This document shows, piece after piece, positions 1 to 64,000 of a stretch of DNA of 64,000 nt. The DNA is from Opitutia bacterium ISCC 52 (GTDB lineage: Bacteria > Verrucomicrobiota > Verrucomicrobiia > Opitutales > UBA2995), in the NCBI GenBank assembly GCA_014529675.2, contig CP076040.1:3491894-3555893 (forward strand). The letters are read 5' to 3'. A model generated the notes under the pieces. That model was not told the origin of the DNA. It searched no databases and was given only the letters and a program-made list of their open reading frames with translations. Each line of letters starts with the position of its first letter. Position 1 is the first letter of the stretch. Position numbers and translations under genes: made by a program.

Positions 1-1626
1 AACGACAGAAAACTGGACGAATTCCTGAGAGGTAGTTCAAACCACTGGGGCACCATCGGACTCTCAGTGATGGCGACCCAAGCCAGCGCGATCACCTTCC
101 TCTCCACACCCGGCCTCGCTTATGACAGCGGCATGGCGTTTGTGCAGAACTACTTCGGCATGCCTTTGGCTTTGATCCTGATTGCGGTGGTATTTGTCCC
201 CATGTATTACAAGCTGGAACTGCGTTCGGTCTATGAGTTTCTCGAACATCGATTTGATACGAAGACGCGTACGCTGGGTAGTATTATCTTTCTCATTCAA
301 CGTGGCTTTTCTGCAGGCATAACCATTTACGCTCCATCGATCATTCTAACGAGTGTGCTCGGGTGGGACATGAATACGACTGTCATCGGCGTGGGATTAG
401 CCGTCATCATTTACACAGTTACAGGAGGTAATCATGCGGTCAGCCTAACTCACAGATACCAAATGACTGTGATTCTGACGGGGATGGCCATCGCATTTGG
501 AATTGTGGTTTACAAGATCTCCAATCATGCTGGCTTTGTGGAAAACCTGAGTGTAGCCGGAGCGCTCGGACACCTGAACGTGATTGATTTCTCATTCGAT
601 ATCAACAAGCGCTATACACTCTGGTCCGGTCTTTTGGGAGGCTTCTTTCTGTCCCTCTCATACTTCGGGACCGACCAGTCACAGGCACAACGTTATATGT
701 CAGGCCACTCGATACGAGACAGTCGTCTGGGCCTAATGTTTAATGCGCTCCTTAAAGTGCCGATGCAGTTCATGATCCTGCTATTGGGCGTATTAGTGTT
801 CGTATTTTATCAATGGGAAAAACCTCCAGCCACCTTCCTCCCTGCATCCATGACGGAAACGGCCATGGAACAGGATGCCCTGGCCTACCAGAATCTTGAA
901 GATGCATTTACGGAAAACTTCGAGAGTCAGCAATCTGCTTTGACCGACTATGTAAATGCAATGCGATCAGGAGATGAAGTCCTTGCAGCAAGCTCGAAGT
1001 TGGAGGTTCAAACAGCCGGAGCTGAAATCAAGGAAGCTCGCGCCAACCTGAAGGATCACATTGCGACGGTCACCGGACAAGCGAGCATGAAGGAAACGGA
1101 TTATGTGTTCATACATTTTGTGCTCAATGAACTCCCCATCGGCCTCATCGGATTGCTGGTTGCGGTAATACTGAGTGCGGCGATGTCTTCCACGGCTTCC
1201 GAACTGAGTGCACTCTCCACCATCTCTACCGTCGACTTTTACCAGAATCACTTTGTGAAAGACCGCGGCGACCGTCATTACATGAGGGCATCGCGCATCT
1301 TCACCGCCATCTGGGGAGGGCTGGCCATTCTGTTTGCGCTGTTTGCCAGCATGGTAGAAAGCCTGATCGAAGCGGTGAACATTGTAGGGTCCCTATTTTA
1401 TGGCACGGTGCTCGGACTTTTCCTGGCAGCCTTCTTTATCAAGCGCATCGGAGCCCACGCGGCTTTTATTGCCGCCGTTATCGCCCAGATATCCGTTCTC
1501 GTCATCTACTTCACCAACTTCATTGAGATTGGTTACCTGTGGTATAACCTGATTGCTTGCGTCCTGGTGATCGTATTGAGTTTAATCATACAGACATTCT
1601 CTGGTAGCAAGCAAGTTGAAGCCTAA
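1..1626 (+). CDS. Sodium:solute symporter (SSS family), 5'-truncated
   Basis: The reading frame is open from the first base of the window, so the N-terminus lies outside; 541 residues are visible. The sequence is a chain of hydrophobic helices with the look of the sodium:solute symporter family: an early stretch reading TPGLAYDSGMAFVQ, a helix ending YFGTDQSQAQRYMSG (the family's conserved D-Q-xx-QR region), and late AAMSSTASELSALSTIS. Inner-membrane Na+-coupled uptake is the family role; the substrate cannot be read from sequence. Between two membrane helices, at about visible residues 278-382, there is a roughly 100-residue hydrophilic, probably coiled-coil insertion rich in Glu, Gln and Ala. 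The stop codon shares one base with the next ATG (TAATG), so this gene opens, or is part of, the bacillithiol operon. Its link to thiol metabolism is inference from position only. Confidence 0.88.
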   Translation, partial: NDRKLDEFLRGSSNHWGTIGLSVMATQASAITFLSTPGLAYDSGMAFVQNYFGMPLALILIAVVFVPMYYKLELRSVYEFLEHRFDTKTRTLGSIIFLIQRGFSAGITIYAPSIILTSVLGWDMNTTVIGVGLAVIIYTVTGGNHAVSLTHRYQMTVILTGMAIAFGIVVYKISNHAGFVENLSVAGALGHLNVIDFSFDINKRYTLWSGLLGGFFLSLSYFGTDQSQAQRYMSGHSIRDSRLGLMFNALLKVPMQFMILLLGVLVFVFYQWEKPPATFLPASMTETAMEQDALAYQNLEDAFTENFESQQSALTDYVNAMRSGDEVLAASSKLEVQTAGAEIKEARANLKDHIATVTGQASMKETDYVFIHFVLNELPIGLIGLLVAVILSAAMSSTASELSALSTISTVDFYQNHFVKDRGDRHYMRASRIFTAIWGGLAILFALFASMVESLIEAVNIVGSLFYGTVLGLFLAAFFIKRIGAHAAFIAAVIAQISVLVIYFTNFIEIGYLWYNLIACVLVIVLSLIIQTFSGSKQVEA

Positions 1627-2405
1627 TGAGCGAACCCGTCATATGCTTCGGGCAGCAGCCCTGCGGTATTTTTCCGAATCGTTTTGTGTTTTCGAAAATT
1701 AGGACCGCTCGACGACTGCAGTCCGAGATCGGCGGAAAGATTATTTTTTTCCTCCACGACAGTGACCACGATCATCGGGAGACATGCTCGAAACTTACCA
1801 ATCGGCATACCAATAAAATTGAGCGCGTTAATTTCGAAGTCCTCAACAAGACCCAGAAACTTTACTCCCCGCTTTATTGCAAGACCATCAAACCAGAGTG
1901 GAAGGAAAAAACCCGGCGTTGTCTTCCCAACCTGGTAGGTCCGGAATGCGTCGACGTATTTTCCGATGTCGAGTCGGACAATGTCACTGAGTTTTGCATC
2001 GAGATGTATCGAGGCATGGGACTGATGGATGGCATTGAACTTGTTCGATCGAGCGACCCCGAACTAAGGAAGCAAGCGATCGACGTAGACGACCACTTTG
2101 CGGATGTTCCGTATGAAGGCGAAACCGTCCGAGCACGGTTCAAGGATGGAGGCTACTATCTATACAAAGGAGGCAGTAACTACTTTGAGGTACCAGTGGA
2201 TGGGATTGAGAAATCACAAATCAGCCCCACAAGGGATACTCGCCTGCTCTGGATGCAATCGATTGTCCATTGCACGCACTACGTAACGGGTGCCGGTGAG
2301 ACCCAATACCTGAATACAGAGGAAGCGCCTGAAATAGAGTTCGTAAAGCGAGACGATATTGATAGATCTGGAGAAGCTTATACAGATATAGATCATGAAT
2401 GGTAA
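1626..2405 (+). CDS. Short BshC-like protein (putative bacillithiol cysteine-adding enzyme)
   Basis: This 259-aa protein lies between the symporter and bshB1, overlapping them by 1 and 11 bases. I compare it from memory with BshC, the last enzyme of bacillithiol synthesis, which joins cysteine to glucosaminyl-malate and is normally about 530-540 aa. The landmarks occur in the same order: GQQPCG at residues 9-14 (BshC GQQxGL), a K..TA..L helix, FFLHDSDHD at 41-49 (BshC FW.A.EDHD), RSSDPELRK at 141-149 (BshC NSGDPxxK), SPTRDTR at 200-206 (BshC TRPLMQ region) and VTGAGETQY at 220-228 (BshC IAGPGEINY). About half of the usual length is missing, mainly from the N-terminal lead and the C-terminal coiled coil. 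The operon context (BshB1 and BshA follow) fits a BshC role. No signal peptide is seen, so it should be cytosolic. The catalytic role is inference; homology to the core is fairly clear. Confidence 0.7.
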   Translation: MSEPVICFGQQPCGIFPNRFVFSKIRTARRLQSEIGGKIIFFLHDSDHDHRETCSKLTNRHTNKIERVNFEVLNKTQKLYSPLYCKTIKPEWKEKTRRCLPNLVGPECVDVFSDVESDNVTEFCIEMYRGMGLMDGIELVRSSDPELRKQAIDVDDHFADVPYEGETVRARFKDGGYYLYKGGSNYFEVPVDGIEKSQISPTRDTRLLWMQSIVHCTHYVTGAGETQYLNTEEAPEIEFVKRDDIDRSGEAYTDIDHEW

Positions 2406-3108
2406 ACGTATTGTGGCAGTTGGGGCCCACCCGGATGACATTGAATTTGGCTGTGGTGCCTTTCTATTGGATGCGGTCGACAAAGGAGCTCTGGTAACTC
2501 TGGTTGTCTTGTCCAAAGGAGAAGCAGGGACTCAAGGAGACGGATCGACAAGAGAAGTAGAGGCACAATACGCAGCCACCTTACTGGGAGCGACTTTGCA
2601 TTTTGTGAAAGCCGGAGGAGACACAGGTATCAGAGTCAACTTAGAGGCTACTTTAACCTTAGCCAAAGAGATCCGAAGACTTCAGCCAGACATCCTTCTT
2701 GCGCCAACCGGTCACTTGAACCAGCACCCGGATCATCGAGAGGCCCATCTGTTAGTCCGTGATGCTCACCGCCTGGCTCGATATGGGAAAACCCCGGGCT
2801 TGGAAGATCAGTCACCTCACACCGCCCAACTGCTTTTGTTTTATGAAATTTCCAGCGGAGGTAATGATGGTGATGGACTCAACTCGATCCTGGTGGATGT
2901 ATCCAGCCATGTAGAACGATGGAAGGAATTGATGGAGTGCCACGCGAGCCAAGTGAAAAACATGGATTACATCGACCTTCAGCTCTCGAGGGCTCGCGTC
3001 TATGGAATTCAAGTGGGTGTTCACTCGGCACAACGATTGTTTTCGGAAAGTCCTTTGCTTGCCAGTTCGTCAGAAGATTTGAGCAACTTTAAGAGTCAAA
3101 GATTCTAG
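2395..3108 (+). CDS. bshB1: Bacillithiol biosynthesis deacetylase BshB1 (PIG-L family)
   Basis: 237 aa, the usual length of BshB1. It is a zinc-dependent N-deacetylase of the PIG-L/LmbE family that removes acetate from GlcNAc-malate to give GlcN-malate, in the cytosol. The metal site is visible: AHPDD at residues 11-15 (His12, Asp14, Asp15) and HPDHR at 111-115 (His111, Asp113, His114). The stretch GEAGTQGDGSTREVEA, followed by A..LLGA, is typical of the BshB1 subgroup. The start overlaps the preceding gene by 11 bases, and bshA begins 6 bases after the stop, so the three bsh genes are probably translated together. A less specific PIG-L deacetylase is the alternative, but the partner genes make BshB1 the better call. 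Confidence 0.9.
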   Translation: MNGKRIVAVGAHPDDIEFGCGAFLLDAVDKGALVTLVVLSKGEAGTQGDGSTREVEAQYAATLLGATLHFVKAGGDTGIRVNLEATLTLAKEIRRLQPDILLAPTGHLNQHPDHREAHLLVRDAHRLARYGKTPGLEDQSPHTAQLLLFYEISSGGNDGDGLNSILVDVSSHVERWKELMECHASQVKNMDYIDLQLSRARVYGIQVGVHSAQRLFSESPLLASSSEDLSNFKSQRF

Positions 3109-3114
3109 GAACCG

Positions 3115-4242
3115 ATGCCAGAATCCCTCAACATCGCGCTCCTGTGTCATCCTACCATCGGTGGTAGTGGCATTCTCGCGACTGAGCTCGGTCACAAACT
3201 GGCGGAATGGGGACACCAGGTTTACGTGGTATCTGAGCGTCCACCTCATCGTTTGAAAAACGATCGTCCAGGAATCCACTTCTGTGAATCGACACCGGTT
3301 GAATTTCCTCTTTTCACCAGCCCAGATCACACCCTGCCCTTGGCCACCCGTATTGCTGAGGTTTGCAGAAATCATAAGATCGATGTAGTGCATGCACACT
3401 ATGCAATCCCACACACAGCAGCAGCCTGGATAGCAAAGGAATTGATTGGCGAAGCCGCACCCCCAATCATCACAACCTTGCATGGCACGGACATTGTTTA
3501 TCTGGGAGCAATGCCGGAGTATCGGTCCCTGCTTCAACACGTCCTTGAAGCTTCAGATCTGGTCACTTGCGTTTCCAATAATCTCAAAGAGCGTACTCTG
3601 GACCTGTTTGAGCTGAAGCAGGACATCGAAGTCATTCCGAATTTCTATGAGCCCAGACCGGTGACGGATACACGAGAGAACATTCGAGCATCACTGGGTG
3701 TGGGAGATGAACCACTTGCTCTCCACGCATCGAATCTAAGAACCATTAAGCGCATAGACTTGCTGCTGGATGCAGTGAAGGTGGCGATTGCCAAAGCAAC
3801 TTTCAAGATGGTCATTCTGGCAGGTGCTGATCCCGCAAAAGTTAAACAACTCATCGCGGATCGGGAATTACAAGATCATGTAATCGTAGCCGATGATGTA
3901 TTTGACATAGACAACTACTACGCCGCTGCAGACTTCACTGTTTACTCCTCGGAGTATGAAAGCTTCTGCCTGGGCATATTGGAAGGCATGCGCTATGGGT
4001 TACCCAGCGCCTCGTTTGATGTGGGTGGAATTCCAGAAGTTGTGAAGGATCCTTCAACGGGATTCATGGCACCCTTTGGGGACTCAGAAAAACTTGGGCA
4101 CGCGATTGCCACGCTAGCTGACAATCCCGAGCTAAGAAAACAAATGGGATCCGCGGCGCAAGACCGAGCCATAACTTCTTTTTCGGCCGATGCCGTCGTC
4201 AAATCTTACCTGGAAGCTTACCACCAGGTCATGAAGCATTAA
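3115..4242 (+). CDS. bshA: BshA, N-acetyl-alpha-D-glucosaminyl L-malate synthase
   Basis: 375 aa, normal for BshA. It is a GT4 family, GT-B fold glycosyltransferase that moves GlcNAc from UDP-GlcNAc to L-malate, the first step of bacillithiol synthesis. The N-terminal loop HPTIGGSGILATELG (residues 12-26), the stretch HAHYAIPHTAAA (about 93-104) and TTLHGTDIVYLG (120-131) match the BshA pattern closely. The C-terminal half carries the GT4 E-x7-E nucleotide-sugar motif in the stretch SSEYESFCLGILEGMRYGLP. It begins 6 bases after bshB1. The next gene starts about 10-64 bases downstream, depending on its start, and looks unrelated. Confidence 0.93.
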   Translation: MPESLNIALLCHPTIGGSGILATELGHKLAEWGHQVYVVSERPPHRLKNDRPGIHFCESTPVEFPLFTSPDHTLPLATRIAEVCRNHKIDVVHAHYAIPHTAAAWIAKELIGEAAPPIITTLHGTDIVYLGAMPEYRSLLQHVLEASDLVTCVSNNLKERTLDLFELKQDIEVIPNFYEPRPVTDTRENIRASLGVGDEPLALHASNLRTIKRIDLLLDAVKVAIAKATFKMVILAGADPAKVKQLIADRELQDHVIVADDVFDIDNYYAAADFTVYSSEYESFCLGILEGMRYGLPSASFDVGGIPEVVKDPSTGFMAPFGDSEKLGHAIATLADNPELRKQMGSAAQDRAITSFSADAVVKSYLEAYHQVMKH

Positions 4243-4251
4243 TAACTATTC

Positions 4252-4887
4252 ATGATTCGGAAGCACACTTGCCACCAACGTATCATGTCACCATTATTCA
4301 AAATTATGAAAGCACTATTACCCCTAACTCTAATTACCCTCCTAAGCACTTTAGTTTCTTATGCTGAAACCAAAGTTCCATCCGTATACTGGCAGATCAC
4401 AACCGCGGTTTTAGCGGCACAAGAATCCGATCGAGAGAACGCAACTGTAATGGGTTACCGTAGCGATGGCACTCTCGCTGTGCTTCGCGAAGGCAGCAAT
4501 GACCTGATTTGCCTGGCTGACGATCCAAAGAAAAAGAACTTCAGCGTAGCCTGCTACCACAAAAGCCTGGAACCCTTCATGGCTCGTGCCAGAGCACTTC
4601 GCAAAGAAGGCAAATCTGAAAAAGAAATTTTTGATATTCGGGAGGAAGAGATAAAAGCCGGAAAACTTGAAATGCCTGAGCGAGCCCTGCTGGCTATTCT
4701 AACAGGAAAGGTAAATGAGGAGACCCAGGAAATTGAAAACAAGTTTCTGCGCTGGGTGTTTTATATCCCTTTTGCTACCCCAGAAAGCACTGGGCTTCCA
4801 CTGGCGCCCCAAATTCCAGGTGGCCCGTGGATCATGAATCCTGGCACCCATAGAGCTCACATTATGATCACGCCTCCAAAAAATTAA
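4252..4887 (+). CDS. Exported protein of unknown function
   Basis: The frame allows starts at 4252, 4285 and 4306. The ATG at 4306 gives the cleanest signal peptide: MKALLPLTLITLLSTLVSYA, with cleavage before ETK, leaving a mature protein of about 170 aa. The mature part is mixed polar with a Lys/Glu-rich helix in the middle (residues about 105-135 of the long form) and a Pro/Gly-rich end reading PQIPGGPWIMNPGTHRAHIMITPP. I do not recognise a family with certainty. The end resembles small exported proteins that may bind ligands, but no catalytic motif is evident. It sits between bshA and a DUF2911 gene on the same strand, 45 bases before the latter, so the two may be co-transcribed. Confidence 0.75.
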   Translation: MIRKHTCHQRIMSPLFKIMKALLPLTLITLLSTLVSYAETKVPSVYWQITTAVLAAQESDRENATVMGYRSDGTLAVLREGSNDLICLADDPKKKNFSVACYHKSLEPFMARARALRKEGKSEKEIFDIREEEIKAGKLEMPERALLAILTGKVNEETQEIENKFLRWVFYIPFATPESTGLPLAPQIPGGPWIMNPGTHRAHIMITPPKN

Positions 4888-4931
4888 TTTAAAGCCATTT
4901 CAACCTCAAACAATCATCACATACATCATCT

Positions 4932-5477
4932 ATGAAATCACTTATCAGAATCAGTGCCGTTGCTCTGGCTATATTATTGGCCACGAGCTCTTTCAGCTTC
5001 GCTCAAAAACGTGGAAACGGAAAGGCACGCCCAAGCCCCAATGCTGAAGTCAGTCAAACCATTGGAACTACCGTTATATCCATTACCTATGGCCGCCCGG
5101 GACTCAAAGGACGTAAAATCGAAGACATGGTTCCCGATGGAAAGGTCTGGCGGACCGGAGCCAACGAATCGACAGTCATTACTCTATCTGACGATATAAT
5201 GATTGGGGATGCATCTGTGAAGGCGGGTACTTACTCCATGTATACAAAACCAAACGCCGATGACAAAACTATGGATATTATAATCAATTCCAAGTTGTCG
5301 TGGGGAACTCAATACGACGAATCTAAAGATGTCGTCCGAGCAACAGCTAAGCTAACAAGAGAGAATCATCCTAATGAATGGTTCGCTATTTACTTTACTA
5401 ATCTAAGTAATAACTCAGCGGACATGAAGCTTCACTGGGGTGATGCCATCGCGGTTATCCCAATCAGCGCAAAGTAA
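4932..5477 (+). CDS. DUF2911 domain protein, exported
   Basis: 181 aa with a signal peptide (MKSLIRISAVALAILLATSS, cleavage near FAQ). The mature part is a DUF2911 domain: the signature TVISITYGRPGLKGRKI, then VPDGKVWRTGANESTVI, GTYSMYTKP and a C-terminal LHWG stretch are as expected for this family, which is common in Bacteroidetes and Verrucomicrobia. The domain's function is not known. The protein should be periplasmic. A rho-independent terminator lies just after the stop (5501-5532). Confidence 0.88.
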   Translation: MKSLIRISAVALAILLATSSFSFAQKRGNGKARPSPNAEVSQTIGTTVISITYGRPGLKGRKIEDMVPDGKVWRTGANESTVITLSDDIMIGDASVKAGTYSMYTKPNADDKTMDIIINSKLSWGTQYDESKDVVRATAKLTRENHPNEWFAIYFTNLSNNSADMKLHWGDAIAVIPISAK

Positions 5478-5500
5478 ATTGATCGATATCAAAATTCTCC

Positions 5501-5532
5501 AAAGAGGCAGTCATTCGGCTGTCTCTTTTTTT
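5501..5532 (+). terminator. Rho-independent terminator after the DUF2911 gene
   Basis: The arms AAAGAGGCAG (5501-5510) and CTGTCTCTTT (5519-5528) pair over ten positions with one G-U, around an 8-base loop, followed by a T run to 5532. It overlaps the last codons of the convergent minus-strand gene that ends at 5511. The A-rich left flank means it could also stop transcription from that side. Confidence 0.85.
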
Positions 5533-7100
5533 GTGATCGTGCGCTTAAAAAATCTAATGGCCTCACGGGAATATTTTTCAGACTCCCACTGAAACTCCTG
5601 GCTGTTTCTTCCTCCATGTGGAGTACGTGGCCAAGAAGTCTCTACCTCATAACCCAAGCCTTTTAGGCTATCAGCGAAAGATCGCGCTATATCCCACCGA
5701 GTATCCAAGGAACCACACATGACAAGGAAAGGAACATTCTTCGATCCATCCACAGCCTTCAAGCCGGCAGCGCTGCCCACACGTTGGTTGAACATACCAT
5801 GCAGACGCTCCGGAACCTGACTAAGGTCTTCGGTTTCTTGAAGATAAGTTTCTGGGTCTGCGACTTCTCCAATTGCTTCGATTAGTAGATGGCCATCGGG
5901 TGTAGTCCAAGTGCCCGATGCACAGGGAGCGGCAGCTAAGACGCCTTCCGGATTTCTAAGCGCATAACGATGTGAAAATTGGCCACCTCGAGAGTAGCCA
6001 GTGATGAGAATCTTTTCTTCAAGATCATATTTCGAACGGACATCCTTGAGCACAGCTTCAAGGAACGGACCTTCCCCAAGATCGGGGAATCGGCTCGCCT
6101 GAAAATCTTCATTGGAAAAGCTCGGAGAAATGACAATAGCCTCGAGACCTTGGCGATTGGCTTCCTGACGTGCAGCCTTGGCGAGGAAGTGAGTCCTGCC
6201 ATTCCCATTGCCTCCGTGCACAGTTACTAGGGGCCAATAGGACTTCCGAGGATCGAAATCCATGGGCAAGCGGACAAAGTACTCTCGCTTCGATCCATCA
6301 TAATCCAAGGTCATGCGAATGGGATCCTCACCGTTTGCTTGGTTGAGCAATTCGATCATCTCATCGGCCCGGTCGAGATTCACCATACCAGCGGCGGAAT
6401 CGAGAATCCTCTGGTAGTTAGTTTCCGCACCTTCTTGTAACGCATGCGCCATGAGCTTGAGGTTGTTTTCCCTGCAAAAGGCAATAAAGGCGGGAGTCAG
6501 ATGCTCGAGTCGGTATTCGATCAATTGAGGATTAAAGTCCAATACTCGTTCTAAACCAGCCACATCAACCGCATTCATTTTTAGAGGAATGACAGGATCC
6601 AGGCTTCGCAGCTCTCTAGCCTTCTCATCATTGGAGAACCAAAAGAAGCAGTCGTCCTCATAACCAAGCTCATAAATCAGTTTTAGCAGCTCTCGCAGAT
6701 CAGCGCCCTTCACATCAAAATAGATTTTGATCCTGCCACTGAAGCTCTTTAGAAAGGCATCCAGACGAGGGACTTTCTCACCAGAGAATTCAGAACTGAA
6801 CCAACTTCCAGCATCAAGGGAGTCGATATAGGATGAATCCCGCTCCACAACCGGACCCGTACCATTGGTTGTCCGATCGAGTGTCTTATCGTGAATGACA
6901 TACATCACTCCATCCTGACTGGTTCGAACGTCTACCTCGACATAGTCAACGCGTAGCTGAACACACTTCTGCGCGGCGGCGAAGGTATTCTCAGGAGCCA
7001 AGTGGTTAGCACCTCGATGGGCTACAATCTCCAGTTCTCTACTAAATGAACCAGCTGTGAAAGCCAGAAGACATAAACCGATCAGCGTAATCTTTCTCAT
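5511..7100 (-). CDS. Glycerophosphodiester phosphodiesterase-esterase fusion, exported
   Basis: 529 aa with a signal peptide (residues 1-20). Residues about 23-255 form a GDPD TIM barrel: the motifs HRG at 28-30, PENT at 36-39, EVDVR at 55-59 and HD at 70-71 supply the catalytic His pair and the metal acidic residues. This domain hydrolyses glycerophosphodiesters to glycerol-3-phosphate plus an alcohol. Residues about 262-525 form an alpha/beta-hydrolase domain like polyhydroxybutyrate-depolymerase-type esterases: oxyanion HGG at 295-297, nucleophile elbow GYSRGG with Ser370, then an Asp in CGSLDTRWD and a His in TPHGG. GDPDs are usually about 250-300 aa, so this is a genuine two-domain fusion with no frame break. 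The start overlaps the end of the upstream hydrolase by 4 bases (7097-7100), so the two are coupled. Periplasmic breakdown of phospholipid- or ester-linked products is inferred. Confidence 0.85.
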   Translation of the reverse strand: MRKITLIGLCLLAFTAGSFSRELEIVAHRGANHLAPENTFAAAQKCVQLRVDYVEVDVRTSQDGVMYVIHDKTLDRTTNGTGPVVERDSSYIDSLDAGSWFSSEFSGEKVPRLDAFLKSFSGRIKIYFDVKGADLRELLKLIYELGYEDDCFFWFSNDEKARELRSLDPVIPLKMNAVDVAGLERVLDFNPQLIEYRLEHLTPAFIAFCRENNLKLMAHALQEGAETNYQRILDSAAGMVNLDRADEMIELLNQANGEDPIRMTLDYDGSKREYFVRLPMDFDPRKSYWPLVTVHGGNGNGRTHFLAKAARQEANRQGLEAIVISPSFSNEDFQASRFPDLGEGPFLEAVLKDVRSKYDLEEKILITGYSRGGQFSHRYALRNPEGVLAAAPCASGTWTTPDGHLLIEAIGEVADPETYLQETEDLSQVPERLHGMFNQRVGSAAGLKAVDGSKNVPFLVMCGSLDTRWDIARSFADSLKGLGYEVETSWPRTPHGGRNSQEFQWESEKYSREAIRFFKRTITKKETAE

Positions 7101-7975
7101 AATGTTTCCTTAAAGAATTCTACCATGGAAGCCATCGATTGTTCTCCACGTCCTTTGAACCCATGGCCCCCTTCCTTGTAGTAAATCTGAGATACATCCG
7201 CGCCGACCTCTTTCATTGCTTCGAAAAGGAGCTCAGATTGAAGCCAGGGAACGGTAGCGTCGTCTTCACAATGAATAAGCAAGATGGGTGGATCCTCTTT
7301 ATCCACATGTGTGATTACGGATGCATGGATCCAATCTTTGCCATCCGGTGAAAAAGAAGGCCCTACCCACTTTCCATTCGAGATCACCTTAGTCTCCACA
7401 TTGGGTTGCAGCGCGATCTGCTTCTCATCGGTAAAACGGCTCACAAAATCAAAGACACCAGCATAGGCAACGGCCGCTTGAATACGACTGGAGTAATCAG
7501 GATGCCCACCCTCACCTTCGAACGATTCCATACCACCGGTCACCGCCAAAAGTCCGGCCAGGGTTCCTCCCGCCGAACGTCCCATGGCACCTATGCGCTC
7601 GGGATCTATGGAATATTGTTCAGCTATTTTGCGAACAAACCTGACCGCAGCCTTCGTGTCTGCAACTGTATCCTTGTACTGATGATTGGGTCGTCCACGA
7701 TAAGCTATGAGCGCAGCCGCCAAACCCTGTTCAGCCAAATATTCAGCAAAGGGTCGAAACTTCTGCCCATCCTGGGCGTTGAAGCCTCCGCCCTGTATCA
7801 CCAGGATACAAGGGACGGGTTCACTCGCTGTTTCCGGAACGAACAAATCAAGCGTAATCCCGCCACTTACTTCTGAATAAACGAGGCCCTTGTGAACGGC
7901 AAACGGTGCCTCCTCGGCGACCAATCCAAGGCCCCCAAGAAAAAGTGAGATAATGATAGGGATCACGAATTTCAT
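7097..7975 (-). CDS. Exported alpha/beta hydrolase (BD-FAE/esterase-lipase type)
   Basis: 292 aa with a signal peptide (MKFVIPIIISLFLGGLGLVA). The alpha/beta-hydrolase fold of the esterase/lipase group is shown by the oxyanion stretch IQGGGF (60-65), the nucleophile elbow GRSAGG with Ser134, and the His in YKEGGHGF near the C-terminus. Family members are carboxylesterases, often acting on acetyl or feruloyl groups of glycans; the true substrate cannot be read. The stop overlaps the start of the GDPD-esterase fusion by 4 bases, so both are likely made from one mRNA and act together in the periplasm. Confidence 0.85.
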   Translation of the reverse strand: MKFVIPIIISLFLGGLGLVAEEAPFAVHKGLVYSEVSGGITLDLFVPETASEPVPCILVIQGGGFNAQDGQKFRPFAEYLAEQGLAAALIAYRGRPNHQYKDTVADTKAAVRFVRKIAEQYSIDPERIGAMGRSAGGTLAGLLAVTGGMESFEGEGGHPDYSSRIQAAVAYAGVFDFVSRFTDEKQIALQPNVETKVISNGKWVGPSFSPDGKDWIHASVITHVDKEDPPILLIHCEDDATVPWLQSELLFEAMKEVGADVSQIYYKEGGHGFKGRGEQSMASMVEFFKETL

Positions 7976-8004
7976 GTGAAGATGAGGCGACCGTCGAATT
8001 TCAG

Positions 8005-9423
8005 CTACTCCTCATTCGCAAGACGCTTGTAGCGATTCGCGGTAGAAAGGGTCATATTCCGCACGGGAGCATTGAAGGTGGCTTCACCAACAATATACAA
8101 AGCATCTGACATGAGAATCTTGGCTTCCTTGTTGTCTGGCTGAAGGCGAATCACATGTTGTGCAAGCTGGGCCGCACCTAATGCATCGCCACCTTTCAGG
8201 GCGTTCTTTGCCTTACCAAACAATACGCCAGCGCCACCCACTAGATCGGCTATACGCTGAGACTGTTGTACAGGAGATTCGCGGTGCAGGGTCATTACAT
8301 TCCCATCGAACCAACCTAGATCCTGAGCATAAATATCGCGAATAGTACCTTCCACGGTACCATAGTAATCGCCCAGGTAATCGAGTTTAGCATATTTCTC
8401 AGGCAGTGCCGCGTATTCAACCAACTCATCAGGGGTCATGTAATTGGACGCACCTTCAATGGTTTTATCGTATACGTATTTAATCGCATCGCGGTAGTTT
8501 GTAAGCACTTCGAGTGCATCATTGAGAATCGGTGGAGTATGACCTCCGACCACATGCTTAGGATTCTCTTGCACCATGGCATCGATACTTTTGATCCAAT
8601 CCCGGGTCGACCGTCGAGCGGTACCACGCAGAGGATAGACATTAGGCCAGGATTGGTAAAAATTATCGCCCGCAAACACGATCCTCTTATCCGGATACCA
8701 AACGTATAGTTGATCGTCCGTTTCACCAGGTGCCTTCACCAGCTCGAGCTTGATGCCTGCAATTTCGATTACTTTCCGGTCCTCGGAAAAAGTGTGCGTT
8801 GGATCAATGCCTGCCCTGGGTCCGCTGACTCCACCACGCTGACGTGTAGCACCACTCCGGGCTGCTTGCTCGCCTCCTCCAAATGCGTTTCCCCGAAGGC
8901 GATCATAGGGAGGGATGGCGATGCCCACGCTGATTTGTTGTTCCGGATTCAAATCAAATCCCTGGGAATTGGCCCTGCGAATCCCGCCTGAAAAACCGAC
9001 CTCTTCATTGCGATGCTGCTCTGACCCAAAGTTGTCACGGGCCCAGATCTGCATATCACTTCCCTCTTCGTAAAATGCTCCTGCACCGCCCGTGTGATCA
9101 AAGTGAGCATGGGTGTAGATCATCGCCAAAACGGGCTTTTTGGTAATTTTCTCAAATTCGGCCCGAGCTCGCTGAGCGAGAGGAACTTGTTGTCCCGGGT
9201 CGATGATGATCACTCCGTCATCCCCGACTATCATCGTGTTGGTTGAAGCCGAGTAGCCAACAGCCGTATAGACGTTCTCAGCCACTTTAATAATTTGCGG
9301 GCCAAGGATTTTATTCCGGTCCAGCAAACGCTGAGTGGCAGGACTCTGGGCCTGCAAATTGATAAAAAGAAGCGGGCAAATGAATGTACCGATTAGAAAA
9401 AAGAAACGAGACTTGTTGAACAT
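8005..9423 (-). CDS. MBL-fold hydrolase related to alkyl sulfatase SdsA1/BDS1, C-terminal domain missing
   Basis: 472 aa with a signal peptide. The metallo-beta-lactamase fold shows the zinc motif THAHFDH (104-110), AGDNFYQSWPN and GGHTPP. The middle part reads like the alkyl-sulfatase dimerisation domain: QDLGWFDGNVMTLHRESP, and near the end a helical LAQHVIRLQP segment of the kind that binds long alkyl sulfates. Known SdsA1/BDS1 enzymes are about 650 aa and end in an SCP2-like domain; here the protein stops before it. A Gly/Arg-rich insert (FGGGEQAARSGATRQRGG) lies within the catalytic domain. The family cleaves alkyl sulfate esters, but a different ester substrate is possible. It has its own gene space, 29 bases from the next minus-strand gene. 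Confidence 0.82.
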   Translation of the reverse strand: MFNKSRFFFLIGTFICPLLFINLQAQSPATQRLLDRNKILGPQIIKVAENVYTAVGYSASTNTMIVGDDGVIIIDPGQQVPLAQRARAEFEKITKKPVLAMIYTHAHFDHTGGAGAFYEEGSDMQIWARDNFGSEQHRNEEVGFSGGIRRANSQGFDLNPEQQISVGIAIPPYDRLRGNAFGGGEQAARSGATRQRGGVSGPRAGIDPTHTFSEDRKVIEIAGIKLELVKAPGETDDQLYVWYPDKRIVFAGDNFYQSWPNVYPLRGTARRSTRDWIKSIDAMVQENPKHVVGGHTPPILNDALEVLTNYRDAIKYVYDKTIEGASNYMTPDELVEYAALPEKYAKLDYLGDYYGTVEGTIRDIYAQDLGWFDGNVMTLHRESPVQQSQRIADLVGGAGVLFGKAKNALKGGDALGAAQLAQHVIRLQPDNKEAKILMSDALYIVGEATFNAPVRNMTLSTANRYKRLANEE

Positions 9424-9515
9424 GCCTCCTTTTTATCAGGGCATCCTGACGATTGGCAATATACCTTTACCCAGATGAAAGTATTTTAATCTATATCATC
9501 GCCGTACGCCTCGTA

Positions 9516-10034
9516 TCAGACGAATTCGCCTTCAGGAAACAACTCAATAAAACGGGTCATCTTTTCGAAGGCCAATTGACTGGCTGCCTTCATCTCCCGT
9601 CGACCAATTTCAAGGGCCCGAATCTTTGGATTAGGGACTCTAGCCTGATAGTACCTAAAATTCCGATGAAGCTCGAACTTCGCTCGAGCGACTTGCTCTT
9701 CAACCGTAGCTTCGTGCATCCATAATCTATTCTCACCTGAACCAGGAAGAAAGAATGCAATATGTAAGTGCCCCGCTCCTTTCCCAAAGCAATCGATTCT
9801 TAGAACCTCTTCCTCTAGCATGAATAAGGAACAGGCTGGTCCTCTTCCAAGCCTCAATTCCTTATTATAGACTTGGATATATACCCCCTCACAAACGGGG
9901 ATATCCTCCCGATCCATGCGAATAGAATAATCGGGCCGCATCTTTCCCATGTTGCGATCAATGCCCCAGGACAACGATTCTGAGAGAGATTGTTTCGATG
10001 AGAGGAAACGCAGGAAGCGGGTTAGCTTAGCCAT
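9516..10034 (-). CDS. Conserved-looking cytosolic protein, unknown function
   Basis: 172 aa, no signal peptide and no membrane segment. The sequence is rich in charged and aromatic residues: GRGPACSLFMLEEEVLRIDCFG in the middle, GHLHIAF, and a helical C-terminal half ending MTRFIELFPEGEFV. I recognise no family. The even base composition of the frame and the absence of a good alternative frame support a real gene. It lies between cysK and the SdsA1-like gene, all on the minus strand, with its own flanks. Confidence 0.65.
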   Translation of the reverse strand: MAKLTRFLRFLSSKQSLSESLSWGIDRNMGKMRPDYSIRMDREDIPVCEGVYIQVYNKELRLGRGPACSLFMLEEEVLRIDCFGKGAGHLHIAFFLPGSGENRLWMHEATVEEQVARAKFELHRNFRYYQARVPNPKIRALEIGRREMKAASQLAFEKMTRFIELFPEGEFV

Positions 10035-10132
10035 ACTAGATGAACGGGAATATACAATATAGTCTTAATAGAACCGCAGATGAAGAAATTCCAAAATAAC
10101 TCTGAAATTGAAAAGACTTTTTTTACACTGAA

Positions 10133-10174
10133 AAGATAAAAAGAAGGCTTGGAAGCGATACTTCCAAGCCTTCT
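10133..10174 (-). terminator. Rho-independent terminator of cysK
   Basis: A perfect 14-bp stem: AGAAGGCTTGGAAG (10142-10155) and CTTCCAAGCCTTCT (10161-10174) around loop CGATA. The left flank is A-rich (AAAAGATAAAA), which is the U-rich tail when read on the minus strand, 34 bases past the cysK stop. Confidence 0.9.
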
Positions 10175-10208
10175 GAAAGGTGGTAAAACTAAATCTGCGT
10201 TTATGCGA

Positions 10209-11288
10209 TTAGTCCATCTGGTAACCAGGCGTCGATTTTGACAACTCGACTTCTTCGTCCGTCATGTCTTCAGCAATCCCTTCGAATAGAGGCGAAGACA
10301 GGTAACGCTCGCCCGTATCTGGGAGCATGGCGAGGATTACGGATCCTGGTTCGGCTTTCTCGGCAATCTGTAAAGCGATAGCCAGTGTTGCCCCGCCGGA
10401 AATGCCGGTGCAGATACCTTCTTGAGTAGCCAGTTTACGCGAATGCTCAATGGCAGTCGGCCCTGGAACAGGAATCAATTCATCGTAGTTACTGTTGTCT
10501 ATCGATTCTTGTAGCACGAAAGGTATGAAGTCAGGCGTCCATCCTTGTACCGGATGTGGTTCAAATGCAGAATGACTTACCGCTGGAGAATTATCATCGC
10601 CTCGGCCTTGAGCGACGCCGGATCCGATCAACTGAGCATTGGCTGGCTCACTCAAAATAATCTTTGTATCCGGACGTTCCTTACGAAGCACACGAGCCAC
10701 TCCGGTAAGGGTTCCGCCAGTTCCATAACCGGTTACGTAATAGTCAAGCCGCTGACCCTCGAAATCAGACATAATTTCCTGCCCAGTGGTACTTTCGTGG
10801 ATATCAGCATTGTCCGCACTTTCAAACTGACGGGCTAGAAACCAGCCGTTCTTCTCAGCAAGGTCCTTGGCTTTCTGATACATGCCGTATCCTTTTTCTG
10901 CACGCGGTGTCAGAACCACTTTGGCACCGAGAAAGCGCATCAACTTACGGCGTTCGATAGAAAAACTATCGGCCATCGTCACGACCAAAGGATATCCTTT
11001 TGCTGCACAGACCATAGCTAAACCAATACCAGTGTTTCCACTGGTTGCCTCAACAACGGTTTGCCCCGGCTTGAGATCTCCACGACGCTCAGCAGCCTCA
11101 ATGATGTTAATAGCCAGTCGGTCTTTGACTGAAGCGGCAGGGTTAAAGAACTCGGCCTTCACGTATACGGTTACATTATCAGGCGCCAAGTTGTTGATAC
11201 GAATACAAGGAGTGTCTCCGATGGTATCTACAACGCTATTAAATAGCCGTTTACGGCCTTGGGTGGATCGAATATCTTGAAAGGACAT
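10209..11288 (-). CDS. cysK: Cysteine synthase (O-acetylserine sulfhydrylase)
   Basis: 359 aa. A PLP enzyme of the tryptophan-synthase-beta fold that makes cysteine from O-acetylserine and sulfide. The PLP lysine sits in NPAASVKDR (Lys55), the substrate loop is TSGNTG (82-87) and the phosphate loop GTGGT (189-193). The protein is some 40-50 residues longer than the usual 310 aa, with an extended C-terminus (MTDEEVELSKSTPGYQMD) that lacks the typical Ile terminus used for CysE binding. Some cystathionine beta-synthase-like members are similar in the core, so strict substrate use is not certain. A clear terminator follows. It could supply the cysteine needed for bacillithiol. Confidence 0.9.
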   Translation of the reverse strand: MSFQDIRSTQGRKRLFNSVVDTIGDTPCIRINNLAPDNVTVYVKAEFFNPAASVKDRLAINIIEAAERRGDLKPGQTVVEATSGNTGIGLAMVCAAKGYPLVVTMADSFSIERRKLMRFLGAKVVLTPRAEKGYGMYQKAKDLAEKNGWFLARQFESADNADIHESTTGQEIMSDFEGQRLDYYVTGYGTGGTLTGVARVLRKERPDTKIILSEPANAQLIGSGVAQGRGDDNSPAVSHSAFEPHPVQGWTPDFIPFVLQESIDNSNYDELIPVPGPTAIEHSRKLATQEGICTGISGGATLAIALQIAEKAEPGSVILAMLPDTGERYLSSPLFEGIAEDMTDEEVELSKSTPGYQMD

Positions 11289-11385
11289 GATTGATTATAT
11301 TGTTTGGATTTAACTGATTCTTTGTCAGCAAATGAAGTGCGACAACCTTTCTTTTGAAAGCTATGATTTTTTAGAGGAAGTGCAC

Positions 11386-12918
11386 CTAGTCACCAAACGA
11401 TGCTTTCCATTGGTCAAACCTTTGCCTCATCGAGTTGAATTGTTTTGGGAACTGTTGAGACACATCGTTTGTTTCAGAAGCATCTTTTTCCAAGTTAAAG
11501 AGAAAGCGGTCACCTCTATACTGAACCCATTTCCAGGGGTAATCGTACATCGCACTACTCCTGCCAAATTCATTGAAAAGAACGCGCTGTGGGTTACCGC
11601 TTTGCTTCCCTTTCCAATAGCTGAGTACGCTCGTGCCGTCGATGGAATCTGGAATGTCTTGCCCAGCCATCTGTAAGAATGTTGGAGTTAAATCAATAAG
11701 ATGGCTAAGCAGTTGGTGGTCGATGCTTCCTCGGTGTTTTCGTGTGATACCAGCTGGCCAATGAACGATAAACGGAGACCGAATGCCGCCTTCAAAACTG
11801 GTGACTTTGAAGTATCGATAAGGGGTGTTGGAAACATTAGCCCAATCAGGACCATACCCTTGAAAGGTGGTTTCATCTCCAGGCATTTCTTCACCGGCGA
11901 TACTGATAGGACGACCATCTCTAGTGAGCGCCTCTCCTCCGAGACAACTCAAGGCATTGTTATAGCCAATCAATTCAGTCGAAGCTCCGTTGTCGGCCAT
12001 GAAACAAATGAGGGTGTTTTCTAACTGACCGGTTTCTTCCAATGCAGTGAGCACCTGACCAATGCCCTGATCCATACGATCAACCATAGCAGCGAACACA
12101 GCCATGCGCCGGGCATTCCAGGGTTGGTCCACTTTCGACCAATCACCGTGAGTTGCCTCGGACAACTGGCCGCTCTTAGGTAAAATGCCCAGGGTCTTCA
12201 TCTTTTCATATCGGGCACGTCGCAATTGCTCGAAGCTCTTGTCCTGATAGTAGGCCTCATACTTGGCAATGTCCTCAGGAAGTGCCTGGAGCGGCCAGTG
12301 CGGAGCCGTGTAGGACAAATACAGAAAGAAGGGATTTTCGCCATGATCACGCGCATGGTCTCGCACATTCTTGACTGCCTCCTCACTGATTGCATCTGTA
12401 AGATAGTAGTCATCTCCAATCTCATCTGCAGCAGACTCTTTGCCTCGCATCAGAGTATAGGGATTAAAGTAACTCACAGCGCCGTGCAGGTTGCCGTAAA
12501 ACGTATCAAACCCAAATTCCAACGGATTGCGCGAAGGATCGTCGTGTCGATTCTGGTCCAGATGCCATTTGCCACTTAGGTAAGTTCGGTAACCAGCATC
12601 CCTGAGTCGATCCGCCACGGTAATCGTTTCCGGCTTGAGACCATTTCCCACTGTTACTTTTTGCCAATATTCTCCGGTGAGAAGCGATGCCCTGGTTGTC
12701 CAACATTTCGACGTATTATAAAACTGGGAATATCGAAGCCCATCATGAGCCAAGCGATCCAGGTTCGGGGTTTCAATTTCACCACCAAAGCAACCGATAT
12801 CGGAGTAACCAAGATCATCGGCCAGAATAACGATGATATTCGGCCTGTCATTACCAATTGAATACAGGACGCCTACAAAATAAAATGCTAAACAAACAAG
12901 GATCTTAAAAAGTGACAT
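11386..12918 (-). CDS. Sulfatase (arylsulfatase A-like) with CxTxR active-site motif
   Basis: I choose the ATG at 12918 because it gives a signal peptide (MSLFKILVCLAFYFVGVLYS); the frame continues upstream to 13005. The resulting 510-aa protein is a type I sulfatase of the alkaline-phosphatase fold: VILADDLGYSDIG gives the first metal Asp pair, the formylglycine site is KCWTTRASLLTG with Cys72, and FMADNGAS comes later. The residue two after the Cys is Thr, not the usual Pro or Ala, so maturation by the formylglycine-generating enzyme would use a variant site. It should hydrolyse sulfate esters of glycans in the periplasm. It stands alone, with cysK downstream on the same strand. Confidence 0.9.
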   Translation of the reverse strand: MSLFKILVCLAFYFVGVLYSIGNDRPNIIVILADDLGYSDIGCFGGEIETPNLDRLAHDGLRYSQFYNTSKCWTTRASLLTGEYWQKVTVGNGLKPETITVADRLRDAGYRTYLSGKWHLDQNRHDDPSRNPLEFGFDTFYGNLHGAVSYFNPYTLMRGKESAADEIGDDYYLTDAISEEAVKNVRDHARDHGENPFFLYLSYTAPHWPLQALPEDIAKYEAYYQDKSFEQLRRARYEKMKTLGILPKSGQLSEATHGDWSKVDQPWNARRMAVFAAMVDRMDQGIGQVLTALEETGQLENTLICFMADNGASTELIGYNNALSCLGGEALTRDGRPISIAGEEMPGDETTFQGYGPDWANVSNTPYRYFKVTSFEGGIRSPFIVHWPAGITRKHRGSIDHQLLSHLIDLTPTFLQMAGQDIPDSIDGTSVLSYWKGKQSGNPQRVLFNEFGRSSAMYDYPWKWVQYRGDRFLFNLEKDASETNDVSQQFPKQFNSMRQRFDQWKASFGD

Positions 12919-13027
12919 AGGCAGATTAAAATATGAATGGATATACATTTCGAGTGAATTCCGAGTTTGATTCCAGCAGCCGATTAAATCATACCTTGAA
13001 TGCACGTTATAACCCTCTCCTAGATTT

Positions 13028-13312
13028 ATGAATTTAATCTTCTTCTATTCTATAGCAGCTATCTTTTACCTCTCAATAGTAGTCGGAGCGAGTATACGAC
13101 ACCGGCGACTGGGAACACTCCCTACGCGGATGCAAATGTATGGAGCCTTAGTTTCGATTCCGGCTGCTGCCGCCATTGGATTGGGATTCAATCACCTCCC
13201 AAGCTTTCTTTTCACTATAATGATTGGAATATATGGATTTGCATGGCTTTGCATGTCTACAGGGTATCTTCTGGAAGCGCTAAACCTGAAACGAAAGCAA
13301 CCCAATGAGTAG
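13028..13312 (+). CDS. Small inner-membrane protein, unknown
   Basis: 94 aa with three hydrophobic segments at about residues 3-20, 38-56 and 58-83, a basic loop RHRRLGTLPTR after the first, and a basic polar tail (LKRKQPNE). I recognise no family. It overlaps the following GNAT gene by 8 bases, so translational coupling is likely. It is divergent from the upstream sulfatase gene. Confidence 0.65.
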   Translation: MNLIFFYSIAAIFYLSIVVGASIRHRRLGTLPTRMQMYGALVSIPAAAAIGLGFNHLPSFLFTIMIGIYGFAWLCMSTGYLLEALNLKRKQPNE

Positions 13313-13769
13313 TCTCATTAAAGAAATATCCACCGGCCAGGAGTTGGCCGACAGTTTTCATGTCATGCGAGCGCTTCGTCCTCATCTGATAGAAGACGCC
13401 TATATTGAAAAAGTCCGGCGACAACAGAAGCAAGGGTATCACCTGGTCGCACTCATCGATGAAGAGAATGAAATCGCAGCCCTTGCAGGTTACCGCTTCG
13501 CAGAGTTCATGGCCTGGGGAAAAGTGCTCTACCTGGATGACCTCATTACGGATCCCACTAAACTCAAACGAGGCTACGCCGGCGCACTGATGGATTGGCT
13601 GGAAGAAGAAGGTAAACGGAACCGATGTAATGAGCTGCACCTCGACACGGGCCATCAGCGGCTGGATGCCCATCGCCTGTATCACAAGAAAGGGTGGCAG
13701 ATAAGTTGTCACCACATGTCGAAGGTATTAACATGGAAGGTAGGGTCATACCGCCGGGCCGACCGATGA
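13305..13769 (+). CDS. GNAT family N-acetyltransferase
   Basis: 154 aa. The GNAT fold is visible: VALIDEENEIAALAGYRF (beta strands 2-4), LYLDDLITDP followed by KRGYAGALMDWLEEEGKR (the acetyl-CoA pyrophosphate loop and helix, here RGYAGAL in place of the classic Q/RxxGxG/A), then LHLDTGHQRLDAHRLYHKKGW (motif B with Y-x-K-x-G-W). It transfers an acetyl group from acetyl-CoA to an amine; the substrate is unknown. It overlaps the small membrane-protein gene by 8 bases. A short palindromic repeat (13788-13816) follows it. Confidence 0.85.
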   Translation: MSSLIKEISTGQELADSFHVMRALRPHLIEDAYIEKVRRQQKQGYHLVALIDEENEIAALAGYRFAEFMAWGKVLYLDDLITDPTKLKRGYAGALMDWLEEEGKRNRCNELHLDTGHQRLDAHRLYHKKGWQISCHHMSKVLTWKVGSYRRADR

Positions 13770-13787
13770 ATATCTGATCTTACTGGA

Positions 13788-13816
13788 ACAGACGCCTCGG
13801 CGATGCGTCCCTACCT
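13788..13816. repeat. REP-like palindrome, loop type A, copy 1
   Basis: The arms GACGC (13791-13795) and GCGTC (13805-13809) enclose the loop CTCGGCGAT, followed by CCTACCT. A second copy at 29034-29063 has the identical loop and tail with different but still paired inner stem bases. It sits between two convergent genes. Confidence 0.6.
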
Positions 13817-13861
13817 AAGACAAAACATACTGACGCTAGCGCTTAGCGACAAAACCCCCGA

Positions 13862-15067
13862 TTAGTCTTCCTTGAGGCGCAGGGCCAGTAGCGTGGTATC
13901 GTCCTGAGGATAATTGGCACCGCAGTAGGACTTCAAATATGCTTCGAGGGTTTTGACGACTTCTTGGACTGGTTGGCGGGCACAATTTTTAAACACGTCC
14001 ACCAGACCTTCGGTTCCTAATTCAACGCCTTCTGGATTTCGACACTCGATTAATCCATCGGTCATGAACAGAAGACAGTCTCCTAGATCGACTGTAAATT
14101 TAGTTACCTGCACGTTATCACAAATACCTAATCCCACAACGTTCTCACTTGGGCAGTTTACGATTTCAACGGTGTCGGAACTTTCCCGGTACCAGAGCAA
14201 GGGAGGTTGAGCTGCGTTGGCCAAAGTTAGAGTTGCATACTCATCCTCTGAAAGATCAAGGGTCCCAACCATCACCGCGACAAAGCCTGAAGGAATGAGT
14301 CCTTTCATGTGCTGATCGAGCTCGATTAAGGCCTGCTCAGGATGAGCAAACTCTGCTGGCATGTAAAAATCGGCCAGGTGCTTGACTAGAATAGTAAATA
14401 AACCGGCAGATAACCCATGACCGCTCACGTCCCCTAAGAGGAAGGATAGGTGTTTATCAGAAACGAGCGGGAAGGTAATCACATCGCCACCCACATCGGA
14501 ATAGCTCAAATTCAGCACTGCAATATCTACATCCGGGTGTTCCGGCATAGGGCCAGGAATCAATCGCTGTTGAACGCGCCCGGCATTCTGAAAATCGGTG
14601 GCCATCTCTTCGTTCTTCTGACGCAACTGTTCCCGACTTTCCTCGAGGGCCTGCTGAGCAACGACCTGCTCCGTGATATCCCGCGTAATACCCATAATAC
14701 CCACGGGTTCACCCGATCCCAAGTAAAGTGGAACTTTGGTCGAGGTTGCCCAGGTCACACTGCCATCGGGCCAGGTTTCCTTTTCGGTCAAATTAACCAG
14801 GCGCTCATTATCTCGAATCAGCCGCTGCTCATCGTCGTAGGCTTGCTGCGCATGCTCCTTGGAAAAGAGGTCAAAGTCCGTTTTGCCTATCAATTCTTCC
14901 GGCGACTTCAGCCCAAACTTGGCAGGCATAACATCACTGACTCGAATAAAGCGGCTTTCGCGATCTTTGAAGTAAACCTGGTCCTCTGTTTGATGAAGCA
15001 GTGCATCAAACAGCATGGACGCCGAAGCACTCAGAAGCTTCGGATCATCTTTATCAGTAGCACTCAT
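13862..15067 (-). CDS. PAS domain - SpoIIE-type serine phosphatase
   Basis: 401 aa, cytosolic. Residues about 20-135 are a PAS domain (DQVYFKDRESRFIRVS, FGLKSPEELIGKTDFDLF, MGITRDITEQ). Residues about 138-166 form a coiled-coil linker (LEESREQLRQKNEEMATDFQ). Residues about 170-400 form a PP2C/SpoIIE domain with the metal Asps in SDVGGDV (190-196) and LGDVSGHG (211-218), and DDTTLLALR near the end. This is the RsbU-like layout: a sensory domain controls dephosphorylation of an anti-sigma-factor antagonist. No partner anti-sigma or antagonist gene lies next to it, so the target is unknown. It is a single gene between convergent and same-strand neighbours. Confidence 0.9.
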   Translation of the reverse strand: MSATDKDDPKLLSASASMLFDALLHQTEDQVYFKDRESRFIRVSDVMPAKFGLKSPEELIGKTDFDLFSKEHAQQAYDDEQRLIRDNERLVNLTEKETWPDGSVTWATSTKVPLYLGSGEPVGIMGITRDITEQVVAQQALEESREQLRQKNEEMATDFQNAGRVQQRLIPGPMPEHPDVDIAVLNLSYSDVGGDVITFPLVSDKHLSFLLGDVSGHGLSAGLFTILVKHLADFYMPAEFAHPEQALIELDQHMKGLIPSGFVAVMVGTLDLSEDEYATLTLANAAQPPLLWYRESSDTVEIVNCPSENVVGLGICDNVQVTKFTVDLGDCLLFMTDGLIECRNPEGVELGTEGLVDVFKNCARQPVQEVVKTLEAYLKSYCGANYPQDDTTLLALRLKED

Positions 15068-15135
15068 GATAGGTCACGGTATCGACTTAAAATCCAAAGT
15101 CGATGAAGCAATTGAAGAATAGAACAACTCTAAGG

Positions 15136-15822
15136 TTAAAGTTCCTTGAGGAACACATTGCGAAACAAAACATTGTGGCCGTGGTCTTGAAAACCAATGT
15201 GACCCATCTTCGGTAGATCATTCAAAGCGGTTTTGAACTTGTTCTTGGAACCATCCGGATTCTTCTGAGCGGTGGTCCATTTTGAAAGGTCGGCTTCAGA
15301 TACTTTAACTCCGTTGACCCAGACCCGAACGATATCGCCTTTAACACGAAGGCGAAGCTTGTCCCAATCCCCCACCTTGCCGGCTGGTTTGCTGCTAGGA
15401 GCGACGGCATCGTAGATCGCGCCGTGATCATGCTTCCCCCTGTCCACACCTTGTGAATCAAGCAGCTGAATCTCGAACCCTCCTTGCACAGGGTTATTCG
15501 GATCGGTGCGGTAGAAAACACCACTGTTACATCCCCTTGAGAGTTTGTATTCCAGATCGAGAATGAAATCGCCGTATTCTTTCTCCGTCCAAATGTAACC
15601 GTTCTGAAGGCTGCGTGCCAAGGCTCCGGTTTTGGGATCCACCTTCCATACTTCTTGTGCTCCTCTTGGGTTGGTAAACCATCCATCTTTGGATTTCCCA
15701 TCAAACAGAGCGACAAATCCGTCCGGTAGATTTACCTTAGCTTTGCTCGCGTGATGAGCCGCCTGAAGATTGAGAAATGAAAAAAGGAAGGTCAGTATAA
15801 ACGTTAGCAGTATCTTCATCAT
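15136..15822 (-). CDS. DUF1080 (3-keto-disaccharide hydrolase-like) exported protein
   Basis: I choose the start at 15822 (MMKILLTFILTFLFSFLNLQAA), which gives a signal peptide; the open frame runs on to 16002. The 228-aa protein is one DUF1080 domain, a LamG-like beta sandwich: FVALFDGKSKDGWF at the front, SRGCNSGVFYRTDPNNPVQG and FEIQLLDS in the middle, and GHIGFQDHGHNVLFRNVFLKEL at the end. Some DUF1080 proteins hydrolyse 3-keto-glycosides; others probably only bind sugars. The pattern is complete here. A second copy of this domain opens the large protein at 24145. Confidence 0.88.
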   Translation of the reverse strand: MMKILLTFILTFLFSFLNLQAAHHASKAKVNLPDGFVALFDGKSKDGWFTNPRGAQEVWKVDPKTGALARSLQNGYIWTEKEYGDFILDLEYKLSRGCNSGVFYRTDPNNPVQGGFEIQLLDSQGVDRGKHDHGAIYDAVAPSSKPAGKVGDWDKLRLRVKGDIVRVWVNGVKVSEADLSKWTTAQKNPDGSKNKFKTALNDLPKMGHIGFQDHGHNVLFRNVFLKEL

Positions 15823-15897
15823 ATCTATTGGGGTAGTGGATTGCCGATTAAGCGGTGAAGTTAAATCATTGGCAAGCAAGCTCGTAACCGGATGTAC

Positions 15898-15927
15898 AAA
15901 AAAAAGGGCCCCGGTATCGGGACCCTT
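15898..15927 (-). terminator. Rho-independent terminator of the small exported protein gene
   Basis: The arms AAGGGCCCCG (15904-15913) and CGGGACCCTT (15918-15927) pair with a single C/A mismatch around GTAT. The left flank is an A8 run, which becomes the U tail on the minus strand. It lies 26 bases past the stop of the gene at 15953-16276. Confidence 0.8.
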
Positions 15928-15952
15928 GAAATTGAATGCGGCAGATCGCTTA

Positions 15953-16276
15953 TTAGCCTTCTGTTTTCTCAACAGAACTAGCTGTAAGAACCAATTTACC
16001 ATCTACTTTGGCAACCGAACCTTTAACTTTCAGGCCTGCCGTTTCTCCCTGACAGAAATAGGCGCCATGCTCGATGTTCTTAGCAAAGAGGTAAGTCCTT
16101 ACTTTGTCGTTATTTTTATTCTTCACCTGAAGTGCATTGGTGCACTTTTCAGCGATGCCCAGGCTGCATTTAGCACAGGTGCCAGTTCCGTTTAGAGTTA
16201 CTGTTTTTGCTTCATCAGCGGCGTAAAGACCGGTTGCGAAAGCGAGAATTGCGATGATCGATAATAGCTTTTTCAT
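15953..16276 (-). CDS. Small exported cysteine-containing protein
   Basis: 107 aa. The signal peptide MKKLLSIIAILAFATGLYAA leaves a mature protein of about 85 aa. The mature part has GTGTCAKCSLGIAEKC: a CxxC followed by a third Cys eight residues later, then one more Cys in AYFCQGE, and a closing strand KVDGKLVLTASSVEK. Similar small proteins are widespread in Verrucomicrobia and Planctomycetes (possibly the DUF6370 group), but I know of no assigned function. The Cys pattern suggests a metal-binding or disulfide-stabilised periplasmic protein. It has its own terminator. It lies divergent from the urease operon, 311 bases away; a link to nickel would be speculation. Confidence 0.8.
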   Translation of the reverse strand: MKKLLSIIAILAFATGLYAADEAKTVTLNGTGTCAKCSLGIAEKCTNALQVKNKNNDKVRTYLFAKNIEHGAYFCQGETAGLKVKGSVAKVDGKLVLTASSVEKTEG

Positions 16277-16587
16277 ATGTTTTGGGATAATGGACGGATT
16301 ATAATTAAAATTGCTGAAGATGTTAATTTGTAGAGGAAGACCTCAATAGTAGCAAGCACGTATTAGAAGCCCCATAACAACGAATATTCCCTTCACCATC
16401 CCCTCCCATCCGAAATCTGAGTAAAACAGTCTCACTTTGAACAGATATTCGCGTTATTTCTAAGAGCTCCAGCTTGCCGGGGTCCGTTTTAGATGCTAGT
16501 CCTCAAAAATAACCAAAGCCACATAAGTTGGCATAATTTGGGCTGCTTCATCCGCTTTATAAACGAATTAATCAATTATCACCGTCT
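16277..16587. other. Divergent intergenic region before the urease operon
   Basis: These 311 bases separate the small exported protein gene (minus strand) from ureA (plus strand) and must hold promoters in both directions. The only specific signal I see is the possible sigma-54 element at 16528-16545. There is no RNA gene or repeat that I can support. Confidence 0.5.
16528..16545 (+). promoter_or_regulatory. Possible sigma-54 promoter of the urease operon
   Basis: TTGGCATAATTTGGGCTG has a GG at 16530-16531 and a GC at 16542-16543 with exactly ten bases between, as in sigma-54 (-24/-12) promoters. The -24 half (TTGGCA) is good; the -12 half (GGGCT instead of TTGCA/T) is weak. The distance to the ureA ATG (16588) is suitable. 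Nitrogen control of urease by sigma-54 would make sense, but this could be a chance match. Confidence 0.3.
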
Positions 16588-16890
16588 ATGCACCTAACGC
16601 CCCGCGAACAGGAAAAACTTATGGTTGTCGTTGCCGCCGACCTGGCTCGGCGCCGACAAGCCCGAGGCCTTAAACTCAATTACCCGGAAGCCATTGCAGT
16701 TATTACCTATGAAATACTCGAAGGCATCCGCGATGGAAAATCGGTTTCGGATCTTATGAGCTACGGAGCCACTATCCTGGCCAAAGATGATGTGATGGAA
16801 GGTGTTCCAGAGATGATTCACGAAGTGCAGGTTGAAGGCACATTCCCCGATGGAACCAAACTTGTAACCGTCCACAACCCACTACGATGA
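16588..16890 (+). CDS. ureA: Urease gamma subunit
   Basis: 100 aa, the normal length of Ure[21 protein letters not shown] at the N-terminus, [19 protein letters not shown] and [13 protein letters not shown] are the conserved gamma-subunit pattern, as is the closing [14 protein letters not shown]. It is a structural subunit of the cytosolic nickel enzyme that splits urea to ammonia and carbamate. It opens the cluster and overlaps ureB by 4 bases. Confidence 0.97.
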
Positions 16891-17198
16891 TTCCAGGCGA
16901 ATATAAATTTTCCGAACCCGATGCGCTTCTAACCGGGAATCCCGATCTTGAGACCCTAACCGTTCAAGTCAGCAATACAGGTGACCGGCCCGTTCAGGTG
17001 GGGAGTCATTTTCACTTCTACGAAGTGAACGAAGGCCTGGAATTTGACCGAGAATCCTCGAAGGGTTTCCGCCTGAATATCGCCGCGGGCACAGCCGTGC
17101 GATTTGAGCCTGGTGACATACGGGAAGTCGAGCTGGTCGCCTTGGCTGGCAAACGCGAAGTCCATGGACTTAACAACAAAGTAGACGGACAGTTATGA
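16887..17198 (+). CDS. ureB: Urease beta subunit
   Basis: 103 aa. It starts MIPGEY, and continues with [38 protein letters not shown] and [16 protein letters not shown], the classic beta-subunit sequence. It forms the (alpha-beta-gamma)3 urease core. It overlaps ureA by 4 bases and ureC by 4 bases, so the three structural genes are translationally coupled. Confidence 0.97.
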
Positions 17199-18928
17199 GC
17201 TTAGAATTTACACGAAGACAATATGCCGAAATGTTCGGACCTACCGTGGGTGATCAAGTACGCCTTGCCGACACAGAGCTCTTCATTGAGGTCGAGAAGG
17301 ACCTGATTGCCGAAGCGGCAGGCTACGGAAACGAAGTAAAGTTTGGAGGCGGCAAAGTCATCCGAGATGGCATGGGACAATCACCGCTTGCCACCGGAAA
17401 AGACTGCCTCGATCTAGTCCTGACCAATGCAACCATCATTGATCCCATTCTCGGTATTATCAAAGCCGACATCGGAGTTAAAGATGGGCGCATTTCTGGT
17501 ATCGGACACGCAGGCAATCCACTCATTCAATCCGGGATCGCGGATGGCATGGTCATAGGTGCTGGCACGGAGGTGATCGCTGCCGAAGGGCATATTGTAA
17601 CTGCTGGAGGATTTGATTCCCACATTCACTTTATTTGCCCGCAGCAAATCGACGAAGCCTTGGCCAGTGGAGTAACTACCATGACTGGCGGTGGAACAGG
17701 ACCAGCAACCGGCACTAATGCAACCACCTGCACCCCTGGACCCTGGAATATTCAGAAGATGCTGGAATCGGCAGACGCCTTTCCTATGAACCTCGGTTTT
17801 ATGGGCAAAGGGAATTCGTCCAACTTGGATGCTCTGCGCGAACAAGTGGCAGCGGGAGCCATGGGGTTGAAACTTCACGAAGACTGGGGAACCACCCCCA
17901 GTGCAATCGACCACTGCCTCAGCGTGGCGGACGAGATGGATGTTCAAGTCGCCATCCATACGGATACTTTGAACGAGTCGGGCTTCGTCGAAACGACCAT
18001 CAAAGCATTTAAAGACCGCGTGATTCACACCTTCCACTCGGAAGGTGCCGGAGGAGGTCATGCTCCAGACATTTTAAAAGTCTGCGGAGAAGCGAATGTG
18101 CTCCCCTCCTCTACCAATCCAACACGTCCCTTTACAGTTAACACCATCGACGAGCATTTAGATATGCTCATGGTGTGTCATCATCTGGATTCAAAGATCC
18201 CCGAAGACGTGGCGTTTGCTGAATCAAGGATTCGACCTCAGACCATCGCAGCCGAAGACATTCTGCACGACCGAGGAGCCATTTCCATCATGTCAAGCGA
18301 TAGCCAAGCCATGGGGCGCGTGGGTGAAGTCTTGATACGCACCTGGCAAACAGCGGACAAAATGAAGAAGCAGTTTGGAAAGCTGGAGTCCGATGTGCAT
18401 ACAGCGGCCGATAACTTTCGTGTGCTTCGCTATATTGCCAAATACACGATTAATCCATCTATCGCCTGCGGAACGACCGCCGATGTAGGTAGTCTTGAAG
18501 TGGGGAAGCTGGCTGACATCGTTGTCTTCAAACCAGCCTTCTTCGGAGTGAAGCCGGAGCTGGTACTCAAAGGTGGCATGATCGCTCTGGCTAACATGGG
18601 CGATCCCAATGCTTCCATCCCCACACCACAACCGATGTATTACCGACCTCAATTTGCTGCTTTTGGAAAGGCAAAGCACCGAACTTCTATCAGCTTTGTT
18701 AGCCAGGCTGCCGTGGACGCAGGTGTGGCAGATTCTCTCCGATTGGAGAAGATCATCCGCCCAGTAGCAAACACTCGAAAGATCTCTAAGCATGACATGG
18801 TTATGAATGACTATCTTCCAAACATTGATGTCGATCCAGAGACCTACACTGTGACGGCAGATGGCGAGGAGCTGACTTGCGAACCGGCAACCGAGCTTCC
18901 GATGGCGCAACGTTACTTTCTATTCTAA
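17195..18928 (+). CDS. ureC: Urease alpha subunit (catalytic)
   Basis: 577 aa, slightly longer than the common 567-572. All nickel and catalytic residues are present in the expected places: His143 and His145 (DSHIHF), the carbamylated Lys226 (GLKLHEDWG), His255 (VAIHTD), His281 (TFHSEG), the flap Cys-His at VCHHLD (328-329) and Asp369 ([10 protein letters not shown]). These are the Klebsiella UreC positions shifted by nine. The C-terminus QRYFLF is typical. The enzyme should be active if nickel is inserted. Stop and ureE start are one base apart. Confidence 0.98.
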
Positions 18929-18929
18929 A

Positions 18930-19424
18930 ATGCATCTAGTTACCGAAGCGTTAAACCCGATTCCACATCATCACGATCATGTATCAATCCCCGTGGACAG
19001 GCATAAACTGGCCCGGAAACGCTGGCGTGGAAAAGCAGCTGATGACACGGACTTTGGTTTCGATGTAGCTGAAGCCCTGAACCACGGAGACTGCGTTCTG
19101 GTAGAAGCCCATACGGCCTATGTCATAGAACAAGCACCCGAACCCTGTTTCCTGGTACCTATGGGCGAAGGGCAACAAGCGGCATGGCTAGGCTGGATGA
19201 TCGGCAACCTTCATTTCAAAGCCGCATTTTCGGACAAAGGAATTCTAGTACAGGACGATTTGGCTGTGGAGCAGATGCTCGAGCGTGAATCCATAGCCTT
19301 CGAACGTGTCACCCGTGTATTTCAACCAAGCAAGTCTGGCGGTCACTCTCACGATCACGATCATGATCATGATCACGGACATAGCCATGGGCACGATCAT
19401 TCGAATCACCATCATCACCATTAA
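18930..19424 (+). CDS. ureE: Urease accessory protein UreE (nickel chaperone) with His-rich tail
   Basis: 164 aa. The N-terminal peptide-binding domain is short and has extra histidines (PHHHDHVSIPVDRHKLARKRW); the metal-binding domain follows, with GEGQQAAWLGWMIGNLHF and DDLAVEQMLE as usual. The last 30 residues are almost all His, Asp and Gly (HSHDHDHDHDHGHSH, then HHHHH), encoded by a run of near-identical CAC/GAT codons. Such tails store or deliver nickel to UreG. The stop codon is directly followed by the ureF ATG. Confidence 0.93.
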   Translation: MHLVTEALNPIPHHHDHVSIPVDRHKLARKRWRGKAADDTDFGFDVAEALNHGDCVLVEAHTAYVIEQAPEPCFLVPMGEGQQAAWLGWMIGNLHFKAAFSDKGILVQDDLAVEQMLERESIAFERVTRVFQPSKSGGHSHDHDHDHDHGHSHGHDHSNHHHHH

Positions 19425-20132
19425 ATGACTCGCGATGCTTCATCTGACGAGCAGTGGGTCGCTTCACTGCTTCAGGTTTCCGATCCTCTATTTCCCACGG
19501 GAGGTTATGCTCACTCATTGGGACTAGAGCAATGGGCCGCAAGCTGCGGCTACCAAAACGGAGAGGACCTGACTCAATTTTTTATGGACCACGCCGGCCC
19601 TGCATTGGCGCGCCTGGAACTACCCTACCTTCGCTTATCCAGAGACCTTTTGATTGGGACTGATACTGAGGGGCTCATCGAATTAGAACAAGAGATCGAT
19701 GCCTGGAAATGGGCATCAGAAATTCGCGAAGCGAGTCTAGCGCAAGGACGAGGTCGCCTTCGACTCCTCAAGAAACTCTGGGATGATCCAAGGGTGGAAA
19801 ATTACCGAATGCTATTGGCCGAACAAAACGTATTTGGTCATCATCTTGTGGTAACAGCATTGCAGTTTGAAATCCTCAAAGTGCCAGAACGAGCTGGTCT
19901 CATGGCCTACGGGTATCAAAATCTGGCCAACTTTGTTTCCGCCTCCATTAAACTCTTACGCATCGGTCCGGAATCTGCACAAGCAGCTCTACACGCTGGA
20001 CTGGATCAGTTGCCCACCTGGGTCGATCAATCGCTCACCATTAACCGCGAGGACGCTGGATGGTTCGCACCCGCTTACGACATTGCCTGCGCCCAACATG
20101 CCACCGCTTTCTCACGACTTTTTATTTCTTAA
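19425..20132 (+). CDS. ureF: Urease accessory protein UreF
   Basis: 235 aa, all-helical. The start is right after the ureE stop. DPLFPTGGYAHSLGLEQWAASC is the conserved N-terminal UreF motif, and REASLAQGRGRLRLL and the Gly/Tyr stretch MAYGYQNLANFVSASIKLLRIG follow as expected. UreF binds UreD and UreG and gates nickel delivery to the apo-urease. The 222 bases after it are noncoding before ureG resumes. Confidence 0.93.
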   Translation: MTRDASSDEQWVASLLQVSDPLFPTGGYAHSLGLEQWAASCGYQNGEDLTQFFMDHAGPALARLELPYLRLSRDLLIGTDTEGLIELEQEIDAWKWASEIREASLAQGRGRLRLLKKLWDDPRVENYRMLLAEQNVFGHHLVVTALQFEILKVPERAGLMAYGYQNLANFVSASIKLLRIGPESAQAALHAGLDQLPTWVDQSLTINREDAGWFAPAYDIACAQHATAFSRLFIS

Positions 20133-20354
20133 TTTTGTTTAACCGCAGAAAATGCAGATGACTGCAAAAACCTAACTAAAGTGATCCAACAGCGACGCCA
20201 TTTTGAACAAAGAGGAAACGAAAATAACGAAGAAAAACTGAAAGCAACAATCCATAGAACCTTTGTTACCTTCGTTTTCTTGAGCGAAAGCGACTGTTCA
20301 AAACAATTAAGCGATAAAATTCCTAAGAACATATTTACTCATCCTTTTTAATCC
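20133..20354 (+). other. Noncoding insert between ureF and ureG with imperfect inverted repeat
   Basis: All other urease genes here overlap or abut, but 222 AT-rich bases separate ureF and ureG. They contain an imperfect inverted repeat: 20212-20232 and 20261-20281, 16 of 21 positions complementary. They also contain a stretch ACCGCAGAAAATGCAGATGACTGCA near 20141-20165 that resembles a shorter piece near 10074 (ACCGCAGATGAAGAA). It looks like an eroded intergenic repeat element. No protein frame here is convincing. Confidence 0.5.
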
Positions 20355-20996
20355 ATGTCTGATACAAATTCATCTCCACGTCCTGTCCGCGTTGGCATCG
20401 GAGGCCCGGTTGGTTCCGGCAAGACAATGCTCCTCCTTCGCCTCACAGAAGTACTTAACAAACGATTCAGCCTCGTCGCGATTACCAACGACATTTATAC
20501 CAAGGAGGACGCCGAATTCCTGGTAAAAAATAGCCCACTTGAAGCCGGGAGAGTCCTCGGAGTAGAAACAGGGGGCTGTCCGCACACGGCCATTCGCGAC
20601 GACACGAGTATGAACGAAGCAGCGATTGATAACCTGCTGCTACAGCATCCCGACGCTCAAGTCGTTCTCTTAGAAAGCGGTGGCGACAATCTATCGGCTA
20701 CGTTCTCACCGGAGCTGGTGGATGCGTTCATTTATGTAATTGATGTTGCGGAGGGCGATAAGATCCCCCGCAAAGGTGGCCCTGCCATTCGATTTTCAGA
20801 TCTACTCATTATCAACAAGACCGAGCTAGCCCCTTATGTGGGTGCGGATCTCGATGTCATGGCACGTGACTCAAAGAAGATGCGCGATGAACGTCCCTTT
20901 CTCCTTTGCGATCTAAAAAGCCGAAAGGGGCTGGATGATGTCTTGGCCTGGCTCGAGAAGGAGTGTTTCTTTCCACTGACTCCCAAAGCTGGTTGA
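20355..20996 (+). CDS. ureG: Urease accessory GTPase UreG
   Basis: 213 aa. It is a SIMIBI-class GTPase: P-loop GGPVGSGKT (16-24), the metal-binding Cys-Pro-His in [31 protein letters not shown] and the [13 protein letters not shown] guanine-specificity stretch. It hydrolyses GTP to drive nickel transfer into urease. The stop codon overlaps the ureD start by one base (TGATG). Confidence 0.97.
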
Positions 20997-21856
20997 TGCC
21001 CGAAACGATCACAGAGAATCAGCCTGCCAAGCGACCCGCCGTATCCGGAGGTGTTCGCTTAGCTTATATAGCTGATCCAAAGGGATCCACTCTCAAGGAA
21101 CAATGGGTTCGCCCTCCCCTTCATATAGCCAAAACCTACCATGACAAAGGCTGGGCCATTAACTTGCTCACGAGTCCGACCGCAGGATTACTGGAAGGAG
21201 ATCATTTGGAGATCGATTGCAAGGTGGAAGCTGGGGCCAAGGCTGCTATGATAAGTCCGGCTGCTTGCCGCGTGCACACTATGGCCGACGGCGAAGCCAC
21301 CATCCAACAACATTACCAGCTTGGAGAAGATGCTGCTCTGGATGTCTGGCCAGCACCCTTGGTGCTACAATCGGCTTCAAGACTGAGGCAATTCACCAGG
21401 GTAGATCTAGAGGCTAGCAGCAGGCTGCTTCTCACAGAGATCATTTCTCCAGGACGTGCAAGCTACGGTGAGTCCTTCGAGTTTAAATCCTGGCGCTCAA
21501 AGCTACGTATCTACCGATCGGGTACGCTAATGGTCTACGAGAACTTCAACGTTGACCCAAAGGCAGGTGACGTCGCCGATTGGCGGACCCGCTTTCCTCA
21601 TGGTCCTTATGTGAGTCTCTATTTCTTGACCTCAAAGCCGGTAAAAGAATTGATCGAGCCTCTCAACCAACTATCCAATAAAGAGGTAGCCATTGGAGCA
21701 AGTTCCCTCAGGACAGGTGGGCTAGGCATCAAAGCACTGGCTCAAGATGGACTGGCCTTAAGAAAGTCGGTGCTGAACATACGGGAATTACTCGTCCAGC
21801 ATTCAGAGATCGAGTTCCCCAGCACTCTCCAAAGAGCACAAACATTCTTCTATTAA
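20996..21856 (+). CDS. ureD: Urease accessory protein UreD (UreH)
   Basis: I choose the ATG at 20996 because it overlaps the ureG stop by one base; the open frame continues back to 20963. The 286-aa protein has the UreD pattern: LAYIADPKGSTLKEQWVRPPLHI, LLTSPTAGLLEGDHLEID, KAAMISPAACRVHTMADGEA and LLLTEIISPGRASYGESFEFKSW. UreD docks UreF-UreG onto the apo-urease. In the usual bacterial order ureD leads the operon; here it closes it. No urea transporter or nickel permease gene follows. Confidence 0.93.
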   Translation: MPETITENQPAKRPAVSGGVRLAYIADPKGSTLKEQWVRPPLHIAKTYHDKGWAINLLTSPTAGLLEGDHLEIDCKVEAGAKAAMISPAACRVHTMADGEATIQQHYQLGEDAALDVWPAPLVLQSASRLRQFTRVDLEASSRLLLTEIISPGRASYGESFEFKSWRSKLRIYRSGTLMVYENFNVDPKAGDVADWRTRFPHGPYVSLYFLTSKPVKELIEPLNQLSNKEVAIGASSLRTGGLGIKALAQDGLALRKSVLNIRELLVQHSEIEFPSTLQRAQTFFY

Positions 21857-21927
21857 TTACTATTTACTATACTGGATTAGCGATTGGACTATACGCCTCT
21901 ACGATATTCCGGACCTGATTACCCTCT

Positions 21928-22381
21928 ATGCCCGACAAGCTCTCCTTCCATTCCCTATCCGATAATAGTCCTTTCCTGGATACCGTTTCGCAATGGATAT
22001 TCGATGAATGGTCGAAGGAAAGCCGTGATAGCCTGGATACGATTCGTGAAAAACTTCTTGTTAAGGATAAATCCCCCCCCTTCAAAAGTAGCCGTCGATG
22101 AAAAGGCAGCCGCTGGTTTTGTTTGGATCAGTCGCTATCAACGCACTGAGGACATTTCACCAACACTCTGGATCAATGGGCTCTATGTGAAAGATTCTCA
22201 CAGGAGCCGTGGCATCGGAAGTTCATTGGTTCAGTTGGCTGAACAGCTTTCATCTGACTTCGAAGATGAACTCTATGCCTACACTGAGATTCCGGAATTC
22301 TACCTACAATTGGGCTGGCGTATTCATCAGGGGAAAAATTCTTCTGGAAACGCCGTTGTAGGGCAGAAGCTGAACAAATAG
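21928..22381 (+). pseudogene. GNAT acetyltransferase broken by a frameshift at a C8 run
   Basis: Frame 1 from ATG 21928 reads a typical GNAT N-terminus (MPDKLSFHSLSDNSPFLDTV, then SQWIFDEWSKESRDSLDTIREKLL) and dies soon after the run of eight Cs at 22073-22080. Frame 2 then carries on with VAVDEKAAAGFVWISRY, LWINGLYVKDSHRSRGIGSSLVQLAE (the acetyl-CoA loop SRGIGSS) and a closing FYLQLGW. Removing one C joins the two into a single coherent protein (DKSPPSKVAVDEK). The gene is either disrupted, phase-variable by slippage at C8, or mis-assembled. The frame-2 ORF from 21884 has an implausible Pro-rich N-terminus and is not the real start. Confidence 0.75.
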
Positions 22382-22692
22382 TCGCAAAACACCAAAACTT
22401 TTGGTTTCTGTCGGCTAAGGGTCGAAAAAATACCGGCACTATGCGATAGAACCAAATAGATCGCCAAGGAGATCAGGGCAATTTTTAGACGCCCCATTGG
22501 CTAGGCAGTAGATCTGGGTGAGCAAACCGGATACCAGAGTCTGCAGACCCAATCCTGTTTTCTAAGGTGAATTACCCCCTTGAAAGAAACCAAAGGGTTT
22601 CTCAATCTATCCAACTTTCTCTTTTTCCACGTCCGAATAGTTACTCAATTCCCTAACCAAATGAACCGCTTGTGCGGTCCTGAGGTCAAAGA
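22382..22692. other. Intergenic region without clear features
   Basis: About 311 bases between the frameshifted GNAT gene and a small membrane-protein gene. Only short hairpins are visible (CCAAAACTTTTGG near 22391; AAACCAAAGGGTTT near 22587). No RNA gene, terminator with a T tract or repeat can be supported. Confidence 0.4.
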
Positions 22693-23097
22693 ATGCCTGA
22701 ACAAGCTCCACACAGAATCAAGATTCATACCCCGAAGAACCCTACACCAACCATCGTGGACTTCGGCATAGATGAAAAGCTGAACAAGAAGTCAAAGCTC
22801 CTACTCCTATTGAGTGGGTGGCCAGTACTGATTTATCCTTTTGTCTTCATAAGCTTGATCATCGCAATGACGGAACCCAAACCTCCGGGACTCCCCTGGA
22901 TTCCACTTATAATCGGAGCCTGCTTCCGCAGCGTCTGCCTGGGTTATCCTTGCGTGTTTGTTCCTTGTGCAGTCGGCGCGATCGCTGCGGCAAGAAAGAA
23001 AGACCGGAGGAAGGAGTTTAAATACGCCAAGTCTGCCTTTTATTATTTTCTCTTTGTGGTCTGCTTAGGCATCCTTGCCGGCTTAGTTTCTTTTTAA
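22693..23097 (+). CDS. Small membrane protein, unknown
   Basis: 134 aa. A polar N-terminus (about 35 residues) is followed by three hydrophobic segments: LLLLLSGWPVLIYPFVFISLII, then IPLIIGACFRSVCLGYPCVFVPCAVGAIAAA, and a last FYYFLFVVCLGILAGLVSF. A basic loop RKKDRRKEFKYAKS lies before the last one. I recognise no family; the layout (short polar lead, helices, basic loop) is that of small DUF-type inner-membrane proteins. It ends 4 bases before the TTG start of rlmJ, so it may share a transcript with it. Confidence 0.6.
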   Translation: MPEQAPHRIKIHTPKNPTPTIVDFGIDEKLNKKSKLLLLLSGWPVLIYPFVFISLIIAMTEPKPPGLPWIPLIIGACFRSVCLGYPCVFVPCAVGAIAAARKKDRRKEFKYAKSAFYYFLFVVCLGILAGLVSF

Positions 23098-23101
23098 CAC
23101 C

Positions 23102-23938
23102 TTGCTCAGCTACCGTCATTCTTTTCATGCAGGCAATTTTGCCGATGTTCTCAAACACATCGTCTTAGTTCAGATTCTGGAGTACCTGACGCGAAAAGAC
23201 AAAGCCTTTACTTATATCGATACGCATGCCGGAGCCGGGCTCTACGACCTACAGTCGGATCATGCGACCAAGTTAAACGAAGCCACAGGTGGATTCAAAA
23301 AGCTCGCAGCAGAAGACTGGCCCGAGCTGAGCACTTACTTTGAGGTGATCCAACGGCACAACACGACGGACACATGCTCACAGTATCCTGGATCTCCCCT
23401 CTTTGCCCAACACGTGTTAAGGGAACAGGATCGAGCCCGCTTATTCGAATTACATCCCGCCGATTATGAAATCTTGAGCCGGGTCTTCGAAAAAGACAGC
23501 CGATTTGGCCTAGAACTCATGGATGGCTATCGGGGTTTGCTATCACAACTGCCACCCAGTTCCCGTCGTGGACTCATTCTGATAGATCCTTCTTACGAGG
23601 TTAAAAGTGATTACGAAACCGTGATCCAAACGATCCGGAAAGCCCATCGCAAATTTGAGACAGGAACTTACGCACTTTGGTATCCGGTGGTACAAAGAGA
23701 GCGGATCGATCTACTGGAAACCCAACTTATGAAAAGCGGGATCCGCAACATCCAGCAATTCGAACTTGGCCTTTCCCCTGATTCTGACGAACGCGGCATG
23801 ACAGCATCTGGAATGATGATCATTAACCCACCCTGGACCTTGAAAGACAAAATGGAGCATTTACTCCCAAAACTTGTCGCATCCTTGGATACCGGTGCTG
23901 GCACTTTCTACAAAAGTGAGGTTCTGGTTGGAGAGTAG
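23102..23938 (+). CDS. rlmJ: 23S rRNA (adenine(2030)-N6)-methyltransferase RlmJ
   Basis: 278 aa, starting with TTG at 23102. This start is set by the exact match of the N-terminus (LSYRHSFHAGNFADVLKH) to E. coli RlmJ. Residues following show the SAM site (TYIDTHAGAGLYDL) and the catalytic loop LILIDPSYEVKSDY, where the family's DPPYE is DPSYE. It methylates A2030 of 23S rRNA using S-adenosylmethionine. The Ser in the catalytic loop is a small departure from the family norm. It follows a small membrane-protein gene by 4 bases. Confidence 0.93.
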   Translation: MLSYRHSFHAGNFADVLKHIVLVQILEYLTRKDKAFTYIDTHAGAGLYDLQSDHATKLNEATGGFKKLAAEDWPELSTYFEVIQRHNTTDTCSQYPGSPLFAQHVLREQDRARLFELHPADYEILSRVFEKDSRFGLELMDGYRGLLSQLPPSSRRGLILIDPSYEVKSDYETVIQTIRKAHRKFETGTYALWYPVVQRERIDLLETQLMKSGIRNIQQFELGLSPDSDERGMTASGMMIINPPWTLKDKMEHLLPKLVASLDTGAGTFYKSEVLVGE

Positions 23939-24144
23939 TTCCACTTCAAGCTCAGATAAATGCAATTACACAAAAAATGCTCAAATAATTGGAGTGAAAA
24001 TAATTTTACCCTGTATAGAAACACTACTCTACAATGAGAATAACTAGGAACTAAAGAAACTTGCCAGCACGCAGCTCTTCAACAATCCCTTTTAATGGTA
24101 TGTATTACCCCATTCGTCTAAGCCTAAGAACACCCTTTAAATTT

Positions 24145-27100
24145 ATGACACATCGTCCTTCTTCCTCACAGTCGCTTGCATGGTTTGCAGTGGCATTCGT
24201 TTCCATCCTTTTCTTCGGAATGTCCGCCGCCGGGCAGGAATACAAGTCGCTCTTTAACGGGAAAGACCTCAGTGGCTGGGAAGGCAGTTCCGAACTCTGG
24301 AAAGTGGAAGACGGAAACATCGTCGGCAGCACAGAAGGCGTGACTCTCGAGGCTAACACCTTCCTCATCGCAAAGGATGTCGAGGTAAGCAATTTTCACC
24401 TGACACTGAGACTTCGCATGGCAGGCACCAACAACTCCGGTGTCATGTATAGAGCGCAAAGCCTGGATAGCGGCCCGTTCAGGCTCAAAGGCCCCCAAAT
24501 GGATATCCACCCAAAACCGGAATACCAGGGCATGTATTACAGCGAGCAAACCGGCCGTGGTATCATCGCCGAACGTGGACAGAAGGTCCTCATTCCAGCT
24601 GACTTGAATGATAAGGGAAAGACCACTCCACAGGTTCGAGGTAACCTGGGATCTGAACCCGCCTTTGATCTTTCCGAGTGGAACACCTACGAAGTCATCG
24701 CAATGGGACGTCGCAGTGTACACAAGATCAACGGAGTGATCACGGTCGATGTGGTGGACCGCGATCCCAGTACCGTACTAAGTGGACTGATTGGGCTGCA
24801 ACTTCACCGAGGGCCAGACATGTCCATCCAGGTTAAAAATATTCAACTCCGAGATGGGATAAATGCAGCAGAGGCAAAAGCCTTGATCGAAAAAAAAAAT
24901 GATACACCCCTAGAAGAGGGGCTCGCGGTAAATGAAAACCGCGCGACTCCTATTGAAGACATCCTCATGCCCGATGGCTTCAAAGTGGAGCTTCTCTACT
25001 CCGTTCCCGGAGACACACAAGGCTCCTGGGTCAACCTGGCCTTGGACGGAAAAAACCGATTAATTGCCAGTGATCAGTTTGGTGGCCTTTACCGCTTTCC
25101 GGTACCAGCTCCAGGCAAAACACTCAACGCTGCAGCTATCGAAAAGGTGCCCGCCAACATCCGGGCGGTCAATGGTATGCTCTGGGCATTCGATTCACTT
25201 TATGTCGGCGTCAATGACTACGAAGACAGCACTAATTCCGGATTGTATCGCATCACCGATTCAGACGGCGACGACCAGCTCGATCATGTGGAGCTTTTGC
25301 GCCACATCCCTTCACGGGGTGATCACGGTGTCCACGCTGTAAAACTGTCTCCTGATGGGAAATCCATTTTCCTGATTTGTGGAAACAATGCTGAACCCAC
25401 CGAAGTAAATCGGGAAAACATAAGCAACTTTGGGGAAGACCACCTTCTACCCCGTATGCCCGATGGCCGTGGACACAATCGCTCACGCCTGGCCCCAGCC
25501 GGGATCATTTATAAGATCTCACCTGATGGTGAGCATTGGGAGCGCTACTCCATGGGTTACCGCAATATCTTCGACGCAGACTTCAACGCCGATGGCGAGC
25601 TCTTCACCTACGACGCAGACATGGAGTATGATTTCAATACTCCCTGGTACCGCCCTACTCGCGTAAACCATGTAGTCAGCGGTTCTGACTACGGTTGGCG
25701 AAATGGCACAGGCAAGTTTGCCGAGTGGTATGCGGACAGTGTTCCGGCAACGGTGAATATTGGCCCCGGCTCACCCACTGGAGTCACCTTCGGCTATGGC
25801 GCTAAGTTCCCCGCCAAATACCAAAACGCGTTTTTCATCATGGATTGGAGTTGGGGGAAACTTTACTCCGTCTTTCTCGAGCCCAAAGGATCCAGCTATA
25901 CAGGATACAAAGAAGACTTCATCTCAGGTGTCCCACTTCCATTAACGGATATGGTGATTCACCCGGAGGATGGCGCCATGTATTTTGCAATCGGTGGACG
26001 AAGGGTCCAATCGGGACTTTACCGCGTGACCTATGTGGGAGATGAAGACACCTCCCCAGCCGTAAAAAAATCTGCCGGACAGGATGCACGCGATGTTCGT
26101 ATCGTGCTGGAGCAATTCCATGGCAAAGAAGATGACCGGGCTGTGCAACTGGCCTGGCGCTACCTGGACGACAAGGATCCATTTATTCGGAATGCAGCGC
26201 GCAGTGCTCTGGAGAGCCAACCCGCTGCCAACTGGGGACGCCGCGCTTTCCGTGAGCAAAACGCAGGCAAGAAGATCCAGGCATTACTCGCTCTGACTCG
26301 AGTACGTGGTATTGACCCCTTCCACCGTGTAGATGGCGACATTCCACAAAATAACATGCAAGGTGCCCGTATTTTGGGCGCGCTCGCCGACATCGATTAT
26401 GGATCGTTGGATGAACAAAACCGTCAGGCCTTGGTACGCACCTACCATGTGGCACTTAATCGTTTTCGCGGCGCTGAGACTGAGCTCGCAGGTAAAATCA
26501 TCAGTCAGCTCGATCTACACTTCCCTGCCGACAACCAGGAATCGAACCGCCTGCTCTGTGAGACCTTGGTTTATCTCCAAGCTCCAAGCGTAGCGCAAAA
26601 GGCGATCGCACTTCTTGAAGACGCGGCCACGCAAGAAGAACAGATGGAATATGCTCGTTCCCTCCGCATGCTCAAAACCGGATGGACAAACGCACTGCGC
26701 ACCTCCTACTTCGAATGGTTTCTGAAAGCAGCTAATTTCCGCGGTGGAGCTAGCTTTGTCGCTTTCATCCAAAACATTCGTAAGGATGCCGAATTAACCC
26801 TCACCAGTAAGGAAAAAACCGACCTGGTAGAACTCCTCGCCCGCGAGCCTGAAGTAAAGTCATCGTTAGAAGCTGCTATGTCAGCCTTGGCTGGTCGCAC
26901 CAACTTCACTGACTGGAAACTGGATGACCTATCCGAAGCAGGCGACAATATGATCGACCGCAACTTTGACCGTGGTCGCAAAATGTTCGCTGCTACAGCG
27001 TGTTACTCCTGTCACCGATTCAACAACGAAGGCGGTGCCACGGGTCCCGATCTTACTTCAGCGGGAGGTCGTTATTCACCGCATGATTTCCTCGACCAAA

Positions 27101-27408
27101 TCATAAATCCGAGCAAAGAAATCAATGAACAATTTGTGCCTGCTCAAGTGAGCATGCTGGATGGAACAGCCGTGCATGGAGTCATCGTAAACTTAAAAGG
27201 CGATGTGATAGTTGTTAACACCGATCTCACGAACCCGAACCAACGGACCAACGTGGACCGGAAAATGGTTAAGAGCATCGATCCATCTCCTGTCTCACCC
27301 ATGCCTCCCATGTTACTCGGTCGCCTGGAGAAAGAGGAAATTTATGATCTCGTCGCCTACGTGCTCAGCGGAGGTAATCCCGAGGACAAACGCTTTCAGT
27401 CGAACTAA
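24145..27408 (+). CDS. DUF1080 - PVC-type dehydrogenase - HEAT - cytochrome c protein
   Basis: I choose the ATG at 24145, which gives a signal peptide ending near AAGQ; the open frame starts at 24061. The 1087-aa protein has a DUF1080 domain first (about 25-225: [39 protein letters not shown]). A beta-propeller of the 'membrane-bound dehydrogenase' type follows (about 260-640, [39 protein letters not shown]), then HEAT-like helices, and then a c-type heme domain with CYSCH at residues 953-957 ([20 protein letters not shown], the heme-binding family TIGR02603 pattern). Such proteins are typical of Planctomycetes and Verrucomicrobia, probably periplasmic, and may oxidise sugars; the substrate is unknown. 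Confidence 0.88.
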   Translation: [1087 protein letters not shown]

Positions 27409-27410
27409 AA

Positions 27411-27436
27411 TGTAGCCACGGTGGTGACACCGTGGA
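27411..27436. repeat. REP-like hairpin after the DUF1080-cytochrome gene
   Basis: TGTAG is followed by an 8-bp perfect stem CCACGGTG (27416-27423) / CACCGTGG (27428-27435) with a GTGA loop. No T tract follows, so it is not a clear terminator. The TGTAG lead is shared with the other palindromes in this window, which argues for the same class. Confidence 0.5.
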
Positions 27437-27540
27437 CCCATCAACTGAGTCTCCACCGATGTTACATTCAATTGATTTAATTTCAATTCAGGTGTATTGA
27501 TTCACAACAACATCCACATTCTGTATAACATAATCTTCCC

Positions 27541-28974
27541 ATGACTCGCCCCATTCTACTGATTTTGCTTCTGGCTCTAGCTTCCAGCCTCCTAGCCACT
27601 GAAAAACCCAATATCGTTCTCCTCGTAGCCGACGATCTTGGTTACGGTGAACTGGGCTGTCAGGGAAATCCCGAGATCCCAACGCCACACATCGACTCTC
27701 TGGCGGAAAACGGCGTCCGCTTTACTCAGGGTTATGTGACGGCTGCCTTTTGCAGTGCCTCGCGAGCCGGACTGATGACAGGTCGGTATCAAACCCGTTT
27801 TGGTTATGAGTTTAATCCGATCGGTGCCAGGAACGAAGAATCCGGAGCCGGACTACCAGTGGGAGAAAAAACGATCGCCGATATCCTGGTCGATGCCGGT
27901 TACGTAACAGGCATGTTCGGCAAGTGGCATCTGGGAGGAACCGCCAAATACAACCCCATTCGTCGAGGCTTTGATGAGTTCTTTGGATTTTTGCATGAAG
28001 GTCACTACTTCGTGCCTCAACCCTATACAGATACAACCACCACGTGGTTGCGCCGGAAAGTACTCCCCGGCGGAGGTGAAGGTCGCTGGATAAGTGCAGA
28101 TGGAAAACTCATCTACACCACTCACATGGGAAACACGGAACCGGATTATGACGCGGACAATCCCATCTATCGAGACGGTCAGCCAGTTGAGGAAGAAGAA
28201 TACCTGACCGATGCCTTTACGCGTGAAGCATTGTCCTTCATCGACCGGCAGGCCGATAAACCCTTCTTTCTCTACGTACCCTATAATGCGGTACACAGTC
28301 CCTTACAAGGCGCCGATGCCTACATGGAAAAATTTTCTCATATCGAGGACATTCAACGACGGATCTTTGCCGCTATGCTTTCCAATCTCGATGACAGTGT
28401 AGGCGCCATCCTCGCCAAGCTTCGCGAGCATGACCTGGAAGAAAACACGCTCATATGGTTTATCAGCGATAATGGTGGACCGACCCGGGAGCTTACTTCG
28501 AGCAACCTGCCGCTTCGCGATGGTAAGGGCAGTGTCTATGAAGGAGGTAACCGCGTCCCCTTCCTGGCCCAATGGAAAGGAACCTTACCGAAAGGCGAGG
28601 TCTACGAAAACCCGGTAGTATCTCTCGATATTTTTTCCACCGCTGCAGCCATCTCTAATGCTCAAGTGGACCGGAAAAGAAAAATTGATGGCGTCAATTT
28701 GATCCCTTACCTCACCGGGAAGAATAAAGCCCGCCCGCACGACACCCTCTTCTGGCGCATCGACCGACGCACTGCCATTCGTGTAGGGGATTGGAAACTC
28801 CTGCGTAATCCAAGACGCGGACAAGGCGACGATTGGGAACTCTACAATCTGGCGAAAGATATCAGTGAGTCGAATAACCTGGCCTCTACTGAACCGTCCA
28901 AGGTGAAGGAGATGCTGGAAGCCTGGGAGGATATGAACGGCCAGATGATTGAACCGGTTTGGCGACCGAGGTGA
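27541..28974 (+). CDS. Sulfatase (arylsulfatase type), CxAxR site
   Basis: 477 aa with a signal peptide (MTRPILLILLLALASSLLAT). Metal residues are in LLVADDLGYGELG (27-39). The formylglycine site is AAFCSASRAGLMTG with Cys71, a C-x-A-x-R motif. The later stretches FGKWHLGG, WFISDNGGP and DGVNLIPYLTG are as in arylsulfatases. Its periplasmic role is sulfate-ester hydrolysis, but the glycan is unknown. The gene is single, followed by a REP-like repeat and then a nucleoside-permease-like gene on the same strand. Confidence 0.92.
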   Translation: MTRPILLILLLALASSLLATEKPNIVLLVADDLGYGELGCQGNPEIPTPHIDSLAENGVRFTQGYVTAAFCSASRAGLMTGRYQTRFGYEFNPIGARNEESGAGLPVGEKTIADILVDAGYVTGMFGKWHLGGTAKYNPIRRGFDEFFGFLHEGHYFVPQPYTDTTTTWLRRKVLPGGGEGRWISADGKLIYTTHMGNTEPDYDADNPIYRDGQPVEEEEYLTDAFTREALSFIDRQADKPFFLYVPYNAVHSPLQGADAYMEKFSHIEDIQRRIFAAMLSNLDDSVGAILAKLREHDLEENTLIWFISDNGGPTRELTSSNLPLRDGKGSVYEGGNRVPFLAQWKGTLPKGEVYENPVVSLDIFSTAAAISNAQVDRKRKIDGVNLIPYLTGKNKARPHDTLFWRIDRRTAIRVGDWKLLRNPRRGQGDDWELYNLAKDISESNNLASTEPSKVKEMLEAWEDMNGQMIEPVWRPR

Positions 28975-29033
28975 GTTAAAGAGCTTAGAGATGCAGGCGG
29001 AAGGGCGAAGAATGAGTTTCTTCCTGCCCGACC

Positions 29034-29063
29034 ACGGACCGCTCGGCGATCGGTCCCTACCTT
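29034..29063. repeat. REP-like palindrome, loop type A, copy 2
   Basis: GGACCG (29036-29041) and CGGTCC (29051-29056) form a 6-bp stem around the loop CTCGGCGAT, followed by CTACCTT. The loop is identical to that at 13796-13804. The inner two base pairs differ (C-G, G-C here; G-C, C-G there), which keeps the stem. Confidence 0.6.
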
Positions 29064-29193
29064 TTCTCTCAATGGTAGGGTGGCTGTTGGTGTCGCTTCG
29101 CTCGAAACGCCGAGGGCGCCGAGACTCAGACTATTAGCACGATCCTACATCGGCTATTGATCGTCACCTTCGTGTACTTCACTGTGGTCAGTT

Positions 29194-30240
29194 ATGAACT
29201 TGCTCCGTTGGTCTTTTTTCTTCTTAAGTTTCCTTGGTTGCCTATCCCTCACAGCCCAAGCCGCTGATCCCATCCCGATCAAGGTCGTTGTGCTCACCAT
29301 GTTCGAGCACGAGGGTGAACGTCCGGGTGAACGCCAATTCTGGATTGAACGTCTTAACTTGGACCAACGCCTCCCCTTCCCTGCTGGACGTTCGGATATT
29401 TACACGAACGGCGACGGGCTCCTGTTGATCACAACCGGCATGGGCGTTTCCAATGCGGCGGCTTCTGTCATGGCCTTGGGCATGGATTCGAGATTTGATT
29501 TCAGCAACACCTATTGGCTGGTCGCTGGTATCTGTGGCATTGACCCACACGATGGATCCATGGGCAGTGCTGTTTGGACAGACTATGTCATCGATGGTGG
29601 GTTGGCCCATGAAATTGATGCGCGAGAAATCCCTGACGATTGGACAACAGGCTATACGCCGTTGCGATCACCACGCCCCTTTGACCGCAATGGAGAACCG
29701 GTCAATCCAAGCCAATTGTTTAAGCTCAATCCAGGACTCATGCAATGGGCGTATCAGCTTACCAAGGACGTACCTCTGAAAGATCGTCCTGAACTCGAAC
29801 ACCGACGGGCTGAATTTGTGGGCTTTCCCAATGCCCAGAAAAAGCCCTTCGTCCTTATCGGCAGTCACTTGGCAGATTCTACATTTTGGCACGGGGAGAA
29901 GATGACACAATTTGGCAATGACTGGACCTCGTTCTGGACGGAGGGGAAAGGCAACTTTGTCACCAAAGCCATGGAGGACAGCGGAACGCTTCAGGCCCTT
30001 AAGAATCTCGATAATGCCGGGAAGGTCGACTACGACCGGGTCATGATCCTCAGGACGGCCGCCAACTACACGATGCCCTCTCCGGGTATGACTGCTTACG
30101 AAAGTCTGGCTCGTGAACGAGGTGCTTCGTTATCGGCGTTTATCGAATCTCTGGAAGCAGCCTTTAGTCTTGGCAATACCGTCGTTCAGGAACTCCTGAC
30201 GAATTGGGAGAAATACGAAGACAAGATTCCGACTCGCTAA
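29194..30240 (+). CDS. Purine nucleoside permease (NUP)-like protein
   Basis: 348 aa with a signal peptide (MNLLRWSFFFLSFLGCLSLTAQAA). The mature protein has the NUP family pattern: PIKVVVLTMFEHEGERPGE, GDGLLLITTGMGVSNAAASV, YWLVAGICGIDPHDGSMGSA and LRTAANYTMPSPG, with similarity to the nucleoside phosphorylase fold. Family members take up or cleave purine nucleosides (described first in yeast as a purine permease). In bacteria, exported members are more likely nucleosidase or phosphorylase enzymes than transporters, and this one has no membrane segments. It stands alone between a REP-like repeat and a convergent serine-hydrolase gene. Confidence 0.82.
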   Translation: MNLLRWSFFFLSFLGCLSLTAQAADPIPIKVVVLTMFEHEGERPGERQFWIERLNLDQRLPFPAGRSDIYTNGDGLLLITTGMGVSNAAASVMALGMDSRFDFSNTYWLVAGICGIDPHDGSMGSAVWTDYVIDGGLAHEIDAREIPDDWTTGYTPLRSPRPFDRNGEPVNPSQLFKLNPGLMQWAYQLTKDVPLKDRPELEHRRAEFVGFPNAQKKPFVLIGSHLADSTFWHGEKMTQFGNDWTSFWTEGKGNFVTKAMEDSGTLQALKNLDNAGKVDYDRVMILRTAANYTMPSPGMTAYESLARERGASLSAFIESLEAAFSLGNTVVQELLTNWEKYEDKIPTR

Positions 30241-30243
30241 GGA

Positions 30244-31371
30244 CTAACGCTTTCCGGTGATCGGCCGTACTACGTTACCGATTCCTTTTTTAACCTCATC
30301 CATACTGCTAGTCCCTGAAACGGTATAAAGCAGAGTGAGGTAGACGTCTTTTTCTAAATTGATCTGGAACAGGGCCCTGCTGGATGCCAGGGCACCGGAA
30401 TGGGAAATGCCAAAGGCTTTTCCATTAGCCATCATCTGACCCCAGCCAAACGCGTACCGTTGTTTATCGCTTAGGGGCGTTGTGTAGTCTTCGAACTGTT
30501 TCTGACTCATCAAGATCTCTTCGTGTGTAGATGCTTGTTTCCAAACGGATTGAAGAAATACAACACTATCGCTCGAAGTCGAATAGAGGCTGCCTCCAAT
30601 CAAAGGTAGTTGAAAAGGCTTCCACAAATGAGGCGTGGTGGGATTGATTTTCCCTTTCAATGAACCTGACGCCACATTCTTATTTTTACGCGATGGGAAA
30701 TAGGAAGTATGCTCCAGTCCAAGCGGCTCACATATACGAGCTTGTAACAGCTGTTCAAATGCTTGTTCGGCGGCTACTTCAGCAACGCGCCCCACTACAC
30801 AATACCCCGCCCCACTGTAGGCGTATTCTGAACCGGGTAACGCGTAGAGCGGCTCTTTAGCTATGGCATCGACCGATTCCTGGAGCGTTAAGCGGAAGTC
30901 TCGAATCCACTTCGATTGTCGTCGAGTCATGCCTTTCTTCTGCGAGTAGATTCCACTATGGTGGTTCAACAACTCGGCCATGTTTGGGGCACGCGTGGAT
31001 GCTCCGTCTGACATTTTCAAATTACCAAACGCTGGCAACCAGGTATAAATTCCCTTATCCAGCGACAGTAGCTTGTCATCCGCTAAAGTCATGACGACTG
31101 CAGATGCGATCGGCTTGGAACAGGAGCCGATACAAAACATCGTTTCTGAATCTACCGGTGTGTCATCTACAATGGAACGAACACCGAAGTTTTTATTCAG
31201 CAGAATTTGCTCTTCATGACCTATCGCCAACTGAGCACCCACAAGCATTCCATTATCGATAAGAGATTGGAGTCCCTCGGCAGCTTTGTCTAGTTGCGCA
31301 GCAGTTGGAGCCGAAATGGCGCGTAAGGGTACCCATAGCGCAACGAGGAAGAAAAGAGCTATAGGTTTCAT
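30244..31371 (-). CDS. Serine hydrolase, beta-lactamase class C family
   Basis: 375 aa with a signal peptide (MKPIALFFLVALWVPLRAIS). It is a penicillin-binding-protein/beta-lactamase fold with the SxxK motif SCSK at 83-86 (catalytic Ser83, Lys86), the second motif YSG at 185-187 (in YAYSGAGYC) and a late HSGALASSR in place of the KTG strand motif. Likely acts on esters or D-amino-acid peptides in the periplasm rather than on beta-lactams. It is the last gene of a minus-strand operon with the 1151-aa cytochrome protein (17 bases between) and the SGNH protein. Confidence 0.85.
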   Translation of the reverse strand: MKPIALFFLVALWVPLRAISAPTAAQLDKAAEGLQSLIDNGMLVGAQLAIGHEEQILLNKNFGVRSIVDDTPVDSETMFCIGSCSKPIASAVVMTLADDKLLSLDKGIYTWLPAFGNLKMSDGASTRAPNMAELLNHHSGIYSQKKGMTRRQSKWIRDFRLTLQESVDAIAKEPLYALPGSEYAYSGAGYCVVGRVAEVAAEQAFEQLLQARICEPLGLEHTSYFPSRKNKNVASGSLKGKINPTTPHLWKPFQLPLIGGSLYSTSSDSVVFLQSVWKQASTHEEILMSQKQFEDYTTPLSDKQRYAFGWGQMMANGKAFGISHSGALASSRALFQINLEKDVYLTLLYTVSGTSSMDEVKKGIGNVVRPITGKR

Positions 31372-31388
31372 GGTTTTGGGGATCGGAG

Positions 31389-34300
31389 TTATTTTCCGTA
31401 AATGACTTGCACTTGAGCAGGAATCTCTGGCGCATCCACTATTTCGATACGCAAAGTACGGTTCTTTCGATTCAGGGCAGAAGCACCAACCGTAATCTGA
31501 TTAATGCCAGGCTGCAGCACAATGGATGTTTCCCAACTGACCTCTTCAAATTTATCTCCCCCCACGAACACATGGAGGCCTTCAGCATCGTTAAACTTCA
31601 AAATGGAATTGCCCGGTCTTTTAGCGTCCAAATGAAAACGAAAATAACTAAGCGTTTCCCGCCCTTGCCCTCTAACTCGAGGGAATTCGTCCAACGGAAT
31701 ATCTCCGTTGGTTTTTGAGTATGACGCATTCCACACGAGCCGAGAATCGTCGGAAGTAACAAACGCCATAGGATTATGCCGAATAATATCGGCATAGCCC
31801 AGGTCACCCTCTTGATCATCCAGGGAACGAAAGGTTCGTACCAATCGTTCGGAACCTACTTTAAAGTCACCTTCCTTCCCCAAACGGGACATGAACTTTA
31901 CCAGGTCGGAAAACTCGTCTTTGCGAAGCGACGCAGTCAGGCCAGGTGGCATCAATGAGATGGGGCTCATCTCCTGAGACGCGATGGTTGACTTGGGAAT
32001 TTCAATCAACTGATCAGCAGGATCCTGTAAGGTGATGGAAGTATCATTTTCCGAAGCCAGTTTGCCTGCAGCGACCGTTCCATCCTTTCGCGTGACCATG
32101 ACGACATGGTAGCCTTCTTTGATTTGCTTCTGCGGCTGCAGAAGAGAATCGATGAGATAATCCACCGGAGCACTGGCACCAATACTGGTAAAATCGGGGC
32201 CGAGTCTTCCACCTGCTCCACCGATTGCGTGACAAGTCATACACAGCAAATTCTCGCGGCGATACACTTCTTCGCCTCGAGCGGCATCTCCGTTGGCTTC
32301 AATAAATTCGACCATGGCAGCCATCTCGTCGGGAGAGAGGTTCATGTTAACCGGCTCAATACCCGCTGCTTTTTGAAGAGCGGATTGGAGAGAAGAAGTA
32401 TCGATCGAAGCGGTGCTCACACGACGGAGAAGACGAGTAGTTGCATCGGTATTGAGGGCACTCGATTTTAGAGCCCTGGCCAGGATCGCAGGCAACTGCT
32501 TTTTCGCGATATAAGGCACCACTAACGCAGTTCCATCATCATCCTTCCCCAACCCTTCCAGAAGGTTTACGACCAGGTCCACCGCTTCCTTGGGGTCTGC
32601 AGAAGCATAGCCTGCCGCTACTTCGATCTTTGTCGCGGTCGGCAAATTGGACCCAGCCAATTCAGATAACGCAGCTTTTGCATTTGTCGTTCCGATACCG
32701 AGCAAAGATTCAACAGTGGCGTTCCGGATATAACTTCTTGTATCTGGGTTGGAAATAATCGCTTTGAGGGCAGAAATAGATGGTTCCAGTTTCCAACTCC
32801 CAGCCAATTGGATAGCCGCCACTTGAATGGGAGCGCTGGTGTGAGCTATCAGCGGCAAAACGATATCCAGATCAGCATCTGGCTTCACCCCTCTTTGCCT
32901 GGCGGCCGTACCCAGAGCAGCTAATGCTCTCGCTGCGCCTTCAGGATCCGTCTCTGCATACCCGACGACATCATTCACCACGTCTTTCAAAATGGAAGGA
33001 CTTCCACGTTCGGCCAATAGAACCATCGCTTCCGCTTTATAGTCATCTCCGATACCTCCTCTATTCCACAGACGCTCCAAGGGTTGAATGGCTTCTTCCA
33101 CTTCAACTGAACGAATCGCGTAAAACAAGTAGCTTAGATTATCACCAAAGAAAGTCGGATTGATCCGGGCATGAGGTAACCAAACAGATTGCAAGCCGCG
33201 CATGGCATTCCAAAGCGAGAAATCGAGATTCTCATCCATTGGCATGTCCAACACTTTTACTAGCAATTGAGCAGCTTCCTCGGTCCCAAGTTTTCGAAGC
33301 ACTTGGATGGCTTCGTTACGAACACGTGGGGATTCATCTACAATCGCATTCTCGAGGCGACTCATAATGGTCGGGTAATTAGCTGGACGTTCTTCTAGCA
33401 CACGCAAAGCCGCCACACGCATTCGAAAATCATCGGAGCTTAACATGGTTTCCAGAACCTGGGGATTGATCTGATCCAGTGATTGGGAAACCCAAAGCGC
33501 CTCCAGCAAAAACTCTTCATAGTTGGGGTGCCCATGATTGAGCCTTTTGATCCATTCGGAAAGCGCGGGAAACACGGCCTCAGCGCCTCGGAACTTGAGT
33601 TCTCGCTTCGCATGATCCCGAACATAGGCATCTACCGATTTAAGATTTTCCAGCAACCTGGTCACAGAGGAGGTGGCAAAGTCTGGTGCCTTTTGTAGCG
33701 ATCGATTTTTAGCGGTGATTCGCCAAATACGACCGTGCGTATGGTCGCGGCGCTCATCCCGAAAGTCTACTTCACCATGCTGAATGATCGGGTTATACCA
33801 GTCTGCCACATACAAAGCACCATCCGGACCATTTTGCACATCAATCGGACGAAACGCTCCGTGAGTCGAAGTCACAAGATCTTCCTGTTGGCGTGAAATA
33901 TATCCGCTGTTCGAATCGGTAAGCTTGAATGAGATAATGCGATTCCCACGGAAGTCATTGGTGACAAGCCGGCCCTGCCACGCCTCGGGAAAATGATGTC
34001 CATCGATAATCTCCAGGCCTGAGAGCTTGGGTTGTCCAGGATTCAGTCCGTCCAGAAATCGCTCGTACCCGACATTGGCTCGAAAAGCGGAATTTGGGAA
34101 TGAGTAGTTGATCCCCTCCGATCCCGCTCCATCGGTCTGAAAGGTTTGTCCCCAGCGGTCAAACTGCAGTCCCCAGGTATTTACCAAACCGTACGAATAC
34201 ACACCCAGCTCCAAAGTCTCCGGGCGAAATTGCCAAACCCCACCTGCCTGAAGATCCCGATAGCCGTAGGGCGTTTCCACATGGGAGTGCGTGTAGATGG

Positions 34301-34844
34301 ATTGATTGAAGTAGATCCGTCCGCCGGGCCCCTGCCGCAGGGTATGAATAATATGATGAGTATCCTCCGTTCCAAATCCAGAGTAAATAATCCTTCGTGA
34401 ATCAGCTACCCCATCATCATTCTTGTCTTCAAAAAATAGCAGCTCTGTAGAATTGGCTACATAAAGACCATTCGGATTCGGAAGAACGGCAGTGGGTATG
34501 AGTAAACCATCAGCAAACACAGTATGCTTGTCAGCCACTCCATCCCCATTGGTGTCTTCCAGTCGAATAATTTGATCAGATGGTAAATCACCGGGTTTGA
34601 TGTGGGGGTAAATGGGAGTGCACGCCACAAAGAGACGACCCTTTCGATCGAATGCCATAGCGGTGGGCTTCGCGATCATGGGATCCGAAGCAAACAGATT
34701 AATTTCAAATCCCTCTGCCGGTTTTAGGAGACTCAACTGATAGGCAGGATCGGAATTGGGAATCTCAGTCAACGCTCGTTGTGCAACGGCAGATCCGCAG
34801 GCGAGGAGAAGGACAACACTATAAATAAAATTCGAAGCTCTCAT
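31389..34844 (-). CDS. PVC-type membrane-bound dehydrogenase with HEAT repeats and cytochrome c
   Basis: 1151 aa with a signal peptide. The first about 390 residues are a beta-propeller (LLKPAEGFEINLFASDPMI, FDRKGRLFVACTPIYPH, DTNGDGVADKHTVFADGL, QNGPDGALYVADWYNP). HEAT-like helices follow (about 400-820). Next comes a cytochrome domain with CMTCH at 868-872 and GPDFTSIGASAPVDYLIDSL, matching the Planctomycete heme-binding family (TIGR02603). The last 130 residues form a beta-rich domain. These proteins are common in Verrucomicrobia and are thought to be periplasmic redox enzymes; the substrate is unknown. It follows the SGNH gene by 2 bases. Confidence 0.9.
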   Translation of the reverse strand: MRASNFIYSVVLLLACGSAVAQRALTEIPNSDPAYQLSLLKPAEGFEINLFASDPMIAKPTAMAFDRKGRLFVACTPIYPHIKPGDLPSDQIIRLEDTNGDGVADKHTVFADGLLIPTAVLPNPNGLYVANSTELLFFEDKNDDGVADSRRIIYSGFGTEDTHHIIHTLRQGPGGRIYFNQSIYTHSHVETPYGYRDLQAGGVWQFRPETLELGVYSYGLVNTWGLQFDRWGQTFQTDGAGSEGINYSFPNSAFRANVGYERFLDGLNPGQPKLSGLEIIDGHHFPEAWQGRLVTNDFRGNRIISFKLTDSNSGYISRQQEDLVTSTHGAFRPIDVQNGPDGALYVADWYNPIIQHGEVDFRDERRDHTHGRIWRITAKNRSLQKAPDFATSSVTRLLENLKSVDAYVRDHAKRELKFRGAEAVFPALSEWIKRLNHGHPNYEEFLLEALWVSQSLDQINPQVLETMLSSDDFRMRVAALRVLEERPANYPTIMSRLENAIVDESPRVRNEAIQVLRKLGTEEAAQLLVKVLDMPMDENLDFSLWNAMRGLQSVWLPHARINPTFFGDNLSYLFYAIRSVEVEEAIQPLERLWNRGGIGDDYKAEAMVLLAERGSPSILKDVVNDVVGYAETDPEGAARALAALGTAARQRGVKPDADLDIVLPLIAHTSAPIQVAAIQLAGSWKLEPSISALKAIISNPDTRSYIRNATVESLLGIGTTNAKAALSELAGSNLPTATKIEVAAGYASADPKEAVDLVVNLLEGLGKDDDGTALVVPYIAKKQLPAILARALKSSALNTDATTRLLRRVSTASIDTSSLQSALQKAAGIEPVNMNLSPDEMAAMVEFIEANGDAARGEEVYRRENLLCMTCHAIGGAGGRLGPDFTSIGASAPVDYLIDSLLQPQKQIKEGYHVVMVTRKDGTVAAGKLASENDTSITLQDPADQLIEIPKSTIASQEMSPISLMPPGLTASLRKDEFSDLVKFMSRLGKEGDFKVGSERLVRTFRSLDDQEGDLGYADIIRHNPMAFVTSDDSRLVWNASYSKTNGDIPLDEFPRVRGQGRETLSYFRFHLDAKRPGNSILKFNDAEGLHVFVGGDKFEEVSWETSIVLQPGINQITVGASALNRKNRTLRIEIVDAPEIPAQVQVIYGK

Positions 34845-34846
34845 AA

Positions 34847-36064
34847 TTATCTCTCCATTGCGCGTTGAAGTTGCAGGGTATAAGTGCGCGGGCGCTTCAG
34901 GTCGGCGATTTTACTCTCCTCTAATTCAATATATCGATCGAACTCCTCAAGCTCGGTCACGTTCTGACCTTGTTCGTGTTTCCTAAAGCCACGAAGGTAG
35001 GTTTCGTTCTGAGGTCGCCATTTGTGAAAGTAGAGTTCGTTTTTCTTGACGATCGTTTGCATCAGAAGCGCCGTCTGATCCACCTCGGGTGTCCAAGGAA
35101 GCTCTATACCCGCTGCCCATTCTTGAGAACTATAGGTGCCTAGATTTCGACCGTTTATCCGGAGATTGTAACTCCCATTAAATAAACGAGGGATAGAGAG
35201 CTTAAGCTTTTTGCCATTGCCTAGCCCTCTATCTTGCAGAGTGAAGAGTAAGCCATTGCCTAAAACTTGCACGCGTTGAACCCGCGTATCCATTGCGGAA
35301 TTCACATTCCCTTGTCCATCGATTTGGACTGTTTTGGTGAAAGACGGAAATCCCAACCCAGTTAAGATCCCTTGAGCGGCGACTTGATAACCTTCCTGGT
35401 TCAGATGAACGCCATTATCGGTCAATGGCGAATTCGACAGATTGAGTGCCTCTTCCATATAGCTAAATAGATCGATGAACCAGCAGTCCCGTTCCGCCGC
35501 AAGGGATTGGATAGATGCAGCGTACAACTTAAGATTGGTATTGTTATCCGCTGGGTCAGGAAGCGGAGGTCCCATATTTTCTTGTGGGATAGTAGAAAGT
35601 AGGACGATCCGCGCATTCGTAGACTTCAGCATGTCCAACAAGGTGTTCATGTTTGCCTCGAAGTCTGCCAGACCTTCCCTGCCCTCGTAGGATTCCATCG
35701 ACCCATAAGAGACGAATATCACTGTGGGAGCCAATCCAGCTGCGTGTGTTTCCAAATGCTTAAACCCATCTTCAACCGGACCAAAGAATCGACGAGAGCG
35801 GCCCCTCGCATCATCACCTGACCAACCCAAGTTTCGGAAGGTTATATTTTTGTCAGGCCACTGGGTCGTTAATGCTGTCTCGATATGACCATAGTCAATG
35901 GCACGTTCTACAAAGGTGTTACCGACAAATACAACACGATCGCCATCTTCCAATTCGAACGTTTTCGCGGATTGTGCATGCATTGATACACCACCTGAAA
36001 GAACGACCATCCAACAACTGAAAATGAAAAGTAGCCGGAACACCGACCATGATTGAAATTTCAT
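34847..36064 (-). CDS. SGNH/GDSL-fold protein lacking the usual catalytic Ser
   Basis: 405 aa with a signal peptide (residues 1-31). The SGNH fold is recognisable: VVFVGNTFVER (block I, 45-54), NLGWSGDDARGR (block II), VSYGSMESY (block III) and DNGVHLNQEGY (block V). The block I sequence is GNT where active esterases have GDS, so Thr replaces the nucleophile Ser. The block V Asp and His are kept. The protein may bind rather than cut an acylated glycan, or use Thr. It is the first gene of a three-gene minus-strand operon, 2 bases before the giant cytochrome protein. The SGNH + PVC-cytochrome pairing is characteristic of this phylum. Confidence 0.82.
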   Translation of the reverse strand: MKFQSWSVFRLLFIFSCWMVVLSGGVSMHAQSAKTFELEDGDRVVFVGNTFVERAIDYGHIETALTTQWPDKNITFRNLGWSGDDARGRSRRFFGPVEDGFKHLETHAAGLAPTVIFVSYGSMESYEGREGLADFEANMNTLLDMLKSTNARIVLLSTIPQENMGPPLPDPADNNTNLKLYAASIQSLAAERDCWFIDLFSYMEEALNLSNSPLTDNGVHLNQEGYQVAAQGILTGLGFPSFTKTVQIDGQGNVNSAMDTRVQRVQVLGNGLLFTLQDRGLGNGKKLKLSIPRLFNGSYNLRINGRNLGTYSSQEWAAGIELPWTPEVDQTALLMQTIVKKNELYFHKWRPQNETYLRGFRKHEQGQNVTELEEFDRYIELEESKIADLKRPRTYTLQLQRAMER

Positions 36065-36170
36065 AAATAGGGATAGAAAACCTAAGTGAACGAATTCACA
36101 TCCATGGAGTCCAGTTCCTTATAATTACAGAGCGGGAAATTTCTAAGACATCGGGAATGCTGATTAAGAG

Positions 36171-36866
36171 CTATCGCGTATTTCCCAGAATCGCCGAACG
36201 GCCACCTTCAACATGCCTTAGCGCTTCGGATCGACCCCGATCAGCCATACCCATAGCAGTATTCCAACTCTCAGCTACAGGCGGTTGATAAATGCGATCC
36301 AATTCGATCTGAGTATCTTTACGAAGTGCCCTTCGATAACGATAAGCAGAATTGTAACCGTAGCTCGGATAGTAAAAAGAACTGGAAGATCGAGAACGAC
36401 GATAACTACGCTGCGCTACCACAGGTGTGTCCATGGGTTTTTGACGATCTTCAATAGACTGCTTTCGAATCGCCTCTACCAAGTCCAACGCCCTATTGAG
36501 CTCATGCTCCACATTGCTAGCTGGATAACGTATTTGATGCAGCTTCCAGTACCTTACCTGCTCATAAGCTGACAAACGATCGATCTTTCGTTTGATGGCT
36601 CGAATATCTGGAGCAGCCGGCGTTCTTGGAACCGGTACCGATGCGATCACCTGGATGGGCTCAACAGATATGAGTCCGGTAGAGTGTGAAACATTCACTT
36701 TCGCCGAGGGAAAGAGAAGCACGGTTTTATTGGACATTTTTAGATGCCCTTGGAGCTCCCCGTACTGAGACTCGAGGTCTTTTACCTTAATAATTGCGTG
36801 AGCTACTTGGCCCGAAAAAAAGCCAATCACTATCATCATAATAAACGCTGAAACACGGCGAATCAT
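36171..36866 (-). CDS. Exported basic protein, unknown function
   Basis: 231 aa with a signal peptide (MIRRVSAFIMMIVIGFFSGQVAHA). The mature part starts with a KVKDLESQYGELQGHLKM stretch that may form a small beta domain, followed by a Pro-rich linker, a helix (RAIKRKIDRLSAYEQVRYWKL) and an Arg/Ser/Tyr-rich low-complexity stretch around residues 150-185 (YRRSRSSSSFYYPSYGYN). I recognise no family. The layout suggests a periplasmic or envelope protein with a disordered basic tail. It is divergent from htrA. Confidence 0.65.
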   Translation of the reverse strand: MIRRVSAFIMMIVIGFFSGQVAHAIIKVKDLESQYGELQGHLKMSNKTVLLFPSAKVNVSHSTGLISVEPIQVIASVPVPRTPAAPDIRAIKRKIDRLSAYEQVRYWKLHQIRYPASNVEHELNRALDLVEAIRKQSIEDRQKPMDTPVVAQRSYRRSRSSSSFYYPSYGYNSAYRYRRALRKDTQIELDRIYQPPVAESWNTAMGMADRGRSEALRHVEGGRSAILGNTR

Positions 36867-37212
36867 ACCATTACTTTAAATTTCAAGCGGTTGAGGTCAA
36901 CCGTAGTTAAATCAGTAGAACCCCTGATTTGCCTCTAAGGTTTCACTACTTTTGACACGCATGGTAGACCTCACCACCGGTAGGTGGAAGGAGTGGAATT
37001 GAAGTCAATAACAGGTAATCTCAATACCCCTGCGACATACGCGGAACAAAACAAATAGATATTCGTCTCAGTTGATTACTACTTTAAAGTATTCTCCGAA
37101 CCACCCAATCGACGCATCCTACATTTATTCCGAAATTTTTGAACGAATCGGAGAAACCAAAATCTAAGTATTGATTCAGAGGCAACTAGCCCTATTTACC
37201 ATTCCCATAACA
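36867..37212. other. Divergent intergenic region before htrA
   Basis: About 346 bases between two divergent genes must contain both promoters. I see short palindromes (CCACCGGTAGGTGG near 36976; TCCGA...TCGGA near 37127-37151) but no clear -35/-10 pair, operator or RNA gene. Confidence 0.4.
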
Positions 37213-38676
37213 ATGAAAAAGTCACACTTCCTATTGACCTTATCTAGCCTGATCCTGGTGCTTGGTTCTGCCTGCGCTGCGGACGATCTCAAAGATCTAC
37301 AGATCGATATTCAGATTGAAAAAGAATCCATCGATCGAAATCAGAATTTCATGCCACACAGCTATGCGAATATGCTGTCAACGGCCACACCGGCGGTCGT
37401 ATCGGTTCACACGGCAACGATCGTCCGTGTTTCCCAATCGCGAGGGCTGTCCCCTCAGGATGAAATGCTCCGGAGGTTCTTCGGATTTCCTGCCCCCGAT
37501 CAACAGCAACCGGAAACGGAGCCTGAAGAACGCAGAATGCCACAAGGCGTGGGATCTGGAGTTATTATTTCCGAAGATGGATTCATCGTTACGAACAATC
37601 ACGTTGTGATGGACCAACGCGGCGAAGATGCCGACGAAGTATTGGTTCAACTTTCAGATGGACGAGAACTTGAAGCCATTATCGTAGGGCGCGATCCTCG
37701 CACCGACGTAGCTATCCTCAAAGTGGAGGCAGATGATCTGCCAGCCATTAAGGTATCCGACAGTGATAATATTGAAGTGGGCGATGTGGTCTTCGCGATC
37801 GGTAATCCACTCGGAGTCGGTCTCACAGTGACCCAAGGTATCATTTCAGCAACTCAACGTCAGATTGGTATTTATGGAGACGACGGTTATGAAAGCTTTA
37901 TTCAAACCGACGCGTCTATCAATCCTGGTAACTCGGGTGGAGCACTTATCGACTCCTACGGCAGACTCATCGGGGTCAACTCTGCTATCCTTTCTCAAAG
38001 CGGTGGTAACATTGGCATCGGCTTCGCTATTCCTTCCAACTTGGCCTCCAATATCGTCACTCAATTGGTAGAAACCGGTGAAGTCCGTCGTGGCTTCCTC
38101 GGTGTAAGTATTTCTGACCTAACTCCTGATCTGGCTGAAGCATTTGGAATCGAAGAATCCAAGGGCGTTTTAATTAACGACGTGGAAGAAGGTTCAGCCG
38201 CTGACGAAGGCGGTATGGAGCGTGGAGACGTAGTGATAGCCGTGGATGGCAAGACCGTTGATTCCAGCAATGAATTCCGTATTCGCATCGGTCATACGCT
38301 TCCTGGAACACCAGTTCAACTAGAGGTGGTTCGAAACGGAGAAAGAATCCCATTGGAAATCAACGTTGGAACCGCATCCGGTCGCTTTGCCATGTCGGCG
38401 AATGAGCTCATCGATGGCGTTGAGGTTTCTGACATTGATGAAGAAAAAGCCAAGCAGTTCCGGATCCCGCTCAATATCACAGGTATCATCATTTCATCGG
38501 TCAGTCCGGAATCGCCCTACTCTCGCCACTTGGCCGAGGGGATGGTTATCATGGAAGTAAACGACACCGAAATTACCTCCATACGCGAAGCACGTGAGCA
38601 GATTAAAACCGGAGTCAACAAACTCTACATCTTCAATCGCGGTCGCACTGGCTATCTACCCATTCGGGTAGAGTAA
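37213..38676 (+). CDS. Periplasmic HtrA/DegP-type serine protease
   Basis: I choose the ATG at 37213 (MKKSHFLLTLSSLILVLGSACA), which gives a signal peptide with a possible lipobox; the frame is open from 37171. The 487-aa protein has the trypsin-like domain with His130 (TNNHVV), Asp165 (RTDVAIL) and Ser241 (NPGNSGGAL), then a good PDZ domain (about 290-385, GFLGVSISDL, KGVLINDVEEGSAADEGGM). A weaker second PDZ-like domain (about 390-487) follows. It degrades or refolds misfolded periplasmic proteins. A strong terminator follows directly. Confidence 0.93.
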   Translation: MKKSHFLLTLSSLILVLGSACAADDLKDLQIDIQIEKESIDRNQNFMPHSYANMLSTATPAVVSVHTATIVRVSQSRGLSPQDEMLRRFFGFPAPDQQQPETEPEERRMPQGVGSGVIISEDGFIVTNNHVVMDQRGEDADEVLVQLSDGRELEAIIVGRDPRTDVAILKVEADDLPAIKVSDSDNIEVGDVVFAIGNPLGVGLTVTQGIISATQRQIGIYGDDGYESFIQTDASINPGNSGGALIDSYGRLIGVNSAILSQSGGNIGIGFAIPSNLASNIVTQLVETGEVRRGFLGVSISDLTPDLAEAFGIEESKGVLINDVEEGSAADEGGMERGDVVIAVDGKTVDSSNEFRIRIGHTLPGTPVQLEVVRNGERIPLEINVGTASGRFAMSANELIDGVEVSDIDEEKAKQFRIPLNITGIIISSVSPESPYSRHLAEGMVIMEVNDTEITSIREAREQIKTGVNKLYIFNRGRTGYLPIRVE

Positions 38677-38699
38677 CCGTTAAGACATTCACTTTTCCA

Positions 38700-38731
38700 A
38701 TAGGGGTCGCTATCGCGGCCCCTATTTTTTT
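38700..38731 (+). terminator. Rho-independent terminator of htrA
   Basis: The arms ATAGGGGTCGC (38700-38710) and GCGGCCCCTAT (38715-38725) pair over 11 bp with one G-U, a TATC loop, and a T run follows. It lies 24 bases after the htrA stop. Confidence 0.92.
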
Positions 38732-38794
38732 CTCCTAAAGCGCGGCTTAGTTGTCTTAACTTCATTCACTAGTCTGGTCTTACCCAAAATCATT

Positions 38795-40354
38795 ATGTCG
38801 ACTCTTCGAAGCATCCTCCTCCTGGCAAACGCCCTACTCTGCGTCTCCCCGCTGGCAACGGCCCGCCCCAACTTCCTCTTCGCGATTGCCGATGATCAAT
38901 CCTACCCTTATGCCTCGGCCTACGGAACGAGCGGAGTAAACACACCCGCCTTTGACCGAATGGCACAGCAAGGTGTGCTCTTTCACAATGCATTTGCGCC
39001 TGCTCCCCAATGCAGTCCTTGCAGAGCCGCCATCCTGACCGGGCGAAACATTTGGCAGATCGAAGAAGCCGGCACCCACGGCAGTCATTTCCCAAAAAAG
39101 TTTCCCGTCTTTACCCGAACCCTCGAAGGAGCTGGTTACCACGTGGGCTGGACCGGCAAAGCCTGGAGCCCGGGGAACTATAAAGACAATGGCTGGAAAC
39201 GAAATCCAGTAGGCACCGAATACAGCAGCAAGAAGCTGACACCACCAGCAAAGGGGATGTCTGACATCGATTACGCCGCCAACTTCGAAGACTTCTTGGA
39301 TAAGCGTACAGACGATCAGCCCTTTTTCTTTTGGTATGGCTGCAAAGAGCCACACAGGGTCTACGAATATGGTTCCGGTCAAAAGGCAGGCAAACAACTG
39401 GAGGAAGCGACCGTCCCTGCCTTCCTGCCCGCCCAGGAAGAGCTGATTAAAAATGACGTTCTCGATTACTCACTGGAGATCGATTGGTTCGACACGCATC
39501 TAGGACGTATCATTGCCAAGCTCGAAGCTATCGGTGAATTGGAGAATACTGTCGTGGTGATCACTGCGGACAACGGAATGCCCTTTCCCTATGCAAAAGC
39601 CAACCTTCAGGAATTTGGCACACACGTGCCTTTGGTCGTTTCCGGGAAAGCGTTTTTCCCCGGAGGCCGCATTTCCAAATCTCCAGTCAGCCTGATTGAT
39701 CTGGCCCCCACTTTTCTCGAGCTCGCCAACGTCGATCCATTTCCAGGCATCACCGGCAAGAGCCTCATGCCTTTCCTTAAACATATGGCTCCTCACCGGC
39801 CCTATGTGCTTACCGGACGCGAAAGACATTCCCATGCAAGGCCCGACAATTTTGGCTACCCTGCTCGTGCCATTCGCACTGAGGACTACCTTTATGTTTG
39901 GAATATAAAGCCCGATAGGTGGCCTGCAGGAAACCCCATACCAGAAGGCCTGGATGAAGCCCACATCACCGGTTCATTTTCCAGAGACTACAAGGCGATG
40001 GGTGTAGGCTATCCTGATATCGACCCCTCCCCGAGCAAAACCTTTATCTATGAGAATGAAGACACTTATCCGGACCTCTTTCATCTGGCTTTTGGAAGAC
40101 GACCTGAAGAACAGCTCTATGATATCTCCAAGGATCCTGGGTGCCTAAATAACCTGGCACGCAATCCCGACTATGAATCCATTCGTACCGAACTGAGTAA
40201 GGCACTGCTGTCTCAACTCAAAGCGCAAGGCGACCCACGCGTCCATGGAAAGGGTGACATATTCGAATCGTATCCAAGGTTTGGTGGCATGCGATTCTAT
40301 CCAGGATTTAAAAAACGCGGAGAATACAATCCAGCCTTCCAGCAAAAGAATTAA
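38795..40354 (+). CDS. Sulfatase, CxPxR site
   Basis: 519 aa with a signal peptide (residues 1-23). The metal motif is AIADDQSYPYAS, the formylglycine site APAPQCSPCRAAILTG has Cys73 in a C-x-P-x-R motif. HVGWTGKAWSPG and VVITADNGMPFPYAKANL are as in the heparan/other S1 sulfatases of the N-sulfoglucosamine sulfohydrolase-like group; exact specificity cannot be told. It begins the sulfatase-rich part of the window. A DRE-TIM aldolase gene follows on the same strand after 95 bases. Confidence 0.92.
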   Translation: MSTLRSILLLANALLCVSPLATARPNFLFAIADDQSYPYASAYGTSGVNTPAFDRMAQQGVLFHNAFAPAPQCSPCRAAILTGRNIWQIEEAGTHGSHFPKKFPVFTRTLEGAGYHVGWTGKAWSPGNYKDNGWKRNPVGTEYSSKKLTPPAKGMSDIDYAANFEDFLDKRTDDQPFFFWYGCKEPHRVYEYGSGQKAGKQLEEATVPAFLPAQEELIKNDVLDYSLEIDWFDTHLGRIIAKLEAIGELENTVVVITADNGMPFPYAKANLQEFGTHVPLVVSGKAFFPGGRISKSPVSLIDLAPTFLELANVDPFPGITGKSLMPFLKHMAPHRPYVLTGRERHSHARPDNFGYPARAIRTEDYLYVWNIKPDRWPAGNPIPEGLDEAHITGSFSRDYKAMGVGYPDIDPSPSKTFIYENEDTYPDLFHLAFGRRPEEQLYDISKDPGCLNNLARNPDYESIRTELSKALLSQLKAQGDPRVHGKGDIFESYPRFGGMRFYPGFKKRGEYNPAFQQKN

Positions 40355-40449
40355 TTACAGAGCCTTTCTTAATTTGAATTTACTGAGACCAAGCTTGCTT
40401 GGCCGCTATCATTCATCTAGCAAATTTCCTCTTATACACGCTTCTAATT

Positions 40450-41436
40450 ATGACAGATACAGCTCCCTGGATAACCTACCGCCCTGAACTCAAAGTCACC
40501 GATTGCACGATTCGCGACGGCGGACTGATGAACAACTCCAACTTCTCGGACAAACAAGTACGTGAAGTATACGATGCCTGCCTTGCAGCCGGAGTCGATT
40601 ATATGGAGATCGGATATAAGAACTCACACGAGCAATTTCCTAAGGACACCTATGGTCCGTGGCGTCACTGTGACGAAGAAGACATGCGCCGTGTGGTAGG
40701 AGATCACAGTTTTAAGAAAACAGGCATGAAGCTTTGCGCCATGGCCGACGCTGGAGGAAAGAGTGACTGGAAGAACCAGATCATTCCGGCCAAAGACAGC
40801 GTTCTGGATATGATTCGAGTCGCTTGCTACGTCCACCAAATCTCAGAAGCAGCCGAGATGGTACAGCACTGTCATGACTTGGGCTACGAAACGACTTTCA
40901 ACATCATGGCCATCTCGATCGTGAAGGAGCTGGAGCTCAACCAGGCACTGGAGATCGTAGCCCAGTCACCCGCCAATGCGCTGGTTGTAGTAGACAGTTT
41001 CGGAAATCTTTTTCGTGAACAAGTCGACTACCTGGTCAAAAAATACATGGTAGCAATCGAAGGCACCGGCATGGAAGTGGGCATGCACGCACACAACAAT
41101 TTGCAACTGGCTTTCGCTAACACAATTGAAGCGATCATTCTCGGAAGCAACCGTATCGACGCCACCATGATGGGTCTCGGTCGAGGTGCAGGAAACTGCC
41201 CGATGGAGCTACTGCTTGGTTTCTTGAGAAATCCTAAGTTCAAGCTCCGTCCGATTCTGGATGTCATCCAAAACACCATCCTTCCTTTGAAAGAGGAATT
41301 CGATTGGGGGCCTTCTATCCCCTATCACATCACCGGCCAACTCAATCGTCATCCAAGAAGCGCCATGGCTGTACGCGAAGGCGATGCACCCGACGATTAT
41401 TTGGATTTCTACGACCGAGCGATGGCAGATATTTAA
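40450..41436 (+). CDS. DRE-TIM aldolase (HMG-CoA lyase-like/4-hydroxy-2-oxovalerate aldolase-like)
   Basis: I choose the ATG at 40450 (MTDTAPWITYRPELKV), since the upstream ATG at 40399 would add a hydrophobic stretch that fits no family member. The 328-aa protein is an HMGL-like TIM barrel: VTDCTIRDGGLMNN (metal Asp of the DRE motif, here TIRDGG), VDYMEIGYKNS, VVVDSFGNLF and GMHAHNNLQLAFAN, with MGLGRGAGNCPMELL later. Such enzymes cleave or form C-C bonds in 2-oxo acids. The subgroup resembles proteins found in sugar or surface-glycan loci. No partner aldehyde dehydrogenase gene is adjacent. Confidence 0.85.
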   Translation: MTDTAPWITYRPELKVTDCTIRDGGLMNNSNFSDKQVREVYDACLAAGVDYMEIGYKNSHEQFPKDTYGPWRHCDEEDMRRVVGDHSFKKTGMKLCAMADAGGKSDWKNQIIPAKDSVLDMIRVACYVHQISEAAEMVQHCHDLGYETTFNIMAISIVKELELNQALEIVAQSPANALVVVDSFGNLFREQVDYLVKKYMVAIEGTGMEVGMHAHNNLQLAFANTIEAIILGSNRIDATMMGLGRGAGNCPMELLLGFLRNPKFKLRPILDVIQNTILPLKEEFDWGPSIPYHITGQLNRHPRSAMAVREGDAPDDYLDFYDRAMADI

Positions 41437-41524
41437 TTTTCCAAACTTATTAGTTTGGCACCAGCGATCTGAATTATTCAGAGGAAGAGAAGGAGTAAGA
41501 CGAAGAGCAAGAATTCTATCTACC

Positions 41525-43195
41525 TCACCCATCCATCCGGACATACTTGTCCGTGACTCGATTGTCTTTGAGATAGGTTTTTATCGCTTGGACCACTTCC
41601 GGGTAGTCTTTGGCCACACTCTTGGATTCATAGACGATCTGCGAACCTGGACCATAGAGAAGTAGGTCAGAGCCATCGGCAGGAATCACAGCCTTGAATT
41701 CACCGTAGTAAACAAAGTGCTTCCAATTCGGATCCTCTGGAACGTGCTTGGCTAGCTTGCTCACAACCTTGGCATACTGTTTATCCCCGTAGAGATTCTT
41801 CCACTCTTCAGGATCATTCTCCAAATCGTAGAGTTCTCGTGATCCATCGAAGTATTGAATAAACCGGTACTGAGAATCACGAATCGACCAGGTACCTCGA
41901 CCGATGGCAGTAATGGCTGGATGCTCTCGCTTGGCTTCTGGGTTCTTGATCAGTGGAAGGAGTGAATGACCGTCCAGATCTTTGCGTTTATCAAGACCTC
42001 CCATATCCATCACTGTAGGATACACATCGAGCAGAGATACTGGCTGATCGACTCTAGATCCTGGCTTGAAACCACGCAACTTGGCATTCTTCGGAGGCAC
42101 AACAATGAGTGGGACTCGGGTGGACCCTTCCCAAGCTGTAAATTTTCCCCAGTGCTCTTTTTCTCCTAACTGCCATCCGTGGTCGGACCAAACAACGATC
42201 ATGGTATTGTCGGCGTAAGGAGACGCATCCAAGGCATCCAGCACACGGCCCAATTGTTCATCGGCAAAACTGATATTGGCTAAGTACGCACTCACGGCAT
42301 TTTGCCACTGCCCCCACTCCACCGTTGTTTTGTGGGCACCACTGGTTACAGCAAAACGACCAAACTCTTGGGCAATCCGAGATACATCCTTCAAGTCATC
42401 CTGGTAAACAGCAGGCAGTTGAACGGTCTCGGGTGGATACAAATCATGAAAACGCTTGGGAGCCCAAAGCGGTTGATGCGGGCGATAAATTCCAAGCCCT
42501 AGAAAGAATGGCTGATCATGCTTCTGGTTAAGCTTTTCGATCACATAGTTAGCACATAGCGTATCCGTGAATTCTTCGTCTGGACGATCAATGACACCCC
42601 AGTCAAATGACTCGATGGTGGTCGAACCAGGATTGCGATCCCGAGGCATCTGATTCAACGGCATGGTAATACCCAGGCGCGGAATGTAATGTTTAACATA
42701 GGGGCCTCCCGCATCGATCGCTGATTGTGGAATGATCTTCTCTTCATCCGTTATCGGCCACCACTTGTTGTAATCGGGACCGTATTCCTGAAAGCGAGAT
42801 TCGTTACCTCCATGAAAGAGTTTACCCGTTCCAAAAGTCGCGTATCCCTGATTCTCCAGGTCCTTGGACATAACCATAGCTTTGGGCATCGTCTTCTCAA
42901 GTTTCTGACCATTGCCGTAGACCAAATTGTTGACCGGATTTAGTCCGCTCCAATTCGCCGCACGCGAACCGCTACAGGCTGGAACCACGCAATGAGCGTT
43001 GGTAAAAAGTACCCCACGCTCAGCTAGGCGATCGATGTGTGGTGTCTGTGACTGAGGATGACCGTCGAGGCAACCCACCCAATCATTCATATCGTCGAAG
43101 GTAACGTAGAGGATATTGGGTTTCTCTGCAAAGACAGTGGTTCCGATTAATGTAAGCAGACAGAATGAAGAGAAGAACTTAACTAGGATAGACAT
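41525..43195 (-). CDS. Sulfatase (iduronate-2-sulfatase-like) with unusual CxGxR site
   Basis: 556 aa with a signal peptide (MSILVKFFSSFCLLTLIGTTVFA). The metal residues are in YVTFDDMNDWVGCLDGHPQ (iduronate-2-sulfatase-like N-terminus). The active-site Cys74 lies in VPACSGSRAANWSG: the residue two after Cys is Gly instead of Pro or Ala. The other sulfatase marks (TGKLFHGGN, WSDHGWQLGEKEHWGK) are intact. It should act on uronate or hexose sulfates in the periplasm if the Cys is converted. It faces the aldolase gene; a further sulfatase lies upstream on the same strand. Confidence 0.9.
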   Translation of the reverse strand: MSILVKFFSSFCLLTLIGTTVFAEKPNILYVTFDDMNDWVGCLDGHPQSQTPHIDRLAERGVLFTNAHCVVPACSGSRAANWSGLNPVNNLVYGNGQKLEKTMPKAMVMSKDLENQGYATFGTGKLFHGGNESRFQEYGPDYNKWWPITDEEKIIPQSAIDAGGPYVKHYIPRLGITMPLNQMPRDRNPGSTTIESFDWGVIDRPDEEFTDTLCANYVIEKLNQKHDQPFFLGLGIYRPHQPLWAPKRFHDLYPPETVQLPAVYQDDLKDVSRIAQEFGRFAVTSGAHKTTVEWGQWQNAVSAYLANISFADEQLGRVLDALDASPYADNTMIVVWSDHGWQLGEKEHWGKFTAWEGSTRVPLIVVPPKNAKLRGFKPGSRVDQPVSLLDVYPTVMDMGGLDKRKDLDGHSLLPLIKNPEAKREHPAITAIGRGTWSIRDSQYRFIQYFDGSRELYDLENDPEEWKNLYGDKQYAKVVSKLAKHVPEDPNWKHFVYYGEFKAVIPADGSDLLLYGPGSQIVYESKSVAKDYPEVVQAIKTYLKDNRVTDKYVRMDG

Positions 43196-43235
43196 AAATG
43201 GGATTATCGTGAAGAGGTTTAAAGAGAGACAAGGT

Positions 43236-43309
43236 AATTGTAGGGGCTTTATCCCCCGATCGTTCGGAGCACTATCCTAAAATCGGGGGATAAACCCCCT
43301 CCTACAATT
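43236..43309. repeat. Inverted pair of REP-like palindromes, loop type B
   Basis: Forward copy at 43236-43261: AATTGTAGGGGCTTTATCCCCCGATC, with stem GGGG...CCCC around CTTTAT. The reverse copy at 43281-43309 reads, on the other strand, AATTGTAGG...GGGTTTATCCCCCGATT. The two face each other over 19 bases, as bacterial REP pairs (BIMEs) do. It lies between two sulfatase genes on the same strand. Confidence 0.65.
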
Positions 43310-43318
43310 CTCAAAAAA

Positions 43319-44785
43319 CTACTCTGGGATCGGCTCATTTGGGTCGATATCTTCCCCTTCCCAATTGGCGATGCCATTCTCGTAGATAAGCACTCGATTG
43401 GCACTACCTGGAACAGGCTTTTTACTGCTCTTAGGAAGGTGGGTTTTCATCTGCCGCTTGATAGCAGCATAGTCCCCATTGCCAGCCAGGTTCCAAAATT
43501 CATTGGAATCATTAACCATGTCATACAGTTCCTCAGAACCATCGGCGTACTGGATGTAACGCCAGTCTTCGGTTCGCACGCCATGGTTATCATGATTGTG
43601 CGTTGTAATGGCAGGTCGGGTACGCGGTGCCTTTGGATTCTTAATCTGCGGCACCAAGCTCATACCCTCCAAATGATCGGGAATATCCAAACCACACAAC
43701 TCACTAAGTGTAGGATACATATCGAGCAATTCGGCGGGCCTGGTTACTCGCTGACTTCCATTTACTCCCGGTCCCGCAAAGACCAAAGGCACTCGGGTCG
43801 ATCGATCCCATAAGGTATTTTTTCCAGTAATCTCTTTTTCTCCCAAATGGTATCCATGGTCGGACCAGAGGACAACGATGGTATCGTCTTCCAGGCCGTT
43901 CCGTTTCAGTGCTTCAAGCACACGTCCAACCTGGCTGTCCATAAAACTCACACTCGCCAGGTAGGCATGCACGATTTTAATCTGTTCCCCCGCTTGAAGC
44001 AGAAACTTCTGCCGTGGCTCCGGAAGTTTCCAATGAATATACCAGCTAAAGCGAGGCGTGTCGGATCGGTCATCCAAAAGCATGCGGGGCAAGAGCACCT
44101 CGTCTTCCGGATAAAGGTCGAACCACTTCTGGGTAGCGAACAAGGGGACGTGTGGAAGAGCAAAGCCGACCGCCATAAAGAAAGGCTCATCATCAGCCAT
44201 TTTATCCAGCTGATCGACTGCCCAAGTAGCCGTCTTCCAATCCTTGTGATCTGATTCCTCATAGGGATACACGGCCCAGTCCATTCCAGCCCCTCCTCGT
44301 GGTGTCGCCACCCGTTTCTTTTTCGGTCGAAGACCCGGTTTCGTACTTCCCACTACATCGAATTCTTTCACGCCCATGCTATTCCAACTCCGGCCGTGAT
44401 AGATCTTACCAACCGTGTAGGTTTTGTAACCGGCCTTGGAAAAATGCTGCGGCAAAGTCACCAGATCTTTCAACTCATCAACCGTCCTGAACCAGGGTGC
44501 TAATCCATAGACACCCGTCGTCGAAGGACGAAGCCCTGTCATCGCACTGGTACGGGATGGGTTACAAACCGAAGCCTGGCAGTGTGCATTCGTAAACAAG
44601 GTTCCTCGATTGGCTAAGGCATCGATGTTTGGTGTCTTCACCTGCGGATGGCTGTCCATCACTCCCACCCAGTCGTTGAGATCATCAATCGCAATGAATA
44701 GGACATTCGGTGATTTCGCCTGGGCAATCAGAAGGTTGAAAATCAGACAAAAAAGAGACAGGAAAATGGTGTTTAAGTTTCGCAT
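43319..44785 (-). CDS. Sulfatase (iduronate-2-sulfatase-like), CxPxR site
   Basis: I choose the ATG at 44785 (MRNLNTIFLSLFCLIFNLLIAQA) because it gives a signal peptide; the frame is open to 44833. The 488-aa protein shows FIAIDDLNDWVGVMDSHPQ and the site ASVCNPSRTSAMTG with Cys74 in C-x-P-x-R. YTVGKIYHG and WSDHGYHLGEKEITGK are intact. It shares the iduronate-2-sulfatase-like layout with its neighbour at 41525 and may act on a related sulfated uronate or hexose. It is divergent from the PHP lipoprotein gene. Confidence 0.92.
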   Translation of the reverse strand: MRNLNTIFLSLFCLIFNLLIAQAKSPNVLFIAIDDLNDWVGVMDSHPQVKTPNIDALANRGTLFTNAHCQASVCNPSRTSAMTGLRPSTTGVYGLAPWFRTVDELKDLVTLPQHFSKAGYKTYTVGKIYHGRSWNSMGVKEFDVVGSTKPGLRPKKKRVATPRGGAGMDWAVYPYEESDHKDWKTATWAVDQLDKMADDEPFFMAVGFALPHVPLFATQKWFDLYPEDEVLLPRMLLDDRSDTPRFSWYIHWKLPEPRQKFLLQAGEQIKIVHAYLASVSFMDSQVGRVLEALKRNGLEDDTIVVLWSDHGYHLGEKEITGKNTLWDRSTRVPLVFAGPGVNGSQRVTRPAELLDMYPTLSELCGLDIPDHLEGMSLVPQIKNPKAPRTRPAITTHNHDNHGVRTEDWRYIQYADGSEELYDMVNDSNEFWNLAGNGDYAAIKRQMKTHLPKSSKKPVPGSANRVLIYENGIANWEGEDIDPNEPIPE

Positions 44786-44922
44786 ATTACGGAGTTTACG
44801 ATGAAAGACCAAATAATGGTCTGACGAGTCCAATCTGAAAAACGTTAACTAAGAGAAAGTGTTCCCGACAGTTGACTCACCAGGTAAATAGAGCGATATC
44901 CTCCATTTCTATCCCTAATTCT

Positions 44923-46362
44923 ATGTGCTCACAATACCTTCGAATCGCCCTTGCCCTATGCCTAAGTCTTACAGGATTTTCCTGTTCCCAACCAAGTAAG
45001 CCTGACACGGCTGATTCCGATCGCCAATGGCTGGCCGGTGACCACCACATTCATTCTCGGTTCAGCGTTGGCTGGGATCGAACCACAAATCCACCCACAC
45101 CCAAGCTCGGAGGTGACGCCATCTACCCTACCCCGATGAACGCCGTTATGGGGAAATACCACGGTCTAAGTTGGATAGTAACCACCGATCACGGAGGCCC
45201 TAATCACAGTAAGGTAAATAGGGATATCGCTTACCCAGAGCTGTTAATATCCAGGCAGACGGTGCCAGATGTGATTCAATTTTATGGTATGGAGTTCGAC
45301 ACGCCTGGAGCAGATCACTCGAGTCTCATTATCCCACATACCCATGACGAAGTGGATCGTCTCTTCGATATCGAATCCAGGTTTGCCAAGAACGAGCCAC
45401 ACCCGGCAGACAAGAGTTGGGATACAGAACCGCGCATGCTGGAAGCTCTCAAGGCAATGGACCAATTTGAAGTTAAACCACTCATCACGGCCAACCACCC
45501 TTCTCGTTCTGCCACCGGTTTGGGTGAATACGGAAAAGATCATCCGGCAGAGTTACGCGACTGGAACGACACCGCTCCCGAAATCGCGGTCGGCATGTCA
45601 GGGGCTCCAGGTCATCAGGCGAAGGCACTCAACCCCGACGGTTCCATCAAGCAGGAAGCCAGAGGATCCTACAAAACGTTTCCAACCATAGGCGGATTCG
45701 ATCAGATGACCGCTCGGTTGGGAGGTTTCTGGGATTCCATGCTCGGCGAAGGCCGCCGTTGGTGGATCACAGCTAATTCAGACTCCCACATCCACTGGCG
45801 TGAAGGTGGTTCCGATTTCTGGCCTGGCGAGTATTCAAAAACCTACGTATGGGCAGAAAAGAATCATGACGACATCCTGAATGGAATCCGCCACGGCCGC
45901 GTCTTCGTTACACTGGGTGACCTGATATCGGAGTTGCAAGTAACTGCTAGTAGCGGCGGCGAGTCTTCCGAGATTGGCGGAACCCTTGAAGTAACATCCG
46001 GAGCCGATGTGGAAGTGACGATTCGATTTCTTGATCCCTCAACACTCAATGCTGGAGAGCAGAATCCATCAGTCGCGCGTGTTGATTTGATTACAGGACA
46101 AGTGAATGGTCACCTCTCGGATCGCAGCACGGATACCAATCCAAGCACAAAAGTCGTGACCCGCTTTTCTGAAAAGGTATGGCGTAATGAAGGACCCTAC
46201 CGGGTCATGAGCTACCGATTGGAAAACATCAATAGCAATAGCTATATAAGAATCAGAGGTACGAACGGCCAGGAATTGGAACCTGAGCAAGATCCGCTTG
46301 GTGAAGACCCCTGGTCGGACCTGTGGTTTTACTCAAATCCGATTTTCGTCGAGGTGAAGTAA
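44923..46362 (+). CDS. PHP-domain metallohydrolase lipoprotein (CehA/McbA-like)
   Basis: I choose the ATG at 44923, which gives a lipoprotein signal (LTGFSC, lipobox Cys21); the frame is open from 44872. The 479-aa protein has the PHP metal motifs: GDHHIHSRFS (residues 40-49), VTTDHGG, a Glu in GMEFDTPG, ANHPSRS, and NSDSHIHW near 305. PHP phosphoesterases bind three metals and cleave phosphate or carbamate esters; CehA-type members act on aryl esters. The last about 130 residues form a beta-sandwich-like part. It should be anchored in the outer or inner membrane facing the periplasm. It lies between sulfatase genes, so a glycan-related ester is possible. Confidence 0.85.
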   Translation: MCSQYLRIALALCLSLTGFSCSQPSKPDTADSDRQWLAGDHHIHSRFSVGWDRTTNPPTPKLGGDAIYPTPMNAVMGKYHGLSWIVTTDHGGPNHSKVNRDIAYPELLISRQTVPDVIQFYGMEFDTPGADHSSLIIPHTHDEVDRLFDIESRFAKNEPHPADKSWDTEPRMLEALKAMDQFEVKPLITANHPSRSATGLGEYGKDHPAELRDWNDTAPEIAVGMSGAPGHQAKALNPDGSIKQEARGSYKTFPTIGGFDQMTARLGGFWDSMLGEGRRWWITANSDSHIHWREGGSDFWPGEYSKTYVWAEKNHDDILNGIRHGRVFVTLGDLISELQVTASSGGESSEIGGTLEVTSGADVEVTIRFLDPSTLNAGEQNPSVARVDLITGQVNGHLSDRSTDTNPSTKVVTRFSEKVWRNEGPYRVMSYRLENINSNSYIRIRGTNGQELEPEQDPLGEDPWSDLWFYSNPIFVEVK

Positions 46363-46452
46363 GCGGATATGGATTATCAATACCGAGCTTTCCAATGACT
46401 TGTCGCATTCCCTTTTTGAAACAGCGCCTTTAACCGTAAAATGTTGCAAGAG

Positions 46453-46479
46453 GATCGCGGCGTAAAGCCGCTCCTACAG
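46453..46479 (-). repeat. REP-like palindrome, loop type B
   Basis: Read on the minus strand it is CTGTAGGAGCGGCTTTACGC followed by CGCGATC: a GCGGC/GCCGC stem around TTTA with the same TGTAGG lead and CGATC end as the pair at 43236-43309. It sits in the 119 bases between two convergent genes. Confidence 0.65.
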
Positions 46480-46481
46480 TT

Positions 46482-47867
46482 CTAATCCAACTCGGGCACA
46501 GGCCAGTTTCTCGAAGGAGAACGAGCCGTTTTCAAATAGGCCTCAAAGCTCGCAACTATCTCAGGGTGTTGAGCAGCAACGTTGTTGTTTTCAGCTTCAT
46601 CTTTGGATAGGTCGTACAGCTCAAGCGGCTCTCCAATTTTCAATCGAATGGCTTTCCAATTGCCCTGACGGACCGCCTGCTGAAAGCCACTTTCGAAAAA
46701 TTCCCAGTAGAGGGTGCGTTTGCTTAAGTCCTGATCTTTTCCCAGGATGGTTGGGAGAACACTCACTCCATCGACGTCGGATGGCGCATTTGCACCTGCA
46801 AGATCTGCCAAAGTCGGTAGCACATCCGCAAAGTACCAGGCAGTAGCATCTGTTTCTCCTGCTGCCACCTTACCCGGCCAGCGGACAATCATCGGTGTAC
46901 GGATGCCTCCTTCATACATATCACGCTTACGTCCTTTGAGAGAACCAGATGCATCAAATCGGCCTTCCCAACGTTCTGCGGCTCCGTTGTCCGAACAGAA
47001 AAAGACGAGTGTGTTCTCGTCGATATCGAGATCACCAAGCAGTTTAAACAAGCTGCCGATATCACGATCGAGACGGGTGATCATCGCTGCCTGCACTTTC
47101 TCATCATCCGTCCATGGCATATCCGTATAGGGTGCCGTATCCGGAATTTCGTAACGCGAGTGAGGAATCGTATAAGGTATATAGAGAAAGAAAGGTTCGT
47201 CCTGGTGACGGCTAACGAAATCGAGGGCAAAATCGGTAAAGAGATCATGCGTATAGGTTCCCTGGTTTCCATCTGCATTGTCCGGAAACTCAACCTTCAT
47301 TTTATCCTTCCAGATAAAGGTCGGGTAATAGGAGTGCGCACGACGTTGGTTGAGGTAACCAAACCATTCGTCAAAGCCCTGCTCATTGGGATGGCCCGTT
47401 GTGTTCGGTTCACCGAGTCCCCACTTGCCGGTTATCCCCGTTACATAACCTACCTCTTTTAACACTTCCGCCACGGTTACATCGTCGGCTTCAAGAGGCA
47501 CCCTACCCTTGCCGCCTGCTAAACCTACAACACCATACTTTCCGAAGTTTCCACGCACGGTAGTGTGACCGGTATGCTTGCCGGTCATGAGCACTGACCT
47601 GGATGGAGCACACACGGTTGAACCAGCGTAGGCATTAGTAAATCGCGTTCCTTCCTTCGCCATTTGATCGAGATGAGGCGTTTGAATCACCGTCTGGCCA
47701 TAAGAGCCCAAATCACCGTAACCCATATCATCGGCCATGATGAAGATGATATTCGGCTTCGAGGCAGTTGATACCGATTCTTCCACCTGACCACAGGCAG
47801 AAAACAAAAGAACGTTTAGGATGACAAAGCATCCAAGGGATGCGGATCTGAAAGTTGAATGGTTCAT
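46482..47867 (-). CDS. Sulfatase lipoprotein (arylsulfatase A-like), CxPxR site
   Basis: I choose the ATG at 47867, which gives a lipoprotein signal (VLLFSACGQ, lipobox Cys25); the frame is open to 47924. The 461-aa protein has MADDMGYGDLGSYGQ, the formylglycine site STVCAPSRSVLMTG with Cys86, TGHTTVRGN, ITGKWGLGEP and FFCSDNGAAE, a complete arylsulfatase A-like pattern. It is probably surface- or periplasm-anchored, unlike the soluble sulfatases around it. The GH28 gene ends 28 bases upstream on the same strand, so both likely belong to one operon. Confidence 0.92.
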   Translation of the reverse strand: MNHSTFRSASLGCFVILNVLLFSACGQVEESVSTASKPNIIFIMADDMGYGDLGSYGQTVIQTPHLDQMAKEGTRFTNAYAGSTVCAPSRSVLMTGKHTGHTTVRGNFGKYGVVGLAGGKGRVPLEADDVTVAEVLKEVGYVTGITGKWGLGEPNTTGHPNEQGFDEWFGYLNQRRAHSYYPTFIWKDKMKVEFPDNADGNQGTYTHDLFTDFALDFVSRHQDEPFFLYIPYTIPHSRYEIPDTAPYTDMPWTDDEKVQAAMITRLDRDIGSLFKLLGDLDIDENTLVFFCSDNGAAERWEGRFDASGSLKGRKRDMYEGGIRTPMIVRWPGKVAAGETDATAWYFADVLPTLADLAGANAPSDVDGVSVLPTILGKDQDLSKRTLYWEFFESGFQQAVRQGNWKAIRLKIGEPLELYDLSKDEAENNNVAAQHPEIVASFEAYLKTARSPSRNWPVPELD

Positions 47868-47895
47868 ACTGGTAATTTCATTGAAGCACCGGATC

Positions 47896-49350
47896 TTAAG
47901 GTGAGACCACACCAATCTGCACATTCTCAGACGTCATGTTGAGTACATGATAAAACAATGATGCTTCCTCCGAGACATCCACCGAGATGTTTTTAAGGCT
48001 GAGGTTATTTATAGGCATGTCGACAGTGCCCTTAAACTCGATGGCTTGCTCACTTTTAAGACAATGAATGTCACTCAGATGAATATCCTCCACCAAGGGA
48101 TAGAAGGGCCCCTCTTCCTTCCCATAATTGGTGACAAAATTGATGAGCGTTCCCGTAGCTTCCTCGATGGTCGCATTGCGAAGTCCAATATGCCTCACGA
48201 ATCCACCGCGCATGCTGTTGGTTTTAATACGAAATACCCGTTGTATTTTGCTACAGGTCAAATTCTCGATATAGATGTTCTCCACCCCGCCCGTCATCTC
48301 ACTACCAATGGCAATGGCAGTATGCTGGGTGTTCATGATGCAGTTGGAAATGATCACGTTGCGCGTTGGCTGGTTGACTCGACGGCCATCGGCATTGCGA
48401 CCGGCTTTGATGGCCACGCCATCGTCCTTGGTATTAAACTCGCAGTTTTCTATCAGCACATATTCGCTCGATTCCGGATCGCAGCCATCGTTGTTCGGGC
48501 CCGCACTCGTGCAGGTGACTCCGCGAACGGTTACATGCTTTGATAGCACCGGATGGATCATCCAGAACGGAGCGTTGATGAGGGTGATGTCTTCAATCAG
48601 CACATTCCTGCAGGCATAGGGTTCGATAAAGCTGGGGCGTAATTTTGAAGCCAGCCCAAAATTCCGTTCAGCTACAGGAACGCCTTTTTCAGCCATCTCA
48701 AACAGCTGCAGCTTGGTATGATCCGGTTCCCGGTCGAGCTGACTGAGTTTAGGAGGAATCATGCTCCACCAATTGCTGTCATCCGCTCCTCCATCGAGGG
48801 TCCCTTTGCCGGTCACTGCAATGTTGGTCTCTCCGTAAGCGTAAATCAGGGGAGAGTAGCTCATGACTTCCACTCCCTCGTAGCGGGTCAATACAGCGGG
48901 AAGAAACTTTTTGGGGTCGGTGTAAAAACGGAGCGTAGTTCCCTCCGAAACATGCAGGTTGACCTGGCTTTTTAAATGAATCGGTCCGGTCCAGAATATT
49001 CCTCCGGAAGCTACGACCCTCCCTCCACCAGCTTCGGCACAGGCCGCTATGGCTCGGCGAAAGGCTTCGGTCGAGTCGGTTATACCATCGGGAATGGCGC
49101 CAAAATCCTGAATGAGGAACTCTCGATCCGGAAATTCTGGAACTACGATGGATTGCCGGAGCTTCTCCATGTTATCCCACGAAAAAATTTGCGATTCATC
49201 AGCACCCACAACGGCATTGATGTTGGGCTTCAGGGTGCCATCCACATAGGTAGAATCAGATTCCGGATCTTTAGAAAAACCGTTGGAGGCCAGAAACATG
49301 ACCAAGCAGATAAAACAGAAATACTGTGAAAGATGCCGAATCGAGAACAT
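47896..49350 (-). CDS. Glycoside hydrolase family 28 (polygalacturonase-like), exported
   Basis: I choose the ATG at 49350 (MFSIRHLSQYFCFICLVMFLASNGFS), which gives a signal peptide; the frame is open to 49377. The 484-aa protein is a right-handed beta-helix with the complete GH28 catalytic set: NND at 286-288 (GPNNDGCD), DD at 309-310 (NTKDDGVAIK), His343 (TQHTAIAIGSE) and RIK at 374-376. GH28 enzymes hydrolyse galacturonan or related uronate linkages by inversion. It precedes a sulfatase lipoprotein gene in the same direction, which suggests that the substrate glycan carries sulfate. Confidence 0.94.
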   Translation of the reverse strand: MFSIRHLSQYFCFICLVMFLASNGFSKDPESDSTYVDGTLKPNINAVVGADESQIFSWDNMEKLRQSIVVPEFPDREFLIQDFGAIPDGITDSTEAFRRAIAACAEAGGGRVVASGGIFWTGPIHLKSQVNLHVSEGTTLRFYTDPKKFLPAVLTRYEGVEVMSYSPLIYAYGETNIAVTGKGTLDGGADDSNWWSMIPPKLSQLDREPDHTKLQLFEMAEKGVPVAERNFGLASKLRPSFIEPYACRNVLIEDITLINAPFWMIHPVLSKHVTVRGVTCTSAGPNNDGCDPESSEYVLIENCEFNTKDDGVAIKAGRNADGRRVNQPTRNVIISNCIMNTQHTAIAIGSEMTGGVENIYIENLTCSKIQRVFRIKTNSMRGGFVRHIGLRNATIEEATGTLINFVTNYGKEEGPFYPLVEDIHLSDIHCLKSEQAIEFKGTVDMPINNLSLKNISVDVSEEASLFYHVLNMTSENVQIGVVSP

Positions 49351-49433
49351 GCCCAAAGCGTCTTCTGAAATATTCAAAGGATCAAAAGTAAAATGCCCTG
49401 CGGAGCATTAAATCGAACATAAATCCTATGATC

Positions 49434-49943
49434 TCAATTTTCTCCTTTAGATACCAGCTTAGCAAGATCACCTTTGATCCAACGCTCCAACAGGCGTCGT
49501 TCATAGTAGAAATTGTCAATTGAACTATTCCTACTGGATACACCCATCTGATAGCTGTAATCTTTAAGTTGGATTTCCCCGTCAGCTAATACCTCACCTG
49601 AGGCGTTAACCAATTGATAACTCAAACTAATTCTTGGTGGATAGTGATCTCTATAAAAGCGTACTTCATCGAGAGGGATTCTCTGCCAAGGCTCAAAACT
49701 ACCTGCTAAATCAATATCTTGAAAATGAATGGCGAGTGTCACTCCTTCCGGGAATGAGTTATCCACCGCTCGTTCCAAGTATTTAATTATCTCTTTGCTG
49801 AAAGCCTCAGTTGATACGGTTTGCTGGGTGATTGCATACTCAAAATCTGAGAACTCCTCAGGATCTTCATAGCTTAGCGTGACCGCTGCTTGCACCGAGG
49901 AACAACTCGCTATCAATAACCCCGCCATCATCAAGATTCTCAT
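49434..49943 (-). CDS. DUF3016 protein, exported
   Basis: 169 aa with a signal peptide (MRILMMAGLLIASCSSVQAA; the Cys makes a lipoprotein possible). The mature part has the DUF3016 features: VTLSYEDPEEFSDFEY at the start, VRFYRDHYPPRISLSYQLV in the middle and YYERRLLERWIKGDL near the end. The function of the family is not known. It is on the same strand as GH28 (84 bases) and GH2, but it may be unrelated to the sugar genes. Confidence 0.85.
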   Translation of the reverse strand: MRILMMAGLLIASCSSVQAAVTLSYEDPEEFSDFEYAITQQTVSTEAFSKEIIKYLERAVDNSFPEGVTLAIHFQDIDLAGSFEPWQRIPLDEVRFYRDHYPPRISLSYQLVNASGEVLADGEIQLKDYSYQMGVSSRNSSIDNFYYERRLLERWIKGDLAKLVSKGEN

Positions 49944-49993
49944 ACTAAACTAATACCGAAAAAAATTACTTTTGGATGCACAAAATAGTCCAA

Positions 49994-51844
49994 TCACTCA
50001 TCGGATTCAACATACAGTTGGCTGTGAATCTTCCGGAGAGACTCCAAGGGGATCTTGATCAATTCCCGGTCGTAAGTCATCAGGCCGTTCATTTCGCCTT
50101 CGATATCTGTGATTTGTGTGTAGACAGCGGCTGACAATCCCTTGTTGCGTTGCATGTCCAGCATCTGGTCAAACATCGATCGGTAGGCCTGCTCCAGTTC
50201 TTCTCCCGAGTAAAATACCTGGTACCCCCAATATTGTTTGTCCAGATCCCAGATATGCTCCTCGATGGGCCAGCCGATGCCCCCGTATTCGCCAAGCACG
50301 GACGCCTTGTCCATGAACCTGGGTGGCACCTGCGTTTCCACCTCATAGGAGTGGATGTCATGTATATCCCCGATCGGACGATGGGCCCAGCCACTGGCCG
50401 CGCTGATCAGCCGTGACGGGTCGTAGGTCTCCACGAATTCGGTTACCCGCAGGGTATCATACTGTCCCCAGCCCTCGTTGAAGACAACCCACATGACTAT
50501 GCTGGGTGCATTGAAATGAAGGTCGATCATGCGCCTGAGTTCCCATTCAAACTGGGCCGCATCCAGCGTGGTCCGGTGCGCATCCGGCCCGGTCTTGAGA
50601 GCGCGGGGAACGGGTTTGGACTTTCCTTTTGCATTTACGTCAACGGCTGCCATCCCGGAGGGCATGTCCTGCCAAACCAGCATGCCGAGTTTGTCGCAGT
50701 GGTAGTACCAGCGGTCGGGCTCCACCTTGACGTGCTTGCGGATCATATTGAAACCCATCTGCTTGGTGATCTCGATGTCGTAGCGCATGGCTTCGTCCGA
50801 GGGAGGCGTCATAAGCCCGGCCGGCCACCAGCCCTGGTCGAGTGGACCGTAGTGAAAAAGCGGTTGGTTATTCAAAAATAGGTATTTCGAACCGTTCCGG
50901 TCGCCGAGACTGATTTTGCGCATGCCGAAGTAGCTGTCGACTTCGTCAATGATGTTCCCCTCCGGGTTGAGCAGGGTCAGGTGCAAATCATAAAGGAACG
51001 GGTCGTCCGGTGACCATAAGCGGGGTGAGGGAATTTTTATCTCGGATCGCTCGTGCACGGGAACGGACGTCTCCGCCACGGTATTCTTGCCGGCCGACAC
51101 TTTGACCTGCACCGTGTGTCCCGTTCGAGAAGCTTCATCGAGTAATGGGAGAATGGATACTACTTCACGGTCAATATCGGGAATCACTCTGGCTTCTCCC
51201 AGGTAGACTTCAGGTGACACTGCTTCCAGCCATACCGTTTGCCAGATTCCACTCACGGGGGTGTAGGTGATCTTGGCCTCGTGGAGGCTTTGCTTTCCCC
51301 GGGGCTGGGCTGCGAAACTGGTCGGATCGTCAATGGCAACCACCAGTTCCTGTTGCCCCTCTTTTTTCAGGAAGGGTCCAAGCTTGAATGAAAAGCGGTC
51401 GAAGGCTCCCTTGTGCGACCCAATGTAGGCGCCGTTGAGCCAGACTACAGTTGCGTAATCGGCGGCCTCGAAATGGAGAACCACTTCCTTGTCATCCCAG
51501 TCGTCAGGTAACCGAAAGGTCCGCCGATACCATAGCCGGTCCTCCGGGGTTACTATTCCACCGATACCAGAAAGGGAAGATTCGACGCAAAACGGAACGA
51601 GGATCTTGTCCTCGAACGCTTCAGGTTGCGGATCCGCTTTTTTCTGCAAGGCAAAGTCCCAGAGACCGTTCAGGTTCAACCAGTCCGCACGCTGAAATTG
51701 CGGCCGCGGATACTCTTGCCAAACATTTTCGGGAGTTAGCTCCTTGGCCCAACGGGAGGCAATACGTATGTCAGTCGGCTGCCACTCATTTCCAAACAAG
51801 CTAAGAACGGCAAATACCTGACTCACTATCAGGACAATTCTCAT
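49994..51844 (-). CDS. Glycoside hydrolase family 2, exported
   Basis: I take the ATG at 51844 (MRIVLIVSQVFAVLSLFG); 51853 is also possible. The protein of about 616 aa has the GH2 order: a sugar-binding jelly roll (WLNLNGLWDFALQK, WYRRTFRLPDDWDDKEVVLHFEAADYATVVWLNG), an immunoglobulin-like domain, and a TIM barrel. The acid/base Glu is in MWVVFNEGWGQYD and the nucleophile Glu in SVLGEYGGIGW. It cleaves beta-linked hexose or hexuronate residues (galactosidase, mannosidase or glucuronidase types). Its bases look more GC-rich than the flanks (37 of 60 at 50641-50700, 30 of 60 at 47041-47100), a sign of possible transfer. It lies next to the TonB receptor gene. Confidence 0.92.
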   Translation of the reverse strand: MRIVLIVSQVFAVLSLFGNEWQPTDIRIASRWAKELTPENVWQEYPRPQFQRADWLNLNGLWDFALQKKADPQPEAFEDKILVPFCVESSLSGIGGIVTPEDRLWYRRTFRLPDDWDDKEVVLHFEAADYATVVWLNGAYIGSHKGAFDRFSFKLGPFLKKEGQQELVVAIDDPTSFAAQPRGKQSLHEAKITYTPVSGIWQTVWLEAVSPEVYLGEARVIPDIDREVVSILPLLDEASRTGHTVQVKVSAGKNTVAETSVPVHERSEIKIPSPRLWSPDDPFLYDLHLTLLNPEGNIIDEVDSYFGMRKISLGDRNGSKYLFLNNQPLFHYGPLDQGWWPAGLMTPPSDEAMRYDIEITKQMGFNMIRKHVKVEPDRWYYHCDKLGMLVWQDMPSGMAAVDVNAKGKSKPVPRALKTGPDAHRTTLDAAQFEWELRRMIDLHFNAPSIVMWVVFNEGWGQYDTLRVTEFVETYDPSRLISAASGWAHRPIGDIHDIHSYEVETQVPPRFMDKASVLGEYGGIGWPIEEHIWDLDKQYWGYQVFYSGEELEQAYRSMFDQMLDMQRNKGLSAAVYTQITDIEGEMNGLMTYDRELIKIPLESLRKIHSQLYVESDE

Positions 51845-51892
51845 GATGACCATAGATGATAATTAGGTAACCATCACTACAAAACCTTTGCA

Positions 51893-51928
51893 TCAAAAAA
51901 AAGTCCCCGGGACAACTCCCGGGGACTT
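51893..51928 (-). terminator. Rho-independent terminator of the TonB receptor gene
   Basis: A perfect 12-bp stem, AAGTCCCCGGGA (51901-51912) and TCCCGGGGACTT (51917-51928), with loop CAAC. The left flank is an A run, the U tail on the minus strand. It lies 15 bases past the receptor stop. Confidence 0.93.
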
Positions 51929-51942
51929 CTCAATAAGTGATA

Positions 51943-54900
51943 CTAGAAAGATCCTCTTACGCCCAATACGTATCGACGACCGATGGTCTGATAGGACGTC
52001 GTGAACAGCCCAGCATTCGGCCCGATGTAGCGTTCATCGTTCGGTGTGTCCGATAGGTTGTCACCTTCGAAGAACACACGGATGTCTTTGTCTGCGAATA
52101 AGCGATACTGAATGGACAGGTCCAGGTTTTCCTGTTCCCGGTCGAACGTGATGGCCGAGATAGCCGCCGTGGACGGTGTCCGCTGCAAACTGGAGATCCA
52201 ATTGTAGGAGAGACGCACGTTGAAACGTTGTTGTTCGTAGAACAGCTGGAGGTTGTAGATCTCTTTAGCCTGGTTCGTCAGCGAGTCCGTGAACTGGTAT
52301 CCCAAGATATCGAATTCACCGTCCGCCAACCTATCTTCGTCAAAGATCGGGTCATTCTGGTCACCCGTGATGTAGGCGTAGTTGGGAACAAAGCTCAGGC
52401 CATGAAGCAGGTCAATATTGGGGAACATGTCCTCAAAGTTGAAATACCCTGTGAACTCGACCCCCTCAATACTACGCTCTGAAGCGTTGGACCAAAATCG
52501 AGTATCAGAGGTAACGAACTCTGTTCCAAGACTTGGATCCTCTGGATCCACCAACACTTCAATCTCCCGCTGGAAGGTGTATTCGAGCAAAAAGTCTTCG
52601 AGATCCTTTTTGAAAGCGGTCACTGAAACCATATTACGTTGTTGCGGACCAAAGTAATACTCCCAGGCCAGATCGAAGTTTTCTGAGGTCTGCTCCAACA
52701 GATTTGGATTTCCCAGGTCGAACTCATCGTCCCGATTGGTCAGGTTGAGTACGCCGGCTGCCTGCAACTGACGATTGGCTTCTCCCAAGTCAAAGGGAAT
52801 AAGTTCCCGGTAATCTGGACGAGTAAGCGTGTTCGTCCAGGCAAAGCGGAACACATGTCCACTGTCTCCGGCTCGATAGGATAGTACTGCACTCGGAAGC
52901 GCGTTGTCATAGCTGTTGGTGCGACGAATATCATTTACGATATCACCAAAAGAGAAGGTACCATCCGGTCCGACAAATCCGAGATCCTGAACGCCTTCCT
53001 GCAGAATTTCATTAAGAATTCCCTGCTGGTCCGAATTGAGGTTAGGAATATTACTGCCATCAATAATGAAATTAGAGGGTTTCCAGGTCGTATCCAATTG
53101 TGTTGTCTCCACACGAAGGCCGGTCACCAAAGTAAAATTGTCCCAGCGAAACGTTCCCTGCATGTAAGCAGCAGTAATGTCTTCCTGTAACTCCGCCGTG
53201 TCGGCTGCGTCCCGCAGATCCGAGCGGTTCCACTCCCAGTTGTCAGGACTGGACTGATAGTCGCTGAAGAAGAAATCATAGGCAGGATCCGCTCTCACAA
53301 ATGGACCAGCGATATCCGAATAAGTGCCATCCCAAAGGGTAAAGTTGCCATCTGCCGGATCGGCAAATTGACCGGCCGGATATACTTTATTATTTCCTTC
53401 AACGGGGTTGATGAACAACTCAGTGGTCTGGTTGTCGCGCTTGGCGCTACGGAAACGTGCACCCGCTTTCAGGACCAGGAAGTCACTCACCTCCTGCTCA
53501 ACGTCGAAACTGGCCAGAAGTACATCCTCGGTCACATTTTCATAAAGGAAACGCGGGGAGGTGTTGGTGAAGCTACGGTTGGCATCACTAAATACATTCA
53601 CACCTCCGTTGGAAGGGACATGCCCTCGGCCTTTAGTAACTTCAAATACGCTAAAGGAGGGTAAGGGAGTGGCGCCATACCAACGTGCTCGCAGTGGGTC
53701 TCCAGCATTGGTTTTGCGAAAATCCTCCTGAAAACGCCATTGGCGTCGGAAATTGTCACCTTCATCCGTGGAAAATAGAACGCGGTATTCGATGAGCCCT
53801 CGATCTAACTGTGTTTCGCCGCCGAAGTCAAAAGTGTAGGTTTCGCTGTCGATATTTCTGCCGGTGATGATACGATCCACTCGGCCATCCCAGTTGGCTT
53901 CGAAATCCGGAGTAACGATGATATTTCCGCTGCCGTCAGTGGCCTGAACAAAGGTATCACCTTCACTCCCCAATACAGGGTCATCGTCATCCTCGATCCA
54001 TTCACCCAAGGGATTGCCAGAATCATCCAGGAACCAGTAATTTCCGCGGAACGCGCGCTCCAAACGATCAACCCGAAAGGCAAAGCTGTCCCGGACATCC
54101 CGTTCTTTCTGATACCACGGGCGAAAGTAGAGCGAGGTCGTATCCGAGAGAAGTAGATCAATGCTTGCATTGAAGGTAAACTCATCCCGTGTGGTGCGAA
54201 CTTCATTCGGATCAAACCGGTCCCAGATGGGATTGGAGGCATTGGGGTTCACAGCCAGTACAGTCTGCTCAAGAAAGCTGTCCCGGTTAGGATCCGAGCC
54301 ATTTGGCGTACGGTTGGTTTGGTCGAGAAAACGGTTTTGAGTAGACCATTCGACCAGGTCTTCATCGACATAATTGACGTTGAACAAGATACCGAGGTTA
54401 TTCTCTCCTCCAAAAGCATCCAGTATGTCAGAATGCACAAAGTTCACACCCCAGCCGTTCTCGTCACCCTGATCGCGATTGCGAACTTCGAATTTGTAAC
54501 GGGAGGTTCGGCGCCCAAGGTCAAAGGCATTGGCCGTTTCGACATTTACGGATCCTCCAATCGAATCAGCGGGATGTTCAGCGGTAATACTCTTAATGAT
54601 CTCAACACCTGATACCATTTCGGAAGGGATTTGAGTAACATCAAAATTCCGGGAGCCCAGACGAGCGTTGGCTTGCGAAGCACCATTGATTCGGATGGTG
54701 TTGTACTGCCCATCCGCTCCTCTAATGGTCACACTTCCCTCAGCATTTCCCTGCCCACCAACGACGTTGACACCGGCAAGACGTGACAGAGCCTCACCCA
54801 AATCATCGTCCGGTAGTTCGCTGAGTGCATCAGAGCTGAGATAGCTGCCAATGATGTCAGATTGTTTTTGCCTTTCCACTGATGCTGCCTGCGCGGCACC

Positions 54901-55455
54901 GTATATTTCATAGGCTTGAAGCGTGACGATTTCCTCATCCGCCTCCTGTGCGTTTGCGGCATTACCACTAAAGGTAAGTACGGCAGCAACCCCACTGAGG
55001 AGGGAGTTAAATATTCCTTTTTTGTTGGTCATTTCTGGAGTAGTTCTAGGTTCTGTATCGAGTTGTGTAGTTGTCGGGTCGGGCTCAGGCATGGACTTTA
55101 CCTCCTCAGAAACACGGGTAACCGCAAAGGCGCCGGTCTCCCGATCCTCCACAATTGTAAGCGGCGTATTCGCCAGCATAACTTCCAATGCCTCCAAGGG
55201 AGTATAGGTTCCATCGACCGGGTTCGTATGCACCCCTTTCGCAATTCCCACGGCGAACATAACGTCTACGCTGCCCTGATGTGCGACTTGAGGTAAGGTC
55301 GATGTAGCCTCCCCGGATTTGATCTCGAAGACATGTTTTTCCAAAGCTACGTGATCCGCACCATGCAATGAAGTAAGAAGTGTACCCAAGAAAACGAGCA
55401 ATAGGCAAAAATAGCCTAAGCCGCAGGGCATTAACCAACGCATAGTTCGGTTCAT
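51943..55455 (-). CDS. TonB-dependent outer-membrane receptor with N-terminal STN signalling domain
   Basis: 1170 aa with a signal peptide (residues 1-32). Residues about 36-115 form an STN domain (VFEIKSGEATSTLPQVAHQG, TYTPLEALEVMLANTPLTIV), as in receptors that talk to a FecR anti-sigma factor. A Pro/Thr-rich linker and a second hydrophobic stretch follow. The plug is at about 190-315 (LPDDDLGEALSRLAGVNVVG, SVTIRGADGQYNTIRING, IIKSITAEHPADSIGGSVNV). The rest is the 22-strand barrel, ending in YVLGVRGSF with the C-terminal Phe. It should import an oligosaccharide or other large ligand. The upstream neighbours are FecR and an ECF sigma factor on the same strand, and a terminator follows. No SusD gene is present. 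Confidence 0.95.
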   Translation of the reverse strand: MNRTMRWLMPCGLGYFCLLLVFLGTLLTSLHGADHVALEKHVFEIKSGEATSTLPQVAHQGSVDVMFAVGIAKGVHTNPVDGTYTPLEALEVMLANTPLTIVEDRETGAFAVTRVSEEVKSMPEPDPTTTQLDTEPRTTPEMTNKKGIFNSLLSGVAAVLTFSGNAANAQEADEEIVTLQAYEIYGAAQAASVERQKQSDIIGSYLSSDALSELPDDDLGEALSRLAGVNVVGGQGNAEGSVTIRGADGQYNTIRINGASQANARLGSRNFDVTQIPSEMVSGVEIIKSITAEHPADSIGGSVNVETANAFDLGRRTSRYKFEVRNRDQGDENGWGVNFVHSDILDAFGGENNLGILFNVNYVDEDLVEWSTQNRFLDQTNRTPNGSDPNRDSFLEQTVLAVNPNASNPIWDRFDPNEVRTTRDEFTFNASIDLLLSDTTSLYFRPWYQKERDVRDSFAFRVDRLERAFRGNYWFLDDSGNPLGEWIEDDDDPVLGSEGDTFVQATDGSGNIIVTPDFEANWDGRVDRIITGRNIDSETYTFDFGGETQLDRGLIEYRVLFSTDEGDNFRRQWRFQEDFRKTNAGDPLRARWYGATPLPSFSVFEVTKGRGHVPSNGGVNVFSDANRSFTNTSPRFLYENVTEDVLLASFDVEQEVSDFLVLKAGARFRSAKRDNQTTELFINPVEGNNKVYPAGQFADPADGNFTLWDGTYSDIAGPFVRADPAYDFFFSDYQSSPDNWEWNRSDLRDAADTAELQEDITAAYMQGTFRWDNFTLVTGLRVETTQLDTTWKPSNFIIDGSNIPNLNSDQQGILNEILQEGVQDLGFVGPDGTFSFGDIVNDIRRTNSYDNALPSAVLSYRAGDSGHVFRFAWTNTLTRPDYRELIPFDLGEANRQLQAAGVLNLTNRDDEFDLGNPNLLEQTSENFDLAWEYYFGPQQRNMVSVTAFKKDLEDFLLEYTFQREIEVLVDPEDPSLGTEFVTSDTRFWSNASERSIEGVEFTGYFNFEDMFPNIDLLHGLSFVPNYAYITGDQNDPIFDEDRLADGEFDILGYQFTDSLTNQAKEIYNLQLFYEQQRFNVRLSYNWISSLQRTPSTAAISAITFDREQENLDLSIQYRLFADKDIRVFFEGDNLSDTPNDERYIGPNAGLFTTSYQTIGRRYVLGVRGSF

Positions 55456-55621
55456 TTGTAGTCATGGAGCAACAGTCTACTGCTCCAGAGACGATCCGTT
55501 TTTCAATTCAGGTGAAAAACTGTTGAAGAAAATGAAATTTTATTTTCCGGGGGTCAACCTTGACGTCACAATTCTACGGAGAATGAGTTGTAAGGAATAG
55601 AATTTTCGGGCTTAAGTTGCC

Positions 55622-56701
55622 TTACTGAGCGCTTGAACGTTGGACCAGGGTGATTGACTCATCACTTTCCACAGTGGCCTTCACAGGCACCATCAATTCG
55701 AGCAGGCGAACAAATCCGTCGAGATTATAGGAACGAAATGTGGCAGTGATCGCCACATCCATCAATTCCTGATCTTCGATGGATATTTGCCGCGTATTAT
55801 AGTGATTAAACTCAGCTACAATTTCTGATAACGGTCTCTCAACAAACTCCAGAACCTGGTGCTTCCAGGCCAACTCCTCATCAACTTCTTCTTCCGAAAC
55901 CTTTTCGACCTGAGGCAGGACCGTCTCGGTTACGAATGAAAGAAGCGACCGTTGGCCAGCTTCTAACTCTGGGTTAATCTCTACTGGCTCCAGAGTGTCC
56001 GCAAGGTCGCTAGTGGCAACAAGCGCCGAAGAATCCATCAGCACCTTTCCGTGTGTAACGATCACCTCAAGGGAGTCTTCCTCCAATTTTACATTAAAGG
56101 CCGTACCAACCGCCTTAACATCAATACCACGCGCACTAACGATGAATGGCCGATTCGGATTTTTAGCTACTTCAAAGTAGGCCTCACCCGACAACAGGTC
56201 TATCCGTCGTTCTCCTGAGGAATAGCGGATGCCAATCTGAGCACCTTTATTGAGTTCAACAATGGATCCGTCCAGGAGTCTATGGATCTGATACTCCATA
56301 GCCATCAACCCCTTTTGGGGAAGGAATCCATTAAATGATCCATCCTTGTCCGGCAGTGCCCAGAAAAGTATTCCCAAAAATAGGACCGCTGCGGCCGCCA
56401 TGGCAGAAACTCGCACAAACCAGATTCGCCGAATCAAAGGAGTAGCCAACAAATCGGGGTTTGGCCGTTCGGCATGTTCTGGAAGCCACTCCACTAAGAA
56501 ATCAAATTGCTTGTACTCACGCTGGTGATTGGCAAACCACTCTCCTTGGAGCGGATCGGTCGCCAACCATTCAAAAAATGCGTCCTGCTCCTCAGGCGAG
56601 ACGTTACCGTCGAGTTTAATGACCCAATCGAGTGCTTCCTCGTCGATTCGAACCTCTTCCTCGGAACGATTGTTTTCAGGGGATGGATCGTGGTTATTCA
56701 T
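55622..56701 (-). CDS. FecR family anti-sigma regulator
   Basis: 359 aa. The N-terminal cytosolic part is a DUF4880-like helix set (EEALDWVIKLDGNVSPEEQD, residues 21-40, then FFEWLATDP). One membrane helix is at about 94-116. The periplasmic FecR domain runs from about 140 to 245 (GSIVELNKGAQIGIRYSSGE, GEAYFEVAKNPNRPFIVSAR, GTAFNVKLEEDSLEVIVTHG). A C-terminal domain (about 285-355) resembles the STN-like/DUF4974 ending. It would pass the signal from the TonB receptor to the ECF sigma factor. It overlaps the sigma gene by 4 bases; the receptor gene follows 166 bases later. Confidence 0.93.
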   Translation of the reverse strand: MNNHDPSPENNRSEEEVRIDEEALDWVIKLDGNVSPEEQDAFFEWLATDPLQGEWFANHQREYKQFDFLVEWLPEHAERPNPDLLATPLIRRIWFVRVSAMAAAAVLFLGILFWALPDKDGSFNGFLPQKGLMAMEYQIHRLLDGSIVELNKGAQIGIRYSSGERRIDLLSGEAYFEVAKNPNRPFIVSARGIDVKAVGTAFNVKLEEDSLEVIVTHGKVLMDSSALVATSDLADTLEPVEINPELEAGQRSLLSFVTETVLPQVEKVSEEEVDEELAWKHQVLEFVERPLSEIVAEFNHYNTRQISIEDQELMDVAITATFRSYNLDGFVRLLELMVPVKATVESDESITLVQRSSAQ

Positions 56702-57225
56702 TTTCTAGCATGCTCGTGCATAAAAGCGCTGCATTTACGGACGCCAATTTTTAACTGAGTGGCCACGGTATTTACCGTCAGCCCCAATTCTTTGGCAATG
56801 TCTGGCTGGGACATGCAATATACTTTTCTTAAGGTAAAAATCTGCCGACAACGGGTTGGTAATGACTGAATAGCCTTGGTTAATAATTCTAACTCCTGAG
56901 TGTGTTCGATAGACTCCTGAATGGAGTCACCAATATCTATGACGTCCGAAAGTTCGTTTTCGGGTAAAGAATCGAATTGAATAATTTTTGATCGCCTCAC
57001 TACGTCGAGCGCCATGTTGCGCGCTGTGGCAAATAGAAAGGCCTTGGGAGATCTTAATTCACTGGATTCCCGAGCCTTCAGGACTTTGACAAACGCCTCC
57101 TGAATGATGTCATCCACTTCGACAGAATTGGAAAAACGGCTTTTCAACCAGGCCCTCAGCATAGGCTCATGCGGCTGCAGGTGCTCTGCAAACCAATGGC
57201 TTTGCTCTGAAAATTCGGGAGGCAT
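56698..57225 (-). CDS. ECF RNA polymerase sigma factor (FecI-like)
   Basis: I choose the ATG at 57225 (MPPEFSEQSHWFAEHL); the frame is open to 57255. The 175-aa protein has region 2 (LRAWLKSRFSNSVEVDDIIQ, FVKVLKARESSELRSPKAFLFATARNMALD) and region 4 (LPTRCRQIFTLRKVYCMSQP, DIAKELGLTVNTVATQLKIG). It recognises promoters of envelope genes when FecR releases or activates it, most likely including its own TonB receptor operon. It overlaps fecR by 4 bases. Confidence 0.93.
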   Translation of the reverse strand: MPPEFSEQSHWFAEHLQPHEPMLRAWLKSRFSNSVEVDDIIQEAFVKVLKARESSELRSPKAFLFATARNMALDVVRRSKIIQFDSLPENELSDVIDIGDSIQESIEHTQELELLTKAIQSLPTRCRQIFTLRKVYCMSQPDIAKELGLTVNTVATQLKIGVRKCSAFMHEHARK

Positions 57226-57348
57226 GATTAAGATGTAAGCCCTAGCCTTTAGCACACCGGTTGAGTGTTAGGCCATAAAAACTTTTTGGGTATTCAATCT
57301 AATAAACGAGAATCGACTCATTCAACCTCGCGGCAAGACTGTATCCGG

Positions 57349-58026
57349 TTACATAATACCAAATTCCTCAAAGGCTTCTTTCGCGGGCATTCCATCTTCC
57401 AGCGCCTTTCGAACGAGCTTTTCACCCCGTGCTTTTTCCAAGGCACTCGCAAAAGCTTCTTCAACGGCATTTGCGGGAATAATCAGAACGCCATCCAAAT
57501 CCCCATAAACGATGTCACCTGAGGCAACTGGGATTCCGCTAAAATCAATCGGCGACCGATAATCAACCACCCTTCCACGTGGCCCCTGGTCCTGGGCATA
57601 AGTTCCCATTGAAAATGTAGGAAATTCAAGTTCGCGAATTTCAGGGGTGTCGCGTGAGTAACCATTCATGACGGCTCCTACAGCGCCGAGTTTAAGAGCT
57701 CTCGTACTCATGAGACCTCCCCACAAAGCGTAACTAGGAGAAGCCCCACTACAGATATAAACTTCGTTGGCTTGCAAGCCATCCAGGGCATCGAACATGA
57801 GTCCAAAATCATTCTGGCCAGACTCGTCTTCCTGCTGATCTAGGTCCTGCTCTAGCACTGTCATGGCCCGACCGATCACTACCATGGAATGATCAAGCGG
57901 CTTGATAGACGGCGGTAGGAACTGTTTGAGCAGCCCCATCTTGTCCAGCACGTCTCCCACCACGGCCGTGAATAATTCGCGCCGGGCTAATTGAAACAGT
58001 TCTTCGTCATTTTCCCACAAGGACAT
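57349..58026 (-). CDS. RraA family protein (HMG/CHA aldolase-like)
   Basis: 225 aa. The RraA fold pattern is clear: VVGDVLDKMGLLKQFLP, the phosphate-like loop GGLMSTRALKLGAVGAVMNG (G-x-x-x-T-x-A), YSRDTPEIRELEFPTF with the conserved Arg-Asp, and VASGDIVYGDLDGVLIIP with the metal Asp. Members act as 4-hydroxy-4-methyl-2-oxoglutarate aldolases or, in E. coli, as an RNase E inhibitor; in PVC bacteria they often occur with sugar or aromatic genes. It lies downstream of the Gfo/Idh/MocA gene on the same strand (281 bases apart), so each probably has its own promoter. Confidence 0.88.
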   Translation of the reverse strand: MSLWENDEELFQLARRELFTAVVGDVLDKMGLLKQFLPPSIKPLDHSMVVIGRAMTVLEQDLDQQEDESGQNDFGLMFDALDGLQANEVYICSGASPSYALWGGLMSTRALKLGAVGAVMNGYSRDTPEIRELEFPTFSMGTYAQDQGPRGRVVDYRSPIDFSGIPVASGDIVYGDLDGVLIIPANAVEEAFASALEKARGEKLVRKALEDGMPAKEAFEEFGIM

Positions 58027-58149
58027 GAACTCATGCGACCATGAAGTCGGGGGCTGTTCCAGATAAAATTGGGGAAACAGGAATTAAGGGCAGATTACTT
58101 TTTCCTAAAACAAAAACCTCGTGTTGCTTTAGCGTACGAAACGGCAATC

Positions 58150-58209
58150 CTGCTCCCGATTTGAACAGCCCTTGAAACTCTCCATCGGGAGCAAGCTCCC
58201 TTCCTACAG
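58150..58209. repeat. REP-like palindrome, loop type B, with a partial inverted partner
   Basis: A reverse copy at 58184-58209 reads on the minus strand CTGTAGGAAGGGAGCTTGCT followed by CCCGAT (stem GGGAGC/GCTCCC). Upstream at 58150-58161 lies the matching end CTGCTCCCGATT in the opposite direction, so this is a degraded inverted pair. Confidence 0.55.
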
Positions 58210-58251
58210 CTGTGCCAGTAGCATTTCCAACAAGTTGTCGCCCACAGGTAT

Positions 58252-58284
58252 AAAAAAGGGCAGCCCCGATTGGGACTGCCCTTT
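58252..58284 (-). terminator. Rho-independent terminator of the Gfo/Idh/MocA gene
   Basis: AAAGGGCAGCCCC (58255-58267) and GGGACTGCCCTTT (58272-58284) pair with one C/A mismatch around GATT. The left flank is A-rich. It lies 24 bases past the stop of the gene at 58308. Confidence 0.88.
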
Positions 58285-58307
58285 GAAAGTTTATTTTAAA
58301 ACGAGAA

Positions 58308-59777
58308 CTAAGCTTTCCACTTCCAGCCTTTACTGTACTTGCGCTGGATGTATTTCTTTAGCTCTGGCTTGCCTTTGATTTCCATCTTTTCGGCATTCCA
58401 CTGAAGCTTCTCATTCGGAGAACGCTGAGCGACTACACCTAATAGAATGGTTTCAGTAAACGGTCCTGCATGATCGAAGTTGGATTGGCATTTAACGACC
58501 TTACCTACAACGGCGTCATAGAACTCGTCGTAATTCTCTTCGTTCGTGGCACGAGGAATCGAATTCGCCGGCCAGGTAAATCCGTCCACGGCTGTGGTTG
58601 GATTAATCACCCAGTTTTCGTTGTGACGGTGGAAGAACATTTTTCCTTCCTCACCGATGATTACGCAACCGTAGTCATCAAATGGACGACCATCCAAAAC
58701 TTCAGCTGATGGGTGATTGTATTCTTCACTGCCTTTAACGAGTTTCCATGTCTTGCGATCGAACTTGGCATCGAGGTAACCATCATACCAATTGAAACGA
58801 ACGCCGCGACTATGGGTGTATTGATTAGGTTCGAACTCCCAAGTGATCTTCGAATTAATGGGAGGAGAGATATCGGTGGCACCAGATTGTTCTGCGGTAA
58901 CGTTCTTGGGTGCACCTGGCATCAATGCCCAGTGTGGCATATCCATAATGTGGCAAGCCATGTCACCCAAAGCACCGGTGCCGTATTCCCACCATCCACG
59001 CCAAGAGAAGGGTGCGATGTTCTCATTATAATCAACGTGTGCAGCGGGTCCAACCCATTGCTTCCAATCGATCCATTCCGGAACGGGCTGCTTCGCGGGT
59101 GGCTTTTGAAATCCTTGCGACCAAATCGGACGGTTGGTCCAGATGTGGACATCTCTCACCTTGCCGATGATTCCAGCACGGATCAGTTCCACACAACGAC
59201 GCATGTGGTCTTCGGCGTGCGCTTGGTTACCCATTTGGGTTTTCACACCGGTTTCGGCTGCAATCTCGGCTAGCTTACGCGCTTCCCAAATGCCGTGGGT
59301 CAAGGGCTTCTGACAATAGACGTGCATACCAGCCTGCATCGCCAACGCAGACGCGTGGAAGTGATGGTGGTCAGGCGGTGTTACGGTTACTGCGTCTACT
59401 TTGCCTTCCATCTCCGCGATCATTTCACGGTAGTCGGTCCAAAATTGAGCCTTCGGGTAACGATCGCGCACTTCGGCGACAGACTTCAGGCGACGATTGT
59501 TCATCGCCTTAGAGTCGAACTTCTTGGAGTCAACCACGTCCACGAGTCCGATAATATCGAAGCCGGCATCTTGGCAGCCGCGGGTATCGGCATTTCCTTT
59601 ACCTCCGGCACCGATGGCAACCAGTGTGGGTTTAGTTAATTTTCCCCAAGCGTGACTTGGAATAAACTGAAAGCCAAAGGCCGCTGAGGCAGCGGTGGCG
59701 GACACTTTACCGAACTTACGACGGGAAATTTTTGAAGAAGTCTCTTCAGGAGTATTATTAGTGGGTAGTTCTGACAT
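58308..59777 (-). CDS. Gfo/Idh/MocA family oxidoreductase with Tat signal
   Basis: 489 aa. The N-terminus has a twin-Arg signal (KISRRKFGKVSATAASAAFG, RR at 19-20), so the folded protein with its NAD(P) is exported. The Rossmann motif is AIGAGGKGNADTRG (54-67; G-x-GGxG type), and the family's EKP motif is here CQKPLTHG with Lys157. The C-terminal beta-sheet domain carries WEYGTGALGDMACHIMDMPH, the expected substrate-side histidines. It oxidises or reduces a sugar or inositol-like compound in the periplasm. Its own terminator follows. The upstream gene is divergent. Confidence 0.93.
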   Translation of the reverse strand: MSELPTNNTPEETSSKISRRKFGKVSATAASAAFGFQFIPSHAWGKLTKPTLVAIGAGGKGNADTRGCQDAGFDIIGLVDVVDSKKFDSKAMNNRRLKSVAEVRDRYPKAQFWTDYREMIAEMEGKVDAVTVTPPDHHHFHASALAMQAGMHVYCQKPLTHGIWEARKLAEIAAETGVKTQMGNQAHAEDHMRRCVELIRAGIIGKVRDVHIWTNRPIWSQGFQKPPAKQPVPEWIDWKQWVGPAAHVDYNENIAPFSWRGWWEYGTGALGDMACHIMDMPHWALMPGAPKNVTAEQSGATDISPPINSKITWEFEPNQYTHSRGVRFNWYDGYLDAKFDRKTWKLVKGSEEYNHPSAEVLDGRPFDDYGCVIIGEEGKMFFHRHNENWVINPTTAVDGFTWPANSIPRATNEENYDEFYDAVVGKVVKCQSNFDHAGPFTETILLGVVAQRSPNEKLQWNAEKMEIKGKPELKKYIQRKYSKGWKWKA

Positions 59778-60049
59778 GCTACCCAGTGTGGGAATCGAAT
59801 CTCATTTGTCCAGCCGGAGATTTGAGGGCAGCTTGAAATCGTTCCAAGACGGGTTTCACCCGCCAGAATCAGGGATCCAGGGCAGGAAAACCCTGAAACC
59901 AGAGTGAGTTTAAACGAAATCATACCGACAAAAACGAATCACAAAGGCACAAAATATCTATTCATGAGTCGTCAAAGAACAAATTTCACCGCTTGCGAAA
60001 GAGGAGCAAACAGGTCTAGGTTCATTGATAATCTACCGTCCCTACCCTA

Positions 60050-60784
60050 ATGAGATACAGATTTACCCTAGGCTTCTTGTTGTTTGGCTTTGCTTTGCAA
60101 CCAGCTACTGCTGAATCCCTATCACCTCAACTGGTCCAATTGGATAAGTTGGTGCTCGATGCCAATTTCGCAAAATCTACACCCCTTGAAAAAGAAAATT
60201 GGAAGCCCCGACAGCACACCCGATGGTCTATAGAAAAGGGAGTGTTGCGTGGACAACCTTCCACCAAAGCATTTCAAGCCAGCCAGGATCATCACCAAGG
60301 ACTCGAGCCCCGTCTCTCGATTCCATATTGTCCCCAAGAGTATGCCATCCAATTTTCAATCCGCTTTCTTAAAGGGGATCAAACGCCCTTGTGTCCTTTT
60401 ATTGAATTCGGACACCACAAAGCTCGTATTTATTGGAGTGAACAGGGAGCGCAGTTGTTGGCTAACGGAGAAGCCGTACAATTGGATCACAACGCAAACT
60501 TTAAGTTGGATCCCGGAACCTGGTACCACGCGTTAGCCGAAATTAAAGGTGACGAAGTTCTGATCCGCTTTTCTCATGGCCCGACACTCTACGGAAAACA
60601 TCCGAGCCTGGATTCTAAGAAGGATGGCTTCGGAGTAGCCGGATTTCGTGGCGGACGAGTTGAACTCGACGATATCAAGATTTGGTCGATCAAAGATTCC
60701 ATAAATCTAAACTGGGCAAGTCATCTTCGCCAGATCGAGCCAACTCCGCACAAAACTCTCAAACCCGAGAAAGCAAAGAGCTAA
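60050..60784 (+). CDS. Exported LamG/DUF1080-like protein
   Basis: 244 aa with a signal peptide (MRYRFTLGFLLFGFALQPATA). The mature part is a beta sandwich of the concanavalin/LamG or DUF1080-like kind: KENWKPRQHTRWSIEKGVLR, YAIQFSIRFLKGDQTPLCPF, PGTWYHALAEIKGDEVLIRF and GFGVAGFRGGRVELDDIKIW. No catalytic motif is visible. It ends 2 bases before the ATG of the DUF1592 gene, so it is likely the first gene of that operon and may bind the same glycan or help its partners. Confidence 0.75.
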   Translation: MRYRFTLGFLLFGFALQPATAESLSPQLVQLDKLVLDANFAKSTPLEKENWKPRQHTRWSIEKGVLRGQPSTKAFQASQDHHQGLEPRLSIPYCPQEYAIQFSIRFLKGDQTPLCPFIEFGHHKARIYWSEQGAQLLANGEAVQLDHNANFKLDPGTWYHALAEIKGDEVLIRFSHGPTLYGKHPSLDSKKDGFGVAGFRGGRVELDDIKIWSIKDSINLNWASHLRQIEPTPHKTLKPEKAKS

Positions 60785-60786
60785 AT

Positions 60787-63138
60787 ATGCGCTCACTGAT
60801 TTTCACTAGTTTACTATTCGTACCGATTGTTGTCTCTGCTCAATCGGAGCATCTCATTTCTGAAACAGTCTATGACTTCATCGACCTGAACTGCTTCGAC
60901 TGTCACAACGAAGTCGATAAGGAAGGCGGGCTCGATCTTGAGAATGCCAAGTTCGATCCAAGCGACCTCGGTTCAATGAATCGATGGACGCTGATGTTTG
61001 ACCGCGTCCTGAATGGCGAGATGCCCCCCGAGGAGGACATGCAACCTCCAGCCGATGAGAAATCTGACTTTATCGCGGCCTTAGGAGAAACACTCCACGA
61101 GGTATCCACGAAACAGCAGCAAGAGGTGGGGCGCGTAAGATCTCGCCGCCTCAATCGAGCCGAATACGAAAAGACGGTCCAGGATCTCCTGGGTGTTGAT
61201 ATTCCGCTGAGTGGGCTGATCCCCGAGGATGCCACACAGGAGGGGTTTAATAATGTAGCTGATGCGCAACAGATGTCCTACCACCTGTTGCAAACCTACC
61301 TGGCAGCGGCGGATGCAGGATTGGACGAAGCCTTCAAACGCGCACTGGCACCAGCCAACCCGTTTAGTCTCCAACTGGATGCTACTGACATTGCGTTTTT
61401 TCCTAACCGGAACCGAGGACCATGGTTGTGGAATGACCTGGCCGTTTCCTTCTCCAATTCGGGCAACTACCAGGGTCGCATGAATGAAACCACCGTTCCG
61501 GAAAGCGGGTACTACCGCATCCGTGTCAGTGCCCGTGCCATTGATCCGCCAGAAGGAAGAGGTGTGTGGACATCTGTCAGGAGCGGTTTCTGTTACGCAA
61601 AAGCACCGCTCATGTTTTGGGTAGGAAGTTTCCAGGCCAACCTAGAGCCTGAGGTGTATGAGTTCACTGCCTGGATCCTCGAAGGCCACAGACTTGAGAT
61701 TCGACCCTTTGACTATACCCTGAAACGTCCTGGTGCCGGGAGCCTCAGCGAGGAATCTTTCACCGATCCAAGCATACCCAAAGTCGCGATGGATTGGATC
61801 GAGATGGAGCGTATTTACAAAGGCACTACACCGAATGATCTTCGACGCCAGCTTTTCGGAAACCTCAAGGTAGAAAACCGGCAACTGATCAGTTCGAATC
61901 CAAAACGTGATTTGGCCCGACTCATGGAACGGTTTGCCGTCAAAGCTTTCCGACGACCCGTTTCCAAAAAGGAATTAGCACCCTATCTGGGGCTCGCACT
62001 TGAGACACTCGATGAAGGACTTCCTCTAAAAGAGGCCATCTACAGCGGCTATCGTGCTCTACTTTGCTCACCCCGCTTTTTGTATTTCAACGAACCTGTT
62101 GGGAAGCTCGATGAATATAGTATCGCTTCACGACTCAGCTACTTTCTTTGGGGCACGTTTCCAGACGATAAGCTGCTTAGTCTGGCCAAGAAAAAGAAGC
62201 TGAGCAAACCATCGGTCTTAAAACAACAGGTAAACCGCCTGCTCGATGACCCGAGATCGCAGGTGTTCATCAAGCATTTCTCTGATCAATGGCTCAACCT
62301 GAAGGACATCGATTTCACAACTCCCGATTCTAAATTGTATCCTGAGTTTGATCTCATTCTGCAAGAAGCGATGGTCGGTGAAACGCACGCGTTCCTGAAA
62401 GAAATGATTCGTGACAATTTAAGTGTCACCCATGTGGTCGATTCGGATTTTACAATGCTCAATGAACGACTCGCCCACCACTACGGAATTGAAGGAGTCA
62501 GTGGAACTGAAATCCGGAAAGTCGAATTGAAGCCCGAACATCGCCGAGGTGGAATCATCACCCACGCGAGCGTTCACAAAGTCACGGCTAATGGCACAAC
62601 GACCTCTCCCGTGGTACGCGGAGTCTGGATGATGGAAAAAATCATGGGCCAAAAACCCTTGCCTCCCCCGGCGAATGTTCCAGCCATCGAACCAGACATA
62701 CGCGGTGCCCAATCGATTCGCGAGCAACTCGACAAACACCGGAACACTCCGGATTGTGCAGCCTGCCACGTGAAAATTGATCCGCCTGGATTTGCTTTGG
62801 AAAACTACGATGTCATCGGAGGCTGGCGGGAAAACTATCGCGCCATCGAGGAGAAAGGACGCTGGCAAAATGGTCCGGTGGTGGATCCGAGTTTTAAAAT
62901 GCCGGATGGAACGGCCTTCCATTCCATCGAGGGATTCAAACGCATTCTGCTAAACCATCCGGAAAAGATTGCTCACAATCTGGTAGAGAAGTGTATTATC
63001 TACTCAACGGGTGCGAGTATTGAGTTTGCCGACCGTGAAGTCATGGAAGATATTATTCATCATATTTCAGACGAAAGCTACGGCTTCCGATCACTCATCC
63101 ACGCCGTGGTGCAGAGCCCCATTTTTCTCAACAAATAA
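60787..63138 (+). CDS. DUF1592/DUF1588/DUF1585 cytochrome protein (PSCyt1-type)
   Basis: I choose the ATG at 60787 (MRSLIFTSLLFVPIVVSAQS), two bases after the preceding stop; the frame opens further upstream. The 783-aa protein has a c-type heme motif CFDCH at 36-40 in the PSCyt1 domain, then DUF1587 (RSRRLNRAEYEKTVQDLLGV), DUF1595 and DUF1592 (YSIASRLSYFLWGTFPDDKL), and DUF1588 with a second CAACH at 657-661 (IDPPGFALENYDVIGGWR). DUF1585 is at the C-terminus. This layout is a hallmark of Planctomycetes and Verrucomicrobia. The function is unknown; it is probably redox-linked in the periplasm, always near a DUF1552 gene, as here. Confidence 0.93.
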   Translation: MRSLIFTSLLFVPIVVSAQSEHLISETVYDFIDLNCFDCHNEVDKEGGLDLENAKFDPSDLGSMNRWTLMFDRVLNGEMPPEEDMQPPADEKSDFIAALGETLHEVSTKQQQEVGRVRSRRLNRAEYEKTVQDLLGVDIPLSGLIPEDATQEGFNNVADAQQMSYHLLQTYLAAADAGLDEAFKRALAPANPFSLQLDATDIAFFPNRNRGPWLWNDLAVSFSNSGNYQGRMNETTVPESGYYRIRVSARAIDPPEGRGVWTSVRSGFCYAKAPLMFWVGSFQANLEPEVYEFTAWILEGHRLEIRPFDYTLKRPGAGSLSEESFTDPSIPKVAMDWIEMERIYKGTTPNDLRRQLFGNLKVENRQLISSNPKRDLARLMERFAVKAFRRPVSKKELAPYLGLALETLDEGLPLKEAIYSGYRALLCSPRFLYFNEPVGKLDEYSIASRLSYFLWGTFPDDKLLSLAKKKKLSKPSVLKQQVNRLLDDPRSQVFIKHFSDQWLNLKDIDFTTPDSKLYPEFDLILQEAMVGETHAFLKEMIRDNLSVTHVVDSDFTMLNERLAHHYGIEGVSGTEIRKVELKPEHRRGGIITHASVHKVTANGTTTSPVVRGVWMMEKIMGQKPLPPPANVPAIEPDIRGAQSIREQLDKHRNTPDCAACHVKIDPPGFALENYDVIGGWRENYRAIEEKGRWQNGPVVDPSFKMPDGTAFHSIEGFKRILLNHPEKIAHNLVEKCIIYSTGASIEFADREVMEDIIHHISDESYGFRSLIHAVVQSPIFLNK

Positions 63139-63192
63139 TCTGATGCTATACATCACACCTAAACTTTTTGATTCACATCAGCTACCCAACCT

Positions 63193-64000
63193 ATGAAACG
63201 CGTACATTTTAGCTTCTCCAAAAACGTATCCCGCCGAACTTTCCTCAAAGGCGCGGGGGTATCCATGGCACTTCCCTGGCTCGACTCGATGCTTCCGGCT
63301 TTTGCAGCTTCATCCGCCGCGACCCAACCGAAACGCTTCGTCAGTGTAAGCCTCGCTCTTGGCCTTCACGCTCCGAACCTCAATCCCGTCGAATCGGGAT
63401 TCGATTACACCCCGTCCCTTTACCTGGATAAGATCAAGGACCTGCAAAACGATATGACGATCGTAACCGGTTCTTCGCACCCGCAGGTATCCGGTGGACA
63501 CAAAGCGGAAGGCAGTATTCTTACTGGTGCTCCCTACTTCCCCAATGGTGTATTCAGAAACTCGATATCCGTGGATCAATACATGGCGAAACATCTGGGA
63601 CATTATACGCGCTATCCATCTTTGGCTCTGAACGTCGACACCAACAACAGTCCCTCCTATACCGAAAACGGTAGTATGATTCCGGCAGAGTATTCCGTAG
63701 AGAAACTCTTCGACATGCTGTTTGTCACTGAAACACCGGCAGCCATCAAACAGCAGAAGTCCCGACTGCGACAAGGACGTAGCATCATGGATGTTGTATC
63801 TGACGACGCGAAACGCCTGCAAAGGGATGTTGGAAAAGCCGACCGCGAAAAACTCGACCAATACTTCACCTCCGTCCGCAATTTCGAAAACCGCCTTTCC
63901 GAGGCCGAAGCATGGGCGGGACGCCCGAAGCCTAAAGTCGATATGACCCGGCCGATCAATATCGCCGACAATAATGCAGTCATTCGCAAAAAGAGACTGC
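63193..64000 (+). CDS. DUF1552 protein, 3'-truncated by the window end
   Basis: The ATG at 63193 starts a frame that is open to the end of the window (about 269 residues). The N-terminus carries a Tat-like signal (NVSRRTFLKGAGVSMALPWL). The DUF1552 pattern follows: RFVSVSLALGLHAPNLNP, SSHPQVSGGHKAEGSILTGA, SVDQYMAKHLG, and YFTSVRNFENRL at the helix end. It belongs to the alkaline-phosphatase-like superfamily in some classifications; the function is unknown. The gene follows the DUF1592 gene by 54 bases, the standard partner pair of PVC bacteria. Confidence 0.92.
   Translation, partial: MKRVHFSFSKNVSRRTFLKGAGVSMALPWLDSMLPAFAASSAATQPKRFVSVSLALGLHAPNLNPVESGFDYTPSLYLDKIKDLQNDMTIVTGSSHPQVSGGHKAEGSILTGAPYFPNGVFRNSISVDQYMAKHLGHYTRYPSLALNVDTNNSPSYTENGSMIPAEYSVEKLFDMLFVTETPAAIKQQKSRLRQGRSIMDVVSDDAKRLQRDVGKADREKLDQYFTSVRNFENRLSEAEAWAGRPKPKVDMTRPINIADNNAVIRKKRL

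Follow-up and report, generated by a model that had tools for sequence, protein, structure and literature searches.

The protein encoded at positions 5511 to 7100 of the analysed window, the whole 64,000-nucleotide stretch of contig CP076040.1 of Opitutia bacterium ISCC 52, carries a glycerophosphodiester phosphodiesterase (GDPD) and an esterase under one leader peptide. This raises the questions of whether both domains are intact, how they came to be joined, and whether they act on the same substrate.

5511..7100, minus strand: 529-aa fusion of signal peptide, GDPD and alpha/beta-hydrolase (CE1/PHB-esterase-like), assigned from profiles, phmmer and the structural model
7041..7100, minus strand: Sec-type signal peptide, residues 1-20 (hydrophobic N-terminus judged by eye; helix 2-16 in the model)
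6333..7037, minus strand: GDPD domain, residues ~22-256, with H28, R29, E37, N38, E55, D57, H70, D129 and K131
5529..6323, minus strand: alpha/beta-hydrolase domain, residues ~260-524, with S370, D466 and H495

The presence of two complete hydrolase domains on one chain, as proposed in the initial annotation, is confirmed by fold comparison and alignment with the catalytic residues in place, and the numbering of the Ser370 elbow is correct in the 529-aa protein. The protein is very probably exported. In the model of the entire chain (pTM = 0.61), the placement of the domains relative to each other is uncertain.

The GDPD half matches PF03009 with 82.1 bits against a cut-off of 23.6. Pfam aligns only profile positions 1-107 of 244, but phmmer matches the half to the Agrobacterium tumefaciens GDPD (PDB accession number 1zcc) across residues 24-247, and the modelled half superposes on 1zcc (Z-score = 32.2, RMSD = 1.8, 39% identity, 238 residues aligned, model residues 22-260); a full-length GDPD-type TIM barrel is therefore predicted. 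Residue counts were taken from alignment A3, which has 30 rows (21 GDPD and 12 esterase, with the three fused rows in both) and leaves out the weaker GDPD loci (L026-L031, L033 and L034) as well as two distant esterase-like frames, L018 and L032. His28, Arg29, Glu37, Asn38, Glu55, Asp57 and His70 are invariant in all 21 GDPD rows and form what we take to be the two catalytic histidines and the HR...EN and ExD motifs of GDPDs. The third carboxylate metal ligand of GDPDs is usually glutamic acid; the corresponding place is occupied here by Asp129, which is the sole difference found when the catalytic residues of both domains were checked. Among the 21 rows, this residue is Asp in 7, Glu in 13 and His in 1, and three of the seven Asp rows lie outside this subfamily. 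The segment FPWTVD of 2pz0 is replaced by MAHALQ, so the pocket may differ from that of standard GDPDs, although the W-T stretch is also missing in 1zcc. The likeness to 1zcc extends over the whole GDPD half, with the same motifs in the pairwise alignment, whereas 1zcc consists of one domain, has Glu as its third metal ligand, and lacks both the leader peptide and the fused esterase. Extracellular GlpQ proteins, known from Bacillus (5t91) and Pseudomonas (GlpQI and GlpQII; PMC5438359), are likewise exported GDPDs that possibly feed phosphorus supply; unlike the fusion, the 5t91 chain contains no esterase domain.

In the esterase half, Ser370, Asp466 and His495 are present in every one of the 12 aligned rows, the window included. 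The folds nearest to the modelled half are the Bacteroides CE1-type feruloyl esterases Bacint_04212 (5vol; Z-score = 22.4) and BT_4077 (7xrt; Z-score = 22.2), followed by Staphylococcus aureus FphF (21.2) and S-formylglutathione hydrolases (approximately 20.7). Profile matches to feruloyl, PHB-type and poly(aspartic acid) esterases, among them LC-Est1C (3wyd) and poly(aspartic acid) hydrolase-1 (9o7u), have E values of 1e-9 to 1e-11. By fold and profile, the half is thus nearest to these three kinds of esterase; 5vol, 7xrt, 3wyd and 9o7u share about 21% identity with it, and no GDPD is present in their chains. The scores for named families remain under the cut-offs (Abhydrolase_1, 21.3 against 25.8 bits; NF005757, 26.4 against 332; NF050058, dePHA type 1, 24.7 against 150), so the half may work like a PHB depolymerase without being filed as one. 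No phospholipase family was found among its Pfam and NCBIfam matches at E 0.001. Both heads are in all likelihood catalytically active.

The fusion is carried by 3 of the 6 genomes of the genus, namely those of the window, G005 and G001 (loci L006/L035 and L007), with the linker between the halves in frame. Since two congeners share it, at 86% and 64% identity, it is not an assembly accident; this sharing and the low dN/dS rule out an assembly or frame artefact. Between the window and G005, dN/dS is 0.071 for the GDPD half and 0.070 for the esterase half, the latter value being rough because synonymous sites are near saturation (dS 1.7); these ratios indicate purifying selection on both halves. 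The draft congeners G004 and G002 show one half each, the GDPD alone and, in G002, the esterase alone, and both halves also occur unfused outside the genus, which is what the parent genes of the fusion would look like. The esterase usually stands without a GDPD (6 of 7 scanned loci) and in L038 has a DUF4185-like C-terminus, so an association with GDPD is not the rule for it. Genome-by-genome searching covered the phylum Verrucomicrobiota, with up to three candidates scored per genome in the wider scans and with the lone-esterase scan keyed on short exact peptides of close relatives. No further fusion was found at E 1e-40 among the matches listed for 372 genomes of the order, and none of 364 matching plasmid records aligned across more than 80% of the 529-aa protein. 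One fusion event, several events, or later splits in G002 and G004 are all compatible with the trees (GDPD p-AU 0.26; esterase support 36/0.2). Taken from these sequence comparisons, the fusion is most likely a young, lineage-specific joining of two genes, each of which is also found on its own. A literature search by title or abstract returned, among the matches listed, no description of a GDPD + alpha/beta-hydrolase fusion; the combination of GDPD with a CE1/PHB-type esterase appears to be new, although both families are already known.

The genes and sites that adjoin the fusion are as follows.

7097..7975, minus strand: 292-aa exported esterase, BD-FAE (PF20434), with S134, D239 and H271 inferred from motifs
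7097..7100, minus strand: ATGA overlap of 4 bases between the stop of the upstream esterase and the start of the fusion
8005..9423, minus strand: 472-aa protein of metallo-beta-lactamase (MBL) fold that has a leader and an Alkyl_sulf_dimr domain; 29 nt separate its gene from the downstream BD-FAE gene
9516..10034, minus strand: 172-aa protein, possible first gene of the unit, conserved in L035
10142..10174, minus strand: terminator-like hairpin of 15 pairs with a T tail, which would split the unit from an upstream cysK-like gene
5501..5528, plus strand: terminator-like hairpin of 12 pairs belonging to the convergent DUF2911 gene and overlapping the 3' end of the fusion

The neighbouring esterase is an exported alpha/beta hydrolase with a 4-base overlap, as first annotated, but it precedes the fusion on the minus strand and is not the next gene. 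The Shine-Dalgarno-like sequence AAGGA lies ahead of the fusion ATG, likewise in the relative L035. This site, the overlap and the 29-nt spacing make the arrangement operon-like; the fusion is highly likely to share an operon with the BD-FAE gene, and the fusion, BD-FAE and MBL genes probably form an operon of secreted hydrolases. The overlap with a BD-FAE gene is present in 2 of the 3 fusion loci; the exception is G001, where the fusion has no BD-FAE neighbour. All three loci have an MBL orthologue upstream, at a distance of about 1 kb in G001.

The 292-aa protein matches PF20434 with 145 bits (cut-off 26.8), and its motifs GRSAGG, DDATVP and GGHGF correspond to a Ser-Asp-His triad. Its best solved match is 6nkf, named Lip_vut4, and its best NCBIfam match is the esterase LipQ (80 bits against a cut-off of 700), with hormone-sensitive lipases below and a Phospholipase/Carboxylesterase match that falls short of the threshold (19.5 against 23 bits). 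The characterised BD-FAE member is a bifunctional feruloyl/acetyl xylan esterase, the closest homologues of which are found in xylan loci (PMC8165983); the window gene instead adjoins the MBL gene and the GDPD fusion, and no xylan-locus context was found among its immediate neighbours and 20 further ORFs of the window. BD-FAE-type matches number 14 in the window genome.

The MBL protein matches PF00753 (83.1 bits) and PF14863 (109.5 bits) and contains an HxHxDH motif. Across residues ~28-464 it matches the alkylsulfatases SdsA1 (2cfu), sec-alkylsulfatase (2yhe) and YjcS (4pdx) with E values of 1e-33 to 1e-37, the MBL core and the dimerisation domain being common to all. SdsA1-type alkylsulfatases carry a third, C-terminal domain and have 640-668 residues, whereas the window protein has 472, its dimerisation domain (330-464) is the last Pfam match, and the third domain is absent. 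No match to the 172-aa protein was found in Pfam or NCBIfam. Terminator-like sites are not enriched in the region (7 against 4.9 expected), and promoter-like sites number 2 against 5.2 expected. The Pho-box pattern gave 8 matches against 5.5 expected, a number reached by 21 of 100 shuffles, with none upstream of the unit; phosphate regulation was dropped because these matches are at chance level. Nor was the sulfatase neighbourhood retained as evidence for a sulfated substrate, since sulfatases stand near many genes in the window genome, where at least 150 matches were counted (150 of the 312 candidates having been scored). An orthologous sulfatase (78% identity) does adjoin the fusion in G001 and, on the other side, the lone esterase in G002.

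Elsewhere in the phylum, the partners of GDPD include GPDPase_memb, LamG, CN_hydrolase, His_Phos and Phosphodiest. A second domain is thus common in multidomain GDPD proteins, as in the fusion, but no alpha/beta-hydrolase was found in the seven long GDPD frames scanned (L033, L060, L063, L066, L068, L071 and L075). GDPD-like SMaseD/PLDs also carry added domains, and no alpha/beta-hydrolase partner appears in section 8 of PMC6299612. Outside the genus, the nearest relative of the GDPD among the matches listed is encoded by G329 (L057), which belongs to a different family of the order. The gene that follows there on the same strand encodes an alpha/beta-hydrolase that has a leader and a PAF-AH_p_II match limited to residues 68-106; this is a single locus noticed by reading, in genomes rich in such hydrolases. 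GDPD and esterase genes are also neighbours in G040 (L018), a pair kept as a weak hint because the esterase frame is distant kin with a long, low-complexity N-terminus.

The explanation that we tentatively favour, at somewhat less than an even chance, is a secreted two-headed scavenging hydrolase that would have arisen when two genes recently became fused. Once exported, the esterase head and its BD-FAE partner would remove ester groups of acyl or aryl type, and the GDPD would cut the phosphodiester by metal and His28/His70 chemistry, releasing a phosphomonoester as a source of phosphorus and carbon; with a glycerophosphodiester as substrate, this product would be sn-glycerol-3-phosphate. The fusion would export both activities at 1:1 and hold them close, so that acylated phosphodiester debris could be stripped and cut together. 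The folds and catalytic residues, the retention of the fusion with its dN/dS, the operon-like spacing and the MBL gene in 3 of 3 loci support this explanation. The G329 neighbourhood also counts for it, with a weight lessened by the 14 BD-FAE-type matches and by the hydrolase-rich genomes, and the separate occurrence of both halves fits their role as parent genes. The missing BD-FAE gene in G001 counts against it, as do the mostly solitary occurrence of the esterase, the many other partners of GDPD, the chance-level Pho-box matches and the uncertain placement of the domains in the model. That both heads act on one substrate class is possible, at slightly under even likelihood.

In phospholipid recycling, the second step usually falls to GDPDs, and the initial annotation had suggested that a lipid is deacylated before its glycerophosphodiester is cut. 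The two-step chemistry is possible, and both steps may take place on one molecule, but the fused esterase lends the lipid substrate no support. An enzyme of lipid headgroups, in which the esterase or esterases deacylate lysophospholipids and the GDPD cuts the glycerophosphodiester to glycerol-3-phosphate, would agree with that usual role, the short PAF-AH_p_II match in G329, the relation of the MBL neighbour to alkylsulfatases and the lipase and phospholipase matches of the BD-FAE protein; it is nevertheless unlikely given the affinities of the fused esterase, the carbohydrate esterase activity of the characterised BD-FAE member (PMC8165983) and the MAHALQ segment of the GDPD, a feature in which 1zcc also lacks W-T. 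Similarly doubtful is the proposal that two unrelated activities share a leader peptide, in a fusion fixed by chance or for co-export, with each head acting on a substrate of its own. The retention of the fusion, with purifying selection on both halves, and the G329 gene neighbourhood argue against it, whereas each half stands alone in congeners, the esterase has another partner in L038, the trees leave the number of fusion events undecided, and GDPD occurs elsewhere with CN_hydrolase, LamG, His phosphatase, type I phosphodiesterase and membrane domains; because GDPD fuses with so many domains, a further partner does not have to imply that both heads serve one pathway. That one half is catalytically dead and acts as a binding or docking module could be argued from Asp129 and the missing W-T stretch, but it is very improbable given the invariance of the other checked residues in both halves and the recurrence of Asp at the third-ligand place.

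A bolder reading is a long shot: a genus-specific, self-contained two-step exoenzyme that would remove the ester from, and then cut the phosphodiester of, the same acylated phosphodiester. Its substrate may be, for instance, a glycosyl- or glycerol-phosphate unit that carries acyl groups in the surface polymers of algae or bacteria, and it may provide phosphorus to sulfatase-rich Verrucomicrobiota; fucoidan degradation is reported to be phosphate-limited in a Verrucomicrobiaceae isolate (PMC12872454). If the two heads do share a substrate, one protein would perform the ester removal and phosphodiester cleavage that elsewhere belong to separate proteins. To our knowledge, no single enzyme acts on acylated phosphodiesters as a class of substrate with both ester and phosphodiester bonds. 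Even without a common substrate, the protein would illustrate well a young fusion of domains whose unfused counterparts are present in sister genomes; if the shared-substrate explanation is true, it would indicate acylated phosphodiesters as a phosphorus source for such bacteria.

The 529-residue protein encoded at positions 5511 to 7100 of the window is, judging from its structural model, a fusion of two complete domains, an N-terminal GDPD and a C-terminal α/β-hydrolase. Pfam assigns GDPD to residues 28 to 131 (82.1 bits), and its sole match in the remainder is a sub-threshold Abhydrolase_1; phmmer against the Agrobacterium tumefaciens GDPD (1zcc) extends the first domain to residues 24 to 247. 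In the AlphaFold2 model (mean pLDDT = 90.1, pTM = 0.61, 30-row alignment), residues 22 to 260 superpose on 1zcc (Z-score = 32.2) and residues 257 to 525 on the Bacteroides feruloyl esterases 5vol (Z-score = 22.4) and 7xrt (Z-score = 22.2). Since FphF and S-formylglutathione hydrolases follow closely (Z-score = 20.6 to 21.2), the esterase half is assigned to the superfamily and not to one family. Among solved proteins, the matches of a 12-row profile of the esterase family include feruloyl esterases, LC-Est1C, and poly(aspartic acid) hydrolase-1.

Both domains keep their catalytic residues, and no sign of a dead half was seen in 21 GDPD and 12 esterase rows. His28, Arg29, Glu37, Asn38, Glu55, Asp57, His70, and Lys131 are invariant in all aligned GDPD rows, and the third metal-ligand position, Asp129 in the fusion, is Asp in 7, Glu in 13, and His in 1 of the 21. 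The triad Ser370, Asp466, and His495 is conserved in all 12 esterase rows. In a pairwise alignment, the FPWTVD stretch of another solved GDPD (2pz0) is replaced by MAHALQ, and thus the pocket may differ from that of standard GDPDs, although 1zcc also lacks the Trp-Thr pair at this place. The neighboring esterase, which belongs to the BD-FAE family, carries the motifs GRSAGG, DDATVP, and GGHGF. Both this protein and the fusion begin with a hydrophobic leader that resembles a Sec signal by eye, and both halves of the fusion are probably active and secreted.

The genes around the fusion are arranged as follows.

Features of the hydrolase gene set (window positions)
10174-10142, minus strand: terminator-like hairpin between the hydrolase set and a cysK-like gene
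10034-9516, minus strand: 172-residue ORF, family not assigned, preceding the 472-residue ORF
9423-8005, minus strand: 472-residue metallo-β-lactamase-fold (MBL) ORF with leader, ending 29 nt upstream of the 292-residue ORF
7975-7097, minus strand: 292-residue BD-FAE esterase ORF, whose terminal ATGA is the start of the fusion ORF
7100-5511, minus strand: 529-residue fusion ORF, with its start codon inside the ATGA

Both esterase ORFs were recovered at the coordinates originally reported; the second esterase, described there as the next gene, actually lies upstream of the fusion on the minus strand. The ATGA overlap, the 29-nt gap, the same-strand order, and the hairpin separating the set from the cysK-like gene make a single transcription unit of four genes likely, with the 172-residue ORF as its less certain head. 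With 7 terminator-like hairpins versus 4.9 expected, the region shows no enrichment for such sites. The 172-residue protein has no Pfam or NCBIfam match and shares 94% identity with its counterpart in the congeneric genome G005. Elsewhere in the window, a urease gene cluster (α subunit, UreE, and UreD) occupies positions 17195 to 21856, and the 4.8-Mb genome carries an extreme load of sulfatase (PF00884) matches, at least 150 (150 of 312 first-look candidates scored).

An MBL orthologue lies upstream of the fusion in all three fusion loci. The 4-base overlap between the BD-FAE and fusion genes, emphasized at the outset, is present in two of the three: G005 retains it along with the window's gene order, and it is absent in the congener G001, where the MBL gene (75% identity) lies approximately 1 kb upstream with no BD-FAE gene between. 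Small ORFs in that interval (L080 8217-9050, contig C48) resemble, by eye, an MntA/HepT-type toxin-antitoxin pair. A BD-FAE relative (L048, 64% identity) adjoins a Pfam-assigned ThuA-domain gene in the congener G004, and in G001 a BD-FAE frame broken in two pieces (L080 1578-2200, contig C48) has a neighbor resembling that ThuA protein. In the comparison of the window with G005, the GDPD half has a dN/dS of 0.071 and the esterase half one of 0.070, the latter with dS close to saturation at 1.7; the value for the BD-FAE protein is 0.18.

The fusion occurs in three of the six genomes of the genus, namely, that of the window, G005 (86% identity), and G001 (64%). G004 has the GDPD alone (262 residues, 69% identity) and G002 the esterase alone (309 residues, 54% identity); both are fragmented drafts (88% and 75% complete, respectively), so that the other half may be unsampled. 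G003 has neither half at E = 1e-40. At this threshold, 6 of 372 genomes of the order match; of these, only G329, from another family, lies outside the genus, and it has the GDPD alone. Across the phylum, 178 of 387 genomes match the fusion profile at 1e-12, and among the matches listed (up to three candidates scored per genome) both halves are spanned only in the window; the esterase half alone, at the same threshold, matches in 4 of the 387, including the window's own genome. Close relatives of the esterase, sought in 84,980 species genomes, were found at seven loci, of which one is fused (L035), five are standalone (L036, L037, and three from Bryobacterales, L039 to L041), and one (L038) has a sub-threshold DUF4185-like C-terminal region. 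The last, in an Opitutales MAG (JAJFLS010000651.1; L038 3860-5899), represents a second partner for this esterase type. None of 364 matching plasmid records covers 80% of the fusion protein. Separate trees of the two halves are compatible with a single fusion event as well as with more than one. Joining of separate genes is favored over later splitting, because outside the genus each half is found without the other (GDPD in G329, esterase in L038 to L041). A further GDPD paralogue of the window genome, with a broken reading frame (L003/L004, G000:C1:1941934-1942250), is likely a pseudogene or a sequencing error.

Every component comes from a known family or superfamily, and fusion of GDPD to other domains is common in Verrucomicrobiota: five of seven long frames scanned in the phylum carry a partner (type I phosphodiesterase, LamG, a membrane domain, CN_hydrolase, or histidine phosphatase). 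One such frame (L063 1-2223, G226) places two phosphodiesterase folds, type I phosphodiesterase/nucleotide pyrophosphatase and GDPD, on one chain. Another (L071 622-2223, G121) is a CN_hydrolase-GDPD fusion, and among the matches listed, several other genomes of its family, f41, have a GDPD in frames of comparable size (530 to 585 residues). No GDPD/α/β-hydrolase fusion outside the genus appeared among the matches listed in the order, phylum, species-genome, and plasmid searches, nor is one described in the title or abstract of any of the papers listed. The GDPD/esterase fusion is probably young and narrow in distribution.

The proposal that the enzymes deacylate a lipid and then cleave its glycerophosphodiester is one of two plausible readings. 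The lone GDPD of G329, the closest relative outside the genus among the matches listed, is followed approximately 220 bases downstream on the same strand by a 332-residue α/β-hydrolase that carries a leader and matches PAF-AH_p_II at residues 68 to 106 (32.7 bits, cutoff 20). This pair, the best external pointer to a partnership between GDPDs of this group and an ester hydrolase, leans toward a lipid; it stays an uncontrolled hint, since it was noticed by reading, went undetected by the query proteins, and the window genome itself has 14 BD-FAE-type matches. The fused esterase speaks more for glycans or small molecules that carry acyl, aryl, or acetyl ester groups, and the BD-FAE protein gives a mixed signal: its Pfam family is BD-FAE, yet its best solved match is Lip_vut4. 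The MBL protein is related to alkylsulfatases but lacks their third domain, and its predicted organosulfate-type activity would add to the unit without settling the substrate question. The GDPD/esterase fusion would be a two-headed scavenging hydrolase, in which the C-terminal head and its BD-FAE partner would remove esters and, on the same molecule or another, the GDPD head would cleave a phosphodiester.
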